Shown here piece after piece: positions 1-64,000 of a stretch of DNA of 64,000 nt (positions within the stretch are counted from its first letter, which is position 1; every line of letters begins with the position of its first letter). The DNA is from Synechococcales cyanobacterium GL140_1_metabat_312. Its GTDB lineage: Bacteria; Cyanobacteriota; Cyanobacteriia; Leptolyngbyales; Leptolyngbyaceae. The stretch covers positions 1 through 64,000 of the forward strand of contig JANXWB010000094.1 of the NCBI GenBank assembly GCA_025351345.1. The letters are read 5' to 3'. The translations under genes were made by a program, and so were the position numbers. The notes beneath the pieces are model-generated. The model was not told the origin of the DNA. It saw only the letters and a program-made list of their open reading frames with translations, and searched no databases.

Positions 1-426
1 CAATTCCCGCGATCGGTACATTGCAATCGAATAGGCCAACACCACAGCCGTCCCGTTATACCAATCAATCACCAACCCCGGCAGTCCGTCGCCCTCAGCA
101 TTGATTAATCGATAGCAATTAGTCTCCGCACTTTCAGCCAAACCGATCGTTTTCCGCATAGCATAGGCCGCTTTAACTTTGCGTAAAAAGCAGCTTTCAA
201 CGTCCTTAAATTTCTGAAATGACAGAACCTTTACAGCAATATTATTGGAATTGAAATGCCCGATCGCCAGAAAATTTCCTCGTTGATCCTCCACTTGAAC
301 CAAATCGCCATCGTCAATATCTCGATCGGCATTTGCGATCGCCCCCGAAAAAATCCATGGATGAAACCGCTTCACCGCTTCGGCTTTTTCGTTGCGTAAA
401 ATAACTTTGGGTAGGGGCTTCGACAT
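1..426 (-). CDS. RlmI-like class I rRNA methyltransferase, 3'-truncated by window edge
   Basis: The first 142 codons read without a stop from an ATG at 426 down to base 1, so the gene continues to the left of the window. The N-terminus has the pattern of the PUA domain of RlmI/RlmK-type 23S rRNA cytosine methyltransferases: VILRNEKAEAVKRFHPWIFSG, then GDLVQVEDQRGNFLAIGHFN, then RLINAEGDGLPGLVIDWYNG, which leads into the central domain. Family members methylate 23S rRNA with S-adenosylmethionine. The SAM-binding domain itself is outside the window, so the activity cannot be checked here. The gene is divergent from rseP, whose start is about 125 bp away. The family call is good; the exact target base is inference. 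Confidence 0.85.
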   Translation of the reverse strand, partial: MSKPLPKVILRNEKAEAVKRFHPWIFSGAIANADRDIDDGDLVQVEDQRGNFLAIGHFNSNNIAVKVLSFQKFKDVESCFLRKVKAAYAMRKTIGLAESAETNCYRLINAEGDGLPGLVIDWYNGTAVVLAYSIAMYRSREL

Positions 427-552
427 GATCAGATGACTCCAATGGCGCAATAATCTACGACTGACCATAGATCAGCGGCTCCGTATTATGGCACTCCTTG
501 CACCTCAACCTCGTTTAGAATAGAAGAACCATCGCGCCAAACCCGAGATCCT

Positions 553-1620
553 ATGCCCGTATTGCAGATAATTCTGATTCTCGCACTTTTGATTTTTGTG
601 CATGAGCTGGGACACTTTCTAGCAGCACGACTTCAAGGAATCTATGCCAATCGTTTTTCCATCGGGTTCGGTCCTGTAATTTGGAAATACCAAGGTCCGC
701 AGACGGAATATGCGCTGCGGGCGTTGCCGTTGGGCGGATTTGTTGGATTCCCCGATGATGATCCAGACAGCGATATTGACCCAAACGATCCCAACCTTCT
801 ACGCAATCGTCCAGTTATGGACCGAGCGATCGTTATCAGTGCGGGCGTAATTGCCAATCTTTTGTTTGCCTATTTTGTCCTTACCACCCAAGTCTTCACC
901 ATTGGCCTGCCCCAACTCAACTTTGCACCGGGCGTAGTTTTGCCGGAGATTGTTAAGGATTCAGTGGCGCAGAAAGCGGGCTTAAAAGAAGGCGATATTG
1001 TGCTTCAGGTGAATGGCATAGAGCTTCCCGGCAACCCAACTGTCGTAGAAATTCTTCGGAATCAAATCGAAGGCAGCCCCGAAAAACCGATCGCCTTCAA
1101 TATTCAACGGGGCACTGAAACCTTAGACATGAGCGTTACGCCGACCAATAAAGATGGCAAAGGTCGAATTGGCATTATGTTGGCCCCGAATGCCAAAATT
1201 GAAGTCCAGCACCCTAGCAACCCGATCGCGGGTCTAGTCCTGGCGGGCAAAGAACTTAATCGTAATGTCAGTCAGACCGTTGAAGGGTTTGGGAAACTAA
1301 TTACTAACTTTTCTGCCACCTCGAAGCAAGTCGCTGGGCCTGTGGAGATTGTCCGTCAAGGGGCGAAGATTGCGCAGCGCGATTGGAAAAATCTGTTTGG
1401 ATTTACAACTCTAATCAGCGTGAATCTAGCCGTGATGAATATTCTGCCACTGCCCGCCCTTGATGGTGGTCAATTACTGTTCATTATTCTAGAAGCTGTC
1501 CGAGGTAAGCCCATGCCGAAACGCGTTGAAGAAAGCTTCATGCAAACCGGATTGGTCTTGTTGCTCAGCCTTGGAGTAATCCTGATTATCCGCGACACTG
1601 CCAACTGGATCCAACAGTAA
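553..1620 (+). CDS. rseP: RIP metalloprotease, site-2 protease (RseP/MMP-like)
   Basis: This is an intramembrane zinc protease of 355 residues. The catalytic HELGH motif lies at residues 17-21 in the first membrane helix, and the second metal-binding motif NILPLPALDGG starts near residue 296 (Asp about 304). Between them is one PDZ domain around residues 120-205 (VLPEIVKDSVAQKAGLKEGDIVLQVNG, then GRIGIMLAPN). The family cleaves membrane-anchored anti-sigma factors and other membrane substrates within the bilayer. In cyanobacteria the substrates of individual homologues are mostly unassigned, and none can be inferred here. The ATG at 553 puts HELGH at the usual distance from the start. A MITE-like repeat follows the stop codon. 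Confidence 0.95.
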   Translation: MPVLQIILILALLIFVHELGHFLAARLQGIYANRFSIGFGPVIWKYQGPQTEYALRALPLGGFVGFPDDDPDSDIDPNDPNLLRNRPVMDRAIVISAGVIANLLFAYFVLTTQVFTIGLPQLNFAPGVVLPEIVKDSVAQKAGLKEGDIVLQVNGIELPGNPTVVEILRNQIEGSPEKPIAFNIQRGTETLDMSVTPTNKDGKGRIGIMLAPNAKIEVQHPSNPIAGLVLAGKELNRNVSQTVEGFGKLITNFSATSKQVAGPVEIVRQGAKIAQRDWKNLFGFTTLISVNLAVMNILPLPALDGGQLLFIILEAVRGKPMPKRVEESFMQTGLVLLLSLGVILIIRDTANWIQQ

Positions 1621-1712
1621 TCTACAAGTAACGATCGTAATCCCCACCGTTCCAACTCCCGTTCTCTCGAATAAGAAGGGGTCTGAGAAGTCCAAGATTG
1701 TGACGATTGAGA

Positions 1713-1806
1713 CCCGATCCCTCTAGCCCCTTTAATAAAGTAATAAAGGGGGAACTAGAATTTCGGTCTTAGTCCCCCTTTTTAAGGGGGATTTAGGGGG
1801 ATCGAG
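1713..1806. repeat. MITE-like element with imperfect terminal inverted repeats (copy A)
   Basis: About 94 bp in the rseP-nth gap. The right end carries AAGGGGGATTTAGGGGGATC followed by GAG; the left end carries a degenerate reverse complement (CCCGATCCCTCTAGCCCC). The inside is AT-rich. The same end sequence bounds a second element at 60584-60727. It encodes no protein and can fold into a long hairpin. Similar C/G-run palindromic intergenic repeats are common in filamentous cyanobacteria, so a non-autonomous transposon relic is plausible, but no target-site duplication was established. Confidence 0.7.
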
Positions 1807-1877
1807 TTTTTCGGTAGCAACTAAAGAAATTTCAAACCTCCTCTAATGCTGAACAGGAGGATCTAATCCGTAATCCT

Positions 1878-2696
1878 ATGCCCGAAACCCCAAGCATCGC
1901 TAGCCCAGCCCGAAAACTCACCAAGAAACAACGTGCGATCGTCACCCTCGAAACCATCAAACGGCTGTATCCCAATGCCGAATGCTCCCTCAACTTCGAT
2001 GGGCCGCTGCAACTGATGATTGCTACGATTCTGGCCGCCCAATGTACGGACGAGCGCGTTAATAAAGTTACCCCGGCTCTGTTCGATCGTTATCCTGATG
2101 CCACCGCCTTTGCTGAAGCTGACCTGCTCGAACTCGAAACCTACGTCAAATCCACCGGGTTTTATCACAACAAAGCGAAAAATATTCGAGCCGCCTGTCA
2201 GCGAATTATCGAAGTCTTCGGCGGTGAAGTCCCACGCACCATGGAAGATCTGACTAGTTTGCCTGGGGTCGCCCGAAAAACCGCTAACGTCGTTTCATCT
2301 AATGGCTATGGCCTTAACCTTGGCTTTACCGTCGATACACACGTCACGCGCCTTGCTAACCGTCTTGGATTTACCAAGCACCAAGATGCGGTAAAAATTG
2401 AGCGCGATTTGATGAAGCTTTTTCCTCAGGATGAATGGGAAACTACGTCGATTCATTTGATTTACCATGGCCGCCAGGTATGTGATGCCCGCAAGCCGTT
2501 GTGCGAGATTTGTGAACTCACGCCGCTCTGTCCGTCTGCGGGAACTGTCGATCGTAAAAAAGAACTCGATCGTAAGCTCAGTACTACTCAGAAAGCCGCT
2601 CGAAACGCCGCAACTAAGGCCAGAGCCAAGACCAAAGCTAAAGCTAAAACTAAGACCGTCCGATCGAAAGTAACTAAGGCGATTCCCAAAAATTAA
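1878..2696 (+). CDS. nth: endonuclease III (DNA glycosylase/AP lyase)
   Basis: A 272-residue base-excision repair enzyme that removes oxidised pyrimidines and nicks abasic sites. The helix-hairpin-helix is LPGVARKTANVV from residue 128, with the catalytic lysine at about K134. The catalytic aspartate is in VDTHVTRLANRLG (about D153). The [4Fe-4S] loop is C-X6-C-X2-C-X5-C in CDARKPLCEICELTPLC. Endonuclease III is usually about 210-220 residues; here a tail of roughly 40 residues follows the cluster, built from Lys/Ala/Thr repeats such as KARAKTKAKAKTKT. This basic tail looks disordered and may add non-specific DNA binding (inference). The stop codon is directly followed by hairpin repeat C1. 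Confidence 0.96.
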   Translation: MPETPSIASPARKLTKKQRAIVTLETIKRLYPNAECSLNFDGPLQLMIATILAAQCTDERVNKVTPALFDRYPDATAFAEADLLELETYVKSTGFYHNKAKNIRAACQRIIEVFGGEVPRTMEDLTSLPGVARKTANVVSSNGYGLNLGFTVDTHVTRLANRLGFTKHQDAVKIERDLMKLFPQDEWETTSIHLIYHGRQVCDARKPLCEICELTPLCPSAGTVDRKKELDRKLSTTQKAARNAATKARAKTKAKAKTKTVRSKVTKAIPKN

Positions 2697-2697
2697 G

Positions 2698-2802
2698 CTT
2701 ATCAGAGTCTCCCAACCCCCAATTCTGAGGGCTTCGGAATCTCTTACTCTCCCAGAATTGGGGGCGGGGGGCTTCCGGTATATCCATTGTGAGGAATGGC
2801 CT
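2698..2802. repeat. hairpin repeat C1, inverted relative to the copy at 9656-9804
   Basis: About 105 bp starting immediately after the nth stop codon. It contains a perfect 12-bp inverted repeat, CCCCCAATTCTG (2716-2727) and CAGAATTGGGGG (2753-2764), separated by 25 bases that include GGGCTTCGGAATCTCTTACT. It ends with CCATTGTGAGGAATGGCCT. The reverse complement of 9656-9804 matches along its whole length, apart from one extra internal unit in that copy. There is no T-tract, so it is not a classical terminator. It is a dispersed intergenic repeat of unknown role. Confidence 0.85.
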
Positions 2803-2882
2803 AAACCGACCTAGTTTATAAACTTCCTTCCTTGGGCTATACTTTTAAATGATATAAATTTTTTACAGGGCAACAAGGTCTC

Positions 2883-3185
2883 ATGGCTAAGAAGGCAATG
2901 ATTGAGCGCGAAGAGAAGCGCAAACGGATAGTCGCAAAATACGCGGTCGAGCGTACTGCACTTAAAGACGCATTCAAAAAAGCAACCGACCTTGACGAGA
3001 AGATTGAAATCCATCGCAAGATTCAACAGCTTCCTCGTAACAGCGCCCGTGTGCGTGTGAAGAACCGTTGTTGGATGACAGGTCGTCCCCACGGTTTCTA
3101 TCGTGATTTCGGTCTATCTCGTAACGTTCTGCGCGAAATGGCTCACCAAGGCTTATTGCCCGGTGTTGTGAAATCAAGCTGGTAG
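2883..3185 (+). CDS. rpsN: 30S ribosomal protein S14
   Basis: A 100-residue protein of the small ribosomal subunit head. It is the long, zinc-free S14 form: it starts [16 protein letters not shown] and carries the family signature [22 protein letters not shown] and the C-terminus [10 protein letters not shown]. The single cysteine in the signature does not form a C-X2-C zinc site. The gene stands alone rather than in the main ribosomal protein operon, as is usual in cyanobacteria. An AT-rich stretch with promoter-like TATACT and TATAAA boxes precedes it, and a strong hairpin terminator follows. Confidence 0.98.
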
Positions 3186-3218
3186 TAGAGATTTCGATCT
3201 ACTGATTTGAGCTACAAG

Positions 3219-3264
3219 ATAAGAGCCTAGACATGTTCACTTCAGTCTAAGCTCTTATTTTTTA
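3219..3264 (+). terminator. rho-independent terminator after rpsN
   Basis: ATAAGAGCCTAGAC (3219-3232) pairs with GTCTAAGCTCTTAT (3245-3258) with one mismatch over 14 bp and a 12-base loop. A T-rich run to about 3264 follows. It lies between rpsN and the convergent gene at 3281-3637, so it may serve both. Confidence 0.85.
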
Positions 3265-3280
3265 TTATTAGCCTGCTACA

Positions 3281-3637
3281 CTATTGACCACAGCATCGAT
3301 CGCTGATTCCCAAACTGTCCAAGACCAATTCTCCAACTGCATTAGCAACTGAAAAATTGCCAAAAAAGCTCTGAGAAAAATCGTAGGCTTCAAGTTCCAT
3401 CACCAGAGCTAACACCAACGTGATCAGGTCATTCTCACCTTCCATACGCTGCCGCACAAAAATTTGGGCTGCACGTTTGGCTATTTCTCCATTAACCGCT
3501 TCGGGAATAAATTGCTCATCCAAAAAACGTTGAAGCCGTTCTTGGAGCCACAGCCCTTCCTGCTCAGGATTTTTGGCCATTTCTAGCGTAATTGACGGAA
3601 TTGGGTCCATCGAGGAATCTAGCTTCAAGTCGGACAT
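3281..3637 (-). CDS. conserved hypothetical protein, about 118 aa
   Basis: The function is not recognised. I chose the ATG at 3637 (protein starting MSDLKLDSSMDPIP) because GGGGAG lies six bases upstream; a longer frame up to 3685 lacks such a site. The protein is soluble, acidic and mostly helical, with no signal peptide or membrane segment. The centre reads FLDEQFIPEAVNGEIAKRA, then QIFVRQRMEGENDLITLVLA, and the C-terminus is hydrophobic. It resembles small cyanobacteria-restricted proteins, but I cannot name the family. It is convergent with rpsN and divergent from aat, so no operon context helps. Confidence 0.7.
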   Translation of the reverse strand: MSDLKLDSSMDPIPSITLEMAKNPEQEGLWLQERLQRFLDEQFIPEAVNGEIAKRAAQIFVRQRMEGENDLITLVLALVMELEAYDFSQSFFGNFSVANAVGELVLDSLGISDRCCGQ

Positions 3638-3748
3638 TTTACGCTCCCCGTCTCCTTCGTTAGCAGTGCTTCTCAAACTATACAATCAACCTCTGTTGGG
3701 GAATGATGATAAATTACGAAGCTTAAAGATTTTTACCTACCATTCCCC

Positions 3749-4351
3749 ATGGCTTCTCCCTTAAACATGGATGTCCGATCGATCGTTGAGAACTATGCTC
3801 AGGGATATTTTTTGATGGAGAATGATCCCGATATTGGTCTCAATTGGTATAGCAGCCGTGAACGAACCTTGATGCCCTTGGACGATCGCTTTCGTTTTCC
3901 GACTTCGTTGCGTCGTGCCTTGAATCAAAATCGGTTTGAAGTTCGGGTTAACACGGCCTTTGAAGCAGTGGTGGAAGGCTGTGCCGATCGGCCAGAGACT
4001 TGGATTTCAGATGAGTTGAAGGGAATTTACGGGCGGTTGCATAAGGAAGGCTGGGCGCATAGTTTTGAGACTTGGCAAGGGGATAAGTTGGCGGGTGGGA
4101 TTTTGGGGTTGTCGATTCGGGGCATGTTTATTGGAGAGTCTATGTTTTTCAATATTCCTGAAGGCTCGAAGGTGGCAATGGTGAAGCTGGTGGAGCATTT
4201 ACGGCGGCAGGAATTTAAGCTATTTGATGTCCAGATGATGAATCCGCACTTGGAACGCTTTGGGGCGGTGGTGGTGAAGAAAAAGGAGTACGATCGGTTG
4301 CTAAAGGGTGCGATCGCACAGTCTTGTGATTTTTTGATTTATCGAATTTAA
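3749..4351 (+). CDS. aat: leucyl/phenylalanyl-tRNA--protein transferase
   Basis: This cytosolic enzyme transfers Leu or Phe from aminoacyl-tRNA to proteins with N-terminal Arg or Lys, marking them for ClpS/ClpAP turnover (N-degron pathway). Family landmarks are FLMENDPDIGLNWYSSRERT near the N-terminus, TWISDELKGIYGRLHKEGWA, then HSFETWQGDKLAGGILGLSI, GMFIGESMFF and LFDVQMMNPHLERFGAV. At 200 residues it is slightly shorter than the E. coli enzyme (about 234), as is typical of cyanobacterial forms. A second ATG at 3767 could also be used. It is convergent with the next gene, with one base between the stops. Confidence 0.95.
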   Translation: MASPLNMDVRSIVENYAQGYFLMENDPDIGLNWYSSRERTLMPLDDRFRFPTSLRRALNQNRFEVRVNTAFEAVVEGCADRPETWISDELKGIYGRLHKEGWAHSFETWQGDKLAGGILGLSIRGMFIGESMFFNIPEGSKVAMVKLVEHLRRQEFKLFDVQMMNPHLERFGAVVVKKKEYDRLLKGAIAQSCDFLIYRI

Positions 4352-4352
4352 T

Positions 4353-5357
4353 TTAACCCAATCGTTCGGCCATAGCTAACCCCGACAAAAAGGCGTTTTC
4401 GACTCGATTTCCTCCGCACCAATCCCCAATACAAAACAGCGGTGCCGTGGTTGTGGCGGCTAGAACGGGGGCGTTGATTGGATTAACTGCAAAGGCATAC
4501 TTCCATCGTTGAATTTGGAGTAATTCGGGAGTCGCAATCGCGGGAAGAGCCAAAACCTCAGCGGCCCGATCGCATAATTGTTGGGCGATCGCAGGTAAAT
4601 CGGTTGAATCAAAATGAGCGCTTGCAAATTCGGCATTGCTTTGAATGATGATTGTCGGTTGGGTCGGATTGAGTTGTTTCGTACTGTCAAAGCCAATCCA
4701 GCCGAGAATTTTGTCATCACAAGTAACACCGCGTAAATTTGTGGCCGCGAATTGCGATCGTAATTCTGAGGAATAGGCCGCGATCGCTGTGAGAGATGGC
4801 GCGAAGGTTACATTTTCGATTTGTTGTATAAATTCGGAATTTGCAATCATTTGTACGAGTGGTAAGGCTTGTGGCGCGGGAATTGCCAGAATCACTATAG
4901 AAGCCGTCAGATCAAAGTCAGGATTTTGACTAATGAGTTGCCAGCTTTGATCGATCGGACGGATAGCATTAATGACCTGACCAAGCTTTATGGTTAAGCC
5001 CTGAGCCAGATCTTTGGCGATTGCAGTCGCACCGTTTGGCGCAGCATATCGCGGACTGGGATTAGCATCCAGCATCAATTCACCTTCGGCATTCAGGGTA
5101 TGTAACCGATCGCTCCACAGGCTGACAATGTTGCGATCGACTAAATCCTGAATGAATGCTTTGAACTTGTTGCCCTTGGGTTTGAGATAGCATAAGCCGT
5201 GATCTGCGTGAGTAGTTCCCAATCTGCGGGTGGCCAGCCGTCCGCCTAATCCCCGTGACTTGTCAATCACCACAACATCTCGTCCAGCATCTTGCAGCCT
5301 TTTCCCACAGATCAATCCGGCCATTCCAGCCCCAACGATCGCAATTTCATGGTGCAT
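4353..5357 (-). CDS. renalase-like FAD-dependent oxidoreductase
   Basis: A 334-residue flavoprotein. The N-terminal Rossmann motif is IAIVGAGMAGLICGKRLQDAG (GxGxxG), followed by VVVIDKSRGLGGRLATRR, typical of the amine-oxidase/renalase superfamily. The C-terminal FAD-binding part is FCIGDWCGGNRVENAFLSGL. Renalase-type enzymes oxidise reduced nicotinamide isomers or amines; the cyanobacterial homologues are largely uncharacterised, so the substrate is open. No signal peptide is present. It is divergent from the gene starting at 5437 with about 80 bp between, and abuts aat tail to tail. Confidence 0.85.
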   Translation of the reverse strand: MHHEIAIVGAGMAGLICGKRLQDAGRDVVVIDKSRGLGGRLATRRLGTTHADHGLCYLKPKGNKFKAFIQDLVDRNIVSLWSDRLHTLNAEGELMLDANPSPRYAAPNGATAIAKDLAQGLTIKLGQVINAIRPIDQSWQLISQNPDFDLTASIVILAIPAPQALPLVQMIANSEFIQQIENVTFAPSLTAIAAYSSELRSQFAATNLRGVTCDDKILGWIGFDSTKQLNPTQPTIIIQSNAEFASAHFDSTDLPAIAQQLCDRAAEVLALPAIATPELLQIQRWKYAFAVNPINAPVLAATTTAPLFCIGDWCGGNRVENAFLSGLAMAERLG

Positions 5358-5436
5358 AGTAATTTCTTGTAGTGATTTCTCATCAAGGCGCGCAAAGCAG
5401 TACTATTTTATAGATAAATGTAGGGTTCAAAACGTA

Positions 5437-5892
5437 ATGACTACGACACGAATGCTTCTCTCGCACAATTTTGATATTGCCGACGCTGCTATTCCGGCAT
5501 TATCAAGGGCCGCATTTACAGATGTATTTGTGCAGGCATTAGAAGATTGTGGGGTTTGTCGTTTGGTGGATAATGCTCATTGGGTGGTGGAAGTGCGGTT
5601 TGAAGGAAACCAGTTTACTCCGGCTCAAATGGGCGATCGGTATGTTCAGGCATTGGCGAGTGCGCGGCGGAGTACATTGACAGCAAATACTAAATTTCCT
5701 GAAATTTTGGCATTGGGTGGTTTGAAATCTACGCCGCCGATGAGTGATTCACCGGGTGCGCTTCAGATGAATGAATGGGGTGTCGATATTGTGGAAACGG
5801 TTAATGCAGATGCCTTTTTAAACGGATTGGGATGGGATGGAACGTTTTCATCTCGGGCACCAGGGACAGTTTTTAAATCAGTTTTTAGGTAG
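5437..5892 (+). CDS. hypothetical protein, 151 aa
   Basis: I do not recognise this protein. I chose the ATG at 5437 because a start further upstream would run antisense through the neighbouring oxidoreductase; a second ATG at 5452 is possible. It begins [20 protein letters not shown]. It has a central mixed alpha/beta-looking part ([20 protein letters not shown]) and no membrane segment. Its stop lies 10 bases before the start of the AGE-family epimerase, so the two are probably co-transcribed and perhaps translationally coupled. Confidence 0.65.
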
Positions 5893-5902
5893 GGCTTTTG
5901 TG

Positions 5903-7099
5903 ATGGATTCTGATTTTAAACCCCGATTCAAGCAACTTGCTGAATTATATAAATCAACATTGTTTGATAATGTAATTCCTTTTTGGGAAACCCATTCGAT
6001 CGATCGTGATTATGGCGGATACTTTACCTGTCTCGATCGCACTGGTCAGGTGTTTGATACTGATAAATTTGTTTGGTTGCAAAATCGACAAGTTTGGATG
6101 TTTTCGGTACTATACAATCGGGTTGAAAAGAATCAGAACTGGTTGGAAATCGCAACGCATGGCGCAATATTTCTAGCAGATAAAGGCCGTGATCCAGACG
6201 GGAATTGGTATTTCTCGATCGATCGATCGGGTAATCCATTAACTCAACCCTACAATATATTTTCAGATTGTTTCGCAGCCATGGCCTTCAGTCAATATGC
6301 GCTGGCATCCGGTGAAGATTGGGCGAAAGATGTAGCATTGCAAGCCTATAACAGTGTGCTTCGACGTAAAGATAATCCTAAAGGAAACTATAACAAAGCT
6401 TATCCTGGAACCCGATCGCTCAAATCATTAGCCGTGCCGATGATATTGGCAAACCTGACATTGGAAATGGATTGGTTATTGCCAAAAACAACGCTAGACC
6501 AGGTTCTGGATGCAACAGTAACAGAAGTAATGACAGACTTTCTCGATCGCGATCGGGGATTGATGTTTGAGAATGTATTGCCTGATGGATCGCATTTAGA
6601 TTGTTTTGATGGACGATTGATTAATCCGGGACATGGCATTGAGGCGATGTGGTTCATTATGGATATTGCAAATCGTAAAGGCGATCGGGATTTGATCAAT
6701 GAAGCGATCGATATTGTATTGAATATTTTAAACTTTGCTTGGGATTCAGAGTACGGCGGACTGTATTATTTTATGGATTCGGACGGCCATCCGCCCCAAC
6801 AACTTGAATGGGATCAAAAGCTCTGGTGGGTTCATGTTGAGACGCTGGTTGCGTTAGCGATGGGGTTTAGATTGACGGGCCGATCGGAATGTTGGGATTG
6901 GTATGAAAAAGTCCATGACTATACCTGGTCTAAGTTTAAAGATCCCGATCATCCTGAATGGTTTGGCTATTTAAATCGTCGAGGTGAAGTGCTGCTTAAT
7001 TTGAAAGGCGGTAAATGGAAAGGATGTTTTCATATTCCCCGATCGATGTTGTTATGTTGGCAAGAATTCGATCGATTGGCTAAAGATCTTGAAATTTGA
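5903..7099 (+). CDS. AGE-family N-acylglucosamine 2-epimerase / sugar isomerase
   Basis: A 398-residue alpha/alpha-barrel enzyme. Characterised cyanobacterial members interconvert N-acetylglucosamine and N-acetylmannosamine; others isomerise mannose or cellobiose, so the substrate needs testing. Family features are the N-terminal [20 protein letters not shown], then [18 protein letters not shown], the central [10 protein letters not shown], and [15 protein letters not shown] and [12 protein letters not shown] near the end, which supply the conserved His/Glu/Arg of the barrel centre. I chose the ATG at 5903 ([12 protein letters not shown]) over a longer frame from 5837, because the longer one overlaps the upstream gene and AGGTAGGG precedes 5903. 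Confidence 0.88.
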
Positions 7100-7440
7100 A
7101 CGACCAGTAGCATATTCGATCGGAAATCTAGCCTGAACTTGAGCCATTGTGGTCATCGCTTTGGAAATAGCTAGAGTCTGAATCATAGGAATTTTGTAGA
7201 TAGTATTTCTACACTGTAGGATGTAACGATCGGTTTCGTCGCCAACTTAAAGACGATCGCAGCATCACTTTTATTGTCTCTATCTCGATCGATTTACGCT
7301 TAATCTTACGATCGCTGTTTAATCTCCTCACTAGCACGTATCAAATTCTGTAACAGACCGATCGATCGGCCAGAGTATTGCTAAATTTTGAATAGTTAGA
7401 TAGAAGTGCTCTCACTCCGTAATATTCTTGGTCAATCCTT
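7100..7440. other. non-coding gap, 341 bp, with several CGATCG palindromes
   Basis: This separates the epimerase from the secreted protein at 7441. It is AT-rich and holds several CGATCG palindromes. On the minus strand a 44-codon frame (7186 down to 7052) with a protein-like start MIQTLAISKAMTTMAQVQAR runs into the epimerase 3' end. I could not assign it and do not call it a gene. No terminator with a T-tract is obvious. Confidence 0.5.
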
Positions 7441-8304
7441 ATGATTCACTCAACCTCAGATCAATCTAAATTCCATGTACTCAAAATTTGCCTATTAGGT
7501 TTGTGTACGAGCCTAATGGTTGGCAACACACTTGTAATTTCTGGCAATGCGATCGCGGCTCCAGAATTTGATGGGTCTAATATACCGATCGAAAACTCAA
7601 CTAGTTTAGAACTTCCTCAAGTACTTTCTAAACCTGTCGCCAATAAGCTTATCCGACGAGTTTCACGAGATACTGGTGTATTCTCAAACAAACTTAAAAT
7701 TGTTGAAGTGAAATCTAAAAATTTTGATGGATGTTTTGGTATCTATCGCCCCAATCAAGTATGTACAAAACAATTAATCCAGGGTTGGCAAGCGATCATC
7801 ACTAGTCCCAACCGTAGTTATGTGTATCATCTTACTCAATCGGGCGATCAGATTATTCAAAACGATATCGCCAGTGGTGCCACGTCTCGGGTCAGGGTTT
7901 CCTTTGAATTATTTGGTGGAAACAATACGCCACAGCCTGAATCTAATCTTGTTTTTCGCAGCAGTAGTGCAGGTGATTTGTTAGGAAGAATGAGCAGCAT
8001 CGTATTGACGAATGATGGCAAAATCATCCGATATCAATCATCACCCACCGCCCACTTCGCTCCATTTTTAATAAAAACATTATCCCGAACTCAAATTAAT
8101 GAATTCAAGCAACAATTGAACGATCGCCGTTCTCTTAATTTCAATGGTTTAAGTTATCTCACCTCAGCGGCTTTGGCGGACTATCCCACCACCACCTATC
8201 AAAGCCAAGAAATGGTGATGCAATTCATTGATTTAGAAAAGAAGAATTTCCCCCGATCGTTGCAGCAGCTAATTGTAAATTGGGAAACGTTAATTCAGCC
8301 CTAA
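7441..8304 (+). CDS. secreted/exported protein of unknown function, 287 aa
   Basis: It has a signal-peptide-like N-terminus: a basic/polar start, the hydrophobic core VLKICLLGLCTSLMVGNTLV, and a likely signal peptidase I site in NAIAA-PEF around residue 40. The mature part has no recognisable domain. It contains one cysteine pair (CFGIYRPNQVC) that could form a disulfide in the periplasm, and beta-rich text such as YVYHLTQSGDQIIQNDIASG. I cannot name a family. It lies 37 bp upstream of coaE on the same strand, which may reflect co-transcription without a functional link. Confidence 0.75.
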   Translation: MIHSTSDQSKFHVLKICLLGLCTSLMVGNTLVISGNAIAAPEFDGSNIPIENSTSLELPQVLSKPVANKLIRRVSRDTGVFSNKLKIVEVKSKNFDGCFGIYRPNQVCTKQLIQGWQAIITSPNRSYVYHLTQSGDQIIQNDIASGATSRVRVSFELFGGNNTPQPESNLVFRSSSAGDLLGRMSSIVLTNDGKIIRYQSSPTAHFAPFLIKTLSRTQINEFKQQLNDRRSLNFNGLSYLTSAALADYPTTTYQSQEMVMQFIDLEKKNFPRSLQQLIVNWETLIQP

Positions 8305-8341
8305 AACTAGTAAAATAACAGGAAGTTAATTTATCAACTTT

Positions 8342-8998
8342 ATGACTTCTCGAATAATTGGTATTACTGGCGGCATTGCCATGGGAAAAACCACCGTTTC
8401 AAACCGACTCGAAACTCACTATGGTTTAACCGTTCTGGATGCTGATAATTATGCACGAGATGTGGTCGCGATCGGAACCCCCATTCTTAATGCCATAATT
8501 TTGCGCTATGGTCCTGAAATTTTATTGCCAGACCAAAGCCTCGATCGCGCCAAACTTGGGCAAATTATTTTTTCACAGCCCGACGAACGAAATTGGCTAA
8601 ATGCTCAAATTCATCCCGAAGTCAGATTTCGGATGCAACAAGATAGCGATCGGGTGATTCAAGAAAACCAACGGAAACTTTCCGACCTTCATTCACGTCA
8701 ACATCTACGTCAATCTACGGCAGCTTCTATTTTTTGGATCGTTCCTCTACTGTTTGAGACTTCAATGACCGAATTCGTAGACGAAATTTGGGTGATATAC
8801 TGCCACCCAGAACAGCAACTCCAAAGACTTTGCGATCGATCGGGCTTGACCCAAACCGAAGCAAACTTACGAATTCAGGCACAACTTGATATTCAAGTGA
8901 AGTGTGATGGTGCTGACGTTATCCTCGATAATTCCCAAGACACCGATCGTCTGTATGAGCAAATAGAACAAGCATTAAAAGTTTACATTACCTGCTAA
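8342..8998 (+). CDS. coaE: dephospho-CoA kinase
   Basis: This catalyses the last step of coenzyme A synthesis, ATP-dependent phosphorylation of the 3'-OH of dephospho-CoA. The Walker A loop is GGIAMGKTT at residues 10-18. It is followed by LDADNYARDVV, the substrate-binding aspartate region, and the family motifs HPEVRFRM and VPLLFETSM. At 218 residues it matches the family length (about 200-220). An AGGAAG box sits about 16 bases before the ATG. A gap of roughly 95 bp separates it from the YbjN gene. Confidence 0.95.
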   Translation: MTSRIIGITGGIAMGKTTVSNRLETHYGLTVLDADNYARDVVAIGTPILNAIILRYGPEILLPDQSLDRAKLGQIIFSQPDERNWLNAQIHPEVRFRMQQDSDRVIQENQRKLSDLHSRQHLRQSTAASIFWIVPLLFETSMTEFVDEIWVIYCHPEQQLQRLCDRSGLTQTEANLRIQAQLDIQVKCDGADVILDNSQDTDRLYEQIEQALKVYITC

Positions 8999-9093
8999 AT
9001 GGCAAGTTATTATCGGTAAATCTGACAATTAGAGCTACCATAATCACGACCAATTTCTCCCGAACTTCTCATTCATCGAAGTAGGAACCATTC

Positions 9094-9657
9094 ATGGCAG
9101 CAACTCTCAATCAAATAAAAGGCTACTTAGATAAGAAGGGCTGGAAATATCGAGTCGAGGCCGAGGAACATCGCCTCATCACGGGAGTCTATGCTGAAAA
9201 TTTAGAGCAATTTTTAATCGTAATTCAGTTAGACGAAGACGGTGAATTCTTTGAAATCTATGCACCGCGTGTCCTGAGCAACGTTAAAGATCATCCACAC
9301 AAAACCGCCATCCTTCAGACAATGCTCTGCATTTCCTGGGAAACCAAAATGCTCCAATGGGAATATGATCCCTCGGATGGTGAAATTCGCGCCATTATTG
9401 AGTTCCCGCTCGAAGATGCACTTTTGACCGAACGCCAATTTAATCGTTGTCTTTATAGCCTCGTTCAACTCGTTGACGAACTTGCCCTGCCCCGATTGCA
9501 GGCCGTCATGGAAACTGGACAGGATCCCGGTGATGTGGAAGAGGGTGAACGCCTACTATTGCAACTTGAAAACAATTCTCCTGGAATGTTGACGATGCTA
9601 GAACGTGCCATGGAAGCTCGTAAACGTCGTGGTCGATTGTTGATGAGTGAAGAGTAA
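9094..9657 (+). CDS. YbjN-domain protein
   Basis: A 187-residue soluble protein with a fold resembling type III secretion chaperones and YbjN. It begins MAATLNQIKGYLDKKGWKYR, has the beta-strand stretch LEQFLIVIQLDEDGEFFEIY, and a helical second half ending in a basic MEARKRRGRLLMSEE. YbjN in enterobacteria is linked to stress tolerance and motility; cyanobacterial members have no defined role, so none is claimed. The stop codon overlaps the edge of hairpin repeat C2. Confidence 0.8.
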   Translation: MAATLNQIKGYLDKKGWKYRVEAEEHRLITGVYAENLEQFLIVIQLDEDGEFFEIYAPRVLSNVKDHPHKTAILQTMLCISWETKMLQWEYDPSDGEIRAIIEFPLEDALLTERQFNRCLYSLVQLVDELALPRLQAVMETGQDPGDVEEGERLLLQLENNSPGMLTMLERAMEARKRRGRLLMSEE

Positions 9658-9804
9658 GGCCATTCCTCACAGTGAATATAGCGGAAGCCCCCGGCTCCCA
9701 ATTCCAGGAGAGTAAGAGATTCCCAAGCCCCTCGGTCCCTAATTCTGGGGAGTAAGAGATTCCGAAGCCCTCAGAATTGGGGTTGGGAGACTCTGGTAGG
9801 CTTA
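9656..9804. repeat. hairpin repeat C2 (inverted copy of C1, with one extra internal unit)
   Basis: The reverse complement matches 2698-2802 end to end: it starts CCAGAGTCTCCCAACCCC and ends GTGAGGAATGGCCT. It differs by carrying two rather than one of the roughly 38-40-bp internal units built on GGGCTTxGGAATCTCTTACT. Like C1, it directly abuts the stop codon of the upstream gene. The remaining 9805-9971 is sbtA upstream DNA with no clear structure. Confidence 0.85.
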
Positions 9805-9971
9805 TTCTTGGGAATCACCTAACGCTTGACGACTGAAGCCCGAAAGCTGAAGTACAAAACCCTAAATTAAAATTTCCGACACAAACTCAGCCATAGGATC
9901 AATCGACTGATACTATCAATTGAATTCGATTGGTCTAGTTTGATTGAGTGTGACGTGTTTAGGGTTATTCG

Positions 9972-10952
9972 ATGAATTCGAGTTCTATTCTGACTAATAT
10001 TCTGAATCCTCCGGTTCTGTTTTTCTTTGGGGGTATGATTGCGACTCTTGTGAAGTCCGATCTTGAGATTCCTAAGCCGCTCCCAAAATTATTTTCCCTT
10101 TATCTCCTACTCGCCATCGGGTTTAAAGGCGGACATGAGGTGATGGAAAGCGGCTTTACGTCTGAGATTGTTCTCACCTTACTTACATCGGTGTCGATGG
10201 CTTGCTTGGTTCCGGTGTATGCCTTTTTGGTCCTACGAATTAAGTTTGATGCCTACAATGCAGCGGCGATCGCGGCTACTTATGGATCCATTAGCGCCGT
10301 TACATTTGTTACTGCCACATCATTTTTAAGCAAGCTCAATGTTGACTTTGGCGGCCATATGATTGCGGCGTTGGCCTTAATGGAATCTCCGGCCATTGTC
10401 GTTGGGCTGCTCTTGGTCCGGCTTTATGCGCCTCGAAAAGCTGAAGATTCCGACTTTTCTTGGGGCGAAGTATTGCGGGAAGCTTTTCTGAATGGCTCTG
10501 TGCTTTTGCTAGTGATTAGTTTGTGCGCGGGATACTGGACTGGAGAAGCAGGCTGGACCAAGATGAAGCCCTTTGTCGAGGATATGTTTTATGGGGTTCT
10601 GGTTTTTTTTCTGTTAGATATGGGGCTGGTCTCGGCGAAACGGTTGGGAGATTTGACTCGGGCTGGCGTATTCCCGGTGTTATTCTCGGTTTTTATGCCT
10701 GTTTTTAATGCAATGGTTGGGATTGTGTGTGCGGCGGTGATTGGCATGTCTCTGGGCAATGCGCTCCTGTTTGCTGTGCTTTGTGCGAGTGCATCCTATA
10801 TTGCAGTTCCGGCGGCAATGCGGATGTCGGTACCGGAGGCGAATCCGAGTCTTTATCTTTCCATGGCTTTGGCGTTGACGTTTCCCTTTAACATCGTGAT
10901 AGGAATTCCGGTTTATTTTGAAATTATTAAAAAGCTCTGGGGAGTCACTTAG
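9972..10952 (+). CDS. sbtA: sodium-dependent bicarbonate transporter, SbtA family
   Basis: This inner-membrane HCO3-/Na+ symporter is part of the CO2-concentrating mechanism. The protein of 326 residues is almost entirely hydrophobic and would form about ten helices. Recognisable stretches are NILNPPVLFFFGGMIATLVK at the N-terminus, LLLAIGFKGGHEV, AATYGSISAVTFVTATSFL, and the C-terminal CASASYIAVPAAMR. The model SbtA is about 374 residues; this shorter one resembles the compact SbtA variants, so kinetics may differ (inference). It is followed after three bases by an SbtB-like PII gene, the usual pairing. Confidence 0.93.
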   Translation: MNSSSILTNILNPPVLFFFGGMIATLVKSDLEIPKPLPKLFSLYLLLAIGFKGGHEVMESGFTSEIVLTLLTSVSMACLVPVYAFLVLRIKFDAYNAAAIAATYGSISAVTFVTATSFLSKLNVDFGGHMIAALALMESPAIVVGLLLVRLYAPRKAEDSDFSWGEVLREAFLNGSVLLLVISLCAGYWTGEAGWTKMKPFVEDMFYGVLVFFLLDMGLVSAKRLGDLTRAGVFPVLFSVFMPVFNAMVGIVCAAVIGMSLGNALLFAVLCASASYIAVPAAMRMSVPEANPSLYLSMALALTFPFNIVIGIPVYFEIIKKLWGVT

Positions 10953-10955
10953 ATT

Positions 10956-11300
10956 ATGAGTTTACCGATCGTACCGATTACAGCAGCCGACTTAAAAACG
11001 GTAAAACGGCTAGAAATCATCGTTCCATCTGTGGAATTGCGCAAGGTTCTAGAAACTCTCGATCGGTTGGGAGTGAAAGGGTATAGCATTTTGCGAAACG
11101 TCAGTGGTAAGGGCGATCGCGGTACCATGGCCTGCGATCTGGATCTGGATGGGGCTTGCAATGACTACGTGTTAGCCGTGTGTGATGAGAGTCAAGAACT
11201 GGCGGTTTTGTCGGAAATTTATCCTATTGTCAAACGCTTCGGCGGCATTTGTCTCACCTCAGAAGCCAAGTGGTTGATTCACAGCGGACCGAATTGGTAA
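10956..11300 (+). CDS. sbtB: SbtB-like PII-family regulator of SbtA
   Basis: A 114-residue PII-like protein encoded three bases after sbtA. The core reads VKRLEIIVPSVELRKVLETL, GVKGYSILRNVSGKGDRG and a final strand FGGICLTSEAKWLIH, matching the ferredoxin-like PII fold. Characterised SbtB trimers bind cAMP, AMP and ADP and bind SbtA to adjust uptake. Two oddities: the C-terminus ends HSGPNW and lacks the CGPEGC redox loop found in some SbtB proteins, and the T-loop region carries an acidic DLDLDG stretch. Nucleotide and redox sensing may therefore differ (inference). The family call rests mostly on context plus GVKGY.SI. Confidence 0.85.
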   Translation: MSLPIVPITAADLKTVKRLEIIVPSVELRKVLETLDRLGVKGYSILRNVSGKGDRGTMACDLDLDGACNDYVLAVCDESQELAVLSEIYPIVKRFGGICLTSEAKWLIHSGPNW

Positions 11301-11433
11301 ACGATTTTGGATTGTAGATTGAAATGAATTTGGTAGACTAATAGGCTGTAACGGTAATCTGCGGTGAAAATCGTGATTTAAGTGCAGTCTTTTTAATGAT
11401 TTCGTTTAATGTCGTTTATTTCTAGTGTTTCCC

Positions 11434-12804
11434 ATGCTCAGCCCTGCCAAAATTTCTCGCATCCTGCCGGAATCGATCGCAGAAGAAATTGGGTTTGGAA
11501 TTGGCGATGCGATCGTATCAGTGAACGGTCAGCAGCCGAGGGATTTAATTGACTATCAGTTTTTCTGTGCGGATGAATTTCTAGAACTTGAAGTGTTGGA
11601 TGCCAAAGGCGTGAGCCACACAGTCGAAATTGAGAAAGACTACGACGAAGATTTGGGGCTAGAGTTTGAGACCGCACTTTTTGATGCATTGATTCAATGT
11701 ACAAACCGTTGCCCATTTTGTTTCATCGATCAACAGCCCCCCGGTAAACGCGAAAGCTTATATTTCAAAGACGACGACTATCGACTGAGTTTTTTATATG
11801 GCAGTTATCTGACGCTGACCAATTTGCCCGATCGGGAATGGGATCGCATTGCGGCCATGCGTTTATCACCGCTTTATGTTTCTGTCCATGCGACCGATGC
11901 CGAAGTCCGATCGCGTCTCTTAAAAAATCCCCGTGCTGGATTGTTGCTTCAACAACTGCAATGGTTCCAAGATCACGAATTACAAATTCATGCCCAAGTT
12001 GTCGTCTGTCCTGGAATTAATGATGGCGAACAGCTTACCAAAACCCTAGAAGATCTAGCCAAATTCCATCAAGGCGATTTTTCCGCTGTCATTTCAGCCG
12101 CCGTTGTGCCTGTGGGGTTGACGCGCTTTCGGCCTGATGAAGACGCATTAGTTCCCGTATCGCGAGAAAAAGCGATCGAAACGATTGCCCAAGTTCAAGC
12201 TCTGCAACAGAAGTTCCAAGAGACAATAGGCTCCACCTTTGCTTGGCTAGCGGACGAATGGTTTCTGATTGCCCAACAGCCTGTTCCCCTAGAGCAACAT
12301 TATGAAGACTATCCCCAAATTGGTAACGGAGTCGGCTCGATTCGATTGTTTCTAAAAGAGTTTGATACCGCAGCCGAAGATCTCCCGATCGCCATTCCCC
12401 AGCCCACGCGCCTGACTTGGATTGTCGGGAATGCCGTCGAACATGCCTTTCAACCAATCGTCGATCGGCTCAACGCAGTCGAAAATCTGACCATAACTTT
12501 AGCCGCATTAAATAGTAACTATTGGGGCCAAGAGATCTCCGTCACAGGTTTGATTACGGGTCAAGATATTGTGAACGCGCTGAAGGGGCAAGATTTGGGC
12601 GATGGGATTTTGTTGCCGTCCTTAATGATTAAGCTACATTCGACGCTGTTTTTAGACGATATGACGGTTCAGGCTGTGGCGGATGAGTTGCAGACAAAGA
12701 TTTGGATTGTGGATGGCGTGAATGGGCTGGTAGAGGCTTGTAGTAATTTAGACCTGGATACTGCGATCGTTGCTAAACATCTTGGGAACCTTTTGAAAAT
12801 GTAA
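11434..12804 (+). CDS. TIGR03279-type PDZ/DUF512 radical-SAM-like Fe-S protein
   Basis: A 456-residue protein of a family conserved in cyanobacteria and often annotated as a putative FeS oxidoreductase. It opens with a PDZ-like segment (ISRILPESIAEEIGFGIGDA). Next comes the three-cysteine cluster CTNRCPFCFIDQQPPG (C-X3-C-X2-C, about residues 89-96), as in radical SAM enzymes, and a barrel-like part with LSPLYVSVHATDAEVRSRLL. The C-terminal half is DUF512. No reaction is known for the family to my knowledge. I use the ATG at 11434; a GTG at 11425 in the same frame would add three residues. Confidence 0.85.
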   Translation: MLSPAKISRILPESIAEEIGFGIGDAIVSVNGQQPRDLIDYQFFCADEFLELEVLDAKGVSHTVEIEKDYDEDLGLEFETALFDALIQCTNRCPFCFIDQQPPGKRESLYFKDDDYRLSFLYGSYLTLTNLPDREWDRIAAMRLSPLYVSVHATDAEVRSRLLKNPRAGLLLQQLQWFQDHELQIHAQVVVCPGINDGEQLTKTLEDLAKFHQGDFSAVISAAVVPVGLTRFRPDEDALVPVSREKAIETIAQVQALQQKFQETIGSTFAWLADEWFLIAQQPVPLEQHYEDYPQIGNGVGSIRLFLKEFDTAAEDLPIAIPQPTRLTWIVGNAVEHAFQPIVDRLNAVENLTITLAALNSNYWGQEISVTGLITGQDIVNALKGQDLGDGILLPSLMIKLHSTLFLDDMTVQAVADELQTKIWIVDGVNGLVEACSNLDLDTAIVAKHLGNLLKM

Positions 12805-12854
12805 GCGGTCAAGAGATGCAGGTTCAGCACTCACACAGGAATTCAAGACATACT

Positions 12855-13568
12855 ATGAAATTTATTCAATCCCTCGCTCCTCGTTCATCTGCCGCATTCG
12901 CTTTAGCATTAGGTGTAGTGACTACAGGTCTATTACCCCTCGCGACTCTTCGGGCTGATGCTCAATCGTACCCCGCTCAATACAATGCCCCTCGTCCCGC
13001 TGTTTTCAACCGATCGATTCGTATCGCCACAGGTGCGGTCATTCCAACAAATTACGCGAAGGCTGCCAAAATTGTTTTGGCTCCTGATGAAAAAATGGCA
13101 GCTACCTTGAATATCTCCAACAACATTCGTTCTGGTGATAATCGGTTGTTGATTCCAGCGGGAAGTACCGTAGAAGGCGAATTTCGTCCAGCCAGCATTA
13201 CCCTCAACGGTAAGGAAGAAAAAGGCAGTCGCTTCTATGCCCGCACGCTGGTTCTTCCCAATGGCAGCAGCATGATGCTGGATGCAACCTCTGATTTAGT
13301 TACCCGCAAAGAAACCATTAGCAAAGGCATCAATACAACCTCGATTTTGACAGGTGCCGCCGTAGGTGCAGGTGCAGGTGCGATTATTTCCGCCGTCACT
13401 GGGAACCGTCAAATCGGCTGGGGCAACATCTTAATCGGAACTGCAGCGGGTGCAGTGGGTGGCTTGTTGACCAATGGTCAGAACAAATCTGAAGTGGTGG
13501 TGGTGAATACTGAAACAGATCTAGGCTTGCGTTTGGCCTCTCCCCTCACCTTCAATAATGCCTACTAA
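12855..13568 (+). CDS. exported protein with glycine-zipper segment, unknown function
   Basis: A protein of 237 residues. I chose the ATG at 12855 (MKFIQSLAPRSSAAFALALG) because it gives a clean signal peptide ending near ADA-QSY; an in-frame start at 12816 would bury it. The mature region is beta-like and contains LLIPAGSTVEGEFRPASITL, reminiscent of conserved cyanobacterial exported proteins. Near residues 165-210 there is a glycine-zipper stretch (GAAVGAGAGAIISAVTG, then GTAAGAVGGLL), usually tied to membrane insertion or oligomerisation. The function is unknown; an envelope location is inferred. Confidence 0.78.
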   Translation: MKFIQSLAPRSSAAFALALGVVTTGLLPLATLRADAQSYPAQYNAPRPAVFNRSIRIATGAVIPTNYAKAAKIVLAPDEKMAATLNISNNIRSGDNRLLIPAGSTVEGEFRPASITLNGKEEKGSRFYARTLVLPNGSSMMLDATSDLVTRKETISKGINTTSILTGAAVGAGAGAIISAVTGNRQIGWGNILIGTAAGAVGGLLTNGQNKSEVVVVNTETDLGLRLASPLTFNNAY

Positions 13569-13784
13569 CTCAGCCGCTGTCACAGCCGCCATTAACTAAG
13601 TAAGTCAGACCTCGCAGGATGAATTAATTCTGTGGGGTTTTCAATTGGGTAGGAAGCCGATAGCTAAGATTCTGGAATCCCTATCAAAAAAGTTGAAAAT
13701 TCCCCTGTTCGTTTTCCTCAGAACTTTCTAGACTAGTGAAGAACGGTTAAACTAAAGGTTGCACAAAGCAGCAAGGAAGAGATT

Positions 13785-14549
13785 ATGGCCCTGTTCGATC
13801 GTGTGAGCCGCTTGGTTCGGGCAAATGTCAATGACATGGTGAGCAAAGCTGAGGATCCAGAAAAGATTCTGGACCAGGCGCTCATGGATATGCAGGAAGA
13901 CCTGATCAACATGAAGACAGCGGTGGCAGGGGCGATCGCGACCCAAAAACGCAGTCAAATACAGTACGAAAAAAATCTGACTGAATCTGGTACTTGGCAA
14001 TCTCGCGCCCAGCTTGCATTACAGAAAGGCGATGAAAATCTTGCCCGTGAAGCCCTAGTTCGCAAGAAAAGTTTTGCTGATGCCGCAGCATCTCTCAAGG
14101 CCCAACTGGATGCCCAAAGCGCTCAAGTGGATAGTCTGAGAAAAAACTTGGTCGCGATGGAGAGCAAAATCTCTGAAGCAAAGACCAAGAAAGACATGCT
14201 AAAAGCGCGTGCAGCGGCAGCCAAAGCAAACGAACAGCTTCAATCCGTCATCAACAGCAGTAATACTGGCAGCGCTATGGCAGCCTTCGAGCGGATGGAG
14301 GACAAAGTTCTTCAGCTTGAATCGCGATCTATGGCGGCGGCAGAACTTGGCAGCGCAGGTCTCGAAGCTCAGTTTGCAGCACTAGAAGGTGGGAGTAATG
14401 TGGATGCGGAACTCGCGGCCATGAAAGCTCAAATGCTGGGCGGATCGGCACCTGCTGCAACCCCACAAATTACAGGCACTCCAGCGGGAGTGAATGCAGA
14501 TGCGGATGCGGACCTAGAAGCCCTAAAAAAACAAATGGATAATCTCTAG
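13785..14549 (+). CDS. vipp1: PspA/IM30 family protein, likely VIPP1
   Basis: An ESCRT-III-like coiled-coil protein of 254 residues that remodels and protects thylakoid and plasma membranes. It starts MALFDRVSRLVRANVNDMVS, with amphipathic helix 0, then long heptad-like helices (LDQALMDMQEDLINMKTAV and onward). PspA proteins stop near residue 220. Here an Ala/Gly-rich linker and the short terminal helix DADLEALKKQMDNL follow, which is the C-terminal extension that separates VIPP1 from PspA. AAGGAAGAG is a good ribosome-binding site eight bases before the ATG. Confidence 0.9.
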   Translation: MALFDRVSRLVRANVNDMVSKAEDPEKILDQALMDMQEDLINMKTAVAGAIATQKRSQIQYEKNLTESGTWQSRAQLALQKGDENLAREALVRKKSFADAAASLKAQLDAQSAQVDSLRKNLVAMESKISEAKTKKDMLKARAAAAKANEQLQSVINSSNTGSAMAAFERMEDKVLQLESRSMAAAELGSAGLEAQFAALEGGSNVDAELAAMKAQMLGGSAPAATPQITGTPAGVNADADADLEALKKQMDNL

Positions 14550-14613
14550 TTATTGCTTAAGCCTCAGTCAGGACGATCGCGCTATCATAAAAAGTAACAA
14601 ACTGTTACCTTCC

Positions 14614-15213
14614 GTGATCGCCTTGACTGTCACTACCTTAATTAATCCCCACCCGTGGCATCTGCTCACTCCACTTTGGCAAGGCGACGATCGTCAAGTC
14701 CAGTCGGGTTTGCCCCACAACCAACTTGCCCCCGCTTGGCAAATGATGTTACTTGGTGATGGTTCCCCAACGCGCTATCTCCAGCTATTGACGGGCGAAC
14801 CGACCTTGATTGATTTAATTGATATGTCCAGTGTCGGTGAATCTCACGATCGTGCCCCTGCTCAAATCTCTAAAGTTCCCGGACCCCGAGTCCGCCGTCA
14901 AGTGTGGTTAACCAATGGCGGTGAACCTACGGCTTACGCGACATCTTGGTGGGAACAAAGTCATGTTGATGAATATTTAGAAAATCGATCGCTCCCCATC
15001 TGGTCTAGCCTTGCGAAATTGAGAACTGAGCTATACCGTGATGTCCAAGGCTTATATTATGGCCATTCCGCCGAAATTTCCAAAGCATTCAATCATCCTG
15101 GACCCTTTTGGGGACGACATTATTTGTTTTGGCATCATGGTCAGCCGTTGACGCTAATTTACGAAGTTTTTTCACCAAAATTAGAACGATATTTAGGACC
15201 AACAACTATCTAG
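14614..15213 (+). CDS. chorismate lyase family protein (plastoquinone head-group synthesis)
   Basis: A 199-residue protein of the cyanobacterial/algal Ycf21-type chorismate--pyruvate lyase family, which makes 4-hydroxybenzoate from chorismate for plastoquinone. Family text includes LAPAWQMMLLGDGSPTRYLQ, VRRQVWLTNGGEPTAYATSW, LENRSLPIWSSLAKLRTELY, and the end FWGRHYLFWHHGQPLTLIYE. The start appears to be the GTG at 14614, since no in-frame ATG lies upstream of the conserved region. It is 64 bp downstream of vipp1 on the same strand. Confidence 0.85.
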   Translation: MIALTVTTLINPHPWHLLTPLWQGDDRQVQSGLPHNQLAPAWQMMLLGDGSPTRYLQLLTGEPTLIDLIDMSSVGESHDRAPAQISKVPGPRVRRQVWLTNGGEPTAYATSWWEQSHVDEYLENRSLPIWSSLAKLRTELYRDVQGLYYGHSAEISKAFNHPGPFWGRHYLFWHHGQPLTLIYEVFSPKLERYLGPTTI

Positions 15214-15877
15214 GCTGGCTGATTGTCTAAATAGTTTTAGAGAGCGTTTAAAAAATCTAGAATCGTGATGATTTAGCAAATATAGGGTCGTTCTTTAACT
15301 GAATAAACGTATTGAAGTTTCCGATCGCTTGCTTATCTAAGGATGAACTCCAGCCGATAATTCTTCTCAATTAATTACTCTTAATAATATTTCCTCTCAA
15401 TGACTAATAACTAATTTCTAAATCTATAGGGAATTTCTAAATCTATTAAGTAGGTGAATATTGCATTCAGAAATTCCGATCGTAGACGCGTCTAGTCCTT
15501 ACGATCAAATCCACAGCGCAAATCCCGGCAAATCAAATCGTAATCATTGCTTAAGGATTAAAGTGCTTAGGGAAACCATCACTTTGCTGAAGTGCTCTAT
15601 AATTTAAATTATGTGAACTACGCTAGCTCTATTTCCAGCTAGATCAATCTTTTATTAGATAATAAAATTTTATTTAAAAATTCAAAAATTGCATTAATCT
15701 AATTCTTAAAATGCAATACCTTATTGTTTTTTGTTCATTTCGTATATACATCGCTCTGGCTTGAGGCTAAGTTGTCTAGACGGGTGAAGTTATCGCATCT
15801 AGAACCTGCTAAAACTAATCAGGACTATTGTGATTCAGCCTTCTAGTTTTATAACTCGCTACACATTTCTCTTTTAA
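15214..15877. other. non-coding gap with a short tandem repeat
   Basis: This 664-bp AT-rich stretch lies between chorismate lyase and the GGDEF remnant. It holds a direct repeat of AATTTCTAAATCTAT at 15413-15427 and 15432-15446, a MluI-like ACGCGT and scattered CGATCG sites. I see no gene, tRNA or clear terminator. It may be decayed coding DNA upstream of the remnant at 15878. Confidence 0.5.
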
Positions 15878-16066
15878 TCTCTTTTAAATTGGGTCGCTCT
15901 AGACTGTCTTGTTTCTGCTGAAGGTAATCCTTTTAGGGCCAATTTGGCTGTGGGCATCGTGGATTATCAGCAAGGCGACAACTTACAACGTATTTACGAT
16001 CGAGCAAAGCAATCCTTAGTCGAATTTATAAAAAAACGAAATTCTGTAATGGCGTTTAGCTCCTAG
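15878..16066 (+). pseudogene. C-terminal remnant of a GGDEF (diguanylate cyclase-like) domain
   Basis: A 62-codon open frame with no start codon, ending TAG at 16064-16066, nine bases before the histidine kinase ATG. Its C-terminal half reads RANLAVGIVDYQQGDNLQRI and then YDRAKQSLVEFIKKRNSVMA. This follows the end pattern of GGDEF domains (SIGVA...GD.L..L..RAD.AL...K..GRN.V), with the RAD-equivalent now RAK. The catalytic half is missing, and an in-frame stop lies directly upstream. I read it as a decayed gene fragment; the kinase's ribosome-binding site overlaps its stop. Confidence 0.5.
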
Positions 16067-16074
16067 GAGACACG

Positions 16075-18288
16075 ATGAAAGTTAATAATGCTCTGATGGA
16101 ATCCAAACGATGTAAAACCGCTAAACCCACTCCGATCGAAGACTTTCCGATCGTTCCTAAACCCTTACCTAAACTCTACCGATCACGATCTTTATTATTT
16201 ACTAGTATTTTCCTAAGTATCACTGGACTTTGTATTTACGAGCTTAGCTCGGTTGATTCACAATCGAATTTTGCAATAGGTGTAATGACGATTTTAATTA
16301 TGGGGTTGACTGCCCTACTCGCTAATGTAATACGCCGTCTTCAGAAGAGCCATCATGATCTTTATCAAATGACGCAGCGATGCCAAGATGTTCTTCATCG
16401 AATGGCTATTTATGCAGAAGAAGGCAATCCACTGACTCACATCTTGACGGTCCAAGATCTTTACAATGATGCACCTTGTGGCTATCACTCGCTTAGTCCC
16501 GAGGGTACTGTCATATTGATCAATGACACGGAGCTAAAAATGTTGGGTTACGATCGCGCTGAAGTGGTCGGTAAAATGTTATTTCTTGAGTTTGTTGCAC
16601 CGGAAAGTCATCCGAAATGGATTGAGAAATTTCAAGTCCTTAAAGCTACAGGGGTTGTTAAAGATGTTGAAATCTTACTAAAAAGTCGTAGGGGAGAAGT
16701 GTTTCCAGTTTTAGCAAGCTCAACTGCTATCACGGATAAAGGTGGCAATTATCTATCTAGCCGATCGACCTTAGTGGATGTGCGAGAGCAAAAAAAAGTT
16801 GAACTTGCCCTGCAAAGAAGTGAGGCGCAATATCGAGGTATTGTTCAAGACCAGATGGATTTGATTTGTCGTTTTTCGCCCGATGGTCGATTGACGTTTG
16901 TGAACAAAGCCTATTGTGAGTACTTTAATTTAGATTCAGAGAATTGCCTAGGGAAATCCTTTATGCCTATGGTTCTAGATGACGATCGTACTAAAGTCAA
17001 AGCTCAATTTCAGTCCTCATCTCCCGATTCTCCGGTGACTACAATTGAGCATCGGGCCATTTCTCCGAGTGGGCAAATCGGCTGGCAATCTTGGACTAAT
17101 CGAGCCATTTTTGATGAATCTGGCACCATTATCGAATATCAAAGTGTGGGGCGGGATATTAGCGATCGTAAACGGCAAGATGCGGCGGTGGTGAAGCTGA
17201 GTAGAGCGCTAGAACTTGCAGTGGTAGGCATTGCTGAAGTTGATCATCTCGGTTGTTTTGTACAAGTCAATGATGCTTATGCCGAAATGAGTGGTTATGA
17301 CAATGCAGAATTAATGGGTCAGGAATGGTGGAAATTAATCGTTGCTGAAGATCGTGCCAAAGCCATGAGTGCCTATCAAACCATGATGGAAAACGATCGC
17401 GCGGAGGTAGAAATTTGTGGTGCGCGAAAAAATGGTGAGATTTTCGATCGAAAGATTGTGTTTGTCAAAGCCTACAATGAGAACCAACAATTTGTCGGCC
17501 ATTATGGCTTCACGCAAGATATTAGCAGTCGTCGAGAAGTCGATTGTTTAAAGGACGAATTTATTTCGGTCGTCAGTCACGAATTGCGCACTCCGCTCAC
17601 CTCCATTGCAGGGGCTTTAGATCTCGTATCTAGCGGCATCTTACAAACGCGCCCCGAACAAGCTCATCGCATGGTCACGATCGCCGCCCAAAATACCGAG
17701 CGCTTGGTGCGAATGATTAATGACATTTTAGACATGGAGCGAATTAAGTCGGGCAAAATTACCATGGAACGAGAATGGTGTGATTTGGCGATTATTTTGC
17801 AAGAGTCGGTAGAAGTGATGCAGACGCTGGCGGATGCGGCCCGAGTAGAGTTGAAGCTGAGTAGTGATTCGGTTTCGGTTTCGGTAGACCGCGATCGAAT
17901 GATTCAGGTGATTACCAACTTACTCAGTAATGCCATCAAATTTTCTGAACCACATACCACTATTGATATTGTGACCAGCCTTATCGATCCGTCTTCATCG
18001 CACCATCCCATCACGTTGCAGTTGGATCAGTCTTCCGTGTTGGTGGCCATTCACGATCGGGGTCGAGGAATCCCCTACGACAAACTCACGACAATTTTTC
18101 AACCCTTTCAACAAGTAGATGCATCCGACTCCCGTCAAAAGGGCGGCACTGGATTGGGCTTAAGTATTTGTCGGAGTATATTACATCAGCATAATGCCCC
18201 ACTCTGGGTTGAAAGTACTTTAGGAGAGGGCAGCACCTTTTACTTTGCATTACCACGCCTCCTCACTTCCTCCACAACTTCGGCCTAA
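16075..18288 (+). CDS. hybrid-free sensor histidine kinase with two TM helices and three PAS domains
   Basis: A 737-residue membrane kinase. Two transmembrane helices (LFTSIFLSITGLCIYEL and FAIGVMTILIMGLTALLANV) lie within residues 40-90. Three PAS domains follow at about 125-245, 249-365 and 376-490, each closing with a PAC-like motif such as GRDISDRKR and TQDISSRRE. The HisKA domain has SHELRTPLTSIAG with the phospho-accepting H502. The ATPase has NLLSNAIKF (N box), DRGRGIP (G1) and GGTGLGLSI (G2), so it looks active. No periplasmic sensor domain is present, so the signal is probably read in the cytosol. AGGAG precedes the ATG. A single-domain regulator follows 172 bp later. Confidence 0.92.
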   Translation: MKVNNALMESKRCKTAKPTPIEDFPIVPKPLPKLYRSRSLLFTSIFLSITGLCIYELSSVDSQSNFAIGVMTILIMGLTALLANVIRRLQKSHHDLYQMTQRCQDVLHRMAIYAEEGNPLTHILTVQDLYNDAPCGYHSLSPEGTVILINDTELKMLGYDRAEVVGKMLFLEFVAPESHPKWIEKFQVLKATGVVKDVEILLKSRRGEVFPVLASSTAITDKGGNYLSSRSTLVDVREQKKVELALQRSEAQYRGIVQDQMDLICRFSPDGRLTFVNKAYCEYFNLDSENCLGKSFMPMVLDDDRTKVKAQFQSSSPDSPVTTIEHRAISPSGQIGWQSWTNRAIFDESGTIIEYQSVGRDISDRKRQDAAVVKLSRALELAVVGIAEVDHLGCFVQVNDAYAEMSGYDNAELMGQEWWKLIVAEDRAKAMSAYQTMMENDRAEVEICGARKNGEIFDRKIVFVKAYNENQQFVGHYGFTQDISSRREVDCLKDEFISVVSHELRTPLTSIAGALDLVSSGILQTRPEQAHRMVTIAAQNTERLVRMINDILDMERIKSGKITMEREWCDLAIILQESVEVMQTLADAARVELKLSSDSVSVSVDRDRMIQVITNLLSNAIKFSEPHTTIDIVTSLIDPSSSHHPITLQLDQSSVLVAIHDRGRGIPYDKLTTIFQPFQQVDASDSRQKGGTGLGLSICRSILHQHNAPLWVESTLGEGSTFYFALPRLLTSSTTSA

Positions 18289-18460
18289 GCTATAAAAATA
18301 AAAGTTTAAAGCCCTAAAACCTTCTGTTCTAAATATGGCCTTAGAGTATGACGTTCATAGCGATATAGATCTCTAGACATTCAATTCATATATTTTGTAT
18401 TGAGCAATTTATTCTTTATTTATTTTTAAAATTTTACTAATTTCCCACCTGGCCGCTGCT

Positions 18461-18835
18461 ATGACTCGAAAAATTCTGATTATTGATGATGAATGCGATA
18501 TTCAAGCGGTTGCACAACTTGCGCTTGAAGTGGTTGCGGGTTGGACCGTTACGATCGCAAGCTCTGGACTAGAAGGTTTAGAACTTGCCTTAAATGAGCC
18601 GCTGGATGCGATTCTATTGGACGTAATGATGCCTGACATGGATGGCCTTATGACCTTGAAAGCCTTGCAGTCGAATCCTAGAACCTGCATGATTCCTGTC
18701 ATTCTCATGACGGCCAAAACTCAATTAGCCGATCGGGAACGGTTTGCTAAGTTGGGAATTTCAGGATTAATTAGTAAGCCATTCAAAGCAATGAAGCTTT
18801 CTGAACAGATTGCTTTAACGTTGTCTTGGGTTTGA
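18461..18835 (+). CDS. single-domain response regulator (REC only)
   Basis: A 124-residue receiver domain without an output domain. The acidic pair is D9/D10, the phospho-accepting aspartate is D54 in LLDVMMPDMDG, the conserved Thr is in ILMTAK, and the Lys is in ISKPFK. The likely partner is the PAS kinase encoded just upstream on the same strand (inference from position). A 172-bp AT-rich gap separates the two and may hold its own promoter. Output would have to be by protein-protein contact. Confidence 0.92.
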   Translation: MTRKILIIDDECDIQAVAQLALEVVAGWTVTIASSGLEGLELALNEPLDAILLDVMMPDMDGLMTLKALQSNPRTCMIPVILMTAKTQLADRERFAKLGISGLISKPFKAMKLSEQIALTLSWV

Positions 18836-18909
18836 CCCCCAAATGCATAGGACTTTATCGCAGTTCAGTGACTTAGCGAGTTGAAATAAAAGGTGGCTGA
18901 GATAAAATT

Positions 18910-19668
18910 TTAAAGTTGAATCCCAACTTTACCGAATCGCCGTTCACGACTTTGGTAGTCACGCAAGGCTGTGTGGAATTGTGCCCGATCGAAATCTGGC
19001 CACATGGTATCGGTGACATAAATTTCGGCATAGGCCATCTGCCACAACAGAAAATTGCTAATTCGCATTTCTCCGCTGGTCCGAATTAGTAAATCGGGAT
19101 CGCAAATGCCGTTGGTATAGAGATTGCGCTCAAAAATGGATTCGTCAATGTCTTCAAGCGCTAAGGTTCCATCTTTGACGGCGGCGGCGATCGATCGACA
19201 AGCCTGCAAAATCTCTTGACGGCCCCCGTAGTTTGTTGCGATCGTAAACCGAATGCCTGTGTTGACCCGAGTTGCTTCGACGGCCCGATCGATTTCTTCA
19301 CGCAACGAATCTGGCAACATTTCCAGGTTTCCCACAAACCGAATCTGTACATTCTCCTTCATCATCTCGCGCAATTCTTTTCTCAACACCCGCTCAAATA
19401 GCGTCATGAGAAACTCCACCTCTTCCGTTGGCCGACCCCAATTTTCCGTAGAAAATGCATAGGCCGTTAGCGCCTCAATTCCCCAATCTCGACAGCAGCG
19501 CAATAAATCCTTCAGGACATCCACCCCCTTGCGATGGCCCATAATCCGAGGCATAGCCCGCCGTTTTGCCCAGCGCCCATTACCATCCATAATGACTGCC
19601 ACATGACGAGGCATCCGCTCACGGAGAAGGTCGGTGGGAATTTCCTGAAGAAGTTGCTTTGCAGCCAT
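18910..19668 (-). CDS. uppS: isoprenyl transferase (undecaprenyl-diphosphate synthase type)
   Basis: A cis-prenyltransferase of 252 residues. It condenses isopentenyl diphosphate units onto an allylic primer to give the lipid carrier for peptidoglycan and glycan export. The signature [16 protein letters not shown] carries the catalytic D28, followed by [13 protein letters not shown], then [14 protein letters not shown] and the C-terminal [19 protein letters not shown] with the substrate-binding RxSxxxRxS pattern and WPDFD. The ATG at 19668 is well placed. It appears monocistronic; the next gene upstream on the same strand (mpg) is about 195 bp away. Confidence 0.96.
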
Positions 19669-19863
19669 AGGATCAGCCAGTCCTCGAGAATCGCATACTG
19701 AAAATTACTTATTGTAGAATGGGCGAAAAACCGCCGATCGGATCATTTCTTTCTGCAATTTCATTGAAATAACAGAGTCAGTTTTCTGCTATGTCAAGAA
19801 AAGATGAGATCCAATTTTCAATCTCTTCTAGAGAATACAATCTCTCGTTCCTAAATTCCGAAC

Positions 19864-20547
19864 TTAAATCTTAGCTCCCAGTTTAGAGCTAACTTTACTT
19901 ACCACTTTAACTATCAGCTTAGAGACTGCCGGATTATCTTTCACATACCAGCGCCATGGTAATTCCACACCCTGCGTTAACCCAATTCGCGTGGTCTGGA
20001 CTAATGCCCGACTCTCCAAATCCAGACTCTGCTGCCACTCTGGAGTGCGATGCTCTAGCCACAGGGGTTGAGTTCCGTCGAGTTTTGTGCCGTATAGCGT
20101 TTGGTCGATTTGCATAACGCGACATAGCTTTCCGGGTCCGGCGGCGATCCGATGTAGTTTTTCTTTTGGTTTTGGTTTCCCAAGCTCATAATCCTTTGGT
20201 ATCGTCTCCATATCTAAGGCTCGAATCAGTACTGCGCTAGCAAACTCGTCTCGATCGGTGACAATATTTACACAGTGATACATCCCATAGATTAAATATA
20301 CGTAGGTATAGCCCGGTGGCCCGAACATAATCCAATTGCGATCGGTCTTTTTACGATAAGCATGACAAGCCGGATCGCCTTCTTCGTAAGCCTCCGTCTC
20401 AATGATAGTACCGCGTAACTGTTGACCATTAGGCAGCTTTCGTACCATCGTGCAGCCGAGCAAATCTGGAGCAACTTGTAAAGCCGATCGTTCTAGCCAG
20501 CTAGCGGCGATGACAGGCGTAATAATGGGCAAAGTATTTTGGGGCAT
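19864..20547 (-). CDS. mpg: DNA-3-methyladenine glycosylase (AAG/MPG type)
   Basis: A base-excision repair glycosylase of 227 residues that removes alkylated purines and hypoxanthine. Family features are LLGCTMVRKLPNGQQLRGTI, IIETEAYEEGDPACHAY with the catalytic glutamate of the ETEAY motif, MFGPPGYTYVYLIYGMYHCV with the intercalating Tyr region, and AAGPGKLCRVM. I use the ATG at 20547; a TTG at 20556 could add three residues. It faces the small gene at 20700 divergently. Confidence 0.93.
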   Translation of the reverse strand: MPQNTLPIITPVIAASWLERSALQVAPDLLGCTMVRKLPNGQQLRGTIIETEAYEEGDPACHAYRKKTDRNWIMFGPPGYTYVYLIYGMYHCVNIVTDRDEFASAVLIRALDMETIPKDYELGKPKPKEKLHRIAAGPGKLCRVMQIDQTLYGTKLDGTQPLWLEHRTPEWQQSLDLESRALVQTTRIGLTQGVELPWRWYVKDNPAVSKLIVKVVSKVSSKLGAKI

Positions 20548-20699
20548 TGAGGTCAATCATTGGAGTTGAGAATCTTTAATTATTCTTGCATTTAGCCAAT
20601 CTTAGAGCGCATTTCGGTAGGATCAGAAAACGAGATAAGACCATTGAAATTTTCAATTCTTAAGTCTCAATTCTTCATTCTCTCCCAACGGTGATTTTC

Positions 20700-20822
20700 A
20701 TGGATGTAAAACAAATGCTAATTGTTATTGCTTGCATCTTCCCGATCGCCTGCCTCTTTTTTGGCACGAAGAATGGGTTCTATGATAGCGATGATTACCA
20801 TGGTAATGGATCCGCTCACTAA
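20700..20822 (+). CDS. 40-residue single-pass membrane protein
   Basis: The small frame starts ATG at 20700 and encodes one hydrophobic helix (MLIVIACIFPIACLFFGTKN), then a polar acidic/His tail FYDSDDYHGNGSAH. The pattern, a helix followed by GTKNGFYDxDDYHGNGxAH, looks like a small thylakoid protein conserved in cyanobacteria. The PSII-assembly factor Psb35 is one candidate, but I am not certain enough to name it. It sits between divergent mpg and the MBL protein and ends about 90 bp before the latter. Confidence 0.7.
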   Translation: MDVKQMLIVIACIFPIACLFFGTKNGFYDSDDYHGNGSAH

Positions 20823-20912
20823 AATCTCATAGACTAAAAATCTCGTAGACTAACAGGAATGCCGTTACTTCGTTATTTCTGTTAGCTTCGGGTCGAATCG
20901 TAATCAAAGTCC

Positions 20913-22331
20913 ATGCTGCAATGCTTTTTCTACGGAACCGGGCAATCCGATGAAGGAATCTGTGTCGAACTCCAGATTGCCCAATATAGTGTTTTGCTTG
21001 ACTGCGGATTACGCGACCTATCTGTCCTCCAAACCCTTCAACCGCCTGACTTAATTCTATGCAGTCATGCCGATCCCGACAATAGCCGATCGCTCCTGTT
21101 ACTTCACCAAAAATTTCCTGATGTCCCGATTTACAGCAGTATTGTCACGGCGCAACTCCTCGAATTAGGTTCATCATCACCGCTGATTCAGACGTTAGAT
21201 TGGCGATCGTCCACCGAACTTTTGCCCAACTTGACGGTCCAACTCTTTCCAGCGGGCCATCTACCGGGCGCAGCGATCATCCTGCTCACGGATACTAGCG
21301 GCGAAACCCGTGACGATCGGCCTCAAACGCTTCTTTATGCTCCAGATTTGTCGCTCACCAATTCTCGTCTCACGGACGGACTAAAGCTAGAGGAACTACG
21401 AGGATTATTTCCCGATGTTTTGATTATTTCAGGCATGTACGGCACCGATCGTTATCCTCACCGTCGTCAACTTGAAACTCAACTGATGGAGACGATTGAT
21501 CGGGCACTAATTTCTGGACAATCGGTGTTGTTGCCTGTTCCGGCCTTGGGTCTTGCTCAGGAAATCTTGATTTTGTTGCGTAGTCATCACTTGTTTTCAG
21601 GACGAAGCGTGACGGTGGCGCTGGATGATGCGATCGCGGATCAATGCGATCGTTACGAACAAATTATCCCAACCTTTCCCAGTAGCATTCAAAACTTTGC
21701 TCGCTATCAATCGTTGTTTTTGGATTCTACAATTCGGCCTTGCATTCAACGCCTGCCCCTCTGTTCCAAGACCGTTGCGGTCCCGCAGATTATTTTAGTG
21801 AGTCAACCCGAGACCTCAGGTCAGCCCTTGCCTGCTCTGGTCCAAATCCTAATGGAACGCGGCAAATGGCTGTTGTTATTTCCCCACACGAGCCATCACC
21901 ACTTTGAGATGCCAGCGCTATCAACCAAATCCTACGCGTTGCCAAATCATTGTGATGGCTCGACCTTGCCTCAGGTTATCCACACCCTGCGTCCCCAGCA
22001 TGTTGTCTTTATCCACGGCACTCCATTAAAGCTGCTCCAGCTCGCTGAACTCGACGATCTTAATTCCCGCTATAAGCTCCATATTCCATCGTCAGGGACT
22101 GGACTGGAGTTACCGATCGCTGATTTCTTTAATGCTCCCCCCGTGCCAGATGTTTCCTATGAAGGAGAACTGATCGAAACCGAAACTGAAATTCTTATCT
22201 CCTTACCCAGAGACCTCACGGCAGATCCGAGGTGGAAAGTATTATCGAATCTCGGACTGATTCGCGCCCAATGGCAAGGCAATAGCTTGATAATTCGCGG
22301 GATTTCTCAGCGTGATCCCCGTTTGTACTAA
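20913..22331 (+). CDS. metallo-beta-lactamase-fold protein with degraded metal site
   Basis: A 472-residue protein resembling the MBL/beta-CASP RNase superfamily in layout: an N-terminal MBL half (YSVLLDCGLRDLS, then FPAGHLPGAAIILL), a beta-CASP-like middle with GQSVLLPVPALGLAQEILIL, and a C-terminal VVFIHGTPLKL. The canonical HxHxDH metal motif is here SHADPDNS (residues 51-58): H52 is kept, but the second His is Asp54 and the last His is Asn57. Later histidines are partly preserved. Catalysis with two zinc ions is therefore doubtful; a structural or regulatory role is possible. No partner gene is evident nearby. Confidence 0.8.
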   Translation: MLQCFFYGTGQSDEGICVELQIAQYSVLLDCGLRDLSVLQTLQPPDLILCSHADPDNSRSLLLLHQKFPDVPIYSSIVTAQLLELGSSSPLIQTLDWRSSTELLPNLTVQLFPAGHLPGAAIILLTDTSGETRDDRPQTLLYAPDLSLTNSRLTDGLKLEELRGLFPDVLIISGMYGTDRYPHRRQLETQLMETIDRALISGQSVLLPVPALGLAQEILILLRSHHLFSGRSVTVALDDAIADQCDRYEQIIPTFPSSIQNFARYQSLFLDSTIRPCIQRLPLCSKTVAVPQIILVSQPETSGQPLPALVQILMERGKWLLLFPHTSHHHFEMPALSTKSYALPNHCDGSTLPQVIHTLRPQHVVFIHGTPLKLLQLAELDDLNSRYKLHIPSSGTGLELPIADFFNAPPVPDVSYEGELIETETEILISLPRDLTADPRWKVLSNLGLIRAQWQGNSLIIRGISQRDPRLY

Positions 22332-22441
22332 TCCAATTTGAGGAAAATTCGATCGCTTACTCAAAATCGATATGACTCTGCTTTACTCTGGGTATAGGTG
22401 TTAGAATTATAGATGTTAAAGTTTTATTAAGGAACGTCCTT

Positions 22442-23035
22442 ATGTCTGAATGCTTACGGGTGGGTCAAACTGCGCCCGACTTTACTGCAACGGCGGTTAT
22501 CGACCAAGAATTCAAAACCATCAAGCTGTCTGATTATCGCGGCAAGTATACGGTTCTTTTCTTTTACCCGTTAGACTTCACCTTTGTCTGCCCGACTGAA
22601 ATCACCGCATTCAGCGATCGTCATTCCGAATTTAAAGCTCTCAACACCGAAATTCTTGGCGTTTCTGTAGACAGCCAATTTTCTCATCTAGCTTGGATCC
22701 AAAGCGATCGTAAAAGTGGTGGAATTGGCGACTTAAACTATCCGCTTGTTGCAGATCTTAAGAAGACTATCTCCGAAGCCTATAATGTTTTGGATCCAGA
22801 TGAAGGCATTGCATTACGCGGCCTATTTATCATCGATAAAGATGGTGTGATCCAGCATTCCACCATCAACAACCTATCCTTCGGTCGTAGCGTTGACGAA
22901 ACTCTTCGGACATTGCAGGCAATTCAGCACGTCCAAACTCACCCTGATGAAGTTTGCCCAGCAGGTTGGCAGCCTGGTGACAAGACTATGAATCCTGATC
23001 CCGTTAAGTCTAAAGATTTCTTTGCTGCTGTCTAA
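22442..23035 (+). CDS. 2-Cys peroxiredoxin (AhpC/Prx1 type)
   Basis: A thiol peroxidase of 197 residues that reduces H2O2 and alkyl hydroperoxides, usually with thioredoxin as reductant. The peroxidatic cysteine is C50 in [12 protein letters not shown], and the resolving cysteine is C172 in [11 protein letters not shown], so it is a typical 2-Cys enzyme. The [10 protein letters not shown] motif and a C-terminal extension are present, the features of the hyperoxidation-sensitive eukaryotic-like form; this part is inference. AAGGA precedes the ATG. It ends in a CGATCG-containing hairpin. Confidence 0.95.
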
Positions 23036-23060
23036 GATTGCAATTTAGAATTTATAAAAG

Positions 23061-23092
23061 ACGATCGCCTGAAGATTCGAGCGATCGTTTTC
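23061..23092 (+). terminator. terminator-like hairpin built on a HIP1-like palindrome
   Basis: ACGATCGC (23061-23068) pairs perfectly with GCGATCGT (23081-23088) around a 12-base loop, followed by TTTTCC. It is just past the peroxiredoxin gene and before the convergent rsgA. The stem is 8 bp and the T-run short, so it is a modest terminator. Confidence 0.6.
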
Positions 23093-23137
23093 CTCTAGGC
23101 AACTTCTAATGATTCCAGTCGCATAATTCCAGCATCC

Positions 23138-24250
23138 TCAACTATCATCGCCATCTTCTAGCCAATCGCCAACCTTCCCCTTCATTACCTGCATCGATTG
23201 CTGTTCCGTCTTCCGGGAAACTTGCCGATACTTAGACTTAAGCCTTGGCTCATAGGTAACTTCTCCTGCACTATTTGTTTTTTGCTTTAAAGCGGCATCT
23301 GGCGTAGATTTTTTCGATTTTGCAGTCTGCAATACCAGCGCCTCGTCTAAAAATCGCAGATACATCTCATAGCGCTCCCAATCTCCCCGAACACGGCATC
23401 CAGGTTCTTGTTGATGCAGACAGTCCGAAAACTGACAAACCCGTTTTTTTAATCGCGATCGGACCTCAGGAAAATAATTCATCAAATCGTAAGGCGATGC
23501 ATCCATATCCGGTTGATTAAATCCAGGTGTATCAGCCAGCAATCCACCCTTTGGCATCTCAAATAATGCTACATGCCGAGTGGTATGCCGACCACGCTCT
23601 AGCCTTCCAGACACGGCAGAGGTACGCAATTTCGCCGCAGGCACCAACATATTGATTAAGCTTGATTTCCCTACACCGGAGGGTCCCGAAACAATAGTGA
23701 CGCGCTCATCTAACCGATCGGCCAACACCTCAATTCCCAACCCCGTATAGGAACTAATCATCACCGGATCATAGCCCCAAGCTCTAAGCCGATCGCGCCA
23801 TGCATCCCGATGAGGTGTGGGCACTAGGTCACTTTTACTGAGACACAAACACACCTCAATGCCAGTGGATTCAGCTTTAATTAAAAAACGACTAAGCTGA
23901 CTGATGTCTAAAGCAGGTTTCGCCAGCGCAAAAATCAATAAAATCTGGTCCGCATTTGCAACGGGTGGCCGATCGAGTTGAGATCGACGCTCTTCAATGT
24001 GACAAATGGCTGCTCGACCGCTTTCCCAATCTGGCTCCTCCACATGGACCCGATCGCCAACCATCACCTGCTGTCCAATTTTTTTAAGCCGACTCCGACG
24101 GGTACAAAGGGGAAGCATTTGTACAGGCCGATCGCCTGAGGCGTCCACTTGGACGTAGTAATAATTAGCTTGAATCGCAAGAACGACCCCCACAAGCGGC
24201 TGGTTGGTGGATGTTTGGTCAGCAATTGGGTGGCCCAGCAATTGGGTCAT
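23138..24250 (-). CDS. rsgA: ribosome small subunit-dependent GTPase A
   Basis: A circularly permuted GTPase (370 residues) that matures the 30S subunit and is released by GTP hydrolysis. It has an N-terminal OB domain (GVVLAIQANYYYVQVDASGD). The permuted motif order is LSKSDL (G4), then GPSGVGKSSLI (G1), TTRHVALF (G2) and ADTPGFNQ (G3). The C-terminal zinc domain has CQFSDCLHQQEPGC plus CRV. A tail of about 50 basic residues extends past the usual end. Its start overlaps tusA by four bases (ATGA), so the two are translationally coupled within the chaperone cluster. Confidence 0.95.
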   Translation of the reverse strand: MTQLLGHPIADQTSTNQPLVGVVLAIQANYYYVQVDASGDRPVQMLPLCTRRSRLKKIGQQVMVGDRVHVEEPDWESGRAAICHIEERRSQLDRPPVANADQILLIFALAKPALDISQLSRFLIKAESTGIEVCLCLSKSDLVPTPHRDAWRDRLRAWGYDPVMISSYTGLGIEVLADRLDERVTIVSGPSGVGKSSLINMLVPAAKLRTSAVSGRLERGRHTTRHVALFEMPKGGLLADTPGFNQPDMDASPYDLMNYFPEVRSRLKKRVCQFSDCLHQQEPGCRVRGDWERYEMYLRFLDEALVLQTAKSKKSTPDAALKQKTNSAGEVTYEPRLKSKYRQVSRKTEQQSMQVMKGKVGDWLEDGDDS

Positions 24251-24507
24251 GGATGTTGAACCCGCAACACAAAATACGTGCTGCGATCGTCCTTGCTTTC
24301 GGCAATGGATTCGATAACGTAGCCTTCCATTCGCAAGCTATCTGGAACCTGTTCAATAGGTTCTCCAGCATCCAGCCAGACTTCCAAGATCTCTCCAGGG
24401 ACCATAGTCTCAAGCTTTAGTTTCGTACGAACGAAGTTAATCGGACAAGGCGTTCCCCGTAGATTCAAAGACGCATCGGCTGGAATAGTGTCAAGCATTA
24501 CAGTCAT
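24247..24507 (-). CDS. TusA-family sulfurtransferase
   Basis: An 86-residue TusA/SirA-like protein. The active cysteine is C21 in LRGTPCPINFVRTKLKLE, the CPxP-like family motif, here CPIN. The C-terminus is YFVLRVQHP. Members carry persulfide sulfur for tRNA thiolation or other sulfur transfer. The specific partner in this organism is unknown. The gene lies between dnaJ (22 bp upstream) and rsgA, with which it overlaps, so it is likely co-transcribed with the chaperone genes. Confidence 0.85.
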   Translation of the reverse strand: MTVMLDTIPADASLNLRGTPCPINFVRTKLKLETMVPGEILEVWLDAGEPIEQVPDSLRMEGYVIESIAESKDDRSTYFVLRVQHP

Positions 24508-24529
24508 GAAGTTATGTTCCGTCTATTTC

Positions 24530-25648
24530 TCAAAAGAATTTTCCCAAGAAGCCTTCAACGCCACTTTTCCCAACCCGATCGCCTTGAATTTTAGCGAGTT
24601 TTTCTAACAATTCCCGCTCTTCAGACCCCACCTTTTTCGGAATATCAACCGTCACCGTCAGCAGATGATTTCCACGACTAACCGCATTTCCTAAGCGTGG
24701 CACGCCTTTGCCATCTAACGTCAACACCGTTCCAGGTTGAATACCGGCTGGAATCTCGATCTCTTCATCGCCATCGACAGTCTTTACCTCAAGGCGCGAT
24801 CCTAAAATGGCTTGTAAATAGCTGATTTTTAGTTCAGACAGAATGTTAATACCATCGCGCTGAAAATTGGAATCTTCATTCACAAAAAGATAGACATACA
24901 AGTCGCCCGCTGGCCCACCCCGCATCCCACTGTCGCCTTCATTCGAGACCCGTAGCCGCGTACCGTTATCAACTCCAGCCGGAACGGTGATTTTCAGCTT
25001 TTTACTCTTCTGAACCTGACCATTACCGCCACAGTTTTCGCATTTGTCCTCAATAACTTGCCCCACTCCAGCACAGGTTGGACAAGTTGCGACTTGGGTA
25101 AAACTCCCAAACGGTGTTCGAGTTGCACGACGGACTTGTCCCGAACCAGAGCAGGTTGGACAAGTTCGTGGACGAGTTCCAGCTTTGGCTCCGCTCCCTG
25201 AACAAACACCGCAGCCTTCTAAGTGGCTAATTGCAATTTCGCGTTCTTTGCCAAAAATTGCATCATGAAAATCAACTTTAAGATCTAAACGAAGATCATC
25301 TCCGCGTACAGGTCCGCCCCGACGACGACCTTGTTGCTGCTGTTGTTGTCCGCCAAAGCCATTAAAGAAGCTTTCAAAAATGTCAGCGAACCCGCCCATG
25401 TCGCCCGGATCTTGATATCCACCGCCCCCACCGAGTCCAGCTTCACCATATTGGTCATAGCGCGATCGGGTTTCGGGTTCGGACAAGACTTCGTAGGCGC
25501 GGTTAATTTCCTTAAAGGTGTCCTCAGCGCCCGCGTCTTTATTGACATCGGGGTGATATTTTCGTGCAAGACGACGGAATGCCTTCTTAACATCGTCTTG
25601 ATCTGCGTTTCGAGCAACGCCAAGGGTTTCGTAATAATCACGCGCCAT
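24530..25648 (-). CDS. dnaJ: chaperone DnaJ (type I Hsp40)
   Basis: A 372-residue co-chaperone that delivers unfolded clients to DnaK and stimulates its ATPase. The J-domain contains the HPD motif in [12 protein letters not shown] Gly/Gln-rich linker ([14 protein letters not shown]) follows. The zinc domain has all four repeats: [24 protein letters not shown] and CENCGGNG. The C-terminal substrate domain ends EGFLGKFF. It belongs to the leftward grpE-dnaK-dnaJ cluster, with a gap of about 190 bp after dnaK. Confidence 0.97.
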
Positions 25649-25839
25649 AGGATCAGGGGGGCTGGGGATGAGAAAATAATTAAGGGTGGTCTATTAGGGT
25701 ATCGAACAAAAATGCTCAATGAAAGACCAGTTGAGGGAGGGAAAACCGACCCGGATTATACCAGTCTAGATTGAGCATTTGATATGGAATGATGGCATTC
25801 CCAATCGAACTCCTCCAATCGATCGATATGAACTGGGGC

Positions 25840-27903
25840 TTAGTCTATTGCCTCGTAGTCCGCTGTAACGGTCGGATCTTCATCAAAATTATTGCCTCCG
25901 AAAGGATTTCCATCTTTCTCTCCGAAAGGATTCAAATCAACCCGAACCGTTTCATCCTGATCCGTGTCTAAATCCTTTAGGTCAAATGCAAAGGGGTCGT
26001 TAGTGGCTGGTGCCGTAGTGGCTGATGCAGCAGTGGGCGCAGCTTGTGACTTAGGTGGGGTTGGTGGTGTGGCTGGTGCTGACGATGCGCTTGGATCTTT
26101 TTGGTAAACCGCCGATCCAAAGGCATACAGTACTTGTTGCATTGCTTCTAACTGGGACTTGAATTCCCTAAGAGAAATTTTTGAATCTCCGATCGAAGCC
26201 CGCAGAACAGCAACCTTTGTCGCTGCATCTAGCTTTAGATCTTGGCTCAGGGAGTCACCATTGTCTCGAAGAATATTTTCGTACTGATATAAAATAGTTT
26301 CAGCTCCATTCTTGAGTTCAACCAACTCACGGCGTTGACCATCCTCTTCACCAAATAGTTCTGCTTCCTTACGCATCCGCTCAACTTCATTGATATTGAG
26401 TCCACCGCTGTTGGTGATCTCGATGCTTTGTTCGCTACCCGTGCCCTTGTCTCGGGCGGATACTTTTAGAATTCCATCGGCATTAATTTCAAAGGAAACC
26501 TCAATTTGAGGAACCCCACGAGGTGCCGGAGGAATGCCCGTAAGTTGGAACTTGCCAAGGCTTTTATTGTCTCGTGCCATAGCCCGTTCACCCTGAAGCG
26601 GATGAATTTCTACAGACGTTTGCCCATCCGTTGCGGTGGAAAAGACTTGGGTTCTGCTGCTCGGGATAGTGGTGTTACGTTCGATCACTTTCGTAAAGAC
26701 TTCGCCCAAGGTTTCAATCCCCAATGACAATGGTGTCACATCTAGCAACAGCACGTCTTTAACTTCACCCCCTAAGACTCCCGCTTGGATGGCTGCACCC
26801 AAGGCAACGGCTTCATCTGGGTTGACCGACTTGTCTGGCGTTTTGCCATTACAGAAAACTTTGAGCGCTTCCTGCACGGCTGGAATTCGGGTTGAGCCGC
26901 CCACAAGAAGAATCCGATCAAGTTCATCAACCCCCATGCCTGCATCTTTGATCGCTTGGGCCATGGGTTCTATGGTTCCTTGGACCAGTTTTGCCACTAG
27001 TTCTTCAAATTTGGCACGGGTCAACTCCACTTCTAGATGCTTAGGCCCAGAGGCGTCTGCTGTGATGAAGGGTAGGTTGATGGAAGTACTCAGGGTGCCA
27101 GATAGTTCAATCTTGGCGCGTTCAGCCGCTTCTCTCAATCGCTGTAGAGCCATTTTATCGCTGGATAGATCAATTCCATCCTGCTGTTTGAAGGTGTCAG
27201 TAAGCCAGCGCACAACTGCCGCATCGAAATCGTCGCCGCCGAGATGGTTGTTCCCGGAGGTCGCTTTTACTTCAAAAACGCCATCGCCCAATTGAAGAAT
27301 CGACACATCAAAGGTTCCGCCGCCTAAATCAAAAACTAGGATGGTCTGCTCTTGATCTAGCTTGTCCATCCCGTAGGCTAGGGCGGCAGCAGTTGGCTCA
27401 TTGATGATCCGCAAAACTTCGAGACCCGCTATTGTCCCGGCATCTTTGGTGGCTTGACGTTGGGCATCGCTGAAATAAGCTGGGACCGTGATTACTGCTT
27501 GACTAACCGTTTCGCCGAGATAACTTTCTGCATCCTGCTTCAGTTTTTGCAGCACCATGGCCGAAATTTCTTGTGGCGTATAGTTCTTACCACGAATGCC
27601 TACATCAACAGTGGCATCTCGACCTTGTACGCACTTGTAAGGTACGCGAGTCCGCTCTTCAATGGTGTCTTCCCACCGCCGACCAATGAAGCGCTTAATG
27701 CTAAAGACAGTATTTTCTGCATTGGTGACAGCCTGACGTTTCGCCAGTTGTCCCACAAGCCGATCGCCCGCCTTGCCAAAACCAACAATACTGGGCGTTG
27801 TCCGTCCGCCTTCCGAATTAGCAATCACCGTGGCTTGTCCGCCCTCAAGGACCGCAACACAACTGTTGGTGGTGCCCAAATCAATACCAATAACTTTTCC
27901 CAT
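25840..27903 (-). CDS. dnaK: chaperone DnaK (Hsp70)
   Basis: An ATP-driven chaperone of 687 residues. The ATPase begins [20 protein letters not shown], with the phosphate-2 motif [13 protein letters not shown] and the adenosine motif [13 protein letters not shown]. The substrate-binding domain follows ([15 protein letters not shown]). The C-terminal linker after about residue 600 is rich in Ala/Pro/Thr ([18 protein letters not shown]), followed by an acidic end. The linkage to grpE and dnaJ fits the cyanobacterial DnaK2-type copy. No CIRCE operator (TTAGCACTC-N9-GAGTGCTAA) was found upstream. A gap of about 190 bp separates it from grpE. Confidence 0.98.
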
Positions 27904-28094
27904 AACAGTTTTTTAGGCGTAGGTAATAAGGCATGAAGCCAAGGTGAATATCTAAATTGAGCTTAGGTAAAATCAATTATCAAGCTCAATGTAGCAGGAG
28001 ATCACGAATGATTGTGAAGTCTCCCACTACACAATATTCCTCAACTCTTGACAATTTCTAACAAATGACCTTAATCATTTTTCAAGTTTTGATC

Positions 28095-28790
28095 TTAGTC
28101 TTGCGTAGACGAGGTTTCATCCTTTTCGGGTGCAGCCGCAACTTGAACTTGAGCATGGCGCAATACCCGATCGCCCATCATGTAGCCTCGCACAAGTTCA
28201 GCCATAACGGTTCCTTCCGGATACTCGGAGGTCGGTTGACGCAATAGGGCTTCATGGAGGTTAGGGTCAAATTGCTTGTCTTTTGCGTTCATGGGAGAGA
28301 CTCCAATCCGCTTTAGGCGGCCCACCATGTCTTTGTAAATCCCTTGATAGCTGTTGTGGACAGCAGTTTCAGCATCACTTTCGACTTTGAGCTGCGATCG
28401 GGCACGTTCAAAATTGTCAACAACGGCCAGCAATTCGGTGAGAGTCGAGATCTTGACTTGAACTTCCAGTCCTTCCTTTTCCTGCTGAGTTCGTCTGCGG
28501 AAGTTTTCAAAATCTGCGGCTAATCGGAGATATTGGCCTTTGGAGTCTTCATTTTGGCCTTTAAGAGCTTCACATTCACGCTCTTTTGAAGCATAGGACG
28601 ATCGTAATTCCATGAATGCCGCTTCATAGTCCGTCGTTTCCTCAAGCTCATCTTGAGTTGAAGCCACAGACGCATTTGCCGTCACAGTCTCGGAACTTAG
28701 ATGCGGCTCAAGCCCAGACTGGATGACCTGATCAGCTTGGGGATCGTCTAAGAGTTCTTCTACCGATTCAACTTGCTGCTCTTCACCCAT
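28095..28790 (-). CDS. grpE: nucleotide exchange factor GrpE
   Basis: A homodimeric exchange factor of 231 residues that releases ADP from DnaK. It has an acidic, low-complexity N-terminus (MGEEQQVESVEELLDDPQAD), a long coiled coil with YLRLAADFENFRRRTQQEKE, and the C-terminal beta-domain text FDPNLHEALLRQPTSEYPEG with GYMMGDRVLRHAQVQV. It is the first gene of the leftward chaperone cluster and is divergent from pilB, sharing a 189-bp upstream region. No CIRCE-type operator is visible there. Confidence 0.96.
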   Translation of the reverse strand: MGEEQQVESVEELLDDPQADQVIQSGLEPHLSSETVTANASVASTQDELEETTDYEAAFMELRSSYASKERECEALKGQNEDSKGQYLRLAADFENFRRRTQQEKEGLEVQVKISTLTELLAVVDNFERARSQLKVESDAETAVHNSYQGIYKDMVGRLKRIGVSPMNAKDKQFDPNLHEALLRQPTSEYPEGTVMAELVRGYMMGDRVLRHAQVQVAAAPEKDETSSTQD

Positions 28791-28979
28791 GATTATATTC
28801 CCCCATTATTAATTAGAATTGTTCTCACACTTCTCCATTGTGCCCGATCGAGGTGGAGGTTGAAAAACCTTTCTAGAACCTTTCCGATCATAAGAACGGA
28901 TCTTTCTGGAGAAATTGGGGCAATATTTAAGAGATAAGCAGAGCAGCACCCATCCCCACTCACTCGATTCCACCAAATT

Positions 28980-30971
28980 ATGACGAACTCTTCATTCCCG
29001 CGTCGTGCGCTGGCTGTTCAAAACAACCTGTCTCCGTTTGGCAATAAGCTTGTCCAAGCGGGTTACGCCAGTCAAGATCAAATCCAGAAGGCACTCGCGG
29101 ATAGTCGTCGTTCGGGTAAACCCCTAACGGAATCCTTGGAGTTGATTACTGGGCAACAACTCTCTCCAGACCTTTTACGCCAGTATAAAAAGCAACAACT
29201 TTTTGAACTTAAGATTCTATACGGTGTCGAATCTCTCGATCCAGAAATTAATCAAATTGCCAACTCCCAAATTGGCCACCTCATTGATACGCTAATTCCG
29301 ATCGATATCTGCCGTCGCTATCAGTTTGTACCCCTTTCCCAGACGGAAAATAGTCTTCTCGTCGCCATGGTCTATCCAGATAATCTGGATGCCCAAGATG
29401 ACCTTAATCGTATTTTACGAGCCAAAAATCTCACCCTTCAGCGGCTTGTTATTACGAGTGAAGATTACAACCGTATAATTTCTCAGTACTTAGATGAACG
29501 GGTTCAGAAGGATCAACATGCTGAGCAACAAGCTCGCGTGGATGTGAAGGCCGAACTCGAAGGTCTAGAAGACTATGCTGAACTTTCCGAAGAGGGGGCT
29601 GATGAAGTTGATCTCGATACGGCGGCTGATGCAGATGCCGCTCCGATCGTGGCCCTAGTCAACAAAATCCTGATCAAAGCGCTACAGCTTGGAGTCTCGG
29701 ATATTCATGTTGAGCCGCAGGAAGAGCAGTTACGAATTCGCTTTCGCAAAGATGGCGTCTTGCAGCAAGCCTTTGATTCTCTGCCTAAGAAAATCATCCC
29801 TGCCGTCACAGCCCGTTTCAAGATCATTTCTCAGCTTGATATTGCTGAACGTCGAGCGCCCCAAGATGGTCGAATTCGTCGGGTTTTCGATGGCCGCAAA
29901 ATTGACTTTCGGGTCAACACTTTGCCCAGTAAACACGGTGAAAAAGTCGTCCTGCGGATTCTCGACAACTCCGTCACCCAGCTGGGTCTTGATAAGCTGA
30001 TTCAAGACAAAGAGTCGCTCGAAACAGTTCAAGAGATGGTCCGTCGTCCCTTTGGCTTGATTTTGGTTACAGGTCCAACAGGTTCGGGAAAAACCACCAC
30101 GCTCTACTCCGCATTAGCCGAACGGAATGATCCGGGGGTCAACATTAGTACTGCCGAAGATCCGATCGAGTACACGCTGCCTGGATTAACCCAAGTGCAA
30201 GTGATTCGGGAAAAAGGAATGGACTTTGCGGCCATCCTGCGGGCGTTCCTTCGTCAAGATCCCGATGTCATTTTGGTGGGAGAAACCCGTGACCGAGAAA
30301 CGGCAAAAACGGCTATTGAAGCAGCATTAACGGGACACTTAGTTCTGACAACGCTCCATACCAACGATGCGGCAGGGGCGATCGCCCGTCTAGATGAAAT
30401 GGGCGTTGAACCGTTTATGGTTTCCGGTGCATTGCTAGGGGTTGTCGCTCAGCGTCTGGTCCGTCGGGTTTGCGATGAATGTCGCATTCCATATACGCCT
30501 ACCCCCGCAGAACTCGGACGTTTTGGCCTTACTACTGCCCGAGATACTCAACTGACTCTCTATCGGGCGAATAGTCTGACCGCTCAACAGATTCAATCGG
30601 CTCGCGCTCAAAATACGCTCTGTGGAAAATGTAGTGGTAGTGGCTATAAAGGCCGTTGTGGTGTGTATGAAGTAATGAAAATTACCGATCGCCTGCAAAC
30701 TATGATTAGCAAAGGAGCACCCAGTGATCAAATCAAAGAGGTCGCGATCGAGGAAGGGATGCAAACGCTGTTGGCCTATAGTCTTAACCTAGTGCGTCAG
30801 GGGATGACGACTCTAGAAGAAGTCGAGCGGGTGACATTCACAGACACTGGGCTAGAGGCTGAAATGCGATCGAAACGGAAAAGTGTTTTAACCTGTCGAA
30901 CTTGTAGTGCAGAGCTAAAGCAAGAATGGCTGGATTGTCCATACTGCTTAACGCCGCGTTTCCAAGACTAA
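28980..30971 (+). CDS. pilB: type IV pilus extension ATPase PilB
   Basis: The hexameric cytoplasmic motor (663 residues) that powers pilus extension and, in cyanobacteria, motility and DNA uptake. The N-terminal MshEN-like domain is at about 25-180. The ATPase core has Walker A GPTGSGKTT near residue 365, the Asp box EDPIEYTLPG, Walker B DPDVILVGETRD and the His box TTLHTNDAAGA. Two C-X2-C zinc motifs are present: CDEC...CGKC, and a terminal pair RTCSAELKQEWLDCPYC, unlike minimal GspE proteins. It is the first gene of the pilB-pilT-pilC row, with 67 bp to pilT. Confidence 0.97.
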   Translation: MTNSSFPRRALAVQNNLSPFGNKLVQAGYASQDQIQKALADSRRSGKPLTESLELITGQQLSPDLLRQYKKQQLFELKILYGVESLDPEINQIANSQIGHLIDTLIPIDICRRYQFVPLSQTENSLLVAMVYPDNLDAQDDLNRILRAKNLTLQRLVITSEDYNRIISQYLDERVQKDQHAEQQARVDVKAELEGLEDYAELSEEGADEVDLDTAADADAAPIVALVNKILIKALQLGVSDIHVEPQEEQLRIRFRKDGVLQQAFDSLPKKIIPAVTARFKIISQLDIAERRAPQDGRIRRVFDGRKIDFRVNTLPSKHGEKVVLRILDNSVTQLGLDKLIQDKESLETVQEMVRRPFGLILVTGPTGSGKTTTLYSALAERNDPGVNISTAEDPIEYTLPGLTQVQVIREKGMDFAAILRAFLRQDPDVILVGETRDRETAKTAIEAALTGHLVLTTLHTNDAAGAIARLDEMGVEPFMVSGALLGVVAQRLVRRVCDECRIPYTPTPAELGRFGLTTARDTQLTLYRANSLTAQQIQSARAQNTLCGKCSGSGYKGRCGVYEVMKITDRLQTMISKGAPSDQIKEVAIEEGMQTLLAYSLNLVRQGMTTLEEVERVTFTDTGLEAEMRSKRKSVLTCRTCSAELKQEWLDCPYCLTPRFQD

Positions 30972-31038
30972 GCGATAAGATTCCTGCAATAGAATCTGAA
31001 ATGTAAAACATTAGTTTAATTCTGATAGGAGACAACGC

Positions 31039-32133
31039 ATGGAATTGATGATTGAAGATTTGATGGAGCAGCTCATTGAAATGGGTGGTTCTGATTTACA
31101 TTTAACAGCCGGACTTGCACCTTATTTCCGAATTAGTGGACATTTGCAACCGATCGGCGATCATGTGTTGAATTCGGAAGAATGCCAACGCTTGATCTTC
31201 AGTATGTTAAACAACACCCAGCGGAAAAACCTAGAGCAAAATTGGGAATTAGACTGTTCCTATGGTGTTCGAGGCTTGGCGAGATTCCGGGTCAATGTTT
31301 ACAAGGACCGAGGTACTTATGCGGCTTGTTTGCGAGCGCTGAGTTCAAAAATCCCTAACTTTGACAAGCTCGGCCTGCCAGATGTCGTGCGTGAAATGTC
31401 TGAAAAACCCCGTGGGTTAATCCTAGTGACGGGACCAACGGGATCCGGTAAAACTACAACCTTGGCTGCGATGATTGACTTGATAAATCGCACCCGAGCA
31501 GAACATATTCTTACGGTTGAGGATCCGATCGAATTTGTCTACGAGCCTATCAAAAGCTTAATTCATCAACGCCAACTTGGTGAGGATACAAAGAGCTTTG
31601 AAAATGCACTTAAAGCGGCTCTCCGAGAAGATCCAGACATCATCTTGGTGGGAGAAATGCGAGATTTGGAGACAATTTCACTCGCTATTAGTGCCGCTGA
31701 AACAGGACACTTAGTATTCGGAACCTTGCATACTAGCTCTGCCTCTCAAACGGTCGATCGGATGATTGATGTGTTTCCGGCAGAACGTCAAACCCAAGTC
31801 CGGGTACAACTTTCTAACTCCTTGGTCGCAGTTTTCAGCCAAACTTTGGTGCAGAAGAAAAACGTCAAACCAGGTGAATACGGTCGAATCATGGCACAAG
31901 AAATCATGATTGTAACTCCAGCTATTTCTAACTTGATTAGAGAAGGAAAAACAGCGCAAATTTATTCAGCCATTCAAACGGGCGGTAAACTTGGGATGCA
32001 GACATTGGAAAAAGTTTTGGCTGACCAATATAAGGCAGGTTTGATTACCTTTGAAGCCGCAGCATCCAAAACCTCACGTCCGGATGAAATGCAGCGATTG
32101 ATTGGTGGAGCGGCGGCAACGGCTGGGCGATAA
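31039..32133 (+). CDS. pilT: type IV pilus retraction ATPase PilT
   Basis: The hexameric motor of 364 residues that drives pilus disassembly and twitching. It opens with a PAS-like N-terminal domain (IEDLMEQLIEMGGSDLHLTA). It has Walker A GPTGSGKTT at about 131-139, Walker B DPDIILVGEMRDLET, the His box FGTLHTSSASQTVDRMID and the AIRNLIRE-type PilT motif, here AISNLIREGK. AGGAG is placed eight bases upstream of the ATG. A strong hairpin lies between its stop and pilC. Confidence 0.97.
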   Translation: MELMIEDLMEQLIEMGGSDLHLTAGLAPYFRISGHLQPIGDHVLNSEECQRLIFSMLNNTQRKNLEQNWELDCSYGVRGLARFRVNVYKDRGTYAACLRALSSKIPNFDKLGLPDVVREMSEKPRGLILVTGPTGSGKTTTLAAMIDLINRTRAEHILTVEDPIEFVYEPIKSLIHQRQLGEDTKSFENALKAALREDPDIILVGEMRDLETISLAISAAETGHLVFGTLHTSSASQTVDRMIDVFPAERQTQVRVQLSNSLVAVFSQTLVQKKNVKPGEYGRIMAQEIMIVTPAISNLIREGKTAQIYSAIQTGGKLGMQTLEKVLADQYKAGLITFEAAASKTSRPDEMQRLIGGAAATAGR

Positions 32134-32164
32134 TGCTTTTTCGTTTCCACCTATTCTATTTTCA

Positions 32165-32222
32165 GAATGCGTTAAATCTTAGATGAATTATCTTAGATAA
32201 AATACTTTTATTTGACGCATTC
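32165..32222. repeat. hairpin with internal direct repeat between pilT and pilC
   Basis: GAATGCGTTAAAT (32165-32177) pairs with ATTTGACGCATTC (32210-32222) over 13 bp with one G-T wobble. The loop contains ATCTTAGAT twice (32176-32184 and 32190-32198). There is no terminal T-tract, so it is more like an mRNA-processing or attenuation structure than a full terminator. It may set pilC levels relative to pilB and pilT (inference). Confidence 0.55.
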
Positions 32223-32296
32223 CATTAGTGTTGACCTTAGCCAATTCAGAAAACCTCAACTATCATTAATCCTGACTCGTAACGGAACCCTAACTC

Positions 32297-33517
32297 ATGC
32301 CAACCTTTGTCGCCCGCGTTCGAGATTCGCAAGGAACTCTTGTTAAACAAAAGATTACCGCCTCTACCCTCGCTGAGGCCCGATCGAATCTTCGTGATCA
32401 AGGTTTATTCGTCCAGGAACTGAAAGAGAGTGGTGGCGCTATCAGTTTTGATCTGAAAAAGATTCAAACGTCCATGGCGAAAGTTACGGTCAAGGATAAG
32501 GCAATCTTTTCTAGACAGTTCGCGGTGTTGGTGAGCGCTGGAGTTGCTATGGTTCGCGGGTTGGGCGTGTTGTCTGAGCAATGCACAAATCCTAAATTTA
32601 AGCTCGCGCTAACCGCTGTTGGAACTGATATTCAACAAGGGGTCAGCCTATCTGAGGCGATGCGGAAACATCCTCAATCTTTTGACAATCTCTACGTCAG
32701 TATGATTCAGGCTGGGGAAGTCGGTGGGGTTTTGGATGAAGTACTCGATCGATTAGCTAAACTTTTGGAAGATACTGCTCGACTACAAAATCAAATTAAG
32801 TCCGCAATGGCTTATCCAGTGGTCGTGGGTAGCTTGGCTACCATTATCTTTTTGGCGATGACGATTTTCATCATTCCGGTTTTTGCTGGAATTTTTAAGG
32901 AAATCGGGACTGAATTACCTGCCTTCACTCAAGCAATGGTAGACATCAGTGGTTTTTTGAGAAGTCCAAATGTGATCATTCTGATCATTATTGTGCCGTT
33001 AATTGTCTTTGCTTACAACCGCTACTACAGTACTCGTGTAGGCCGCGAAACCATGGACCGCGTGTTTTTGAAAATGCCATTATTTGGTGACTTGATCCAG
33101 AAGACTGCAACGGCTAGATTTTGTAGGACTTTTGGCGCGTTGACCCGATCGGGCGTTCCAATTTTGACTTGTCTTGAAATTGTCCGCGATACGGCTGGTA
33201 ACGTAGTGATTGCAAATGCGGTGGACGAAGCACGGCGCGAGATTCAAACTGGGGGCATGATTAGCCTTGCCCTTCAAAAGGAACAAGTGTTTCCGCCCAT
33301 GGCAATTCAAATGATTAGTATTGGTGAGGAAACCGGAGAACTCGACCAAATGCTGATGAAGGTAGCTGATTTTTATGAAGATGAAGTCGAACAAGCTGTG
33401 AAAGCGCTAACCAGTATTATGGAACCAATCATGATTCTCTTTCTAGGGGGAATGGTGGGTTCAATTTTGTTAGCAATGTATTTACCAATGTTTAAAGTAT
33501 TCGAGAAATTAGGCTAG
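32297..33517 (+). CDS. pilC: type IV pilus inner-membrane platform protein PilC
   Basis: The 406-residue polytopic platform that the PilB and PilT motors turn or push against. It has two T2SSF repeats: the first around FSRQFAVLVSAGVAMVRGLG, the second around FCRTFGALTRSGVPILTCLE. Three membrane helices are visible: VVVGSLATIIFLAMTIFIIP, VIILIIIVPLIVFAYN and the C-terminal IMILFLGGMVGSILLAMYLP. The family motif MIQAGEVGGVLDEVLDRLA is present. It is preceded by a 163-bp gap that contains the hairpin at 32165, and followed after 11 bases by a gene of unknown function. Confidence 0.96.
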   Translation: MPTFVARVRDSQGTLVKQKITASTLAEARSNLRDQGLFVQELKESGGAISFDLKKIQTSMAKVTVKDKAIFSRQFAVLVSAGVAMVRGLGVLSEQCTNPKFKLALTAVGTDIQQGVSLSEAMRKHPQSFDNLYVSMIQAGEVGGVLDEVLDRLAKLLEDTARLQNQIKSAMAYPVVVGSLATIIFLAMTIFIIPVFAGIFKEIGTELPAFTQAMVDISGFLRSPNVIILIIIVPLIVFAYNRYYSTRVGRETMDRVFLKMPLFGDLIQKTATARFCRTFGALTRSGVPILTCLEIVRDTAGNVVIANAVDEARREIQTGGMISLALQKEQVFPPMAIQMISIGEETGELDQMLMKVADFYEDEVEQAVKALTSIMEPIMILFLGGMVGSILLAMYLPMFKVFEKLG

Positions 33518-33528
33518 CGTTCAGAATC

Positions 33529-34158
33529 ATGACTGTCGAGAAAGAAGATTACGAAGAATTGTTGTCGATTTATAGTTCGACGTTGGATGCTATCGAGCTA
33601 CTCCGTTTACATCGTCCATATTTGGAACTCATGCCAAGTATGCGACGATCAGAGGAGAGTTTAATTACAATGCCGCTTCCGATCGTGAAGCTCCGGAAAT
33701 CTCAACCGATGCCTGGGGTTCCATCTGGAGCAATCAACATATCTGAAGCAATGCAACTTCCTTGTGATCTGGCCTTGTTGATGTGTGATCCCGATTGGAA
33801 GATAAAAACTGGGCGCGAAATTTTTGTTTTTATCCATCGTCCCGATGAAGATCTTTCAGATCTGTTGGGACGTTGGCGACAAACGCAAGTTTTACTGACG
33901 AGAGACTATGAATGGATTTTTCCGCTGCGCTATCAGCACATGCTCAATGAAGGCGCAGATAAAATTTACCCGTTATTTGTTCTATTTAATGAGTCTCCTG
34001 AACGAATTAGACGTGGACTAAGTGGTGCTCATTTGCCATTTGTTATTCAAACCACGATCGCAACTCAGGAATCTCTTGCTGTGTTCGACTCGGCTCCAGA
34101 GTATTTAGAGGATCTCTTGATCGAAACTGAAGATCCTTCAGGGCGTGAACTGTCTTAA
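33529..34158 (+). CDS. conserved protein of unknown function in the pil row, 209 aa
   Basis: Not recognised. It starts 11 bases after pilC, so it is very likely in the same transcript. It is a soluble protein without signal peptide or membrane helices. It begins MTVEKEDYEELLSIYSSTLD, has DLALLMCDPDWKIKTGREIF in the middle and an acidic C-terminus. The GREIFVFIHRPDEDL segment looks like a beta-strand core. Its position suggests a role in pilus assembly or motility, but nothing in the sequence itself proves that. Confidence 0.72.
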   Translation: MTVEKEDYEELLSIYSSTLDAIELLRLHRPYLELMPSMRRSEESLITMPLPIVKLRKSQPMPGVPSGAINISEAMQLPCDLALLMCDPDWKIKTGREIFVFIHRPDEDLSDLLGRWRQTQVLLTRDYEWIFPLRYQHMLNEGADKIYPLFVLFNESPERIRRGLSGAHLPFVIQTTIATQESLAVFDSAPEYLEDLLIETEDPSGRELS

Positions 34159-34174
34159 ACGTCTAAAACGATCA

Positions 34175-34642
34175 TTACTTGGACCTGTTTTGTCGCTTCA
34201 GCTTTGCACTCCGCGCCCCAACCACTTTTAATGAAGGGTCACAAGGCATTCCGACAGGCTGCAACATCTGGTATTGCCGTTCATCTTCTAACAGCTTTAG
34301 CTCTTCGTAGGCAACCCAGTGAATGCAATCAACGGGGCAGGTTTCTATTGCTTCTTGAATTAGATCTTGCGAATCCCCATCTTGCCGAATCACTCGCGAT
34401 CGCCCATAATCCGGTTCAATATAAAACGTATTTCGAGCCACATGGGAACAGTACCGACAGCCAATACAGGTTCCCTCATCCACGTAAACTCCACGCTGAG
34501 CTAACAGGCCCCCAAGTTCTGGTTCGTAGCCCGATCGTCCATCTGAAGCTCCCCCTTGAAACCCAAGTTCTGGCTCTAGACCCGATCGTTCAGGAAAATC
34601 AGTGATTTCATTAAACGAAAGTTGTGGAGAGACTTCAGACAT
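34175..34642 (-). CDS. [4Fe-4S] ferredoxin-like protein next to ycf35
   Basis: A 155-residue electron-transfer protein. The cluster ligands are C-X2-C-X2-C in DEGTCIGCRYCSHVARNTF plus a distal CP in EAIETCPVDCIHWV, so one [4Fe-4S] cluster is predicted. The N-terminal 50 residues are atypical, with a repeated SG-x-EPELG motif (SGLEPELG, then SGYEPELG), and the basic C-terminus is ARSAKLKRQNRSK. No partner enzyme is obvious. It is encoded just downstream of ycf35 and a DUF2997 gene on the same strand, an arrangement I recall from other cyanobacteria. Confidence 0.87.
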   Translation of the reverse strand: MSEVSPQLSFNEITDFPERSGLEPELGFQGGASDGRSGYEPELGGLLAQRGVYVDEGTCIGCRYCSHVARNTFYIEPDYGRSRVIRQDGDSQDLIQEAIETCPVDCIHWVAYEELKLLEDERQYQMLQPVGMPCDPSLKVVGARSAKLKRQNRSK

Positions 34643-34677
34643 GACCTCGACACTCCCAAATTGAGCAAAATCTTAGA

Positions 34678-35064
34678 CTAAGCACTCCAACGTTGAAGCA
34701 CAAGCCTAATGGTTCCATCGTCAGATCGCTGCTGTTCAGCTATGTTAAAACCCTGCTGCGATGTTTCCCGAAGGATAGTATTATAGGCGTAGCGCTGAGT
34801 AATTTGCTTTAGAAACCGATCGACTGAACTAGCTTGGTTCCAAAATTGAAGGTCAGTCACCATCTCATGTGACACTCCGTTCCAGATAAAACCGATGTCA
34901 TAGCCATTCTCCTGCTCTATGACAATTTCTGCTGACTCAGTCATGCCTTTATAGCCACGCACAGGGCATGGACCTTCTTTATAATCCATCCCCAAATCTG
35001 AAAGCGTTACTTTCAACATCGGAAGGTTGCGAAGCTGCGTTTTAATTTGGCTAAAATGCGACAT
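34678..35064 (-). CDS. ycf35: Ycf35 / DUF1257 protein
   Basis: A 128-residue protein of the Ycf35 family, also encoded in some algal plastids, with unknown function. It reads MSHFSQIKTQLRNLPMLKVT, then GPCPVRGYKGMTESAEIVI, GYDIGFIWNGVSHEMVTDLQ and ends VLQRWSA. I use the ATG at 35064 (MSHFSQ), the family's usual start; a longer frame up to 35091 adds nine unlikely residues. It sits between the DUF2997 gene (57 bp upstream) and the ferredoxin gene. Confidence 0.92.
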   Translation of the reverse strand: MSHFSQIKTQLRNLPMLKVTLSDLGMDYKEGPCPVRGYKGMTESAEIVIEQENGYDIGFIWNGVSHEMVTDLQFWNQASSVDRFLKQITQRYAYNTILRETSQQGFNIAEQQRSDDGTIRLVLQRWSA

Positions 35065-35121
35065 AACGGTGTAGTTGTGAAGGGTGGACAATATAAAATT
35101 ATCTTAGCGCACAGACCTTGG

Positions 35122-35343
35122 CTACCAGTTGCTTGTGGATGAATCCTGAGCATTATTGGCAACAAACGTGGTCTGTTCCTGATGATGAGCAAAATATTCC
35201 GATGTGGTTTCCTGTTTAAGGACTAAACCAAGCTTGGCTTCGATTGCTGCCGTCACCTCCGCACAAGAAAACCCAGTAATCCCAGTCACTTTTTCTTGAA
35301 CTCGGCCATCAGGATAAATCACAAATTCGAGAGTTTCCATCAT
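35122..35343 (-). CDS. DUF2997 small protein
   Basis: A 73-residue protein starting MMETLEFVIYPDGRVQEKVT and continuing GITGFSCAEVTAAIEAKLG, the pattern of DUF2997, whose members are found next to Ycf35 in cyanobacteria. The start is one of two consecutive ATG codons (35341-35343 or 35338-35340). It contains one cysteine in the conserved segment. No function is known; a partner role for Ycf35 and the ferredoxin is inferred from context. Confidence 0.82.
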   Translation of the reverse strand: MMETLEFVIYPDGRVQEKVTGITGFSCAEVTAAIEAKLGLVLKQETTSEYFAHHQEQTTFVANNAQDSSTSNW

Positions 35344-35688
35344 GATCACTAGAGCCATCTATTTCAGTTTCGCGTAACTTCCCGATCGAGTCAAGCAAGA
35401 GGGGGGCATGCTCCATAGGAATTTTGCTTAATACTAAGTTACAAAAAGAACACAAATGCTCTACGAGTGTGTCTCTGAATGGGCCTGGTGTGTTGAATAT
35501 TACTCGGGCTAACAGAATGCCTTTGGAGTCATCTTCGATTCAAACACGGAGTTAGACAGGAACGTTGTCTGCTGACGATACCTAGTTATGTTCCCGTTTC
35601 AAGGACGGGGGTTCATGCTTTAAACATTTCGTAAGACTGATTACACCTTATCTGTAGGGATAGATTAGCTTGAGTATGGGTTGGGATA
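35344..35688. other. non-coding gap upstream of the DUF2997-ycf35-ferredoxin genes
   Basis: A 345-bp stretch with no open frame of note. It should contain the leftward promoter of the DUF2997 cluster and the 3' end of the DUF4335 transcript. A short CCCGT/ACGGG hairpin lies near 35594-35611. No T-run terminator is seen on the minus strand. A small RNA cannot be ruled out, but no known RNA family was recognised. Confidence 0.45.
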
Positions 35689-37089
35689 TTAGTATGCTCG
35701 CTTTACACTAACCTCGCCATTTGCAAAGAAGAAAATGCGCACTCCATAGGGTTGGCTATTTTTGTTAGGGAGTGGCGGGGCGATCGTTTCACCCTTCTTG
35801 GGCACAACTGCCTGAGCCGCAGATAAACCTTCTCCTTCTGGCGCTATAGAAATAACGGTTCCGTCAGCAGACATGTTCATTAGATAGCTTATGTCTTTAG
35901 ACAATTTGTCAGGTGGAGTCCATTTGGTGGGGACTTTGGATTGAATGACTTCAATCTGATTACTGAGATCTCCTAAAAGCGGTGGGGCTGGTTCACTTTC
36001 TGCATTTGTATTGGCATCCGAGGAGGTTCTTGAACTAGGAGTTGTGACGATCGGTGCAGTAGCCGGATTGGGTGCTGAGGGTTGGACTTTTCTCATTAGA
36101 GATTGAGGGCTGGTGGATGGTATTCCTGACTTGTTCTTTCGAGATTGATTCCCAATTATTTCAGTCGCCTCTGGTTGGGGTGCTACTGGAATGATCAATT
36201 TGTTTTCTTTGGGGTTATCCGTTGAAGGCGAGGGTGTTAAAGATGGCGGTGTATTTTTATCGAGGGTGACAGAATTAGTTGTGAGCGGAGAATTTGGGCT
36301 GATCGCGATCGGTGGTGGCTGAATACCAGGAAGAGTACTAGGTTGGATTAAAATTGGAATACTAGGAGTTGGCTGAGGAATAGAGGGTGGGGTTAGCCGC
36401 TGATCGCTGGCCTGAGATTGAGATGCAATTAAAGTGGGGGTGGGTTTTGGATCGAACTGTCGAAGGACTGTTGCGGTGACTCCAACAGAAATCAACGATA
36501 ATGCTGCAATTTTGCCCCAAGCTACAGGCGATCGCATCCAAGCCGTATCCCGATTGAGCGTAGGAATAGCTAAGGTTTCACTACTGTGTTCATCTAAAAC
36601 AGAAGCTAAGTCCGCAAGCTGTGTGGACGAAAGTGTAAGGGTACTTTCTGAGCGGTCGGAGACGATCGGACCAAGATAAAGGGTGTGGGAAAGCAAGCCT
36701 TTGGGCTGAAGGGAGATAGTTTGGTTAGAAAATTCTGGGAGAAGGATACCCGTGAGATCCTTGCTGTTCTCCGATCGTTCAAGGTTTTGGGATTGACTGA
36801 GAAAGCATTGAATGTAGATTGTAACGGCTTCGGTCAGGGCTTCTAGTTTGAGCCGATCGCCTCGCAATGTGGTCCATTGGTCTTCACTTACACGCGGATC
36901 CTCAAATTTGAGTAGAAACCGTTGATTTTTAAGAGCGAGTTTTTTGGCCCAGTGCGATAAAGCAGATGGGTTGGCGGAAATTTCCAGCTTACAAGTAGGG
37001 GCGCTGTACTGCCGCACTATGGACGATCCAGGACTTTCCGGAGATGTGAGTGTCGATGGATCAAGTTCGGTATTTTGGGAAACGGTCAT
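35689..37089 (-). CDS. DUF4335-type membrane protein
   Basis: A 466-residue cyanobacterial protein. The N-terminal 150 residues carry the DUF4335 pattern: RQYSAPTCKLEISANPSALS, FLLKFEDPRVSEDQWTTLRG and DRLKLEALTEAVTIYIQCFL. A single transmembrane helix is IAALSLISVGVTATVL near residue 205. A Pro/Ser/Thr-rich stretch of about 150 residues follows, then a C-terminal part ending GVRIFFFANGEVSVKRAY. I chose the ATG at 37089 (MTVSQN). Its function is unknown. It is co-oriented with the DUF3038 gene 136 bp upstream. Confidence 0.8.
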   Translation of the reverse strand: MTVSQNTELDPSTLTSPESPGSSIVRQYSAPTCKLEISANPSALSHWAKKLALKNQRFLLKFEDPRVSEDQWTTLRGDRLKLEALTEAVTIYIQCFLSQSQNLERSENSKDLTGILLPEFSNQTISLQPKGLLSHTLYLGPIVSDRSESTLTLSSTQLADLASVLDEHSSETLAIPTLNRDTAWMRSPVAWGKIAALSLISVGVTATVLRQFDPKPTPTLIASQSQASDQRLTPPSIPQPTPSIPILIQPSTLPGIQPPPIAISPNSPLTTNSVTLDKNTPPSLTPSPSTDNPKENKLIIPVAPQPEATEIIGNQSRKNKSGIPSTSPQSLMRKVQPSAPNPATAPIVTTPSSRTSSDANTNAESEPAPPLLGDLSNQIEVIQSKVPTKWTPPDKLSKDISYLMNMSADGTVISIAPEGEGLSAAQAVVPKKGETIAPPLPNKNSQPYGVRIFFFANGEVSVKRAY

Positions 37090-37225
37090 GGCAACGGCTA
37101 AGAACAACTGCGGAGAAAAATTAGGTGATGACGAGATAACAATTAAAAATTAGGGAGCGGCGCTGTTAGTCTAACGTATCGAATTCCCTAAATGGGAACT
37201 GTGCAGACGAGATCTAGATGCTGAT

Positions 37226-37825
37226 TTAGGAAATAAGAGACCGATCAAGTAAGGCCGACCATAGTCTTCTAGATCCTTGGCTGCTGCTGTAAAACAATAG
37301 ATCAATCAATAGTTTTAGGGCTAAGTGTGTGAGCAGGTCAGGCGTGGGGAGATCAGCATTGTCCATGCGATCTTGGTAGGTATTTTGAAATTTATCCAGG
37401 TAGTCACCCAGAATTGGGTCTTGGTGAGGTGCTCGGTTTTGTTCGGTGAGTTGTTCAAGTAAGGCTATTGCATGACGAATTTCACTGTTATGAGCTTTGG
37501 CCAGGTGGCAGCTAATTAGGGTTAGGGCACGAGCTTCTTCGACATCTAGCTTTTTTCGACCGCTTTGACCCTTGCGTTGGGGATTCGATTGCCGTAGTCG
37601 CCACAGGGAGACTCGATCGGCCACGATAGTTTCTAATCCCAAGTCTATGGCGGCTTGAAGCATGGCTTCTGAACTGATGTTAGTAATTGATTCTATGGCT
37701 AGAAGAACCAAGTCAAGCTGGGTTTTGATGTTGTCCAGATGTTCTGCATCTGGAACGATGATGTTGAGACTTAAGGCATCTAGAGATGAATCAAGAGCTG
37801 TGGTGGGTGCGATCGTAGAGGTCAT
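37226..37825 (-). CDS. DUF3038-type protein
   Basis: A 199-residue soluble helical protein of a cyanobacteria-specific family. Recognisable text is NIKTQLDLVLLAIESITNIS, then LRQSNPQRKGQSGRKKLDVE, EARALTLISCHLAKAHNSEI and the C-terminal LLFYSSSQGSRRLWSALLD. The families DUF3038 and DUF4335 are frequently neighbours, as here. There is no transmembrane helix. Function is unknown. It is divergent from apcE, whose leader region begins beyond its start. Confidence 0.8.
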   Translation of the reverse strand: MTSTIAPTTALDSSLDALSLNIIVPDAEHLDNIKTQLDLVLLAIESITNISSEAMLQAAIDLGLETIVADRVSLWRLRQSNPQRKGQSGRKKLDVEEARALTLISCHLAKAHNSEIRHAIALLEQLTEQNRAPHQDPILGDYLDKFQNTYQDRMDNADLPTPDLLTHLALKLLIDLLFYSSSQGSRRLWSALLDRSLIS

Positions 37826-41364
<3,539 letters not shown>

Positions 41365-41386
41365 AAGTAAGAGTTTATAATTGAAG

Positions 41387-41421
41387 AAGCCCGACTGAAT
41401 TGGTTTAGTCGGGCTTTTTTA
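41387..41421 (+). terminator. rho-independent terminator after apcE
   Basis: AAGCCCGACT (41387-41396) pairs perfectly with AGTCGGGCTT (41407-41416) around a 10-base loop, followed by a T-run of six. It lies 22 bp past the apcE stop. Confidence 0.93.
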
Positions 41422-41465
41422 TGATATTTTCACGATCCTTTTATTCGATCGGCATACTTAAAGAA

Positions 41466-42980
41466 TTATTCCAAACATCGAATTGCATCCATTACGCCCC
41501 GTGCTTTAGTTAAGGTTTCTTCGTACTCACTCTCCGGAACAGAATCTGCCACTAGCCCCGCCCCCGCCTGAATACTAACCGTATGAGTTCCCTGCTCATT
41601 AGGCTGCACAATCATGGTCCGAATCGCGATCGCACTATTCAATTGTCCTTCAAAGTCATAGTAACCATACACGCCAGAATAGACCCCGCGCCGACAAGGT
41701 TCGAGGTCATTAATGATTTGCATGGCCCGAATTTTTGGCGCCCCGCTCACGGTTCCCGCTGGAATACAAGCTTTTAGTAAATCCCAGGCGGTTTTGTCGG
41801 GGCGCAACCTACCAATGACATTACTGACAATGTGCATCACGCGAGAATAGCGTTCAATTACCATCAGTTCATCAACCTTGACGCTGCCATTCACACAGAC
41901 TCGGCCCAAATCATTACGGCCCAAATCCACCAACATCACATGTTCTGCGACTTCCTTTGGATCCGCCATCAGGTCTTTTTCTAGCGCAAGATCTTCTGCT
42001 TCATTTTTGCCACGTTTTCGAGTGCCTGCGATCGGTCTGACGGTTGCAATTTTGCTATTTCCATCAACTGTATGATCTGCCCTGACCATCACTTCTGGAC
42101 TTGACCCGACAATTTGCCAATCTTTAAAATTGAAATAAGCCATGTAGGGCGAGGGATTGACGAGGCGCAACGATCGGTATAAATGAAACGGATCGCCTTT
42201 GAACTCCGTCGAAAAACGCTGAGAAATGACGACCTGAAAAATATCGCCTGCTTTGATGTGAGCTTTAGATTTTTCGACCGCTTGGCAATAACTGGCCCTA
42301 GTGAAGTTGCTTTCAATGGTTAATTCACCCGTTGGCTGCGAATTCCAATGAAATTGTTTTGCATCGTCACCCAGTGGACTTTGGAACTTTGTGACTAATT
42401 TAGAAACCCGATCGCAGGCACTTTCATAAGCACTTTTAAGATCGCCATCTCGTAAATCCGCATAGGCGATCGCCCAGACTTTACGCTTCACTTGATCAAA
42501 AATCAGCAAACTATCAATCTGCATCCAGAGACCATCGGGCAAATCCTCGGCTGTTAGGGGATAAATGGTTACTTTTGGTTCAATCCAATTAATTAATTCA
42601 TAGCCCCAAAACCCAAACAATCCACCAATTCCCGACGGCAATTCTGGAACTTTCACGGGGCGCACTGGAGCAAGGCAATCGGACAATGCTTTAAATGGAT
42701 CGCCTTCAAAAATATTAATCTCGCCCGTGCGATAGGTCTGTGTGGTTGTGTTTCCCCGTGCCTCCATGATCCACAATGGATCGCAGCCGAGAAAACTATA
42801 GCGACCGATCGACTCGCCCCCTTCGACGGATTCTAATAAAAAGTTATAGGGCCGATCGCGACAGACTCGATACCAAGCTGAAACGGGAGTATCCAGATCG
42901 GCCACAAGTTCTTGATACACAGGGACAAAGTTTCCCTGAGTTGCAAGTTCACAAAATTCGTCGAAGGCTAGGAAAGTCAT
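41466..42980 (-). CDS. trpE: anthranilate synthase component I
   Basis: The 504-residue synthase subunit that makes anthranilate from chorismate, the first step of tryptophan synthesis, with a TrpG amidotransferase encoded elsewhere. The chorismate-binding domain has IFQVVISQRFSTEF, GSSPEVMVRAD, TVRPIAGTRKRGKNEAEDLA, MLVDLGRNDLGRVC and ACIPAGTVSGAPKIRAMQII. I start at the ATG at 42980 (MTFLAFDEFCELA); the 15 upstream residues of the longer frame look untranslated. PabB is the main alternative, but the overall length and N-terminal domain favour TrpE. Confidence 0.9.
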   Translation of the reverse strand: MTFLAFDEFCELATQGNFVPVYQELVADLDTPVSAWYRVCRDRPYNFLLESVEGGESIGRYSFLGCDPLWIMEARGNTTTQTYRTGEINIFEGDPFKALSDCLAPVRPVKVPELPSGIGGLFGFWGYELINWIEPKVTIYPLTAEDLPDGLWMQIDSLLIFDQVKRKVWAIAYADLRDGDLKSAYESACDRVSKLVTKFQSPLGDDAKQFHWNSQPTGELTIESNFTRASYCQAVEKSKAHIKAGDIFQVVISQRFSTEFKGDPFHLYRSLRLVNPSPYMAYFNFKDWQIVGSSPEVMVRADHTVDGNSKIATVRPIAGTRKRGKNEAEDLALEKDLMADPKEVAEHVMLVDLGRNDLGRVCVNGSVKVDELMVIERYSRVMHIVSNVIGRLRPDKTAWDLLKACIPAGTVSGAPKIRAMQIINDLEPCRRGVYSGVYGYYDFEGQLNSAIAIRTMIVQPNEQGTHTVSIQAGAGLVADSVPESEYEETLTKARGVMDAIRCLE

Positions 42981-43100
42981 AGGAAAAGTATCACCGTTTT
43001 GACAATGGCTTTGACAATAGTACACGAGCCATTCGGTAACTTACGCGCTGTTATTTGGTATTGGACTTGAAATTGCTGCAAAAGAAGATCATCAGTTGTA

Positions 43101-44681
43101 TTATCGATCGTTCTCTTTTTTAAAACCATTCATAAACGGACGCATTAAAGGTGATTCTTTCAATTCATCTTCTAATTTAAAAGGCCGAACAACTCGATCG
43201 ATCGCATCTTGAACAAACTCACGAACAAACTCATCCCGACGATTCAATTGAAATTGCTGCTGAATCACCTGTGCCATCCCGCCATCGCCCCAATCTTGAT
43301 CTTGGCGGAAATATTCCATAAAACTGCGACCAGCAATTCGGGTTAAATACGCTGCACTAATTCCCTGAATGGCCCGACCGACCAGAAACCCCACCACACT
43401 CACCTGTAATACAGCCGCCACCAAGGAAATAACGCCTTTAACTATGCCCAAACTCACCAATGTTTTAGCCAGAGACATCGCCAGTTCTCGGCCCCGATCG
43501 CTATTAATTTCGCACCCATACACCTTACCCAGTTCCACCACCATTTGGGCATTCACCGCCGCCGTTGCCAACAAATCAACCACCGGAACCGGAGTTACTG
43601 CAATCACCCCCGCACCAATCCATTGAAACCGATCGACAATCTTTTCGGCCTCGCGTCGGCGTTGGGTTTCCAGAATGCGACGTGCTTCTTGTCCAAGACG
43701 TTGAGACTGTAGCAAAATATTATCAGCCAGCAAATCCTCACCTTCCGATCGCAGCACCGCCGTCACCTGACGAATTAACGGCATGATATCAGCATCTGGT
43801 TTTACTCGTTCTCCGCTTGCCAAACTAACTTCAACTGGATTTGCCGACACCATAATGACGTCAGTATTAGCAATCAACCCACTGACCCGATCGCGTAATG
43901 TTTTTAAGATTAAAACTTGATCTGATTCCGTATACAGATCGCATTTATTGAATACTAAAAGCGATCGTTTTCCAATTCGCGCCAGCATTTGTAAAGGTTC
44001 AAATTCCGATTGTCTTAAATCATTATCTACAATAAACAAAAGCAAATCTGCATCAGTCGCTAGTTTTTTCGCCAGCGTTTCCCGGGTGGTTCCAGCAATG
44101 CCTGCCTCCAGAATTCCAGGTGTATCAGTAATAAAGATTTCGCGATCGATCCCTTTGATTTGAATACGATATGTTTCACCGATCGTCGTGGTACCCATAG
44201 CCGCACCAACAGTCCCCACCATTCGCCCGACTAAGGCATTGACTAAGGACGTTTTGCCAGCAGATCCAGTGCCAAAAACCACGATCGACAATTCACCTTT
44301 AGCAAGATTGTATTCAATGTCTTTCGATCGGGCGATTAGTTCTTGTTTAGAAATTTCGTCTTGAATTTGATCCAGTTGTTGTCGGACTGCTTCTAAATTA
44401 CGCCCAGCGGCTTCGGTTTTGTCTTTGGGGGCAATGGGAGCATTCTGAATTGCTTTACGACGGCGACGATCGGTGCGCTTTGGTAATAGGACCAAATACC
44501 ATATTAATAGTCCAATTAAGGTGATGACGATCGCAATTGCAAGGGTAATCAACACACCACCCAAATAAGGATAAGTGGCGAGCAATCCAGATAGCCGTGA
44601 CAACGAATCTAGTAACCATAGGGTGAATACTAGAATTGCAATCAAACCCGCTAGAATTAAAACCACGCGTGATACGGGCAT
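43101..44681 (-). CDS. membrane GTPase with DUF697 domain
   Basis: A 526-residue protein. Two N-terminal membrane helices (residues 7-25 and about 38-67) precede a GTPase domain with Walker A GTGSAGKTSLVNALVG, switch-region TTTIGETYRI, G3 DTPGI and G4 NKCD. The C-terminal DUF697 domain (from about residue 350) has WIGAGVIAVTPVPVVDLLAT and GLASVIKG-like hydrophobic helices. DUF697 GTPases occur widely in cyanobacteria, with no settled role; membrane remodelling is one suggestion. It lies two bases after the ABC ATPase gene, so the two are co-transcribed. Confidence 0.85.
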   Translation of the reverse strand: MPVSRVVLILAGLIAILVFTLWLLDSLSRLSGLLATYPYLGGVLITLAIAIVITLIGLLIWYLVLLPKRTDRRRRKAIQNAPIAPKDKTEAAGRNLEAVRQQLDQIQDEISKQELIARSKDIEYNLAKGELSIVVFGTGSAGKTSLVNALVGRMVGTVGAAMGTTTIGETYRIQIKGIDREIFITDTPGILEAGIAGTTRETLAKKLATDADLLLFIVDNDLRQSEFEPLQMLARIGKRSLLVFNKCDLYTESDQVLILKTLRDRVSGLIANTDVIMVSANPVEVSLASGERVKPDADIMPLIRQVTAVLRSEGEDLLADNILLQSQRLGQEARRILETQRRREAEKIVDRFQWIGAGVIAVTPVPVVDLLATAAVNAQMVVELGKVYGCEINSDRGRELAMSLAKTLVSLGIVKGVISLVAAVLQVSVVGFLVGRAIQGISAAYLTRIAGRSFMEYFRQDQDWGDGGMAQVIQQQFQLNRRDEFVREFVQDAIDRVVRPFKLEDELKESPLMRPFMNGFKKENDR

Positions 44682-44683
44682 CC

Positions 44684-45646
44684 TTACGTCATCCTCCGAT
44701 CGTTCAACTGTTTGACAAAGAACTCTTCCAAACTCGGACGCGCTAGATTAATTGAAATCAATTGGGCCTGAATCAATCGAAGACTGGCCATAAAGTCCTG
44801 TGGTTCCCCCTTGAGAATGCCCACCCACAGACCATCTTGAAAATGTAAATTTGCTAATCGCTGCTGCAAAATCTCAGGACTTCCACCCTTAACTTTAACA
44901 ATATACGATCGGACATCTCCCAATAACTCCGTCAATGACCCCTCACAAATCATTTCGCCTTTCTCTAAAATCCCCACCCGATCGCAAATCTTTTCCACAT
45001 CCGACAGAATATGACTATTGAAAAAAATTGTTTTCCCTTGACGCTTCAATGATTGAATGATTTCGCGCATTTGATAACGCCCCAATGGATCAAGTCCCGA
45101 CATCGGTTCATCTAAAAATACTAATTCAGGATCATTAATTAATGCCTGTGCCATCCCAATGCGTTGCAACATTCCCTTAGAATATTGTCGTAATTGCTTT
45201 TTCTTTGCGTCTTTCTTTGAGAGTCCAACGAGATCCAAAAGCTCAGGAATTCTGGTCTTTTGAACCTTTGACGGCACTTCAAACAGCCCGCCCATAAATT
45301 CCATAATTTCCCAGCCTGTCAAATAGTCATAAAAATAAGGATTTTCTGGCAAATACCCAACGCGAGCTTTCACTTTACGATCGCCTAATGGTTTGCCCAG
45401 CAGCGTTGCTCGGCCTTTGCTCGGACGGACAATCCCCAAGAGCGTTTTGAGCAACGTCGTCTTCCCTGCTCCATTTTGCCCCAGCAGCCCAAAGGTCTCG
45501 CCTTGATACACCGTTAAGTCTAAAGCAGAGAGCGATCGGACCCGTTGAGTGAGCCAAAACCCTGTGCGATACGTTTTACTTAAATTCTGGGTCTGAATGA
45601 CAACCGTGGATTCAGGAGTAGATACAGCTTTGGGGACGCTTTCCAT
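44684..45646 (-). CDS. ABC transporter ATP-binding protein (ABC-2 exporter type)
   Basis: A 320-residue ATPase of the ABC-2 class. It has Walker A LGQNGAGKTTLLKTLLG, the signature YSKGMLQRIGMAQAL, Walker B LVFLDEPMSGLDPLGRYQM and an H-loop FFNSHILSD. The C-terminal extension of about 75 residues is typical of ABC-2 ATPases. I start at the ATG at 45646 (MESVPKAVS); a longer frame up to 45706 is possible. No permease gene is adjacent; the next gene is the DUF697 GTPase two bases away. The permease must be encoded elsewhere, or the ATPase serves another function. Confidence 0.92.
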   Translation of the reverse strand: MESVPKAVSTPESTVVIQTQNLSKTYRTGFWLTQRVRSLSALDLTVYQGETFGLLGQNGAGKTTLLKTLLGIVRPSKGRATLLGKPLGDRKVKARVGYLPENPYFYDYLTGWEIMEFMGGLFEVPSKVQKTRIPELLDLVGLSKKDAKKKQLRQYSKGMLQRIGMAQALINDPELVFLDEPMSGLDPLGRYQMREIIQSLKRQGKTIFFNSHILSDVEKICDRVGILEKGEMICEGSLTELLGDVRSYIVKVKGGSPEILQQRLANLHFQDGLWVGILKGEPQDFMASLRLIQAQLISINLARPSLEEFFVKQLNDRRMT

Positions 45647-45934
45647 GGGAACAATGCAAACAAGGGGATTAGAGAGCAGAATAACAATCTTTACCCGATT
45701 TGGCACGAAATTATTTGGATCGAATCCTTCAGGCGCGGGGAAATTATTATCAAGTAGCGTCTAAAACAGGATGAATTATGACGACAATGTGATTAATTGC
45801 AGTTTACTTTTAGAGCTAACTGGGGATATGTAAGAGCAGTTTTAAGTTAAAAAACGAGCAATTTGCTTATTATAGCCAGACATATGTATTCTTGAGATAA
45901 TAGTCTAGTTACATCTATCGAAGAGCAATTTAAT

Positions 45935-47860
45935 ATGAATTCTAAAGTTATTTCCTCACGTCAAATCTTTACCGCATTTTTTCTGTTTTTTCTGCTCTCT
46001 GGAGGTCTTTGTTACGCACAACTGCGATCGCTTTACTTCAAAGATTTAAGAATATTACAACAATCTCTTAGGCAACGATCGGATCGGCTTGATGAACGTC
46101 TGCGCCGAGGCATTGTTGTTGTTGATGTGCTGCAATCGGCTATGGCCACTGAACTCAAGCAGAGTTTATCTCCATCAATTGAAGCCTTAGAACATCGACA
46201 GAATCTCTTGGAAAATAGTCTAAAGGTATTGCCAGATGCCATGCGTATTTATTCTATTAGTTCTACGAAATCCTCTTTTTTACCTAAAAATTTCGCTGAG
46301 ATTTATGATTCTTCACTCCTGCTAGAACCTTTTTTTAAATTAGGAACACCCAACATTAATCGAATACGATCACCCTACTGGACGAAATCATCCGCGAGTG
46401 AATTTGGCAATGGCATGATTATTTCAAGGGCTGCGCCAGTCTATGTAGGCGATCAATTTTTAGGAGTTGTGGGCGTAGATATTTTGATTAATAATCTGAT
46501 GGATACCATGAGCGACCCTCCTGATGGAGGAGCCAACATTTTTGTGGTTGGTCACGATCGAAATCTTTTGCTCCATCCTCGTTTTAACAAACAGCTAAAC
46601 TGCGATCCGATTGCTGCGAACATTGCTCTACCCCCTGAACTTCAGCCCTATCTAGAACAGATTCTTCAGGCTAAAAGTGGCGAAATGCAGTCGATGGCGG
46701 GGTATCAAATCGTACACTACAATTTACGAAATGTACCCTGGAATTTTGTGATGTGGATTCCAGAAAGCCAACTGTGGTTAACGACAATGGAGAGTTCATT
46801 TTGGTCGTCTATTGTACCTTGGTTGGCATTAATGACGATGTTAGGAACAATTATGAACGAAGTTCGACGGCGTAACATTATTCAATGCAATCTTCAAATT
46901 AAAACCCTTGAACTCTCCGATACCTTGAACCAGCTTAAGCAAACCCAAACTAGTTTGATTCAAAATGAAAAAATGTCTAGCCTTAGCCATTTGGTCGCAG
47001 GTATTGCCCACGAGATCAATAACCCAGTGAATTTTATCCATGGCAATCTTAGATATGCACAAGAGTACACAAAATCTCTTTTAATATTAGCCGAACTTTA
47101 CGAAAAGAACTCGTCACAAATCATTCCTGAAATTGAAGACTACTGTGAGGAAATTGATCTGGATTTTATTAAAACAGATTTATCAATGATTATGGAATCT
47201 ATGGCAAAAGGTACCGATCGCATTTATGAAATTGTTCTGTTGTTGCGTAATTTTGCTCGAATGGATGAATCAGAACTGAAAACGGTCAATCTTCATGAAG
47301 GCATAGAGAGTACTGTTGCGATTATGCGGCATCGATTGGGAAGCAACGATCGTCGCCCAGAGATCACCTTAAAAAAGCTATTTGGAACCATTCCTAATGT
47401 TGAGTGTTATGCAGGATTGATCAATCAAGTTTTTATGGCACTATTGAGTAATGCAGTTGATGCTATAAATGATTGCTCGGCTGAACAATTGAGAGAAAAT
47501 CCACCTACTTTAGAAATCATCACAGCGATGGCAGGCGACGATCGGATTCATATTTCTATTCATGATAATGGTACAGGCATTCCCGATGCTGTAATAGCCC
47601 AAATTTTCGACCCATTTTTCACAACGAAGCGCGTCGGTCAAGGAACTGGGCTAGGATTGGCTATTGCGTATCAAATCATCACTGAACGCCACTCCGGCAA
47701 GCTCACCTGCACCACCCAAACCCAGGCTCCAAATACAGGAACTACCTTCACAATAGAGCTTCCCGTCAATCAAATCGCGTATTCTGAACTAACTCAATCA
47801 ACTCAAAGCTCAAAGCAATCCACGCCGCCCCTCAAAGCCAACATGTCTGCGATAAAATAA
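45935..47860 (+). CDS. sensor histidine kinase with extracytoplasmic Cache-like domain
   Basis: A 641-residue kinase. TM1 is at about 11-29. An extracytoplasmic region from about 30 to 288 follows, with a Cache/PDC-like SPYWTKSSASEFGNGMIISR and VYVGDQFLGVVGVDILINNL, then TM2 at about 289-306. There is no HAMP domain. The HisKA-type box is GIAHEINNPVNFIHGN with H359. The ATPase domain has LLSNAVDAIND (N box), HDNGTGIPDA (G1) and GQGTGLGLAIA (G2). It probably senses a small periplasmic ligand. No response regulator is adjacent on this strand. Confidence 0.9.
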   Translation: MNSKVISSRQIFTAFFLFFLLSGGLCYAQLRSLYFKDLRILQQSLRQRSDRLDERLRRGIVVVDVLQSAMATELKQSLSPSIEALEHRQNLLENSLKVLPDAMRIYSISSTKSSFLPKNFAEIYDSSLLLEPFFKLGTPNINRIRSPYWTKSSASEFGNGMIISRAAPVYVGDQFLGVVGVDILINNLMDTMSDPPDGGANIFVVGHDRNLLLHPRFNKQLNCDPIAANIALPPELQPYLEQILQAKSGEMQSMAGYQIVHYNLRNVPWNFVMWIPESQLWLTTMESSFWSSIVPWLALMTMLGTIMNEVRRRNIIQCNLQIKTLELSDTLNQLKQTQTSLIQNEKMSSLSHLVAGIAHEINNPVNFIHGNLRYAQEYTKSLLILAELYEKNSSQIIPEIEDYCEEIDLDFIKTDLSMIMESMAKGTDRIYEIVLLLRNFARMDESELKTVNLHEGIESTVAIMRHRLGSNDRRPEITLKKLFGTIPNVECYAGLINQVFMALLSNAVDAINDCSAEQLRENPPTLEIITAMAGDDRIHISIHDNGTGIPDAVIAQIFDPFFTTKRVGQGTGLGLAIAYQIITERHSGKLTCTTQTQAPNTGTTFTIELPVNQIAYSELTQSTQSSKQSTPPLKANMSAIK

Positions 47861-47895
47861 AACATCACTTAACCCCTAGCCTCTAGAGTCTAACC

Positions 47896-48051
47896 ATGGA
47901 ACGTCAGAAATTAACCGCGATCGTTACGGGCGCTATTTCACTTGCATTAGGAATTTTCTATTTAATTGTGGTGCAAATTTTAGATTCTCGGGAGATGATT
48001 CCAGCTCCAGTAGGCATGGCTTTATTAAATGCTTTGCATTACTTATGGTAG
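47896..48051 (+). CDS. 51-residue single-pass membrane protein
   Basis: This small gene starts at the ATG at 47896 (MERQKLTAIVTGAISLALG) and ends TAG at 48049-48051. One hydrophobic helix (AISLALGIFYLIVVQIL) is followed by a short LDSREMIPAPVGMALLNALH tail. It looks like a conserved cyanobacterial small membrane protein, but I cannot name it. It overlaps the convergent rlmH by 13 bases. It follows the histidine kinase gene by 35 bp. Confidence 0.72.
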   Translation: MERQKLTAIVTGAISLALGIFYLIVVQILDSREMIPAPVGMALLNALHYLW

Positions 48052-48470
48052 TTGCCGTTGGTCGCGATCGAAATACCGCGATAAATTTGTTCGACTAGCA
48101 ATAACCGCGCTAAATCATGGGTAAACGTCATGGTCGAAAGCGCGAGGCGGATATGGGCCGATCGTTCTAATTCTGGTGTAATACCATCCGATGATCCAAT
48201 TACAAACACTAATGAATGATTCAATGTCTCAGTGATTATAAACTGTGCGAATTCTAGTGAATTTTGCAATTTACCGCGCTCAGTCAAAACAATCAGCCGA
48301 TCGTAAGTCTTTAAGTGCGGCGTGATTTCTGATAATTCGGTGCGACGGTTAGTGTCTTTGATTTCTTGTAAACTCAGCCCAGGAATTCGCTTGGCATATT
48401 CCTGAATTCCGGCCTGAATCCAAGAATACTTCACTTTCCCAACGGCAATAATTTTAATCTTTCGCTGCAT
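48039..48470 (-). CDS. rlmH: 23S rRNA (pseudouridine-1915 N3)-methyltransferase
   Basis: A 143-residue SPOUT-class methyltransferase that modifies helix 69 of the large subunit. It begins MQRKIKIIAVGKVKYSWIQA, has LIVLTERGKLQNSLEFAQFI, the SAM-knot FVIGSSDGITPELE, and the end MTFTHDLARLLLVEQIYRGI with HK. E. coli RlmH is about 155 residues, so the length is near normal. It converges with and overlaps the 51-residue gene and is 27 bp downstream of the glycosyltransferase gene. Confidence 0.96.
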   Translation of the reverse strand: MQRKIKIIAVGKVKYSWIQAGIQEYAKRIPGLSLQEIKDTNRRTELSEITPHLKTYDRLIVLTERGKLQNSLEFAQFIITETLNHSLVFVIGSSDGITPELERSAHIRLALSTMTFTHDLARLLLVEQIYRGISIATNGNYHK

Positions 48471-48497
48471 GTATATCCCTGTTCAAACTGAATCTAA

Positions 48498-49772
48498 TTA
48501 TTCCAATTTCAACGATCGTCCCCGCCAAGTCCAGCCCCAGCCCGTTTCGGTTTTGACCCAAGAGGCCAGAGCAATAGCCGCTATAACTAGCCCACCGATT
48601 CCACTCAGCCACCAATAGTTTGCCGAAAGATTCATTACACTTTCAAGTCTCTGACGGATTTGCCATTGTCGAATTAAAAGAAGTACGGAAGCGATCGCGA
48701 GCAATCCTAAATACCAAACCTGTACATTACTCACGACATCACTCACGGTTGAATTCGCTGTCGCCAAATGGTCAGACGCGATCGCCATCCACAAATTATT
48801 TATCGTTAATCCTACATTTAACCAGGGTAAGGTGAAAACTAAGAATGCGATCGTGGCTGAATATAATGTTGCTTTTGTATTTCGTTGAGATCCTAAATGC
48901 CAATTTTTAGTCCAGCCTTCCCATAACGCCCCAAAGGTTCGATACATTCGCAAAAGTGCTAAATCGCCAAGATAGCCAAAGTGTAATGAAAGTCCAGCAT
49001 TTTGGATCGCCCGCGCCAATTCCACGTCTTCCACAATTTCCGATCGCAACGCCCGATGTCCGCCAACCCGATCGTAAGCACTGCGTCGAAACAACATAAA
49101 TGGACCCACGGCAAACATACTGTCATTTTGCGCATCAGCAATCTCAGCGGGCTGAAACGCCAAGGCAAACATACTGGCGACAATAGGTTGAGCAATCCAC
49201 TCGCCCAGACAGCCACAAACAATGGTCGGCCAGCCCGTTAGTAGATCCCACTGATTAGTCTTAGCTGCCACCACAGCGGTCTCAATTGCGCCCGGTTTAA
49301 GCTGTACATCGGCATCTATGAACAATACATAATCACCCGTTGCACGGTCCATTGCCTGCGCACAAGCCCAATTTTTGCCCATCCAAATTTCGCCCGTGGG
49401 CCGATCGGTTCCCTGGATAATCTGCAATCGATCGTCACCTTCTTGGTCAAGCTTTGTCAAAATATCCCAAGTGCGATCGTTAGATTGATCGTCTACAACC
49501 AAAACAGAAAGCTGCTTCGAGCCTAGAGTTGTGCTGGCTAAGACCGATCGGACACAGGCTTCAATGTTGTCAGCTTCGTTATACGCCGGAATCATTACAT
49601 CTACACGATCGGAAAAATTGGGTTGCAGAGCCGATCGCATCAAGCGATATTTCGATGAATTTTGTACCACGGGAATTAATCGTCCTGCAAAAATTGAACT
49701 AACCAATCCCCCGATCGTCACCAACCCCGTACTTAATGCAATCATCGCCCAGCCTAAGATCTCGCTGCCCAT
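48498..49772 (-). CDS. family 2 glycosyltransferase, CruG-like
   Basis: A 424-residue membrane glycosyltransferase. The GT-A domain reads VDVMIPAYNEADNIEACVRS, ERNLxVDDQSNDRT-type VVDDQSNDRTWD, the DxD-type FIDADVQL and IVEDVELARAIQNAGL, with GPFMLFRRSAYDRVGGHR. A membrane helix opens the protein, and three more end it (FLVFTLPWLNVGLTINN, VWYLGLLAIASVLLLI, GIGGLVIAAIALASW). It resembles CruG, the 2'-O-glycosyltransferase of myxoxanthophyll-type carotenoids, but other glycolipid roles are possible. It is 27 bp upstream of rlmH on the same strand. Confidence 0.8.
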   Translation of the reverse strand: MGSEILGWAMIALSTGLVTIGGLVSSIFAGRLIPVVQNSSKYRLMRSALQPNFSDRVDVMIPAYNEADNIEACVRSVLASTTLGSKQLSVLVVDDQSNDRTWDILTKLDQEGDDRLQIIQGTDRPTGEIWMGKNWACAQAMDRATGDYVLFIDADVQLKPGAIETAVVAAKTNQWDLLTGWPTIVCGCLGEWIAQPIVASMFALAFQPAEIADAQNDSMFAVGPFMLFRRSAYDRVGGHRALRSEIVEDVELARAIQNAGLSLHFGYLGDLALLRMYRTFGALWEGWTKNWHLGSQRNTKATLYSATIAFLVFTLPWLNVGLTINNLWMAIASDHLATANSTVSDVVSNVQVWYLGLLAIASVLLLIRQWQIRQRLESVMNLSANYWWLSGIGGLVIAAIALASWVKTETGWGWTWRGRSLKLE

Positions 49773-49939
49773 GGCCCGTCCCTGTTTGAAGATGAAGTCT
49801 GGTATTGTTACATGATACTGATAAATAGATTTGGCAAGTTCATTTGATTTTTCTGTAAGAAAAGTAGATTTTTGATTTCAAAGTTTTCAGATAGATTTGT
49901 CATCCGTTTTTTCAGACATTTAGTAGAGCGGTTATAACA

Positions 49940-50671
49940 ATGCCTCGTGTACTTATTATTGATGATGATCCTGCGATCGCAGAATTAGTGGCGGTCAACC
50001 TAGAGATGGCAGGGTATGAAGTCAGTCTGGCGGCAGATGGCATAAAAGGGCAAGCAATGGCGTTGCAAATGCAGCCTGATTTAGTGATGCTCGATTTGAT
50101 GTTGCCGCGCGTGGATGGTTTTACAGTATGTCAACGACTGCGCCGCGACGAGCGAACAGGTGAGATCCCTATTTTGATGTTGACAGCATTGAGCCAGACT
50201 GAAAATAAGGTCGAGGGTTTCAATGCTGGGGCTGATGACTATATGACTAAACCGTTTGAGGTAGAAGAATTATTGGTTCGGGTGCGGGCACTGTTGAGGC
50301 GAACCGATCGAATTCCCCAAGCGGCCAAACATACTGAGATTCTAAATCATGGTCCCATGACCTTAGTCCCGGAACGTTTTGAGGCAATTTGGTTCAACCG
50401 CACCGTCAAATTAACCCATTTAGAATTTGAATTGTTGCATTGTTTGCTTCAACGCCATGGCCAAACAGTATCGCCCAGCGAAATTCTTCGAGAAGTGTGG
50501 GGCTATGATCCCGATGATGACATTGAAACAATTCGTGTCCATGTCCGCCACTTGCGAACCAAACTTGAACCAGAACCTCGCCATCCTCAATACATTAAAA
50601 CTGTCTATGGTGCGGGCTATTGTCTGGAACTGCCTGCCACAGATATGATGCAACCCCCGATCGGGAGTTAG
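49940..50671 (+). CDS. rpaA: OmpR-type response regulator RpaA
   Basis: The 243-residue master regulator of circadian output in cyanobacteria, phosphorylated by SasA and dephosphorylated by CikA. The receiver has [20 protein letters not shown] with the phospho-accepting D52 in [10 protein letters not shown] and the Lys in MTKPFEVEE. The winged-helix DNA-binding domain has [20 protein letters not shown] and [20 protein letters not shown]. The linker [16 protein letters not shown], then [16 protein letters not shown], matches RpaA rather than RpaB. No kai or sas genes lie in the window. A bidirectional terminator lies between it and convergent chlP. Confidence 0.93.
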
Positions 50672-50692
50672 TCAGAATTAAAAAATAAATAA

Positions 50693-50728
50693 CAAAAACT
50701 GGGCGACCCATTGAATTGAATCGCCCAA
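50693..50728 (-). terminator. terminator for chlP (hairpin shared with rpaA)
   Basis: TGGGCGA (50700-50706) pairs with TCGCCCA (50721-50727). Read leftward, the stem is followed by five T residues (AAAAA at 50694-50698 on the plus strand), so it acts mainly on chlP. It could weakly end rpaA transcription too. Confidence 0.85.
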
Positions 50729-50762
50729 CTTTATAATATGAAATTAAGAGTGAACTTAGACC

Positions 50763-51983
50763 CTAGGGTGCAAGTGCGTTCCCACGGATCAGACTACCGA
50801 TCGTCTTCGCGGTAATCTTTAACTGAGTCAATGGATTTGCCGGGACAACACGTTTGTACAAATAGCTATCAAACGTCAGCTTCTGAACATCAATATCACT
50901 ACACATTTCCACAAAGGCTTCGCGGGTTGCGTCGCTGCGGTAAAACACACGCTGGAGAATGTCCAACACTAGATAGGTGATGCCGTATTCCTTATCCCAG
51001 CGCTTAATGTAGACCTTCAAATCCGCTTCAGTCGGGATTCTAGATCCATTCTCAGAAAACTCAACGATCGCTTCTGCACACATACGAGCTGATTTCGCCG
51101 CAAAGTAGATGCCTTCACCAGACGACTTCGTGACAGTTCCTGCCGCATCACCGACAAGGGCAACCCGACCGACAACCCGGCGAGGTCTTGGATGCTCAGG
51201 AATCGGATGAGCTTCAACCCGAATAATTTTACCGCCGCGTAGCTTTTCGGCTGCACGAGTCCGAATCCCAGCCTGAAGCTTCTTGATCTGGGCTTGGTTA
51301 GGCTTCATGGTTCCGGTTCCAACAGCAACGTGGTCATGTTTAGGAAAAACCCAAGCATAGAAGTCCGTTGATACATCGTCTCCGACATACATCTCAGCCA
51401 AATCATCGTAATACGCCATCTTGTCAGGTGGCAGCATGATCCGCTCTTGGAAGGCGATCGCATAGTTGTAATCACCCGCATCAATGGCCTTAGCAACCCG
51501 CGAGTTTGCGCCATCCGCACCCACAACTAGATCCACAACCAATTTTTTATCTACGCCCTCGATTCCGTTGGAATGATCTGCGTAATGGAGAGTGTAAGAC
51601 CCCGTACTTGTAGTCGGTAGCTCCAATTTATACATGGTGCCATTGATCAGCTTTGCACCTAAGGATGCTGCCCGAGTTCGTAAGAATTCGTCAAACACTT
51701 CACGACGGACCATACCAATGTATTCATCCTTCTTCAGTGTCTGACCAATGTCCACCTCAACATCTGAAGGTGAAATCATCTTCATCCGGCGCACTTTACG
51801 ATCGATGATGCTTTCAGGCAAATCAAATTCTTTCACCATACAAAGTGGAATCGCACCACCGCATGGTTTCACATTGTCTAATTTGCGTTCAATTAAGAAC
51901 GTCTCAATCCCAGCTTTTGCCAAGACTTCCGCCGCACAGGATCCAGCCGGACCTCCACCCACAACAGCTACGCGTAGTGCCAA
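50763..51983 (-). CDS. chlP: geranylgeranyl reductase
   Basis: A 406-residue flavoprotein that reduces geranylgeranyl chains to phytyl for chlorophyll and tocopherol. The N-terminal FAD motif is VAVVGGGPAGSCAAEVLAKA. Then come CGGAIPLCMVKEFDLPESII, VVGADGANSRVAKAID, the second FAD contact RVALVGDAAGTVTKSSGEGI and a C-terminal YLYKRVVPANPLTQLKI. Length and motifs are those of cyanobacterial ChlP. It is monocistronic, with a clear terminator at its end. Confidence 0.96.
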   Translation of the reverse strand: MALRVAVVGGGPAGSCAAEVLAKAGIETFLIERKLDNVKPCGGAIPLCMVKEFDLPESIIDRKVRRMKMISPSDVEVDIGQTLKKDEYIGMVRREVFDEFLRTRAASLGAKLINGTMYKLELPTTSTGSYTLHYADHSNGIEGVDKKLVVDLVVGADGANSRVAKAIDAGDYNYAIAFQERIMLPPDKMAYYDDLAEMYVGDDVSTDFYAWVFPKHDHVAVGTGTMKPNQAQIKKLQAGIRTRAAEKLRGGKIIRVEAHPIPEHPRPRRVVGRVALVGDAAGTVTKSSGEGIYFAAKSARMCAEAIVEFSENGSRIPTEADLKVYIKRWDKEYGITYLVLDILQRVFYRSDATREAFVEMCSDIDVQKLTFDSYLYKRVVPANPLTQLKITAKTIGSLIRGNALAP

Positions 51984-52423
51984 AGCCCTATCTCCAAATA
52001 ACGTCTAGAACTTACAGATGCGATCGTAGCATGGAGAATTTGGTCGCTGAGTGTGTGCTATGCAAAGTTGCAACAGAGCTTAACATCAGAACTACCACGC
52101 ATTGAAAGACTCGGTACAGCGAAAAGCTCCAGAAATTTTAACAATTGAATAATGCCCGAACAACAATGTCCGAAGATTTAAATTTCTTACCATAAAGTAT
52201 TCACTACCTTCAGACTCACTCTTTAGTTGTACCTATTTCCTATAAAAAATCAGATATATCTCCACAGGGGATGAGAGATATGGTTACCTCTATAGATTTT
52301 CGGTCTTTTTTCAATAAGTTTTTCAATAAGTATTGAGAAGTTTCTGGCAATTTTCCGGATTCTATAAAGTTAAAGTGAAGGGCGGTTTATGAAGCCATTA
52401 CAAATTCAGCAAACATAGTGAGC
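51984..52423. other. non-coding gap upstream of chlP and of the gene at 52424
   Basis: A 440-bp AT-rich gap between divergent genes. It should hold the chlP promoter. TTTTTCAATAAG occurs twice near 52310-52334 as a short direct repeat. Nothing else recognisable was seen. Confidence 0.45.
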
Positions 52424-52708
52424 ATGAGTGTCAATCCACTTGCCGCTATGGACCACTCAGGCAATAAATTGCTCTATATAAATAATTTTAGGCGGCTCAT
52501 CATGAATGCGACTTTACAAGTCATCTATAGAATCAGTATGTTAGTTCCCATTGGATTCTACGCATCTCAGGTCATCGGAATGGAACCCCAGGTTCAGGTC
52601 CAAGTCCCAAAGCCTAGCGAAATTACTGCCTTGGAATCACCAAAAGACATCTTTGTACCCCAACCCAATCACCCGCCTCTGTTCACCCGAGGGTCGGGCA
52701 CGCGATAA
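52424..52708 (+). CDS. small hypothetical protein with one membrane segment
   Basis: A 94-residue frame from the ATG at 52424; a GTG at 52418 or the ATG at 52502 (68 residues, MNATLQVIYR) are alternatives. It has one hydrophobic stretch, YRISMLVPIGFYASQVI. A Pro-rich tail follows (PQVQVQVPKPSEITALESPK and PNHPPLFTRGSG). I do not recognise it, and the coding status is uncertain because the N-terminal third has no clear protein character. It is about 120 bp upstream of deoC. Confidence 0.45.
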   Translation: MSVNPLAAMDHSGNKLLYINNFRRLIMNATLQVIYRISMLVPIGFYASQVIGMEPQVQVQVPKPSEITALESPKDIFVPQPNHPPLFTRGSGTR

Positions 52709-52831
52709 TGATTAAAGCTAATAACAGCTACAAGCTAGTGCAGCAGATGTACATCGTTAGATCTGTATATCGTCCATCGATCCGTCTAAGCTTTAGAGTA
52801 GACAAGGCAAAGATGTGTAAGAGGCGATTTG

Positions 52832-53509
52832 ATGACGGTGAATCCACACGACTATGCCAATATCGATTTGGCCCCTCTAATTGACCATTCTCTCCTGAGT
52901 CCTAGTGCGATCGGATTGCAGGTGGAGCAATTTTGCAATGAAGCCGATTTGCGTGGGTTTGCAGCAGTCTGTGTCCCGCCTTGTCATGTTAAGAAGGCCG
53001 TTGAACTATTGCATAACAAAAAGCCAAAGGTTTGCACGGTGATTGGGTTTCCGACAGGATTTTCAACGAGTTCCACGAAACTTTATGAAGCCCTTGAAGC
53101 GGCAGAATTTGGGGCGACGGAATTGGATGTGGTGATTAATATTGGTTGGCTCAAAGAAGGACGATCGGATGATGTACATCGAGAAATCGCTCAAATTTGT
53201 GAGGAAACAGGATGCACTGTTAAAGCGATTCTGGAAATGGCGCTGCTGACGGACGGGGAAAAACGTCTAGCGGCAGAGCTGGCTATGGATGCAGGAGCGG
53301 CCTTTTTGAAAACCAGCACGGGTTGGGTTGGCGGAGCAACAGTAGAGGATGTGCGGATTCTGAAGGAAATTAGTCGCGATCGAGTTGGAATCAAGGCATC
53401 GGGGGGGATTCGGACTCTGGAAAAAGCAATGGAATTAGTATTGGCCGGGGCGACGCGAATTGGAACGTCTCGGGGGATGGAATTGCTGAAGGCTCAGAGT
53501 GGGCGATAA
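52832..53509 (+). CDS. deoC: deoxyribose-phosphate aldolase
   Basis: A 225-residue class I aldolase that cleaves 2-deoxyribose-5-phosphate to acetaldehyde and glyceraldehyde-3-phosphate. The TIM-barrel motifs are [47 protein letters not shown], and the Schiff-base lysine in [10 protein letters not shown]; then [16 protein letters not shown] and [10 protein letters not shown] start at the ATG at 52832; a TTG one codon upstream is also in frame. recO follows 70 bp downstream on the same strand. Confidence 0.96.
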
Positions 53510-53579
53510 TTTTAGTAGACGAGAATTCTAGGTAACTCTTAGGTAACTCTATGGGCACTATCTCAATGAACAGCAGCTT

Positions 53580-54497
53580 ATGAATAACGATCGGGATGAA
53601 CGGAACGCCCGAACCTACCGCGTTACCGGAATTAATCTTCGTAGTAAGCCGTCCGGTGAGGCCGATCGGATGATGACGATTTTGACAAAGGAAGCCGGGT
53701 TGATTCGGGTGATTGCCCCCAGTGCGCGGAAGCAAAAGTCCAGCCTATCGGGCCGCAGTTCATTATTTGTGGTGAACGACTTGCTGATTGCGCGGGGAAA
53801 ATCTATGGACAAAATAACCCAGGCCGACTCGCTTGAATCGTTTCCAAAACTAGCCCTCGATATTCGTAAACTGACCGCCAGCCAATACTTAGCCGAACTC
53901 GCCCTCCAGCAAGCCCAGAGCGATCAATCTCAGGAAGGGCTGTTTTATCTTTTAATGGAACATCTACACCGATTACAAGCCTCAGAACCCGGAGAAATCT
54001 TGGCTCGGTTGACCCATGCGATATATCAGCTTTTAGCGATCGCTGGCGTTGCGCCGCAGATGTATCGTTGTTGTTTAAGTGGGGAAATTCTAGAGCCGGA
54101 AGTGGGAAATCCGGTATGGCGAGTGGGATTTAGTGTCGAGGCGGGGGGGGCAGTGACCTTAGCAGCATTGGCGGCTTGGCGATCGGAGCAGCAGGGTGAA
54201 CCCTCCGAAGACGATCGGGAAATAGCGTCGGGGGCAGTTACTCGGGTTGCAGAACGTGCGGTGAGGCTATACGGTGCTAAACCGACCTCTCGGCCCATTC
54301 AACTTGGCGCTATTCAAATGACGCTGATGCAGCAACTGTCAGGAAAAGAGTTGCCCTATTTAGATCCAGAAACGCTTCCCCAAGGCATGAATCCCGATAT
54401 GGCATGGCGATCCATTGAACGTCTTTTACGCTCCTGTGCCCACTACCATTTCGATCGGCCCATCCGATCGGCAACATTAGTCGATCAACTATTTTAG
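53580..54497 (+). CDS. recO: DNA repair protein RecO
   Basis: A 305-residue recombination mediator that loads RecA at gaps with RecF/RecR. The N-terminal OB fold reads YRVTGINLRSKPSGEADRMM, TKEAGLIRVIAPSARKQKSS and LSGRSSLFVVNDLLIARGKS. The helical C-terminal domain follows. The usual four-cysteine zinc site is reduced: only RCCLSGE remains in the central region, so zinc binding is probably lost. At 305 residues it is slightly long. It precedes an MFS gene by 198 bp. Confidence 0.9.
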   Translation: MNNDRDERNARTYRVTGINLRSKPSGEADRMMTILTKEAGLIRVIAPSARKQKSSLSGRSSLFVVNDLLIARGKSMDKITQADSLESFPKLALDIRKLTASQYLAELALQQAQSDQSQEGLFYLLMEHLHRLQASEPGEILARLTHAIYQLLAIAGVAPQMYRCCLSGEILEPEVGNPVWRVGFSVEAGGAVTLAALAAWRSEQQGEPSEDDREIASGAVTRVAERAVRLYGAKPTSRPIQLGAIQMTLMQQLSGKELPYLDPETLPQGMNPDMAWRSIERLLRSCAHYHFDRPIRSATLVDQLF

Positions 54498-54695
54498 GAA
54501 ATCAAGTCCATAATGCATATTTTGAAGTAGTTTAGAATACTTGTAATGCAGAATCGATCGTTGATTCGTCCGACGTTGAATAAGATGCAGGTGCTAAACT
54601 ATAAATAGAAATTTCCGCGCCTGAGAATCTTTTAATTCCGTAAGGTATCTCATTCGATTACATTTCATGATGATTTTCCTGCTCCACACTAGGCT

Positions 54696-56255
54696 ATGAA
54701 ACCCGGCAGTATGCACAACCCTGTGTCCCCCCAACCCTCCCGAAAAACAACGCCCCCAACCCCTGGAAACCTAAATCCCCGTGGAAAACTAGCTGGGACT
54801 CAGAGTTGCCCATTGGGGGATGAATCGAAAGTTATTCCGTTTGATAAGGCCAAGGCATTGCTTCAGGATTCTTCAGACTCATCAATACATTCGTCCTCTA
54901 ATAACTTAGAGAGTCAACAGCCATTACCTCTAGAAGTCGTTCCTCAGCCCGAAGTCCCGGCACAGCAAGGCTTTCTTCCAGTATTAAAAAATCGTGCTTT
55001 TTTGACGCTGTGGTCAGGTCAGGTTTTTTCGCAGTTGGCAGATAAAGTTTATTTAGTCTTAATGATTGCGCTGATTGCGTCCCGGTTTCAACAGGATGAC
55101 CAACCCATTAGCGGCTGGGTATCTTCGACGATGATTGCTTCGACGATTCCGGCAATTTTATTTGGCTCCATCGCGGGCGTGTATGTCGATCGGTGGTCTA
55201 AGAAAGGCGTTTTAGTTGCGACCAATTTGTTGCGCGGACTGTTGGTTTTTTCGCTTCCAGTCATGCTGTGGGCTGTGAAAGACTGGGCACCTTGGGGAGA
55301 AACTCCGGTAGGATTTGCCTTGATGTTGGTGGTCACGTTTTTGGTGTCTACGTTGACGCAGTTCTTTGCGCCTGCCGAACAATCAGTGATGCCACTCTTA
55401 GTAGAAAAAGAAAATCTTCTATCCGCTAATTCGCTGTACACCACTACGATGATGGCTTCGGTAATTATTGGATTTGCTGTTGGAGAACCGCTGTTGGTGT
55501 TGGCTGATCAGCTTTTTTCCGGCTTGGGTGTGATGGATTTGGGTAAGGAACTCGTGGTGGGCGGTGGTTATGCGATCGCAGGTCTTCTGCTTCTATTGCT
55601 TAAAACAGGTGAAGTCCCCGTCGATAAAACCATCGAACGGCCCCATGTATTCGCCGATATTAAAGATGGCTTGAACTACCTCAGCAAGCAGGCCCATGTT
55701 CGAGGAGCCTTGATTCAGCTGGTGATTTTATTTTCAGTGTTTGCGGCGTTGTCGGTGTTAGCGGTGCGGTTGGCAGAAGTGATGCCCGAAATCAAATCGT
55801 CACAATTTGGCTTTTTGTTGGCAGCGGGCGGTTTGGGTATGGCCATGGGGGCAACGTTGTTGGGCAACTTTGGTCAGCGAATTTCAAACAACCGTCTTGC
55901 AATTTATGGCTCGACGGGCGTGGCGGCGGCATTATCGGCATTAGCCTTTACGTACACTCATTTCTGGCCGTCCTTTGGCTGTTTAGCATTGGTAGGATTT
56001 TTTGCAGCGGCGATCGGGATTCCCATGCAAACCACGATTCAACAAGAAACCCCAGAAGATATGCGGGGCAAAGTGTTTGGCTTACAAAATAATGCTGTGA
56101 ACATTGCCTTGAGTTTACCCTTGGTATTAGCGGGCATTGGGGAATCGGCACTGGGGTTGAAGGTCGTATTTTTATGTTTGTCAGCGATCGTACTAGCGGG
56201 CGGAGCCTTGACTTGGTATATCACCCGTGACAGCATTCGCGAGGCTGATGTTTAA
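54696..56255 (+). CDS. MFS transporter with long N-terminal extension
   Basis: A 519-residue transporter. An extension of about 95 residues, Pro/Ser-rich and disordered, precedes the first helix (FLTLWSGQVFSQLADKVYLV). About 12 helices follow, with the MFS loop motifs IAGVYVDRWSKKGVLVATNL and QQETPEDMRGKVFGLQNNA. The pattern resembles NreB/enterobactin-type exporters, so efflux is more likely than uptake, but the substrate is unknown. It lies between recO and a GT4 gene on the same strand. Confidence 0.85.
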   Translation: MKPGSMHNPVSPQPSRKTTPPTPGNLNPRGKLAGTQSCPLGDESKVIPFDKAKALLQDSSDSSIHSSSNNLESQQPLPLEVVPQPEVPAQQGFLPVLKNRAFLTLWSGQVFSQLADKVYLVLMIALIASRFQQDDQPISGWVSSTMIASTIPAILFGSIAGVYVDRWSKKGVLVATNLLRGLLVFSLPVMLWAVKDWAPWGETPVGFALMLVVTFLVSTLTQFFAPAEQSVMPLLVEKENLLSANSLYTTTMMASVIIGFAVGEPLLVLADQLFSGLGVMDLGKELVVGGGYAIAGLLLLLLKTGEVPVDKTIERPHVFADIKDGLNYLSKQAHVRGALIQLVILFSVFAALSVLAVRLAEVMPEIKSSQFGFLLAAGGLGMAMGATLLGNFGQRISNNRLAIYGSTGVAAALSALAFTYTHFWPSFGCLALVGFFAAAIGIPMQTTIQQETPEDMRGKVFGLQNNAVNIALSLPLVLAGIGESALGLKVVFLCLSAIVLAGGALTWYITRDSIREADV

Positions 56256-56340
56256 ATATTCGTTAAATGTCGCTACTCACCCATAATGGATTCAGACTCA
56301 AAGATGGCTTAAGCCAATTTAGGACATATCGGTAGAAAAT

Positions 56341-57561
56341 ATGCATATCGCTTGGTTAGGGAAAAAGTCGCCCTTTTGTGGCAATGTTACCTACGGTCGG
56401 GAAGTTACAAATTCACTCTTGGACCGCGAACATCACGTTAGCTTTTTTCATTTTTCCCAAGACGATACGGAAGAAGAGCATAGTCCTGAATTCGCCCCTA
56501 ATTTTCAGGAAGTAACCATTCCGTTTTTGTTCAAATCTCAAATTTATACGCTGCCTAAGTTACGATCGAGCAAGTTACTGTATCGCGCTCTTCGACGTTT
56601 GAAGCCTGATGTGGTCCATGCCTCTCTCACGTTATCGCCCCTTGATTTTCGATTGCCAGAATTGTGTGAAGACTTAGATGTGCCGTTGGTTGCGACCTTT
56701 CATCCGGCCTTTGATAATCAAGTCCGAAACTGGGCTTCGGGAACTCAGTATTTGATGTACCAGCTTTATGCGCCAGCGCTGGCGCATTACGATCGGGTCA
56801 TTGTTTTTTCGTATTTACAGAAAGATTTATTAATTAAGTTAGGCGTAGGGAGCGATCGGATTGCCGTAATCCCTAATGGCGTTGATGTGGATAAATATTG
56901 CCCAAGTCCGATTCCGAAAAAAGACATGGCGATGCGACAAGCGTGGGGCAGCGATCGCATTTTTGTATATCAAGGTCGTATTGCGCCAGAAAAAAATGTT
57001 GAAGCGCTACTGAAGGCGTGGAAATCAGCAAATATGGGGGCGGACAGTCGGTTGTTGATGGTGGGAAGTGGGCCATTGTTGCCATCATTAAAGGCGCAGT
57101 ATGGTGAGGATATTGGAGTGGAATGGCTAGGATTTGTGGCGGAGGAAAGTCGGCGGATTGAGATTTTGCGCAGTGCGGATGTGTATATTTTGCCGTCGCT
57201 GGTGGAAGGATTATCGCTGTCACTCCTCGAAGCCATGGCTTGCGGATTGGCTTGTATTGCCACGGATGCAGGGGCTGATGGTGAGGTATTAGAGCAAGGT
57301 GCGGGGGTTATTATGCGGACTAATCAGTCTGTGGCGACTCAGTTGCAAACATTGCTACCGTTGTTTCGCGACCATCCAGAATTGACGAAATTGTTGGGCC
57401 AGAAGGCTCGCGATCGAGTTTTGGAACGGTATACCTTGAGCCAAAATATTACGGAGGTGGAGGCGCTATATGCGGAGGTCTGTCACCAGGGCAAGATGGC
57501 TCCAGTGGAAAGTAGTCTTCGGGCTTCGTTTGGGTTAACCAAAGGGCTGAGTTCTCGATAG
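56341..57561 (+). CDS. family 4 glycosyltransferase
   Basis: A GT-B glycosyltransferase of 406 residues. The N-terminal part reads HIAWLGKKSPFCGNVTYGRE, and the second Rossmann domain has FVYQGRIAPEKNVEALLKAW, GVEWLGFVAEESRRIEILRS and PSLVEGLSLSLLEAMACGLA with the E-x7-E donor-site motif. No signal peptide is present. The acceptor is unknown. Position next to the MFS exporter hints at glycolipid or polysaccharide metabolism (weak inference). A short tandem repeat begins immediately at the stop. Confidence 0.9.
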   Translation: MHIAWLGKKSPFCGNVTYGREVTNSLLDREHHVSFFHFSQDDTEEEHSPEFAPNFQEVTIPFLFKSQIYTLPKLRSSKLLYRALRRLKPDVVHASLTLSPLDFRLPELCEDLDVPLVATFHPAFDNQVRNWASGTQYLMYQLYAPALAHYDRVIVFSYLQKDLLIKLGVGSDRIAVIPNGVDVDKYCPSPIPKKDMAMRQAWGSDRIFVYQGRIAPEKNVEALLKAWKSANMGADSRLLMVGSGPLLPSLKAQYGEDIGVEWLGFVAEESRRIEILRSADVYILPSLVEGLSLSLLEAMACGLACIATDAGADGEVLEQGAGVIMRTNQSVATQLQTLLPLFRDHPELTKLLGQKARDRVLERYTLSQNITEVEALYAEVCHQGKMAPVESSLRASFGLTKGLSSR

Positions 57562-57597
57562 AAATTTCGACAGACTATCAAATTTCGACAGACTATC
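57562..57597. repeat. two tandem copies of an 18-bp sequence
   Basis: AAATTTCGACAGACTATC occurs twice in direct tandem (57562-57579 and 57580-57597), directly after the GT4 stop and abutting the 3' end of the YoeB-like remnant. This could mark slippage or an insertion junction. Confidence 0.8.
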
Positions 57598-57715
57598 AAT
57601 GGCAGGGACGCAACTGATCCATCAACCGATCGTCCCTGTCAACCCGATAGATCATGCGATGTTTATCGGTAATTTGGTGTGACCAAAAGCCTGACAAAGG
57701 AGATCGAAATAATGG
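57596..57715 (-). pseudogene. remnant of a YoeB/Txe-type toxin gene
   Basis: On the minus strand a stop-free frame ends TGA at 57596-57598 and encodes RSPLSGFWSHQITDKHRMIY, then RVDRDDRLMDQLRPCH. This matches the C-terminal half of YoeB mRNA interferases (xLSGFWSRRIxxxHRLVYxVxxDxL...CxxH). The N-terminal half upstream reads as unrelated text with no start codon or YoeB signature. No YefM-type antitoxin frame was seen upstream. It is most likely a decayed toxin gene. Confidence 0.6.
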
Positions 57716-58336
57716 CAGTAGAGCGATCGTTAGGTGGGGTAGAGAAACTGCTGATGTTTCAAGTAATCTTGAAGTTCGCTACCAAGACGCAAGTTTTGAT
57801 GAACAAGTACAATTGCGAGATTACAATTGCGAGATTTGGTTGATTAAGCCATGGATAGCTACTCCAGCGCTCGTCTGACACTATTAAAAAACAAAGTAGT
57901 CTCTACCCCCCGAAGACATTGCAAAAGTGAATCAAATTAAACGAGATTTCGATCGAGCTATGGATTTTGGTAAATTGATAACCGTCAGCAGCAAACTCGT
58001 CCGCTTCCTTACCAGCAGATTTTTATAATTCAAAAACTAGTTTAAAGGTCGATCGGAGCGAATTAATTTTATTCAGAATTAGTGTCTATACAGTTAAGAA
58101 TACGATCGCTAATCTATAAACTTTAATTTCAAAATACATATCATAATAGAGAAACTAAATAGATTTCTGGAATCGATCGATCGTAGTTTGTATCGCTGTT
58201 TTATGTATCTTAACTAGTTGATTTATAAGAAACAATAAATCAATGCCATATTCAGAATTCCTAGATAAAATATAAAAGTCACGTATAAAATGCATTCCTC
58301 TATTTTATCTCTAACCCCTTAGCCCCAACTGCAACC
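57716..58336. other. non-coding, possibly decayed DNA upstream of the SLH protein
   Basis: A 621-bp AT-rich stretch. Several stop-free short frames exist, for example around 57921-58026, but none has a start plus recognisable protein. It probably contains the SLH gene promoter and further decay from the toxin-antitoxin region. No tRNA or hairpin terminator was seen. Confidence 0.45.
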
Positions 58337-60556
58337 ATGGTTCAAGCCCCTTTTCCCCTTCTCTACGTCAATCCTAGTACCGGAAACGACAGTGCATCCG
58401 GATCTCAGGGGACACCTCTCAAAACTATCACTAAAGCCATTCAGCAAGCCACCGCAGGCAGTTCCATTCGCTTAATGCCTGGAACCTACAGCGCAGCAAC
58501 AGGCGAAGTATTCCCGCTGGTGGTACCGAGTAATGTAACAATTGTAGGTGACGAGAACCAAAAAGGAAAAGGGATTCAAATTACGGGCAGTGGACGATAC
58601 TTGAGCGCTAGTTTTGGTGGACAAAATATCACATTCAAACTTGAAAGCCTATCCATCTTAAAAGGCGTGACTATTACTAACAATGAAAGCCGAGGCACAG
58701 GAATTTGGATTGAAAGTACTAATCCAACGGTTGTGAATTGTACTTTTGTGAATTGTCAGCGTGAAGGTATCTTTACAACCGGAACCGCTAAACCAATAGT
58801 GACCGATTGTGTATTCTTCCAAAATGCTGCCGCCGGGATTTCCATTGTTCGTGAGGCTAAAGGTGAATACCGAAATAATGTTTGTCAAAATACAGGATAT
58901 GGTATTGCGATCGGTGATAATGCCGCGCCCTTATTAGTGGGAAATCGCGTATTTGAAAATCGATCGGGGATTGTACTATCTCGTGCAGCGCGTCCGGTGT
59001 TGCGAAACAATATTATTGAACGAAATACTGAAACTGGACTTGTCATTCTTGAAACCTGCGTACCCGACCTAGGTAGTCCACAGGAACCGGGTGGCAATGC
59101 AATGCGAGATAATGGCGAAGTCGATTTACAAAATGCGACCAATCCACAAATCACGATCGTTTCCGTCGGCAATCAACTCAATCCCACTCGATTGCAAGGC
59201 GCAATAGAACTTCTTGCCAATGAGGTTCCTCCTATTAGTACAAATCCCCCGATCGTCACATCGCCAATTACACCGCCAGTTACGCCACCACCCATCATAA
59301 CCAACCCACCTAAAGTAGATCCACCATTCAACCCAGTAGATCCAGAAATCATCGCTGAGCCTCCGGTTGATCCTGTCATTGGGCAACCCACGATCGCACC
59401 TTCCGATATCCAAGGCCATTGGGCAGAAGCATTCATTCAATCATTAGTAAACAAACAATTTGTTACTGGTTTTCCCGATGGCACCTTCAAACCCGAAACC
59501 GTTCTTACTCGTGCCCAGTTTGCAGCAGTTTTAGCAAAAACATTTAATCTGCCCGCCAAACGACAAAGCGTCACCTTTGCGGATGTGCCATCTAGTTTCT
59601 GGGGCGCAGCGGCGATCGCAAAAGCAAATAGTATGGGCTTTATCGCAGGTTTCCCCGATGGCACCTTTCGCCCTGGCCAAAATCTTACCCGTGTACAAGC
59701 GATCGTAGCGTTGGTGAATGGGTTAGGCTTAAGCGGTGGCGCATTAAATGTACTATCAATCTACAGCGATCGGACTGGTATCCCCAGCTATGCAATTGAT
59801 TCCGTTTCGACCGCAACCCAGCGCGGAATAGTCGTAAATTATCCAAATCTCAAACAACTCAACCCAAACCGGGATATGACCCGCGCTGAATTTGCTGGAG
59901 TAATGTATCAAGCATTAGTCGCAATCAATCGAAGCCCTGCGATCGCCTCTAGTTATATTGTAAAACCTGATATTGGACTAACTCAATTTACAGATTTAGA
60001 TTTGCATTGGGCCAAAGATTTTATATTGTCAATGGCAATGCAAGACTATGTTCGAGGATATGCAGACGGAACATTTAAACCCGATGTCCCCATCACCCGA
60101 TCGCAATTTGCAACCATTGCCGCTCGTGCCATCAATCCCCCGGCCCGGCGGACCGCTCAAAGCTTTAGTGATGTACCGAGTACCCATTGGGCCAAAGATT
60201 CAATTGATCAAATCGTGTCAGGTGGGTTTCTGGTGGGTGATGCCAGTGGGAAGTTTTATCCAGATCAAAAGATGACTCGATTGCAATTAGTGCAAGCATT
60301 AGTCGCTGGATTGTCACTTTCGGGGGGTGATACAGCAATATTGACTAAACTTACCGATCGCGCCATCATTCCGGCAGATGCCCAACTAACTGTTGCAACA
60401 GCCATTCAAAATCGTATTGTTGTCAACTATCCAAATGTTAGCCAATTCACTCCAAACCGTGAAGCAACGCGGGCTGAAGTCGTTGCAATGATTAACCAAA
60501 TACTTAGCCGATCGGGCCGAGCATTGGCGGTGAATTCGAGCTATATTCTCGTGTAA
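58337..60556 (+). CDS. DUF1565 beta-helix protein with six SLH motifs
   Basis: A 739-residue surface-type protein. The N-terminal part (about 8-280) is a right-handed beta-helix of the DUF1565 type, starting LYVNPSTGNDSASGSQGTPL and rich in parallel repeats such as GIWIESTNPTVVNCTFVNC. A Pro-rich linker follows (about 296-352). Then two sets of three S-layer homology motifs start near 355, 413, 475, 551, 609 and 671, for example IQGHWAEAFIQSLVNKQFVT. SLH motifs usually bind peptidoglycan-linked polymers. No signal peptide is present: the ATG is preceded by 16 codons with no start after a stop. Confidence 0.9.
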   Translation: MVQAPFPLLYVNPSTGNDSASGSQGTPLKTITKAIQQATAGSSIRLMPGTYSAATGEVFPLVVPSNVTIVGDENQKGKGIQITGSGRYLSASFGGQNITFKLESLSILKGVTITNNESRGTGIWIESTNPTVVNCTFVNCQREGIFTTGTAKPIVTDCVFFQNAAAGISIVREAKGEYRNNVCQNTGYGIAIGDNAAPLLVGNRVFENRSGIVLSRAARPVLRNNIIERNTETGLVILETCVPDLGSPQEPGGNAMRDNGEVDLQNATNPQITIVSVGNQLNPTRLQGAIELLANEVPPISTNPPIVTSPITPPVTPPPIITNPPKVDPPFNPVDPEIIAEPPVDPVIGQPTIAPSDIQGHWAEAFIQSLVNKQFVTGFPDGTFKPETVLTRAQFAAVLAKTFNLPAKRQSVTFADVPSSFWGAAAIAKANSMGFIAGFPDGTFRPGQNLTRVQAIVALVNGLGLSGGALNVLSIYSDRTGIPSYAIDSVSTATQRGIVVNYPNLKQLNPNRDMTRAEFAGVMYQALVAINRSPAIASSYIVKPDIGLTQFTDLDLHWAKDFILSMAMQDYVRGYADGTFKPDVPITRSQFATIAARAINPPARRTAQSFSDVPSTHWAKDSIDQIVSGGFLVGDASGKFYPDQKMTRLQLVQALVAGLSLSGGDTAILTKLTDRAIIPADAQLTVATAIQNRIVVNYPNVSQFTPNREATRAEVVAMINQILSRSGRALAVNSSYILV

Positions 60557-60583
60557 CCAGATCTATTAGTCAGTACCAAAGAT

Positions 60584-60727
60584 CTCGACCCCCCTAAATC
60601 ATCCTTGGTAAGGGGGGCTATGATAAGAGATAGATTATATCAATTATTTTTAATCTAGTCTCGTTTACAGATATCAATTGTTTTTCTTCTCTAGTCCCCC
60701 CTTCACAAGGGGGTTAGGGGGATCGAG
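60584..60727. repeat. MITE-like element with terminal inverted repeats (copy B)
   Basis: A 144-bp element after the SLH gene. The left end CTCGACCCCCCTAAATCATC matches the reverse complement of the right end (TTAGGGGGATCGAG at 60714-60727), with AAGGGGGG-type runs inside each arm. The interior is AT-rich. The ends are related to those at 1713-1806. It encodes nothing and could fold on itself, ending SLH transcription or serving as a mobile relic. Confidence 0.78.
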
Positions 60728-60767
60728 CCTGAATGCATAATGAACTAATTTCAACTTACAACTAACT

Positions 60768-61598
60768 ATGACGATCGATCGTTTTTCTGCATTTACAACT
60801 ATCTCGACTGGCGGAAATCCTGCTGGCGTTTGGGTCGGTGATCACTTGCCTGATCCTGAAACCATGCAACAGATTGCGGCAGATATTGGGTTCTCTGAGA
60901 CAGCATTTGTCGTTCCAAAGTCGGGTTTGATTCGGACCATTCGGTACTACAGTCCAGAAGGTGAAGTCTCGTTTTGTGGCCATGCCACGATCGCAACAGG
61001 CGTATATCTGGGGCAAACTCAAGGTGCTGGGACTTACCAATTGTCTACTACTATTGGCATTATTCCAGTTGTCGTAAATCAATTAAAAAATGGCCATTGG
61101 GAAGCAGCACTAACATCTGTGGAACCCCAGCAACGATCGATCGAAAATGGAATGATCCTAGAAGCACTAGACGCATTGAATTGGCAACTAGATGACTTAG
61201 ATTTAGCCTTACCTCCAAGCTTTGCCTATGCTGGATCGTGGCATTTAGTTTTGGCGGTCAAAGACTACAATAGACTCGAACGATTAGACTATGATTTCGA
61301 TCGGCTAAAAACATTCATGATCGTGCATCAATTAACAACATTGCAATTGATTTGGCAAGAAGGCCCCACCCTATTTCATGCCCGAAATCCTTTCCCCGTC
61401 GGCGGTGTGATTGAAGATCCAGCAACAGGTTCAGCCGCTGCTGCACTCGGCGGATATCTGAGAGCCATTGAATATCTGCCTGTCCCCACAAAAATTATAA
61501 TTCGTCAAGGCGAAACTCTAGGCCGCCCCAGTCAATTAACCGTAGAGATTCCACACACAGGAGGGATTGTCGTACGTGGCACCGCTGTTCGATTATGA
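60768..61598 (+). CDS. PhzF-family isomerase/epimerase-like protein
   Basis: A 276-residue protein of the PhzF superfamily, fold of diaminopimelate epimerase, with no known physiological substrate here. It starts MTIDRFSAFTTISTGGNPAG and has IGFSETAFVVPKSG with the conserved glutamate, GEVSFCGHATIATGVYLG and IEDPATGSAAAALGGYLR. PhzF itself makes phenazine precursors; most homologues do not. No phenazine genes are nearby, so only the family is claimed. Confidence 0.9.
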   Translation: MTIDRFSAFTTISTGGNPAGVWVGDHLPDPETMQQIAADIGFSETAFVVPKSGLIRTIRYYSPEGEVSFCGHATIATGVYLGQTQGAGTYQLSTTIGIIPVVVNQLKNGHWEAALTSVEPQQRSIENGMILEALDALNWQLDDLDLALPPSFAYAGSWHLVLAVKDYNRLERLDYDFDRLKTFMIVHQLTTLQLIWQEGPTLFHARNPFPVGGVIEDPATGSAAAALGGYLRAIEYLPVPTKIIIRQGETLGRPSQLTVEIPHTGGIVVRGTAVRL

Positions 61599-61699
61599 TG
61601 GCGTTATCCATAAAATGTTTATCGACGCTCTGGTGATTCCCTTGAGAAGCTAGGGCACTCTAGCCCATAGGTTTTAGTACCCGATCGTCCCCCTCTTTT

Positions 61700-62695
61700 A
61701 TGCTTTTCCAGATCTCCACTCAAATATTTGCACCCTGCCTACCTGCCCTAGCTCTACTTGCCGCAGGTTTAGTCAGTGTCTCATTGCCTTCCTACGGACA
61801 AGCCAAACCAAAACCCACTTCCACTCCCACTGCGTCCCCTGCTGCTACAGTCAAACCCCCAATCAAAAAGACCAAAGATTGGTGGGTTCCGAGTCTATTA
61901 GGCGGCAGCATTTTGGTCGCAGGTATAGGAACTGTATTACTAATAAAACGATCGCCAGCTCCCATCACCGAACCGCCCGAACCTATCCTCTACAAACCGC
62001 CTGAAGCACAATCCACGGGAACCCTTACCGCCTCTGTGGTAGAGTCACCCGCGCCAAAACCTTGGCAACCGAAATCCCAAAAGACGCTCCCAATTGACGC
62101 ACCAGAAACTGTGCATCAGGCGACCCATGCAACGACAATGGCTAATGCGCCAGCATCCATTGAGCTAGAAGAATCTAAATTAGAACTTGCAAATCAGCCT
62201 GATTTAGAACCCACGACGATCGCAACCACGGTGCGGATGCCCAAGGTCAGCGTCATGGATTCACTGGTTCACGAATTGCGAAATCCAGACCCCGCTAAGC
62301 GTCAAAAAGCAATTTGGGAACTCGGGCGACGGGGGGATTCACGGGCAGTGCAGCCTATGGTTGACCTGTTGCTCGACTCTGATTCTCGTCAGCGAAGTTT
62401 GGTACTGTCGGCCCTATCTGAAATTAGTAGTCGCACGCTTAAACCCATGAGCCGTGCCCTTGCGATTTCAATGCAAGATGAAAATCCAGATGTTCGCAAA
62501 AATGCTATTCGAGATCTGACCCGAATTTACGATAGCTTGACCCGCATTAGCCAACTGCTTCAAAATGCCTGCGAAGACTCAGACCCAGAGGTTCAAGATA
62601 CTGCCAAGTGGGCGATCGGGCAGATTAACCGCATCAAATCCCCGATTATTCAAGGCTCAGGACGAAGCGTGAGTCAGCCCGAAAACTTGAATTAA
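61700..62695 (+). CDS. HEAT-repeat protein with signal/anchor and single TM
   Basis: A 331-residue protein. The N-terminus is hydrophobic (PCLPALALLAAGLVSVSLPS) and signal-like. A Pro/Thr-rich stretch and one helix (VPSLLGGSILVAGIGTVLLI, about 62-81) follow. A low-complexity region leads to HEAT repeats from about residue 190, such as LVHELRNPDPAKRQKAIWEL and DSRAVQPMVDLLLDSDSRQR. HEAT/PBS-lyase-like repeats in cyanobacteria occur in phycobilin lyases and in scaffold proteins; the membrane helix favours a scaffold role. Its stop overlaps the convergent UPF0114 gene by four bases. Confidence 0.85.
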   Translation: MLFQISTQIFAPCLPALALLAAGLVSVSLPSYGQAKPKPTSTPTASPAATVKPPIKKTKDWWVPSLLGGSILVAGIGTVLLIKRSPAPITEPPEPILYKPPEAQSTGTLTASVVESPAPKPWQPKSQKTLPIDAPETVHQATHATTMANAPASIELEESKLELANQPDLEPTTIATTVRMPKVSVMDSLVHELRNPDPAKRQKAIWELGRRGDSRAVQPMVDLLLDSDSRQRSLVLSALSEISSRTLKPMSRALAISMQDENPDVRKNAIRDLTRIYDSLTRISQLLQNACEDSDPEVQDTAKWAIGQINRIKSPIIQGSGRSVSQPENLN

Positions 62696-63183
62696 TGTCC
62701 TCTAGGATCGCGATGAGTATTGAGGAAGAACGTAAGTGACGCAATGACTAGCCCGACGCTTACGCCAAAGGGAAGTAGATTAGTTTCACCATCCCAACTT
62801 ACGGCCTGTCCCAAAAAAACAACCCCTAATACAACTACAACCACACTAATCAATCGAGCTTTGAGATCATCGATCGTCCGAATTTCCAGCCATTTGGGGA
62901 CTTCGATATGTTCATCAATGAAGAGTTCATACAATCCCAAGGACGTAATATAAAACACCGTTCCCAACAGGAATAGATCAATCACTTCAATCATCGACAC
63001 CACTAATTTTTTTCCCATCTTGCTAGAGATTTCACCTTGAGTAATGATTTGAGTTATGGAATGAAACGTGAGAAACCCACCATAAATTAAAATCACGATC
63101 GAGGCGATAAATGAGCAGAGGACCGCAATAATGATGAAAAAACGTCCTCCAGCAATGATTCGAGGGAATTTGTTTCTAGACAT
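62692..63183 (-). CDS. UPF0114/YqhA-family membrane protein
   Basis: A 163-residue polytopic membrane protein. Four helices are visible, including FFIIIAVLCSFIASIVILIY, DLFLLGTVFYITSLGLYELF, ARLISVVVVVLGVVFLGQA and FGVSVGLVIASLTFFL. The text LYELFIDEHIEVPKWLEIRT is the family signature. Function is unknown. I use the ATG at 63183 (MSRNKFPRI) over a longer frame from 63216. It converges with the HEAT gene and overlaps its stop by four bases. Confidence 0.85.
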   Translation of the reverse strand: MSRNKFPRIIAGGRFFIIIAVLCSFIASIVILIYGGFLTFHSITQIITQGEISSKMGKKLVVSMIEVIDLFLLGTVFYITSLGLYELFIDEHIEVPKWLEIRTIDDLKARLISVVVVVLGVVFLGQAVSWDGETNLLPFGVSVGLVIASLTFFLNTHRDPRGH

Positions 63184-63250
63184 AAGTACTTTAGAACAAG
63201 ATAAGAGCGCCTTCAAATCAAATCATACTTAGTTCTAATCCGATCGGAAT

Positions 63251-64000
63251 CTATTGTAAAAGAATTCGACTCTTTGGTCCGATCGGTGAGTTTTGTTTAT
63301 CTAAAACTACCCGATTCACCTCAAAAAACCGTGGATTCCCCTTCAACAATCCAGCTAAATCACCGGAATCATCGGGTGCGATCGGGCCGCCTGGACTGCC
63401 GTTCGGATTGCCGCTTGGATTAGCTCCAGTATTGGTTGGAACCGTAATAATCAACGAAACAGGCACCGCAGTAATTCCGTAGGAACGAACGGTTACCGCT
63501 GCGGGAATTTTGGGATCTGTGGCGCGATACTGAGACTGAAAATCAAACACGGTTGGACTTGTGCCGCCATTACTCGCACTGTAGCGTGGCCCTTGACCTT
63601 TGACGTCAAACGTTCCCTGATATTGTTTTCCCGTTGTCGGATCCGTCACAGTCCCAACGAAATTCCCCCTCAAAACCAATTCATCTTGAATATTGCCCCA
63701 CAACTTTACAGGTGCATCATTATTGAACCGTTGAGTGAATTTAAGATCGCCCTGAAGTGCATCAGATGTGAGAATTCCGTCAACAGAGACTACAGGAATT
63801 CCTCGGAAATCTACATAGTATTTACCATTATTACCAACCTGAACAAAGGCAGGATTAAAGGATTCAGCCGAATAAACTAGAACTCCATTACGAAAATATC
63901 GACCTTGACTGTCAGTGTCTACGCGAGTGGTGCCAGCATTGAAATTAGGATTTTTATTAGGCAATTGAACGGTCCCGGAAATAACTCCAGAACTTCTGAC
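63251..64000 (-). CDS. partial hypothetical protein, 5'-truncated by window edge
   Basis: The frame is open from base 64000 down to a stop at 63251 (249 codons), so the N-terminus is outside the window; a TTG at 63964 is in frame but reading continues upstream (VRSSGVISGTVQLPNKNPNF). The visible part is beta-rich and repetitive in Gly/Asn, with GRYFRNGVLVYSAESFNPAF and TGKQYQGTFDVKGQGPRYSA. A Gly/Pro-rich linker near the end reads NPSGNPNGSPGGPIAPDD. I do not recognise the family. A secreted or surface role is possible but unproven. Confidence 0.65.
   Translation of the reverse strand, partial: VRSSGVISGTVQLPNKNPNFNAGTTRVDTDSQGRYFRNGVLVYSAESFNPAFVQVGNNGKYYVDFRGIPVVSVDGILTSDALQGDLKFTQRFNNDAPVKLWGNIQDELVLRGNFVGTVTDPTTGKQYQGTFDVKGQGPRYSASNGGTSPTVFDFQSQYRATDPKIPAAVTVRSYGITAVPVSLIITVPTNTGANPSGNPNGSPGGPIAPDDSGDLAGLLKGNPRFFEVNRVVLDKQNSPIGPKSRILLQ

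Follow-up and report, generated by a model that had tools for sequence, protein, structure and literature searches.

The closest described system to the locus analysed here is a three-gene cluster of cyanobacteria presented in a 2014 review, the authors of which we take to be Cassier-Chauvat and Chauvat. It is printed there as 'Cluster g = duf2997; ycf35; fed7', fed7 belonging to a tricistronic operon, and in the parts of the review that concern the cluster neither Ycf35 nor DUF2997 is given a role and no AAA+ ATPase or DUF paralogue is tied to it (PMC4284462). The ferredoxin has been characterized in Synechocystis: its two-hybrid partners are the catalytic chain of the ferredoxin-thioredoxin reductase (FTRc) and the DnaJ-like protein Sll1384, it is an electron acceptor from the reductase (FTR), and its pathway leads to glutaredoxin 2 (PMC4284462). 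Photoautotrophic growth is possible without fed7 and the mutant has a lowered tolerance of iron limitation and of oxidative, metal and salt stress, while in Synechocystis the gene goes up when iron or inorganic carbon (Ci) is scarce or light is high, and down with H2O2 (PMC4284462). The SigD-dependent transcripts include ssl1263, fed7 and ycf35 (PMC8875361), and no molecular role for Ycf35 or DUF2997 was found in those portions of the open-licence PMC literature that were searched.

Two further systems have to be considered. In the DnaJ-Fer proteins of green algae and plants (CDJ3-5, DJC76/77/82) a ferredoxin domain of the Fed7 type, which is of cyanobacterial origin, works with the Hsp70 system, and CDJ3-5 interact with Hsp70B and Cge1 (PMC3564930). 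There the ferredoxin is fused to a J domain, whereas the ferredoxin of our locus is free-standing and the trio is without a J domain. Sll1384 has no similarity to the Arabidopsis TPR-type J proteins, thus it is not established as the source of the plant J domain (PMC3720927, in the part available). Through the DnaJ-like Sll1384 and the plant DnaJ-Fer proteins, Fed7 is tied to the Hsp70 world independently. The other system is the operon slr0373-slr0374-slr0376, in which Slr0374 is Ycf46; it is responsive to shortage of iron, of sulfur and of nitrogen, to salt, to high light and to oxidative stress (PMC7496141), and also to low inorganic carbon (PMC7283877), and the parts of these papers that describe it name no ferredoxin in the operon. 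In plastid genomes, ycf35 and ycf46 have long stood as orphan genes.

The window, i.e. the whole analysed stretch of 64,000 nucleotides, carries one more instance of cluster g with identical genes in identical order. On the minus strand the DUF2997 gene (35122..35343; Pfam PF11211, E 3.9e-21) is followed after 57 bases by a class I ycf35/DUF1257 gene (34678..35064; Pfam PF06868, E 5e-40) and, after a further 35 bases, by the gene of a Fed7-type [4Fe-4S] ferredoxin (34175..34642; Pfam Fer4_13, E 5.5e-19). The sequence-only reading had located these three small co-oriented genes correctly, and the Pfam assignment of each is clear; its description of them as an undescribed module had to be given up, since the trio is already in print as cluster g (PMC4284462). 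The DUF2997 gene has the conserved METLEF start at 35340. The DUF1257 gene has its conserved MSHF start at 35064, where the list of open reading frames has instead an upstream TTG at 35091; MSH was found in 155 of 161 distinct DUF1257 open frames and is the invariant start in a 40-row alignment of the family. According to Pfam none of the three proteins contains a J domain and the ferredoxin matches ferredoxin families only, no enzyme family was recognised for Ycf35 or DUF2997 in domain and PDB sequence searches, and no Ycf46-family ATPase gene was found in the whole window.

In the window ferredoxin Cys59, Cys62, Cys65 and Cys102 are by pattern the predicted cluster ligands and an extra Cys106 lies in CPVDC; the spacing is that of the residues C53/56/59/96/100 named for the Synechocystis protein (PMC4284462). 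Among 101 distinct Fed7 proteins of the loci read, CxxCxxC is present in all and CPxxC in 100. Ahead of CxxCxxC, the variable N-terminus of the window protein holds two copies of RSGxEPELG (34508..34588, minus strand), the repeat that the sequence-only reading had rightly pointed out. Of the 101 proteins, 97 contain EPELG twice and 4 contain it once, so the repeat is a conserved tandem motif and no quirk of this sequence. Open reading frames of the loci read that lack CxxCxxC contained no EPELG, and the tandem motif is possibly a docking peptide. Family f19 is represented by 23 small genomes, presumably those of Prochlorococcus and marine Synechococcus; in these, similarity to the window Fed7 starts at residues 15 to 37, in 14 cases past the first RSGxEPELG copy (residues 19-27). 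The conserved cysteine of the DUF2997 family, which sits in GFSC in the window protein, was kept in all 157 distinct DUF2997 stretches of the loci read, with or without a ferredoxin neighbour; the pattern G..xC...T fits 144 of them and the remaining 13 each retain the Cys.

The AlphaFold2 model of Ycf35 had a pLDDT of 91.8; the model of DUF2997 was poor (63.7). Foldseek gave no informative relative of the Ycf35 model (the best match was BamC, E 0.075), and nothing is claimed from the VIA-align search either, because its rows, at Z 4.3 to 5.9, are unrelated folds (KA1, BamC, Bcs1, AHSA1-like and StARkin among them). PDB sequence searches yielded no relatives, the best E being 0.36 for Ycf35 and 0.32 for DUF2997.

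The sample of the phylum comprised 244 genomes, 114 of the class Cyanobacteriia and 130 of other classes. Fed7 was present in 111 of the 114 Cyanobacteriia searched, and each of these 111 genomes has DUF2997, DUF1257 and Fed7 in the same order and on the same strand, when class I DUF1257 rows plus G177 are entered and other paralogue rows are excluded. Two genomes (G109 and G119) have 1.7-1.9 kb between DUF2997 and DUF1257 and still keep the order, which extends from f19 genomes of 1.6 Mb up to genomes of more than 8 Mb. This grouping is far beyond chance. The neighbourhood check proposed with the sequence-only reading therefore gave a positive answer, and the companionship with a dedicated ferredoxin that it had called fixed holds in Cyanobacteriia; it does not hold family-wide, since Fed7 was found at none of the non-class-I loci scanned. 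That reading had also named two findings that would speak against a joint function: rare co-occurrence was not seen (111/111), but the ferredoxin does have published partners outside the trio (PMC4284462). In the 130 genomes of other classes Fed7 gave two weak matches only (E 9e-5 and 6e-4), and DUF1257 was found in 10 and DUF2997 in 38. The published table records fed7 as absent from Synechococcus JA-2-3B'a, JA-3-3 and UCYN-A (PMC4284462).

Three Cyanobacteriia genomes, G147, G183 and G177, are without Fed7. In G147 psaA/psaB gave no match and in G183 a stop-ridden remnant is retained; both genes are intact in G143, which belongs to the same genus and has the trio, and in G177. DUF1257 had no match in G147, where DUF2997 gave a single weak one (E 2e-7); G183 had two weak DUF1257 matches (best E 2e-10) and none for DUF2997. 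Neither genome has a Ycf46-family AAA at E<=1e-40, and G143 has such ATPases. The absence of Fed7 from both genomes without intact photosystem I genes supports a tie of the cluster to photosynthesis, as the sequence-only reading had supposed, the pattern consisting of two genomes of one genus which have both lost much else. The joint absence of Fed7 and class I Ycf35 there, like the sensitivity of fed7 mutants to iron limitation (PMC4284462), could also be expected if the trio were dedicated to assembling or repairing a photosystem or some other Fe-S enzyme, Ycf35 serving as the scaffold and Fed7 donating or sensing the cluster. We consider such a role very improbable, given that G177 has intact psaA/psaB yet no Fed7, and that fed7 is dispensable for photoautotrophic growth (PMC4284462). 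In G177 DUF1257 and DUF2997 are separated and two Ycf46-family ATPases are kept. Its non-class-III DUF1257 groups in class II in the tree, so class I Ycf35 and Fed7 are jointly missing; and since the ATPases and a class II DUF1257 persist without Fed7, the ferredoxin is separable from the core.

Beyond the cluster, the two DUF families keep different company. In the DUF1257 tree (19 class I, 14 class II and 4 class III rows) each class falls on one side of a branch, with support of 91/99, 93/79 and 94/93 for classes I, II and III; the deep order is unsettled because of the few alignment columns. These groups match the gene company: class I accompanies Fed7, a common arrangement of class II is AAA-DUF1257-DUF2997-(GrpE-like)-Hsp70-like, and that of class III is AAA-DUF1257. 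In 101 of 105 genomes the class III DUF1257 gene follows downstream of the AAA gene at a distance of 1 kb or less, the exceptions being G773, G782, G792 and G802 (one row each was counted for 105 of 116 genomes, and the ATPase rows came from 102 genomes). The source genome itself contains a further DUF1257 gene, a short one, immediately after an AAA+ ATPase gene. This class III pattern, an ATPase gene and then a short DUF1257 gene, fits the slr0373-slr0374-slr0376 operon, and from the conserved gene order we infer that slr0376 is the DUF1257 gene.

Neighbours were counted within 8 kb, AAA standing for matches of at least 150 bits to the Ycf46-type family. The cyanobacterial non-class-I set of 22 loci had AAA at 18, an Hsp70-like gene at 14 and DUF2997 at 18, and the 14 loci of sister classes had AAA at 4 and an Hsp70-like gene at 1. 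These 22 and 14 loci were chosen by hand from DUF1257/DUF2997 rows while their AAA and Hsp70 content was unknown, and their DUF2997 rate is biased because some were picked for the closeness of both coordinates. The three class III loci scanned all had AAA and none had DUF2997 within 8 kb. All listed places were read in the phylum of L084, which the tree tool labelled Myxococcota (17 loci: AAA 16, DUF2997 16, Hsp70-like 8), and in the Verrucomicrobiota search (10 loci: AAA 6, DUF2997 10, Hsp70-like 1). Four single loci (L039, L040, L041, L052) contributed one AAA and one Hsp70-like gene, and six plasmid and phage records three AAA and one Hsp70-like gene. AAA was absent within 8 kb from 4 of the 10 Verrucomicrobiota and 10 of the 14 sister-class loci, several of their contigs being short. 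DUF1257 is rare beyond cyanobacteria: the Verrucomicrobiota search found it in 7 of 194 genomes, and it was present in 14 of 198 genomes of the L084 phylum, in 1 of 2 of the L040 phylum and in 1 of 99 of the L041 phylum. Fed7 was found within 8 kb in none of the non-class-I groups scanned. As an internal control, 74 class I Fed7 loci, which come from the best 80 pattern matches listed and are thus no random sample, had Fed7 at 74, Hsp70 at 2 and AAA at 0; one of them, L055, has an AAA match of 99 bits, under the threshold.

The new observation is that, beyond the cluster, DUF1257 and DUF2997 mostly adjoin one AAA+ family (Ycf46/Slr0374), often together with an Hsp70-like gene, and that this company extends from cyanobacterial paralogues to two other bacterial phyla and one archaeon. 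Within the DUF1257/DUF2997 family the Fed7 loci form the branch without the ATPase (0 of 74, among the best 80 matches listed): the window shares DUF1257 and DUF2997 with the ATPase-bearing loci but is without an adjoining Ycf46-family ATPase. A 525-aa open frame at L146, which appeared to be a DUF2997 fusion and hence a possible Rosetta stone, was rejected as spurious, for Pfam finds only a terminal DUF2997 in it and the upstream part is a GC-rich low-complexity translation.

These neighbourhoods weigh against a stand-alone electron-transfer module, in which Fed7 would reduce Ycf35/DUF2997 or their substrate without any ATPase or chaperone. Such a module could draw on the order fixed in 111 of 111 Fed7 genomes, on the three-gene fed7 operon (PMC4284462) with SigD-dependent ycf35, ssl1263 and fed7 (PMC8875361), and on the DUF2997 cysteine kept in all stretches read, which could serve as a redox site. 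This cysteine is, however, retained also where the ferredoxin is absent, the DUF1257/DUF2997 loci beyond the cluster have no Fed7 and mostly have an AAA+ ATPase, and no enzyme family was recognised in Ycf35 or DUF2997; we hold the stand-alone module to be distinctly unlikely. The electron-transfer module of the sequence-only reading is probably too narrow in view of the ATPase company outside the cluster and the published Fed7 partners, and a redox-gated chaperone or remodelling module accounts for more of the evidence.

The ATPases of the DUF1257 loci are by sequence one family, the N-terminal part included: an archaeal (Borrarchaeum) and a cyanobacterial class III ATPase share 48% identity over 488 residues, including this part, and a class II ATPase shares 40% with a protein from the phylum of L084. 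The source genome has three Ycf46-family ATPases, all outside the window (C99, C74 and the more distant C79). C74 encodes a protein of 507 aa with one AAA domain, nearest to Cdc48/VCP in the PDB sequence search; it is unlinked to the trio, and its neighbour gene is YidC-like by eye. When 16 chosen genomes were counted at E<=1e-40, two such ATPases were found in G143 and two in G014, and exactly one in each of the seven f19 genomes included, all of which have Fed7 and class I DUF1257. By this single match the small f19 genomes keep the trio and one ATPase.

The P-loop of VCP and NSF contains a cysteine, equivalent to that described here, which is redox-sensitive. The P-loop is GVPGCGKS in each of the 24 ATPases taken from cyanobacterial class III loci, and in 23 of them the P-loop tryptic peptide has 12 residues with the cysteine as the tenth; this cysteine is residue 270-272 when the frame begins at the apparent conserved methionine, other frames being longer upstream. 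In Slr0374 the peptide 260-271 contains Cys269, the reduced fraction of which is 91.6% in light against 78.3% in dark (PMC13214033). From the exact peptide length, the place of the cysteine and a numbering that agrees within 1-3 residues, the light-responsive Cys269 is likely the P-loop cysteine. Judged by the peptide coordinates, the light-responsive cysteine belongs to the class III ATPase. Thr occupies this position in the C74 ATPase, which is the second ATPase of the source genome and of the type that f19 genomes retain, and also in class II and in most other AAA of these loci.

The chaperones are a less firm part of the explanation than the ATPase: the Hsp70-like proteins of the DUF1257 loci are divergent, with scores far below the DnaK/HscA cut-offs. 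L119 and L042 have strong Pfam matches and L189 and L193 pass the cut-off, L191 and L194 remain under it, and L188 and L195 have no Pfam match at E<=0.01, L188 having a weak HscA-type NCBIfam match. In the phylum of L084, two of the six scanned Hsp70-labelled genes (eight in total) pass the Pfam Hsp70 cut-off. The GrpE label means at least 17 bits to one plasmid protein; out of seven proteins scanned with this label one passes Pfam (L154), four are sub-threshold and two have no match. Because of this divergence, and since GrpE mostly falls below the Pfam cut-off, the argument is built on the ATPase first and none of it on GrpE. The bichaperone of the ClpB/DnaK type is an Hsp70 plus an AAA+ motor, and part of the DUF1257 paralogue loci resembles it by pairing an Hsp70-like gene with an AAA+ motor. 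The motor, however, is Cdc48/VCP-like in C74 and has one AAA domain, so it is not ClpB, and the Hsp70-like proteins are divergent. Bacterial neighbourhoods with Hsp70 and GrpE are likewise known from conflict systems, which are centred on a GTPase or MoxR-vWA (eLife 2020, PMC7159879). An anti-phage defence reading was dropped, as PADLOC gave no match for the three trio proteins at E<=1 and DUF1257 is absent from the main text of that paper.

We tentatively favour, at a little under an even chance, that Ycf35 and DUF2997 serve a Ycf46-family AAA+ remodelling machine as small accessory subunits, and that Fed7 couples this machine to redox state and to a J-protein. Ycf35 and DUF2997 together would act as adaptor or regulator of the Ycf46-family ring, and at loci with a linked Hsp70-like gene the Hsp70-like protein and the ring would exchange clients. 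For the window cluster, an unlinked Ycf46-family gene elsewhere in the source genome would provide the ATPase in trans. Fed7 would replace the linked ATPase gene in the cyanobacterial trio, tie the step to FTR and the J-protein, and so couple client handling to the photosynthetic redox state. Class I Ycf35/DUF2997 may thus bind the ATPase in trans with Fed7 gating the binding, and the client may be a photosynthesis-linked protein. As AAA lies beside none of the 74 Fed7 loci (among the best 80 listed), the case for linking the trio to the ATPase is made by paralogy, phyletic pattern and published results. In its favour are the ATPase and Hsp70-like company of the paralogues, the absence of Fed7 and ATPase from G147 and G183, the single ATPase of the f19 genomes, the viral pair without ferredoxin, the published Fed7 partners, the partly shared stress responses, the joint decay of ycf35 and ycf46 in the Nothogenia plastid (PMC5057469) and the light response of Slr0374 Cys269 (PMC13214033). 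Against it stand the lowering of fed7 by H2O2, the non-class-I loci without AAA within 8 kb and the Thr in the P-loop of C74. From the gene company, the plastid orphan ycf35 may have a light-controlled part in protein remodelling. Placing Ycf35/DUF2997 with the Ycf46-family ATPases gives both orphan genes one testable function, redox-gated protein remodelling; it also links the published ferredoxin pathway and points to a gene pair carried by cyanophages.

This pair, overlapping DUF2997 and DUF1257 genes, is found in the cyanophages P-SSM2 and P-SSM7. Of 139 relatives of the P-SSM2 protein the best 80 were read as viral loci; 77 of these have DUF2997, which lies directly upstream of DUF1257 in all 75 with room for it, and no Fed7, AAA or Hsp70 was found in the 80 loci, their flanks being at most 4 kb. 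Viral contigs with the pair and no Fed7 nearby (in these best 80 of 139 relatives), G177, where DUF1257 and DUF2997 stand apart and Fed7 is missing, and the published Fed7 partners, which lie outside the trio (PMC4284462), would all agree with mere co-regulation, Fed7 working in the FTR-glutaredoxin/J-protein pathway and ycf35-duf2997 serving a separate stress function from a shared promoter. But a near-perfect order from 1.6 Mb to more than 8 Mb genomes exceeds the usual effect of co-regulation, and G177, the non-class-III DUF1257 of which is of class II, lacks class I Ycf35 along with Fed7; co-regulation only appears unlikely to us.

The accessory-subunit explanation can be extended: Ycf35/DUF2997 would be general accessory parts of a Ycf46-family AAA+ machine that is often joined by an Hsp70-like protein and that bacteria share with one archaeon or more. 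In cyanobacteria a ferredoxin with tandem docking peptides would replace the local ATPase gene and make client handling light-dependent via the FTR chain, the J-protein and possibly the Ycf46 P-loop cysteine. This wider picture is doubtful as a whole. If true, it would explain the cyanophage ycf35-duf2997 pair and the joint decay of ycf35 and ycf46 in a red-algal plastid: both are pseudogenes in the plastid of Nothogenia (PMC5057469), and the presence of both differs between marine and freshwater red algae (PMC5940233).

The published stress responses of the two systems overlap in part. The slr0373-slr0374-slr0376 operon and fed7 both respond to iron lack, high light and low Ci (PMC4284462, PMC7496141, PMC7283877), whereas H2O2 lowers fed7 (PMC4284462) and the operon is responsive to oxidative stress (PMC7496141).

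The tripeptide MSH occurs in 155 of the 161 distinct DUF1257 open frames, and in an alignment of 40 DUF1257 sequences this motif forms the invariant start; judged from these sequences, the free N-terminus of DUF1257 is therefore probably functional.

The DUF2997-DUF1257 pair was also located in phage records (L007:3802-4378 and L008:3832-4381). The two genes overlap in the cyanophages P-SSM2 and P-SSM7, and the two phage records label them only as hypothetical. The viral pair can be regarded as a candidate auxiliary gene pair. It is also present in related viral contigs (among L238-L317, the best 80 of 139 relatives of the P-SSM2 protein).

A canonical chaperone set, consisting of GrpE (28095-28790), DnaK (25840-27903, exceeding the NCBIfam DnaK cut-off) and DnaJ (24530-25648), all on the minus strand, occupies 24530-28790 of the window, 5.9-10 kb from the trio of DUF2997, DUF1257 and Fed7-type ferredoxin genes and on the same strand. 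This vicinity was not counted as evidence, since Hsp70 lies within 8 kb in only 2 of the 74 other DUF1257 loci with Fed7 (74 among the best 80 scan matches). The trio is adjoined on the minus strand by genes of two families of unknown function, DUF4335 and DUF3038 (35689-37825). A plus-strand ORF of 209 amino acids (33529-34158), which had no Pfam or NCBIfam match at E<=1, comes after three genes whose products, judged by eye, resemble motor and membrane proteins of type IV pili.

In three small genomes of sister classes (L148, L149, L150) a DUF2997 gene precedes, by about 0.6 kb, an AAA+ gene of the Ycf46 family, whose product has a P-loop Cys; DUF1257 was not found near these genes. On a plasmid of Treponema succinifaciens a divergent DUF1257 gene (L003:6001-6408) is enclosed by a contractile phage-tail-like gene cluster, and a protein from a Spirochaetales MAG (L039) is 97% identical to its product.
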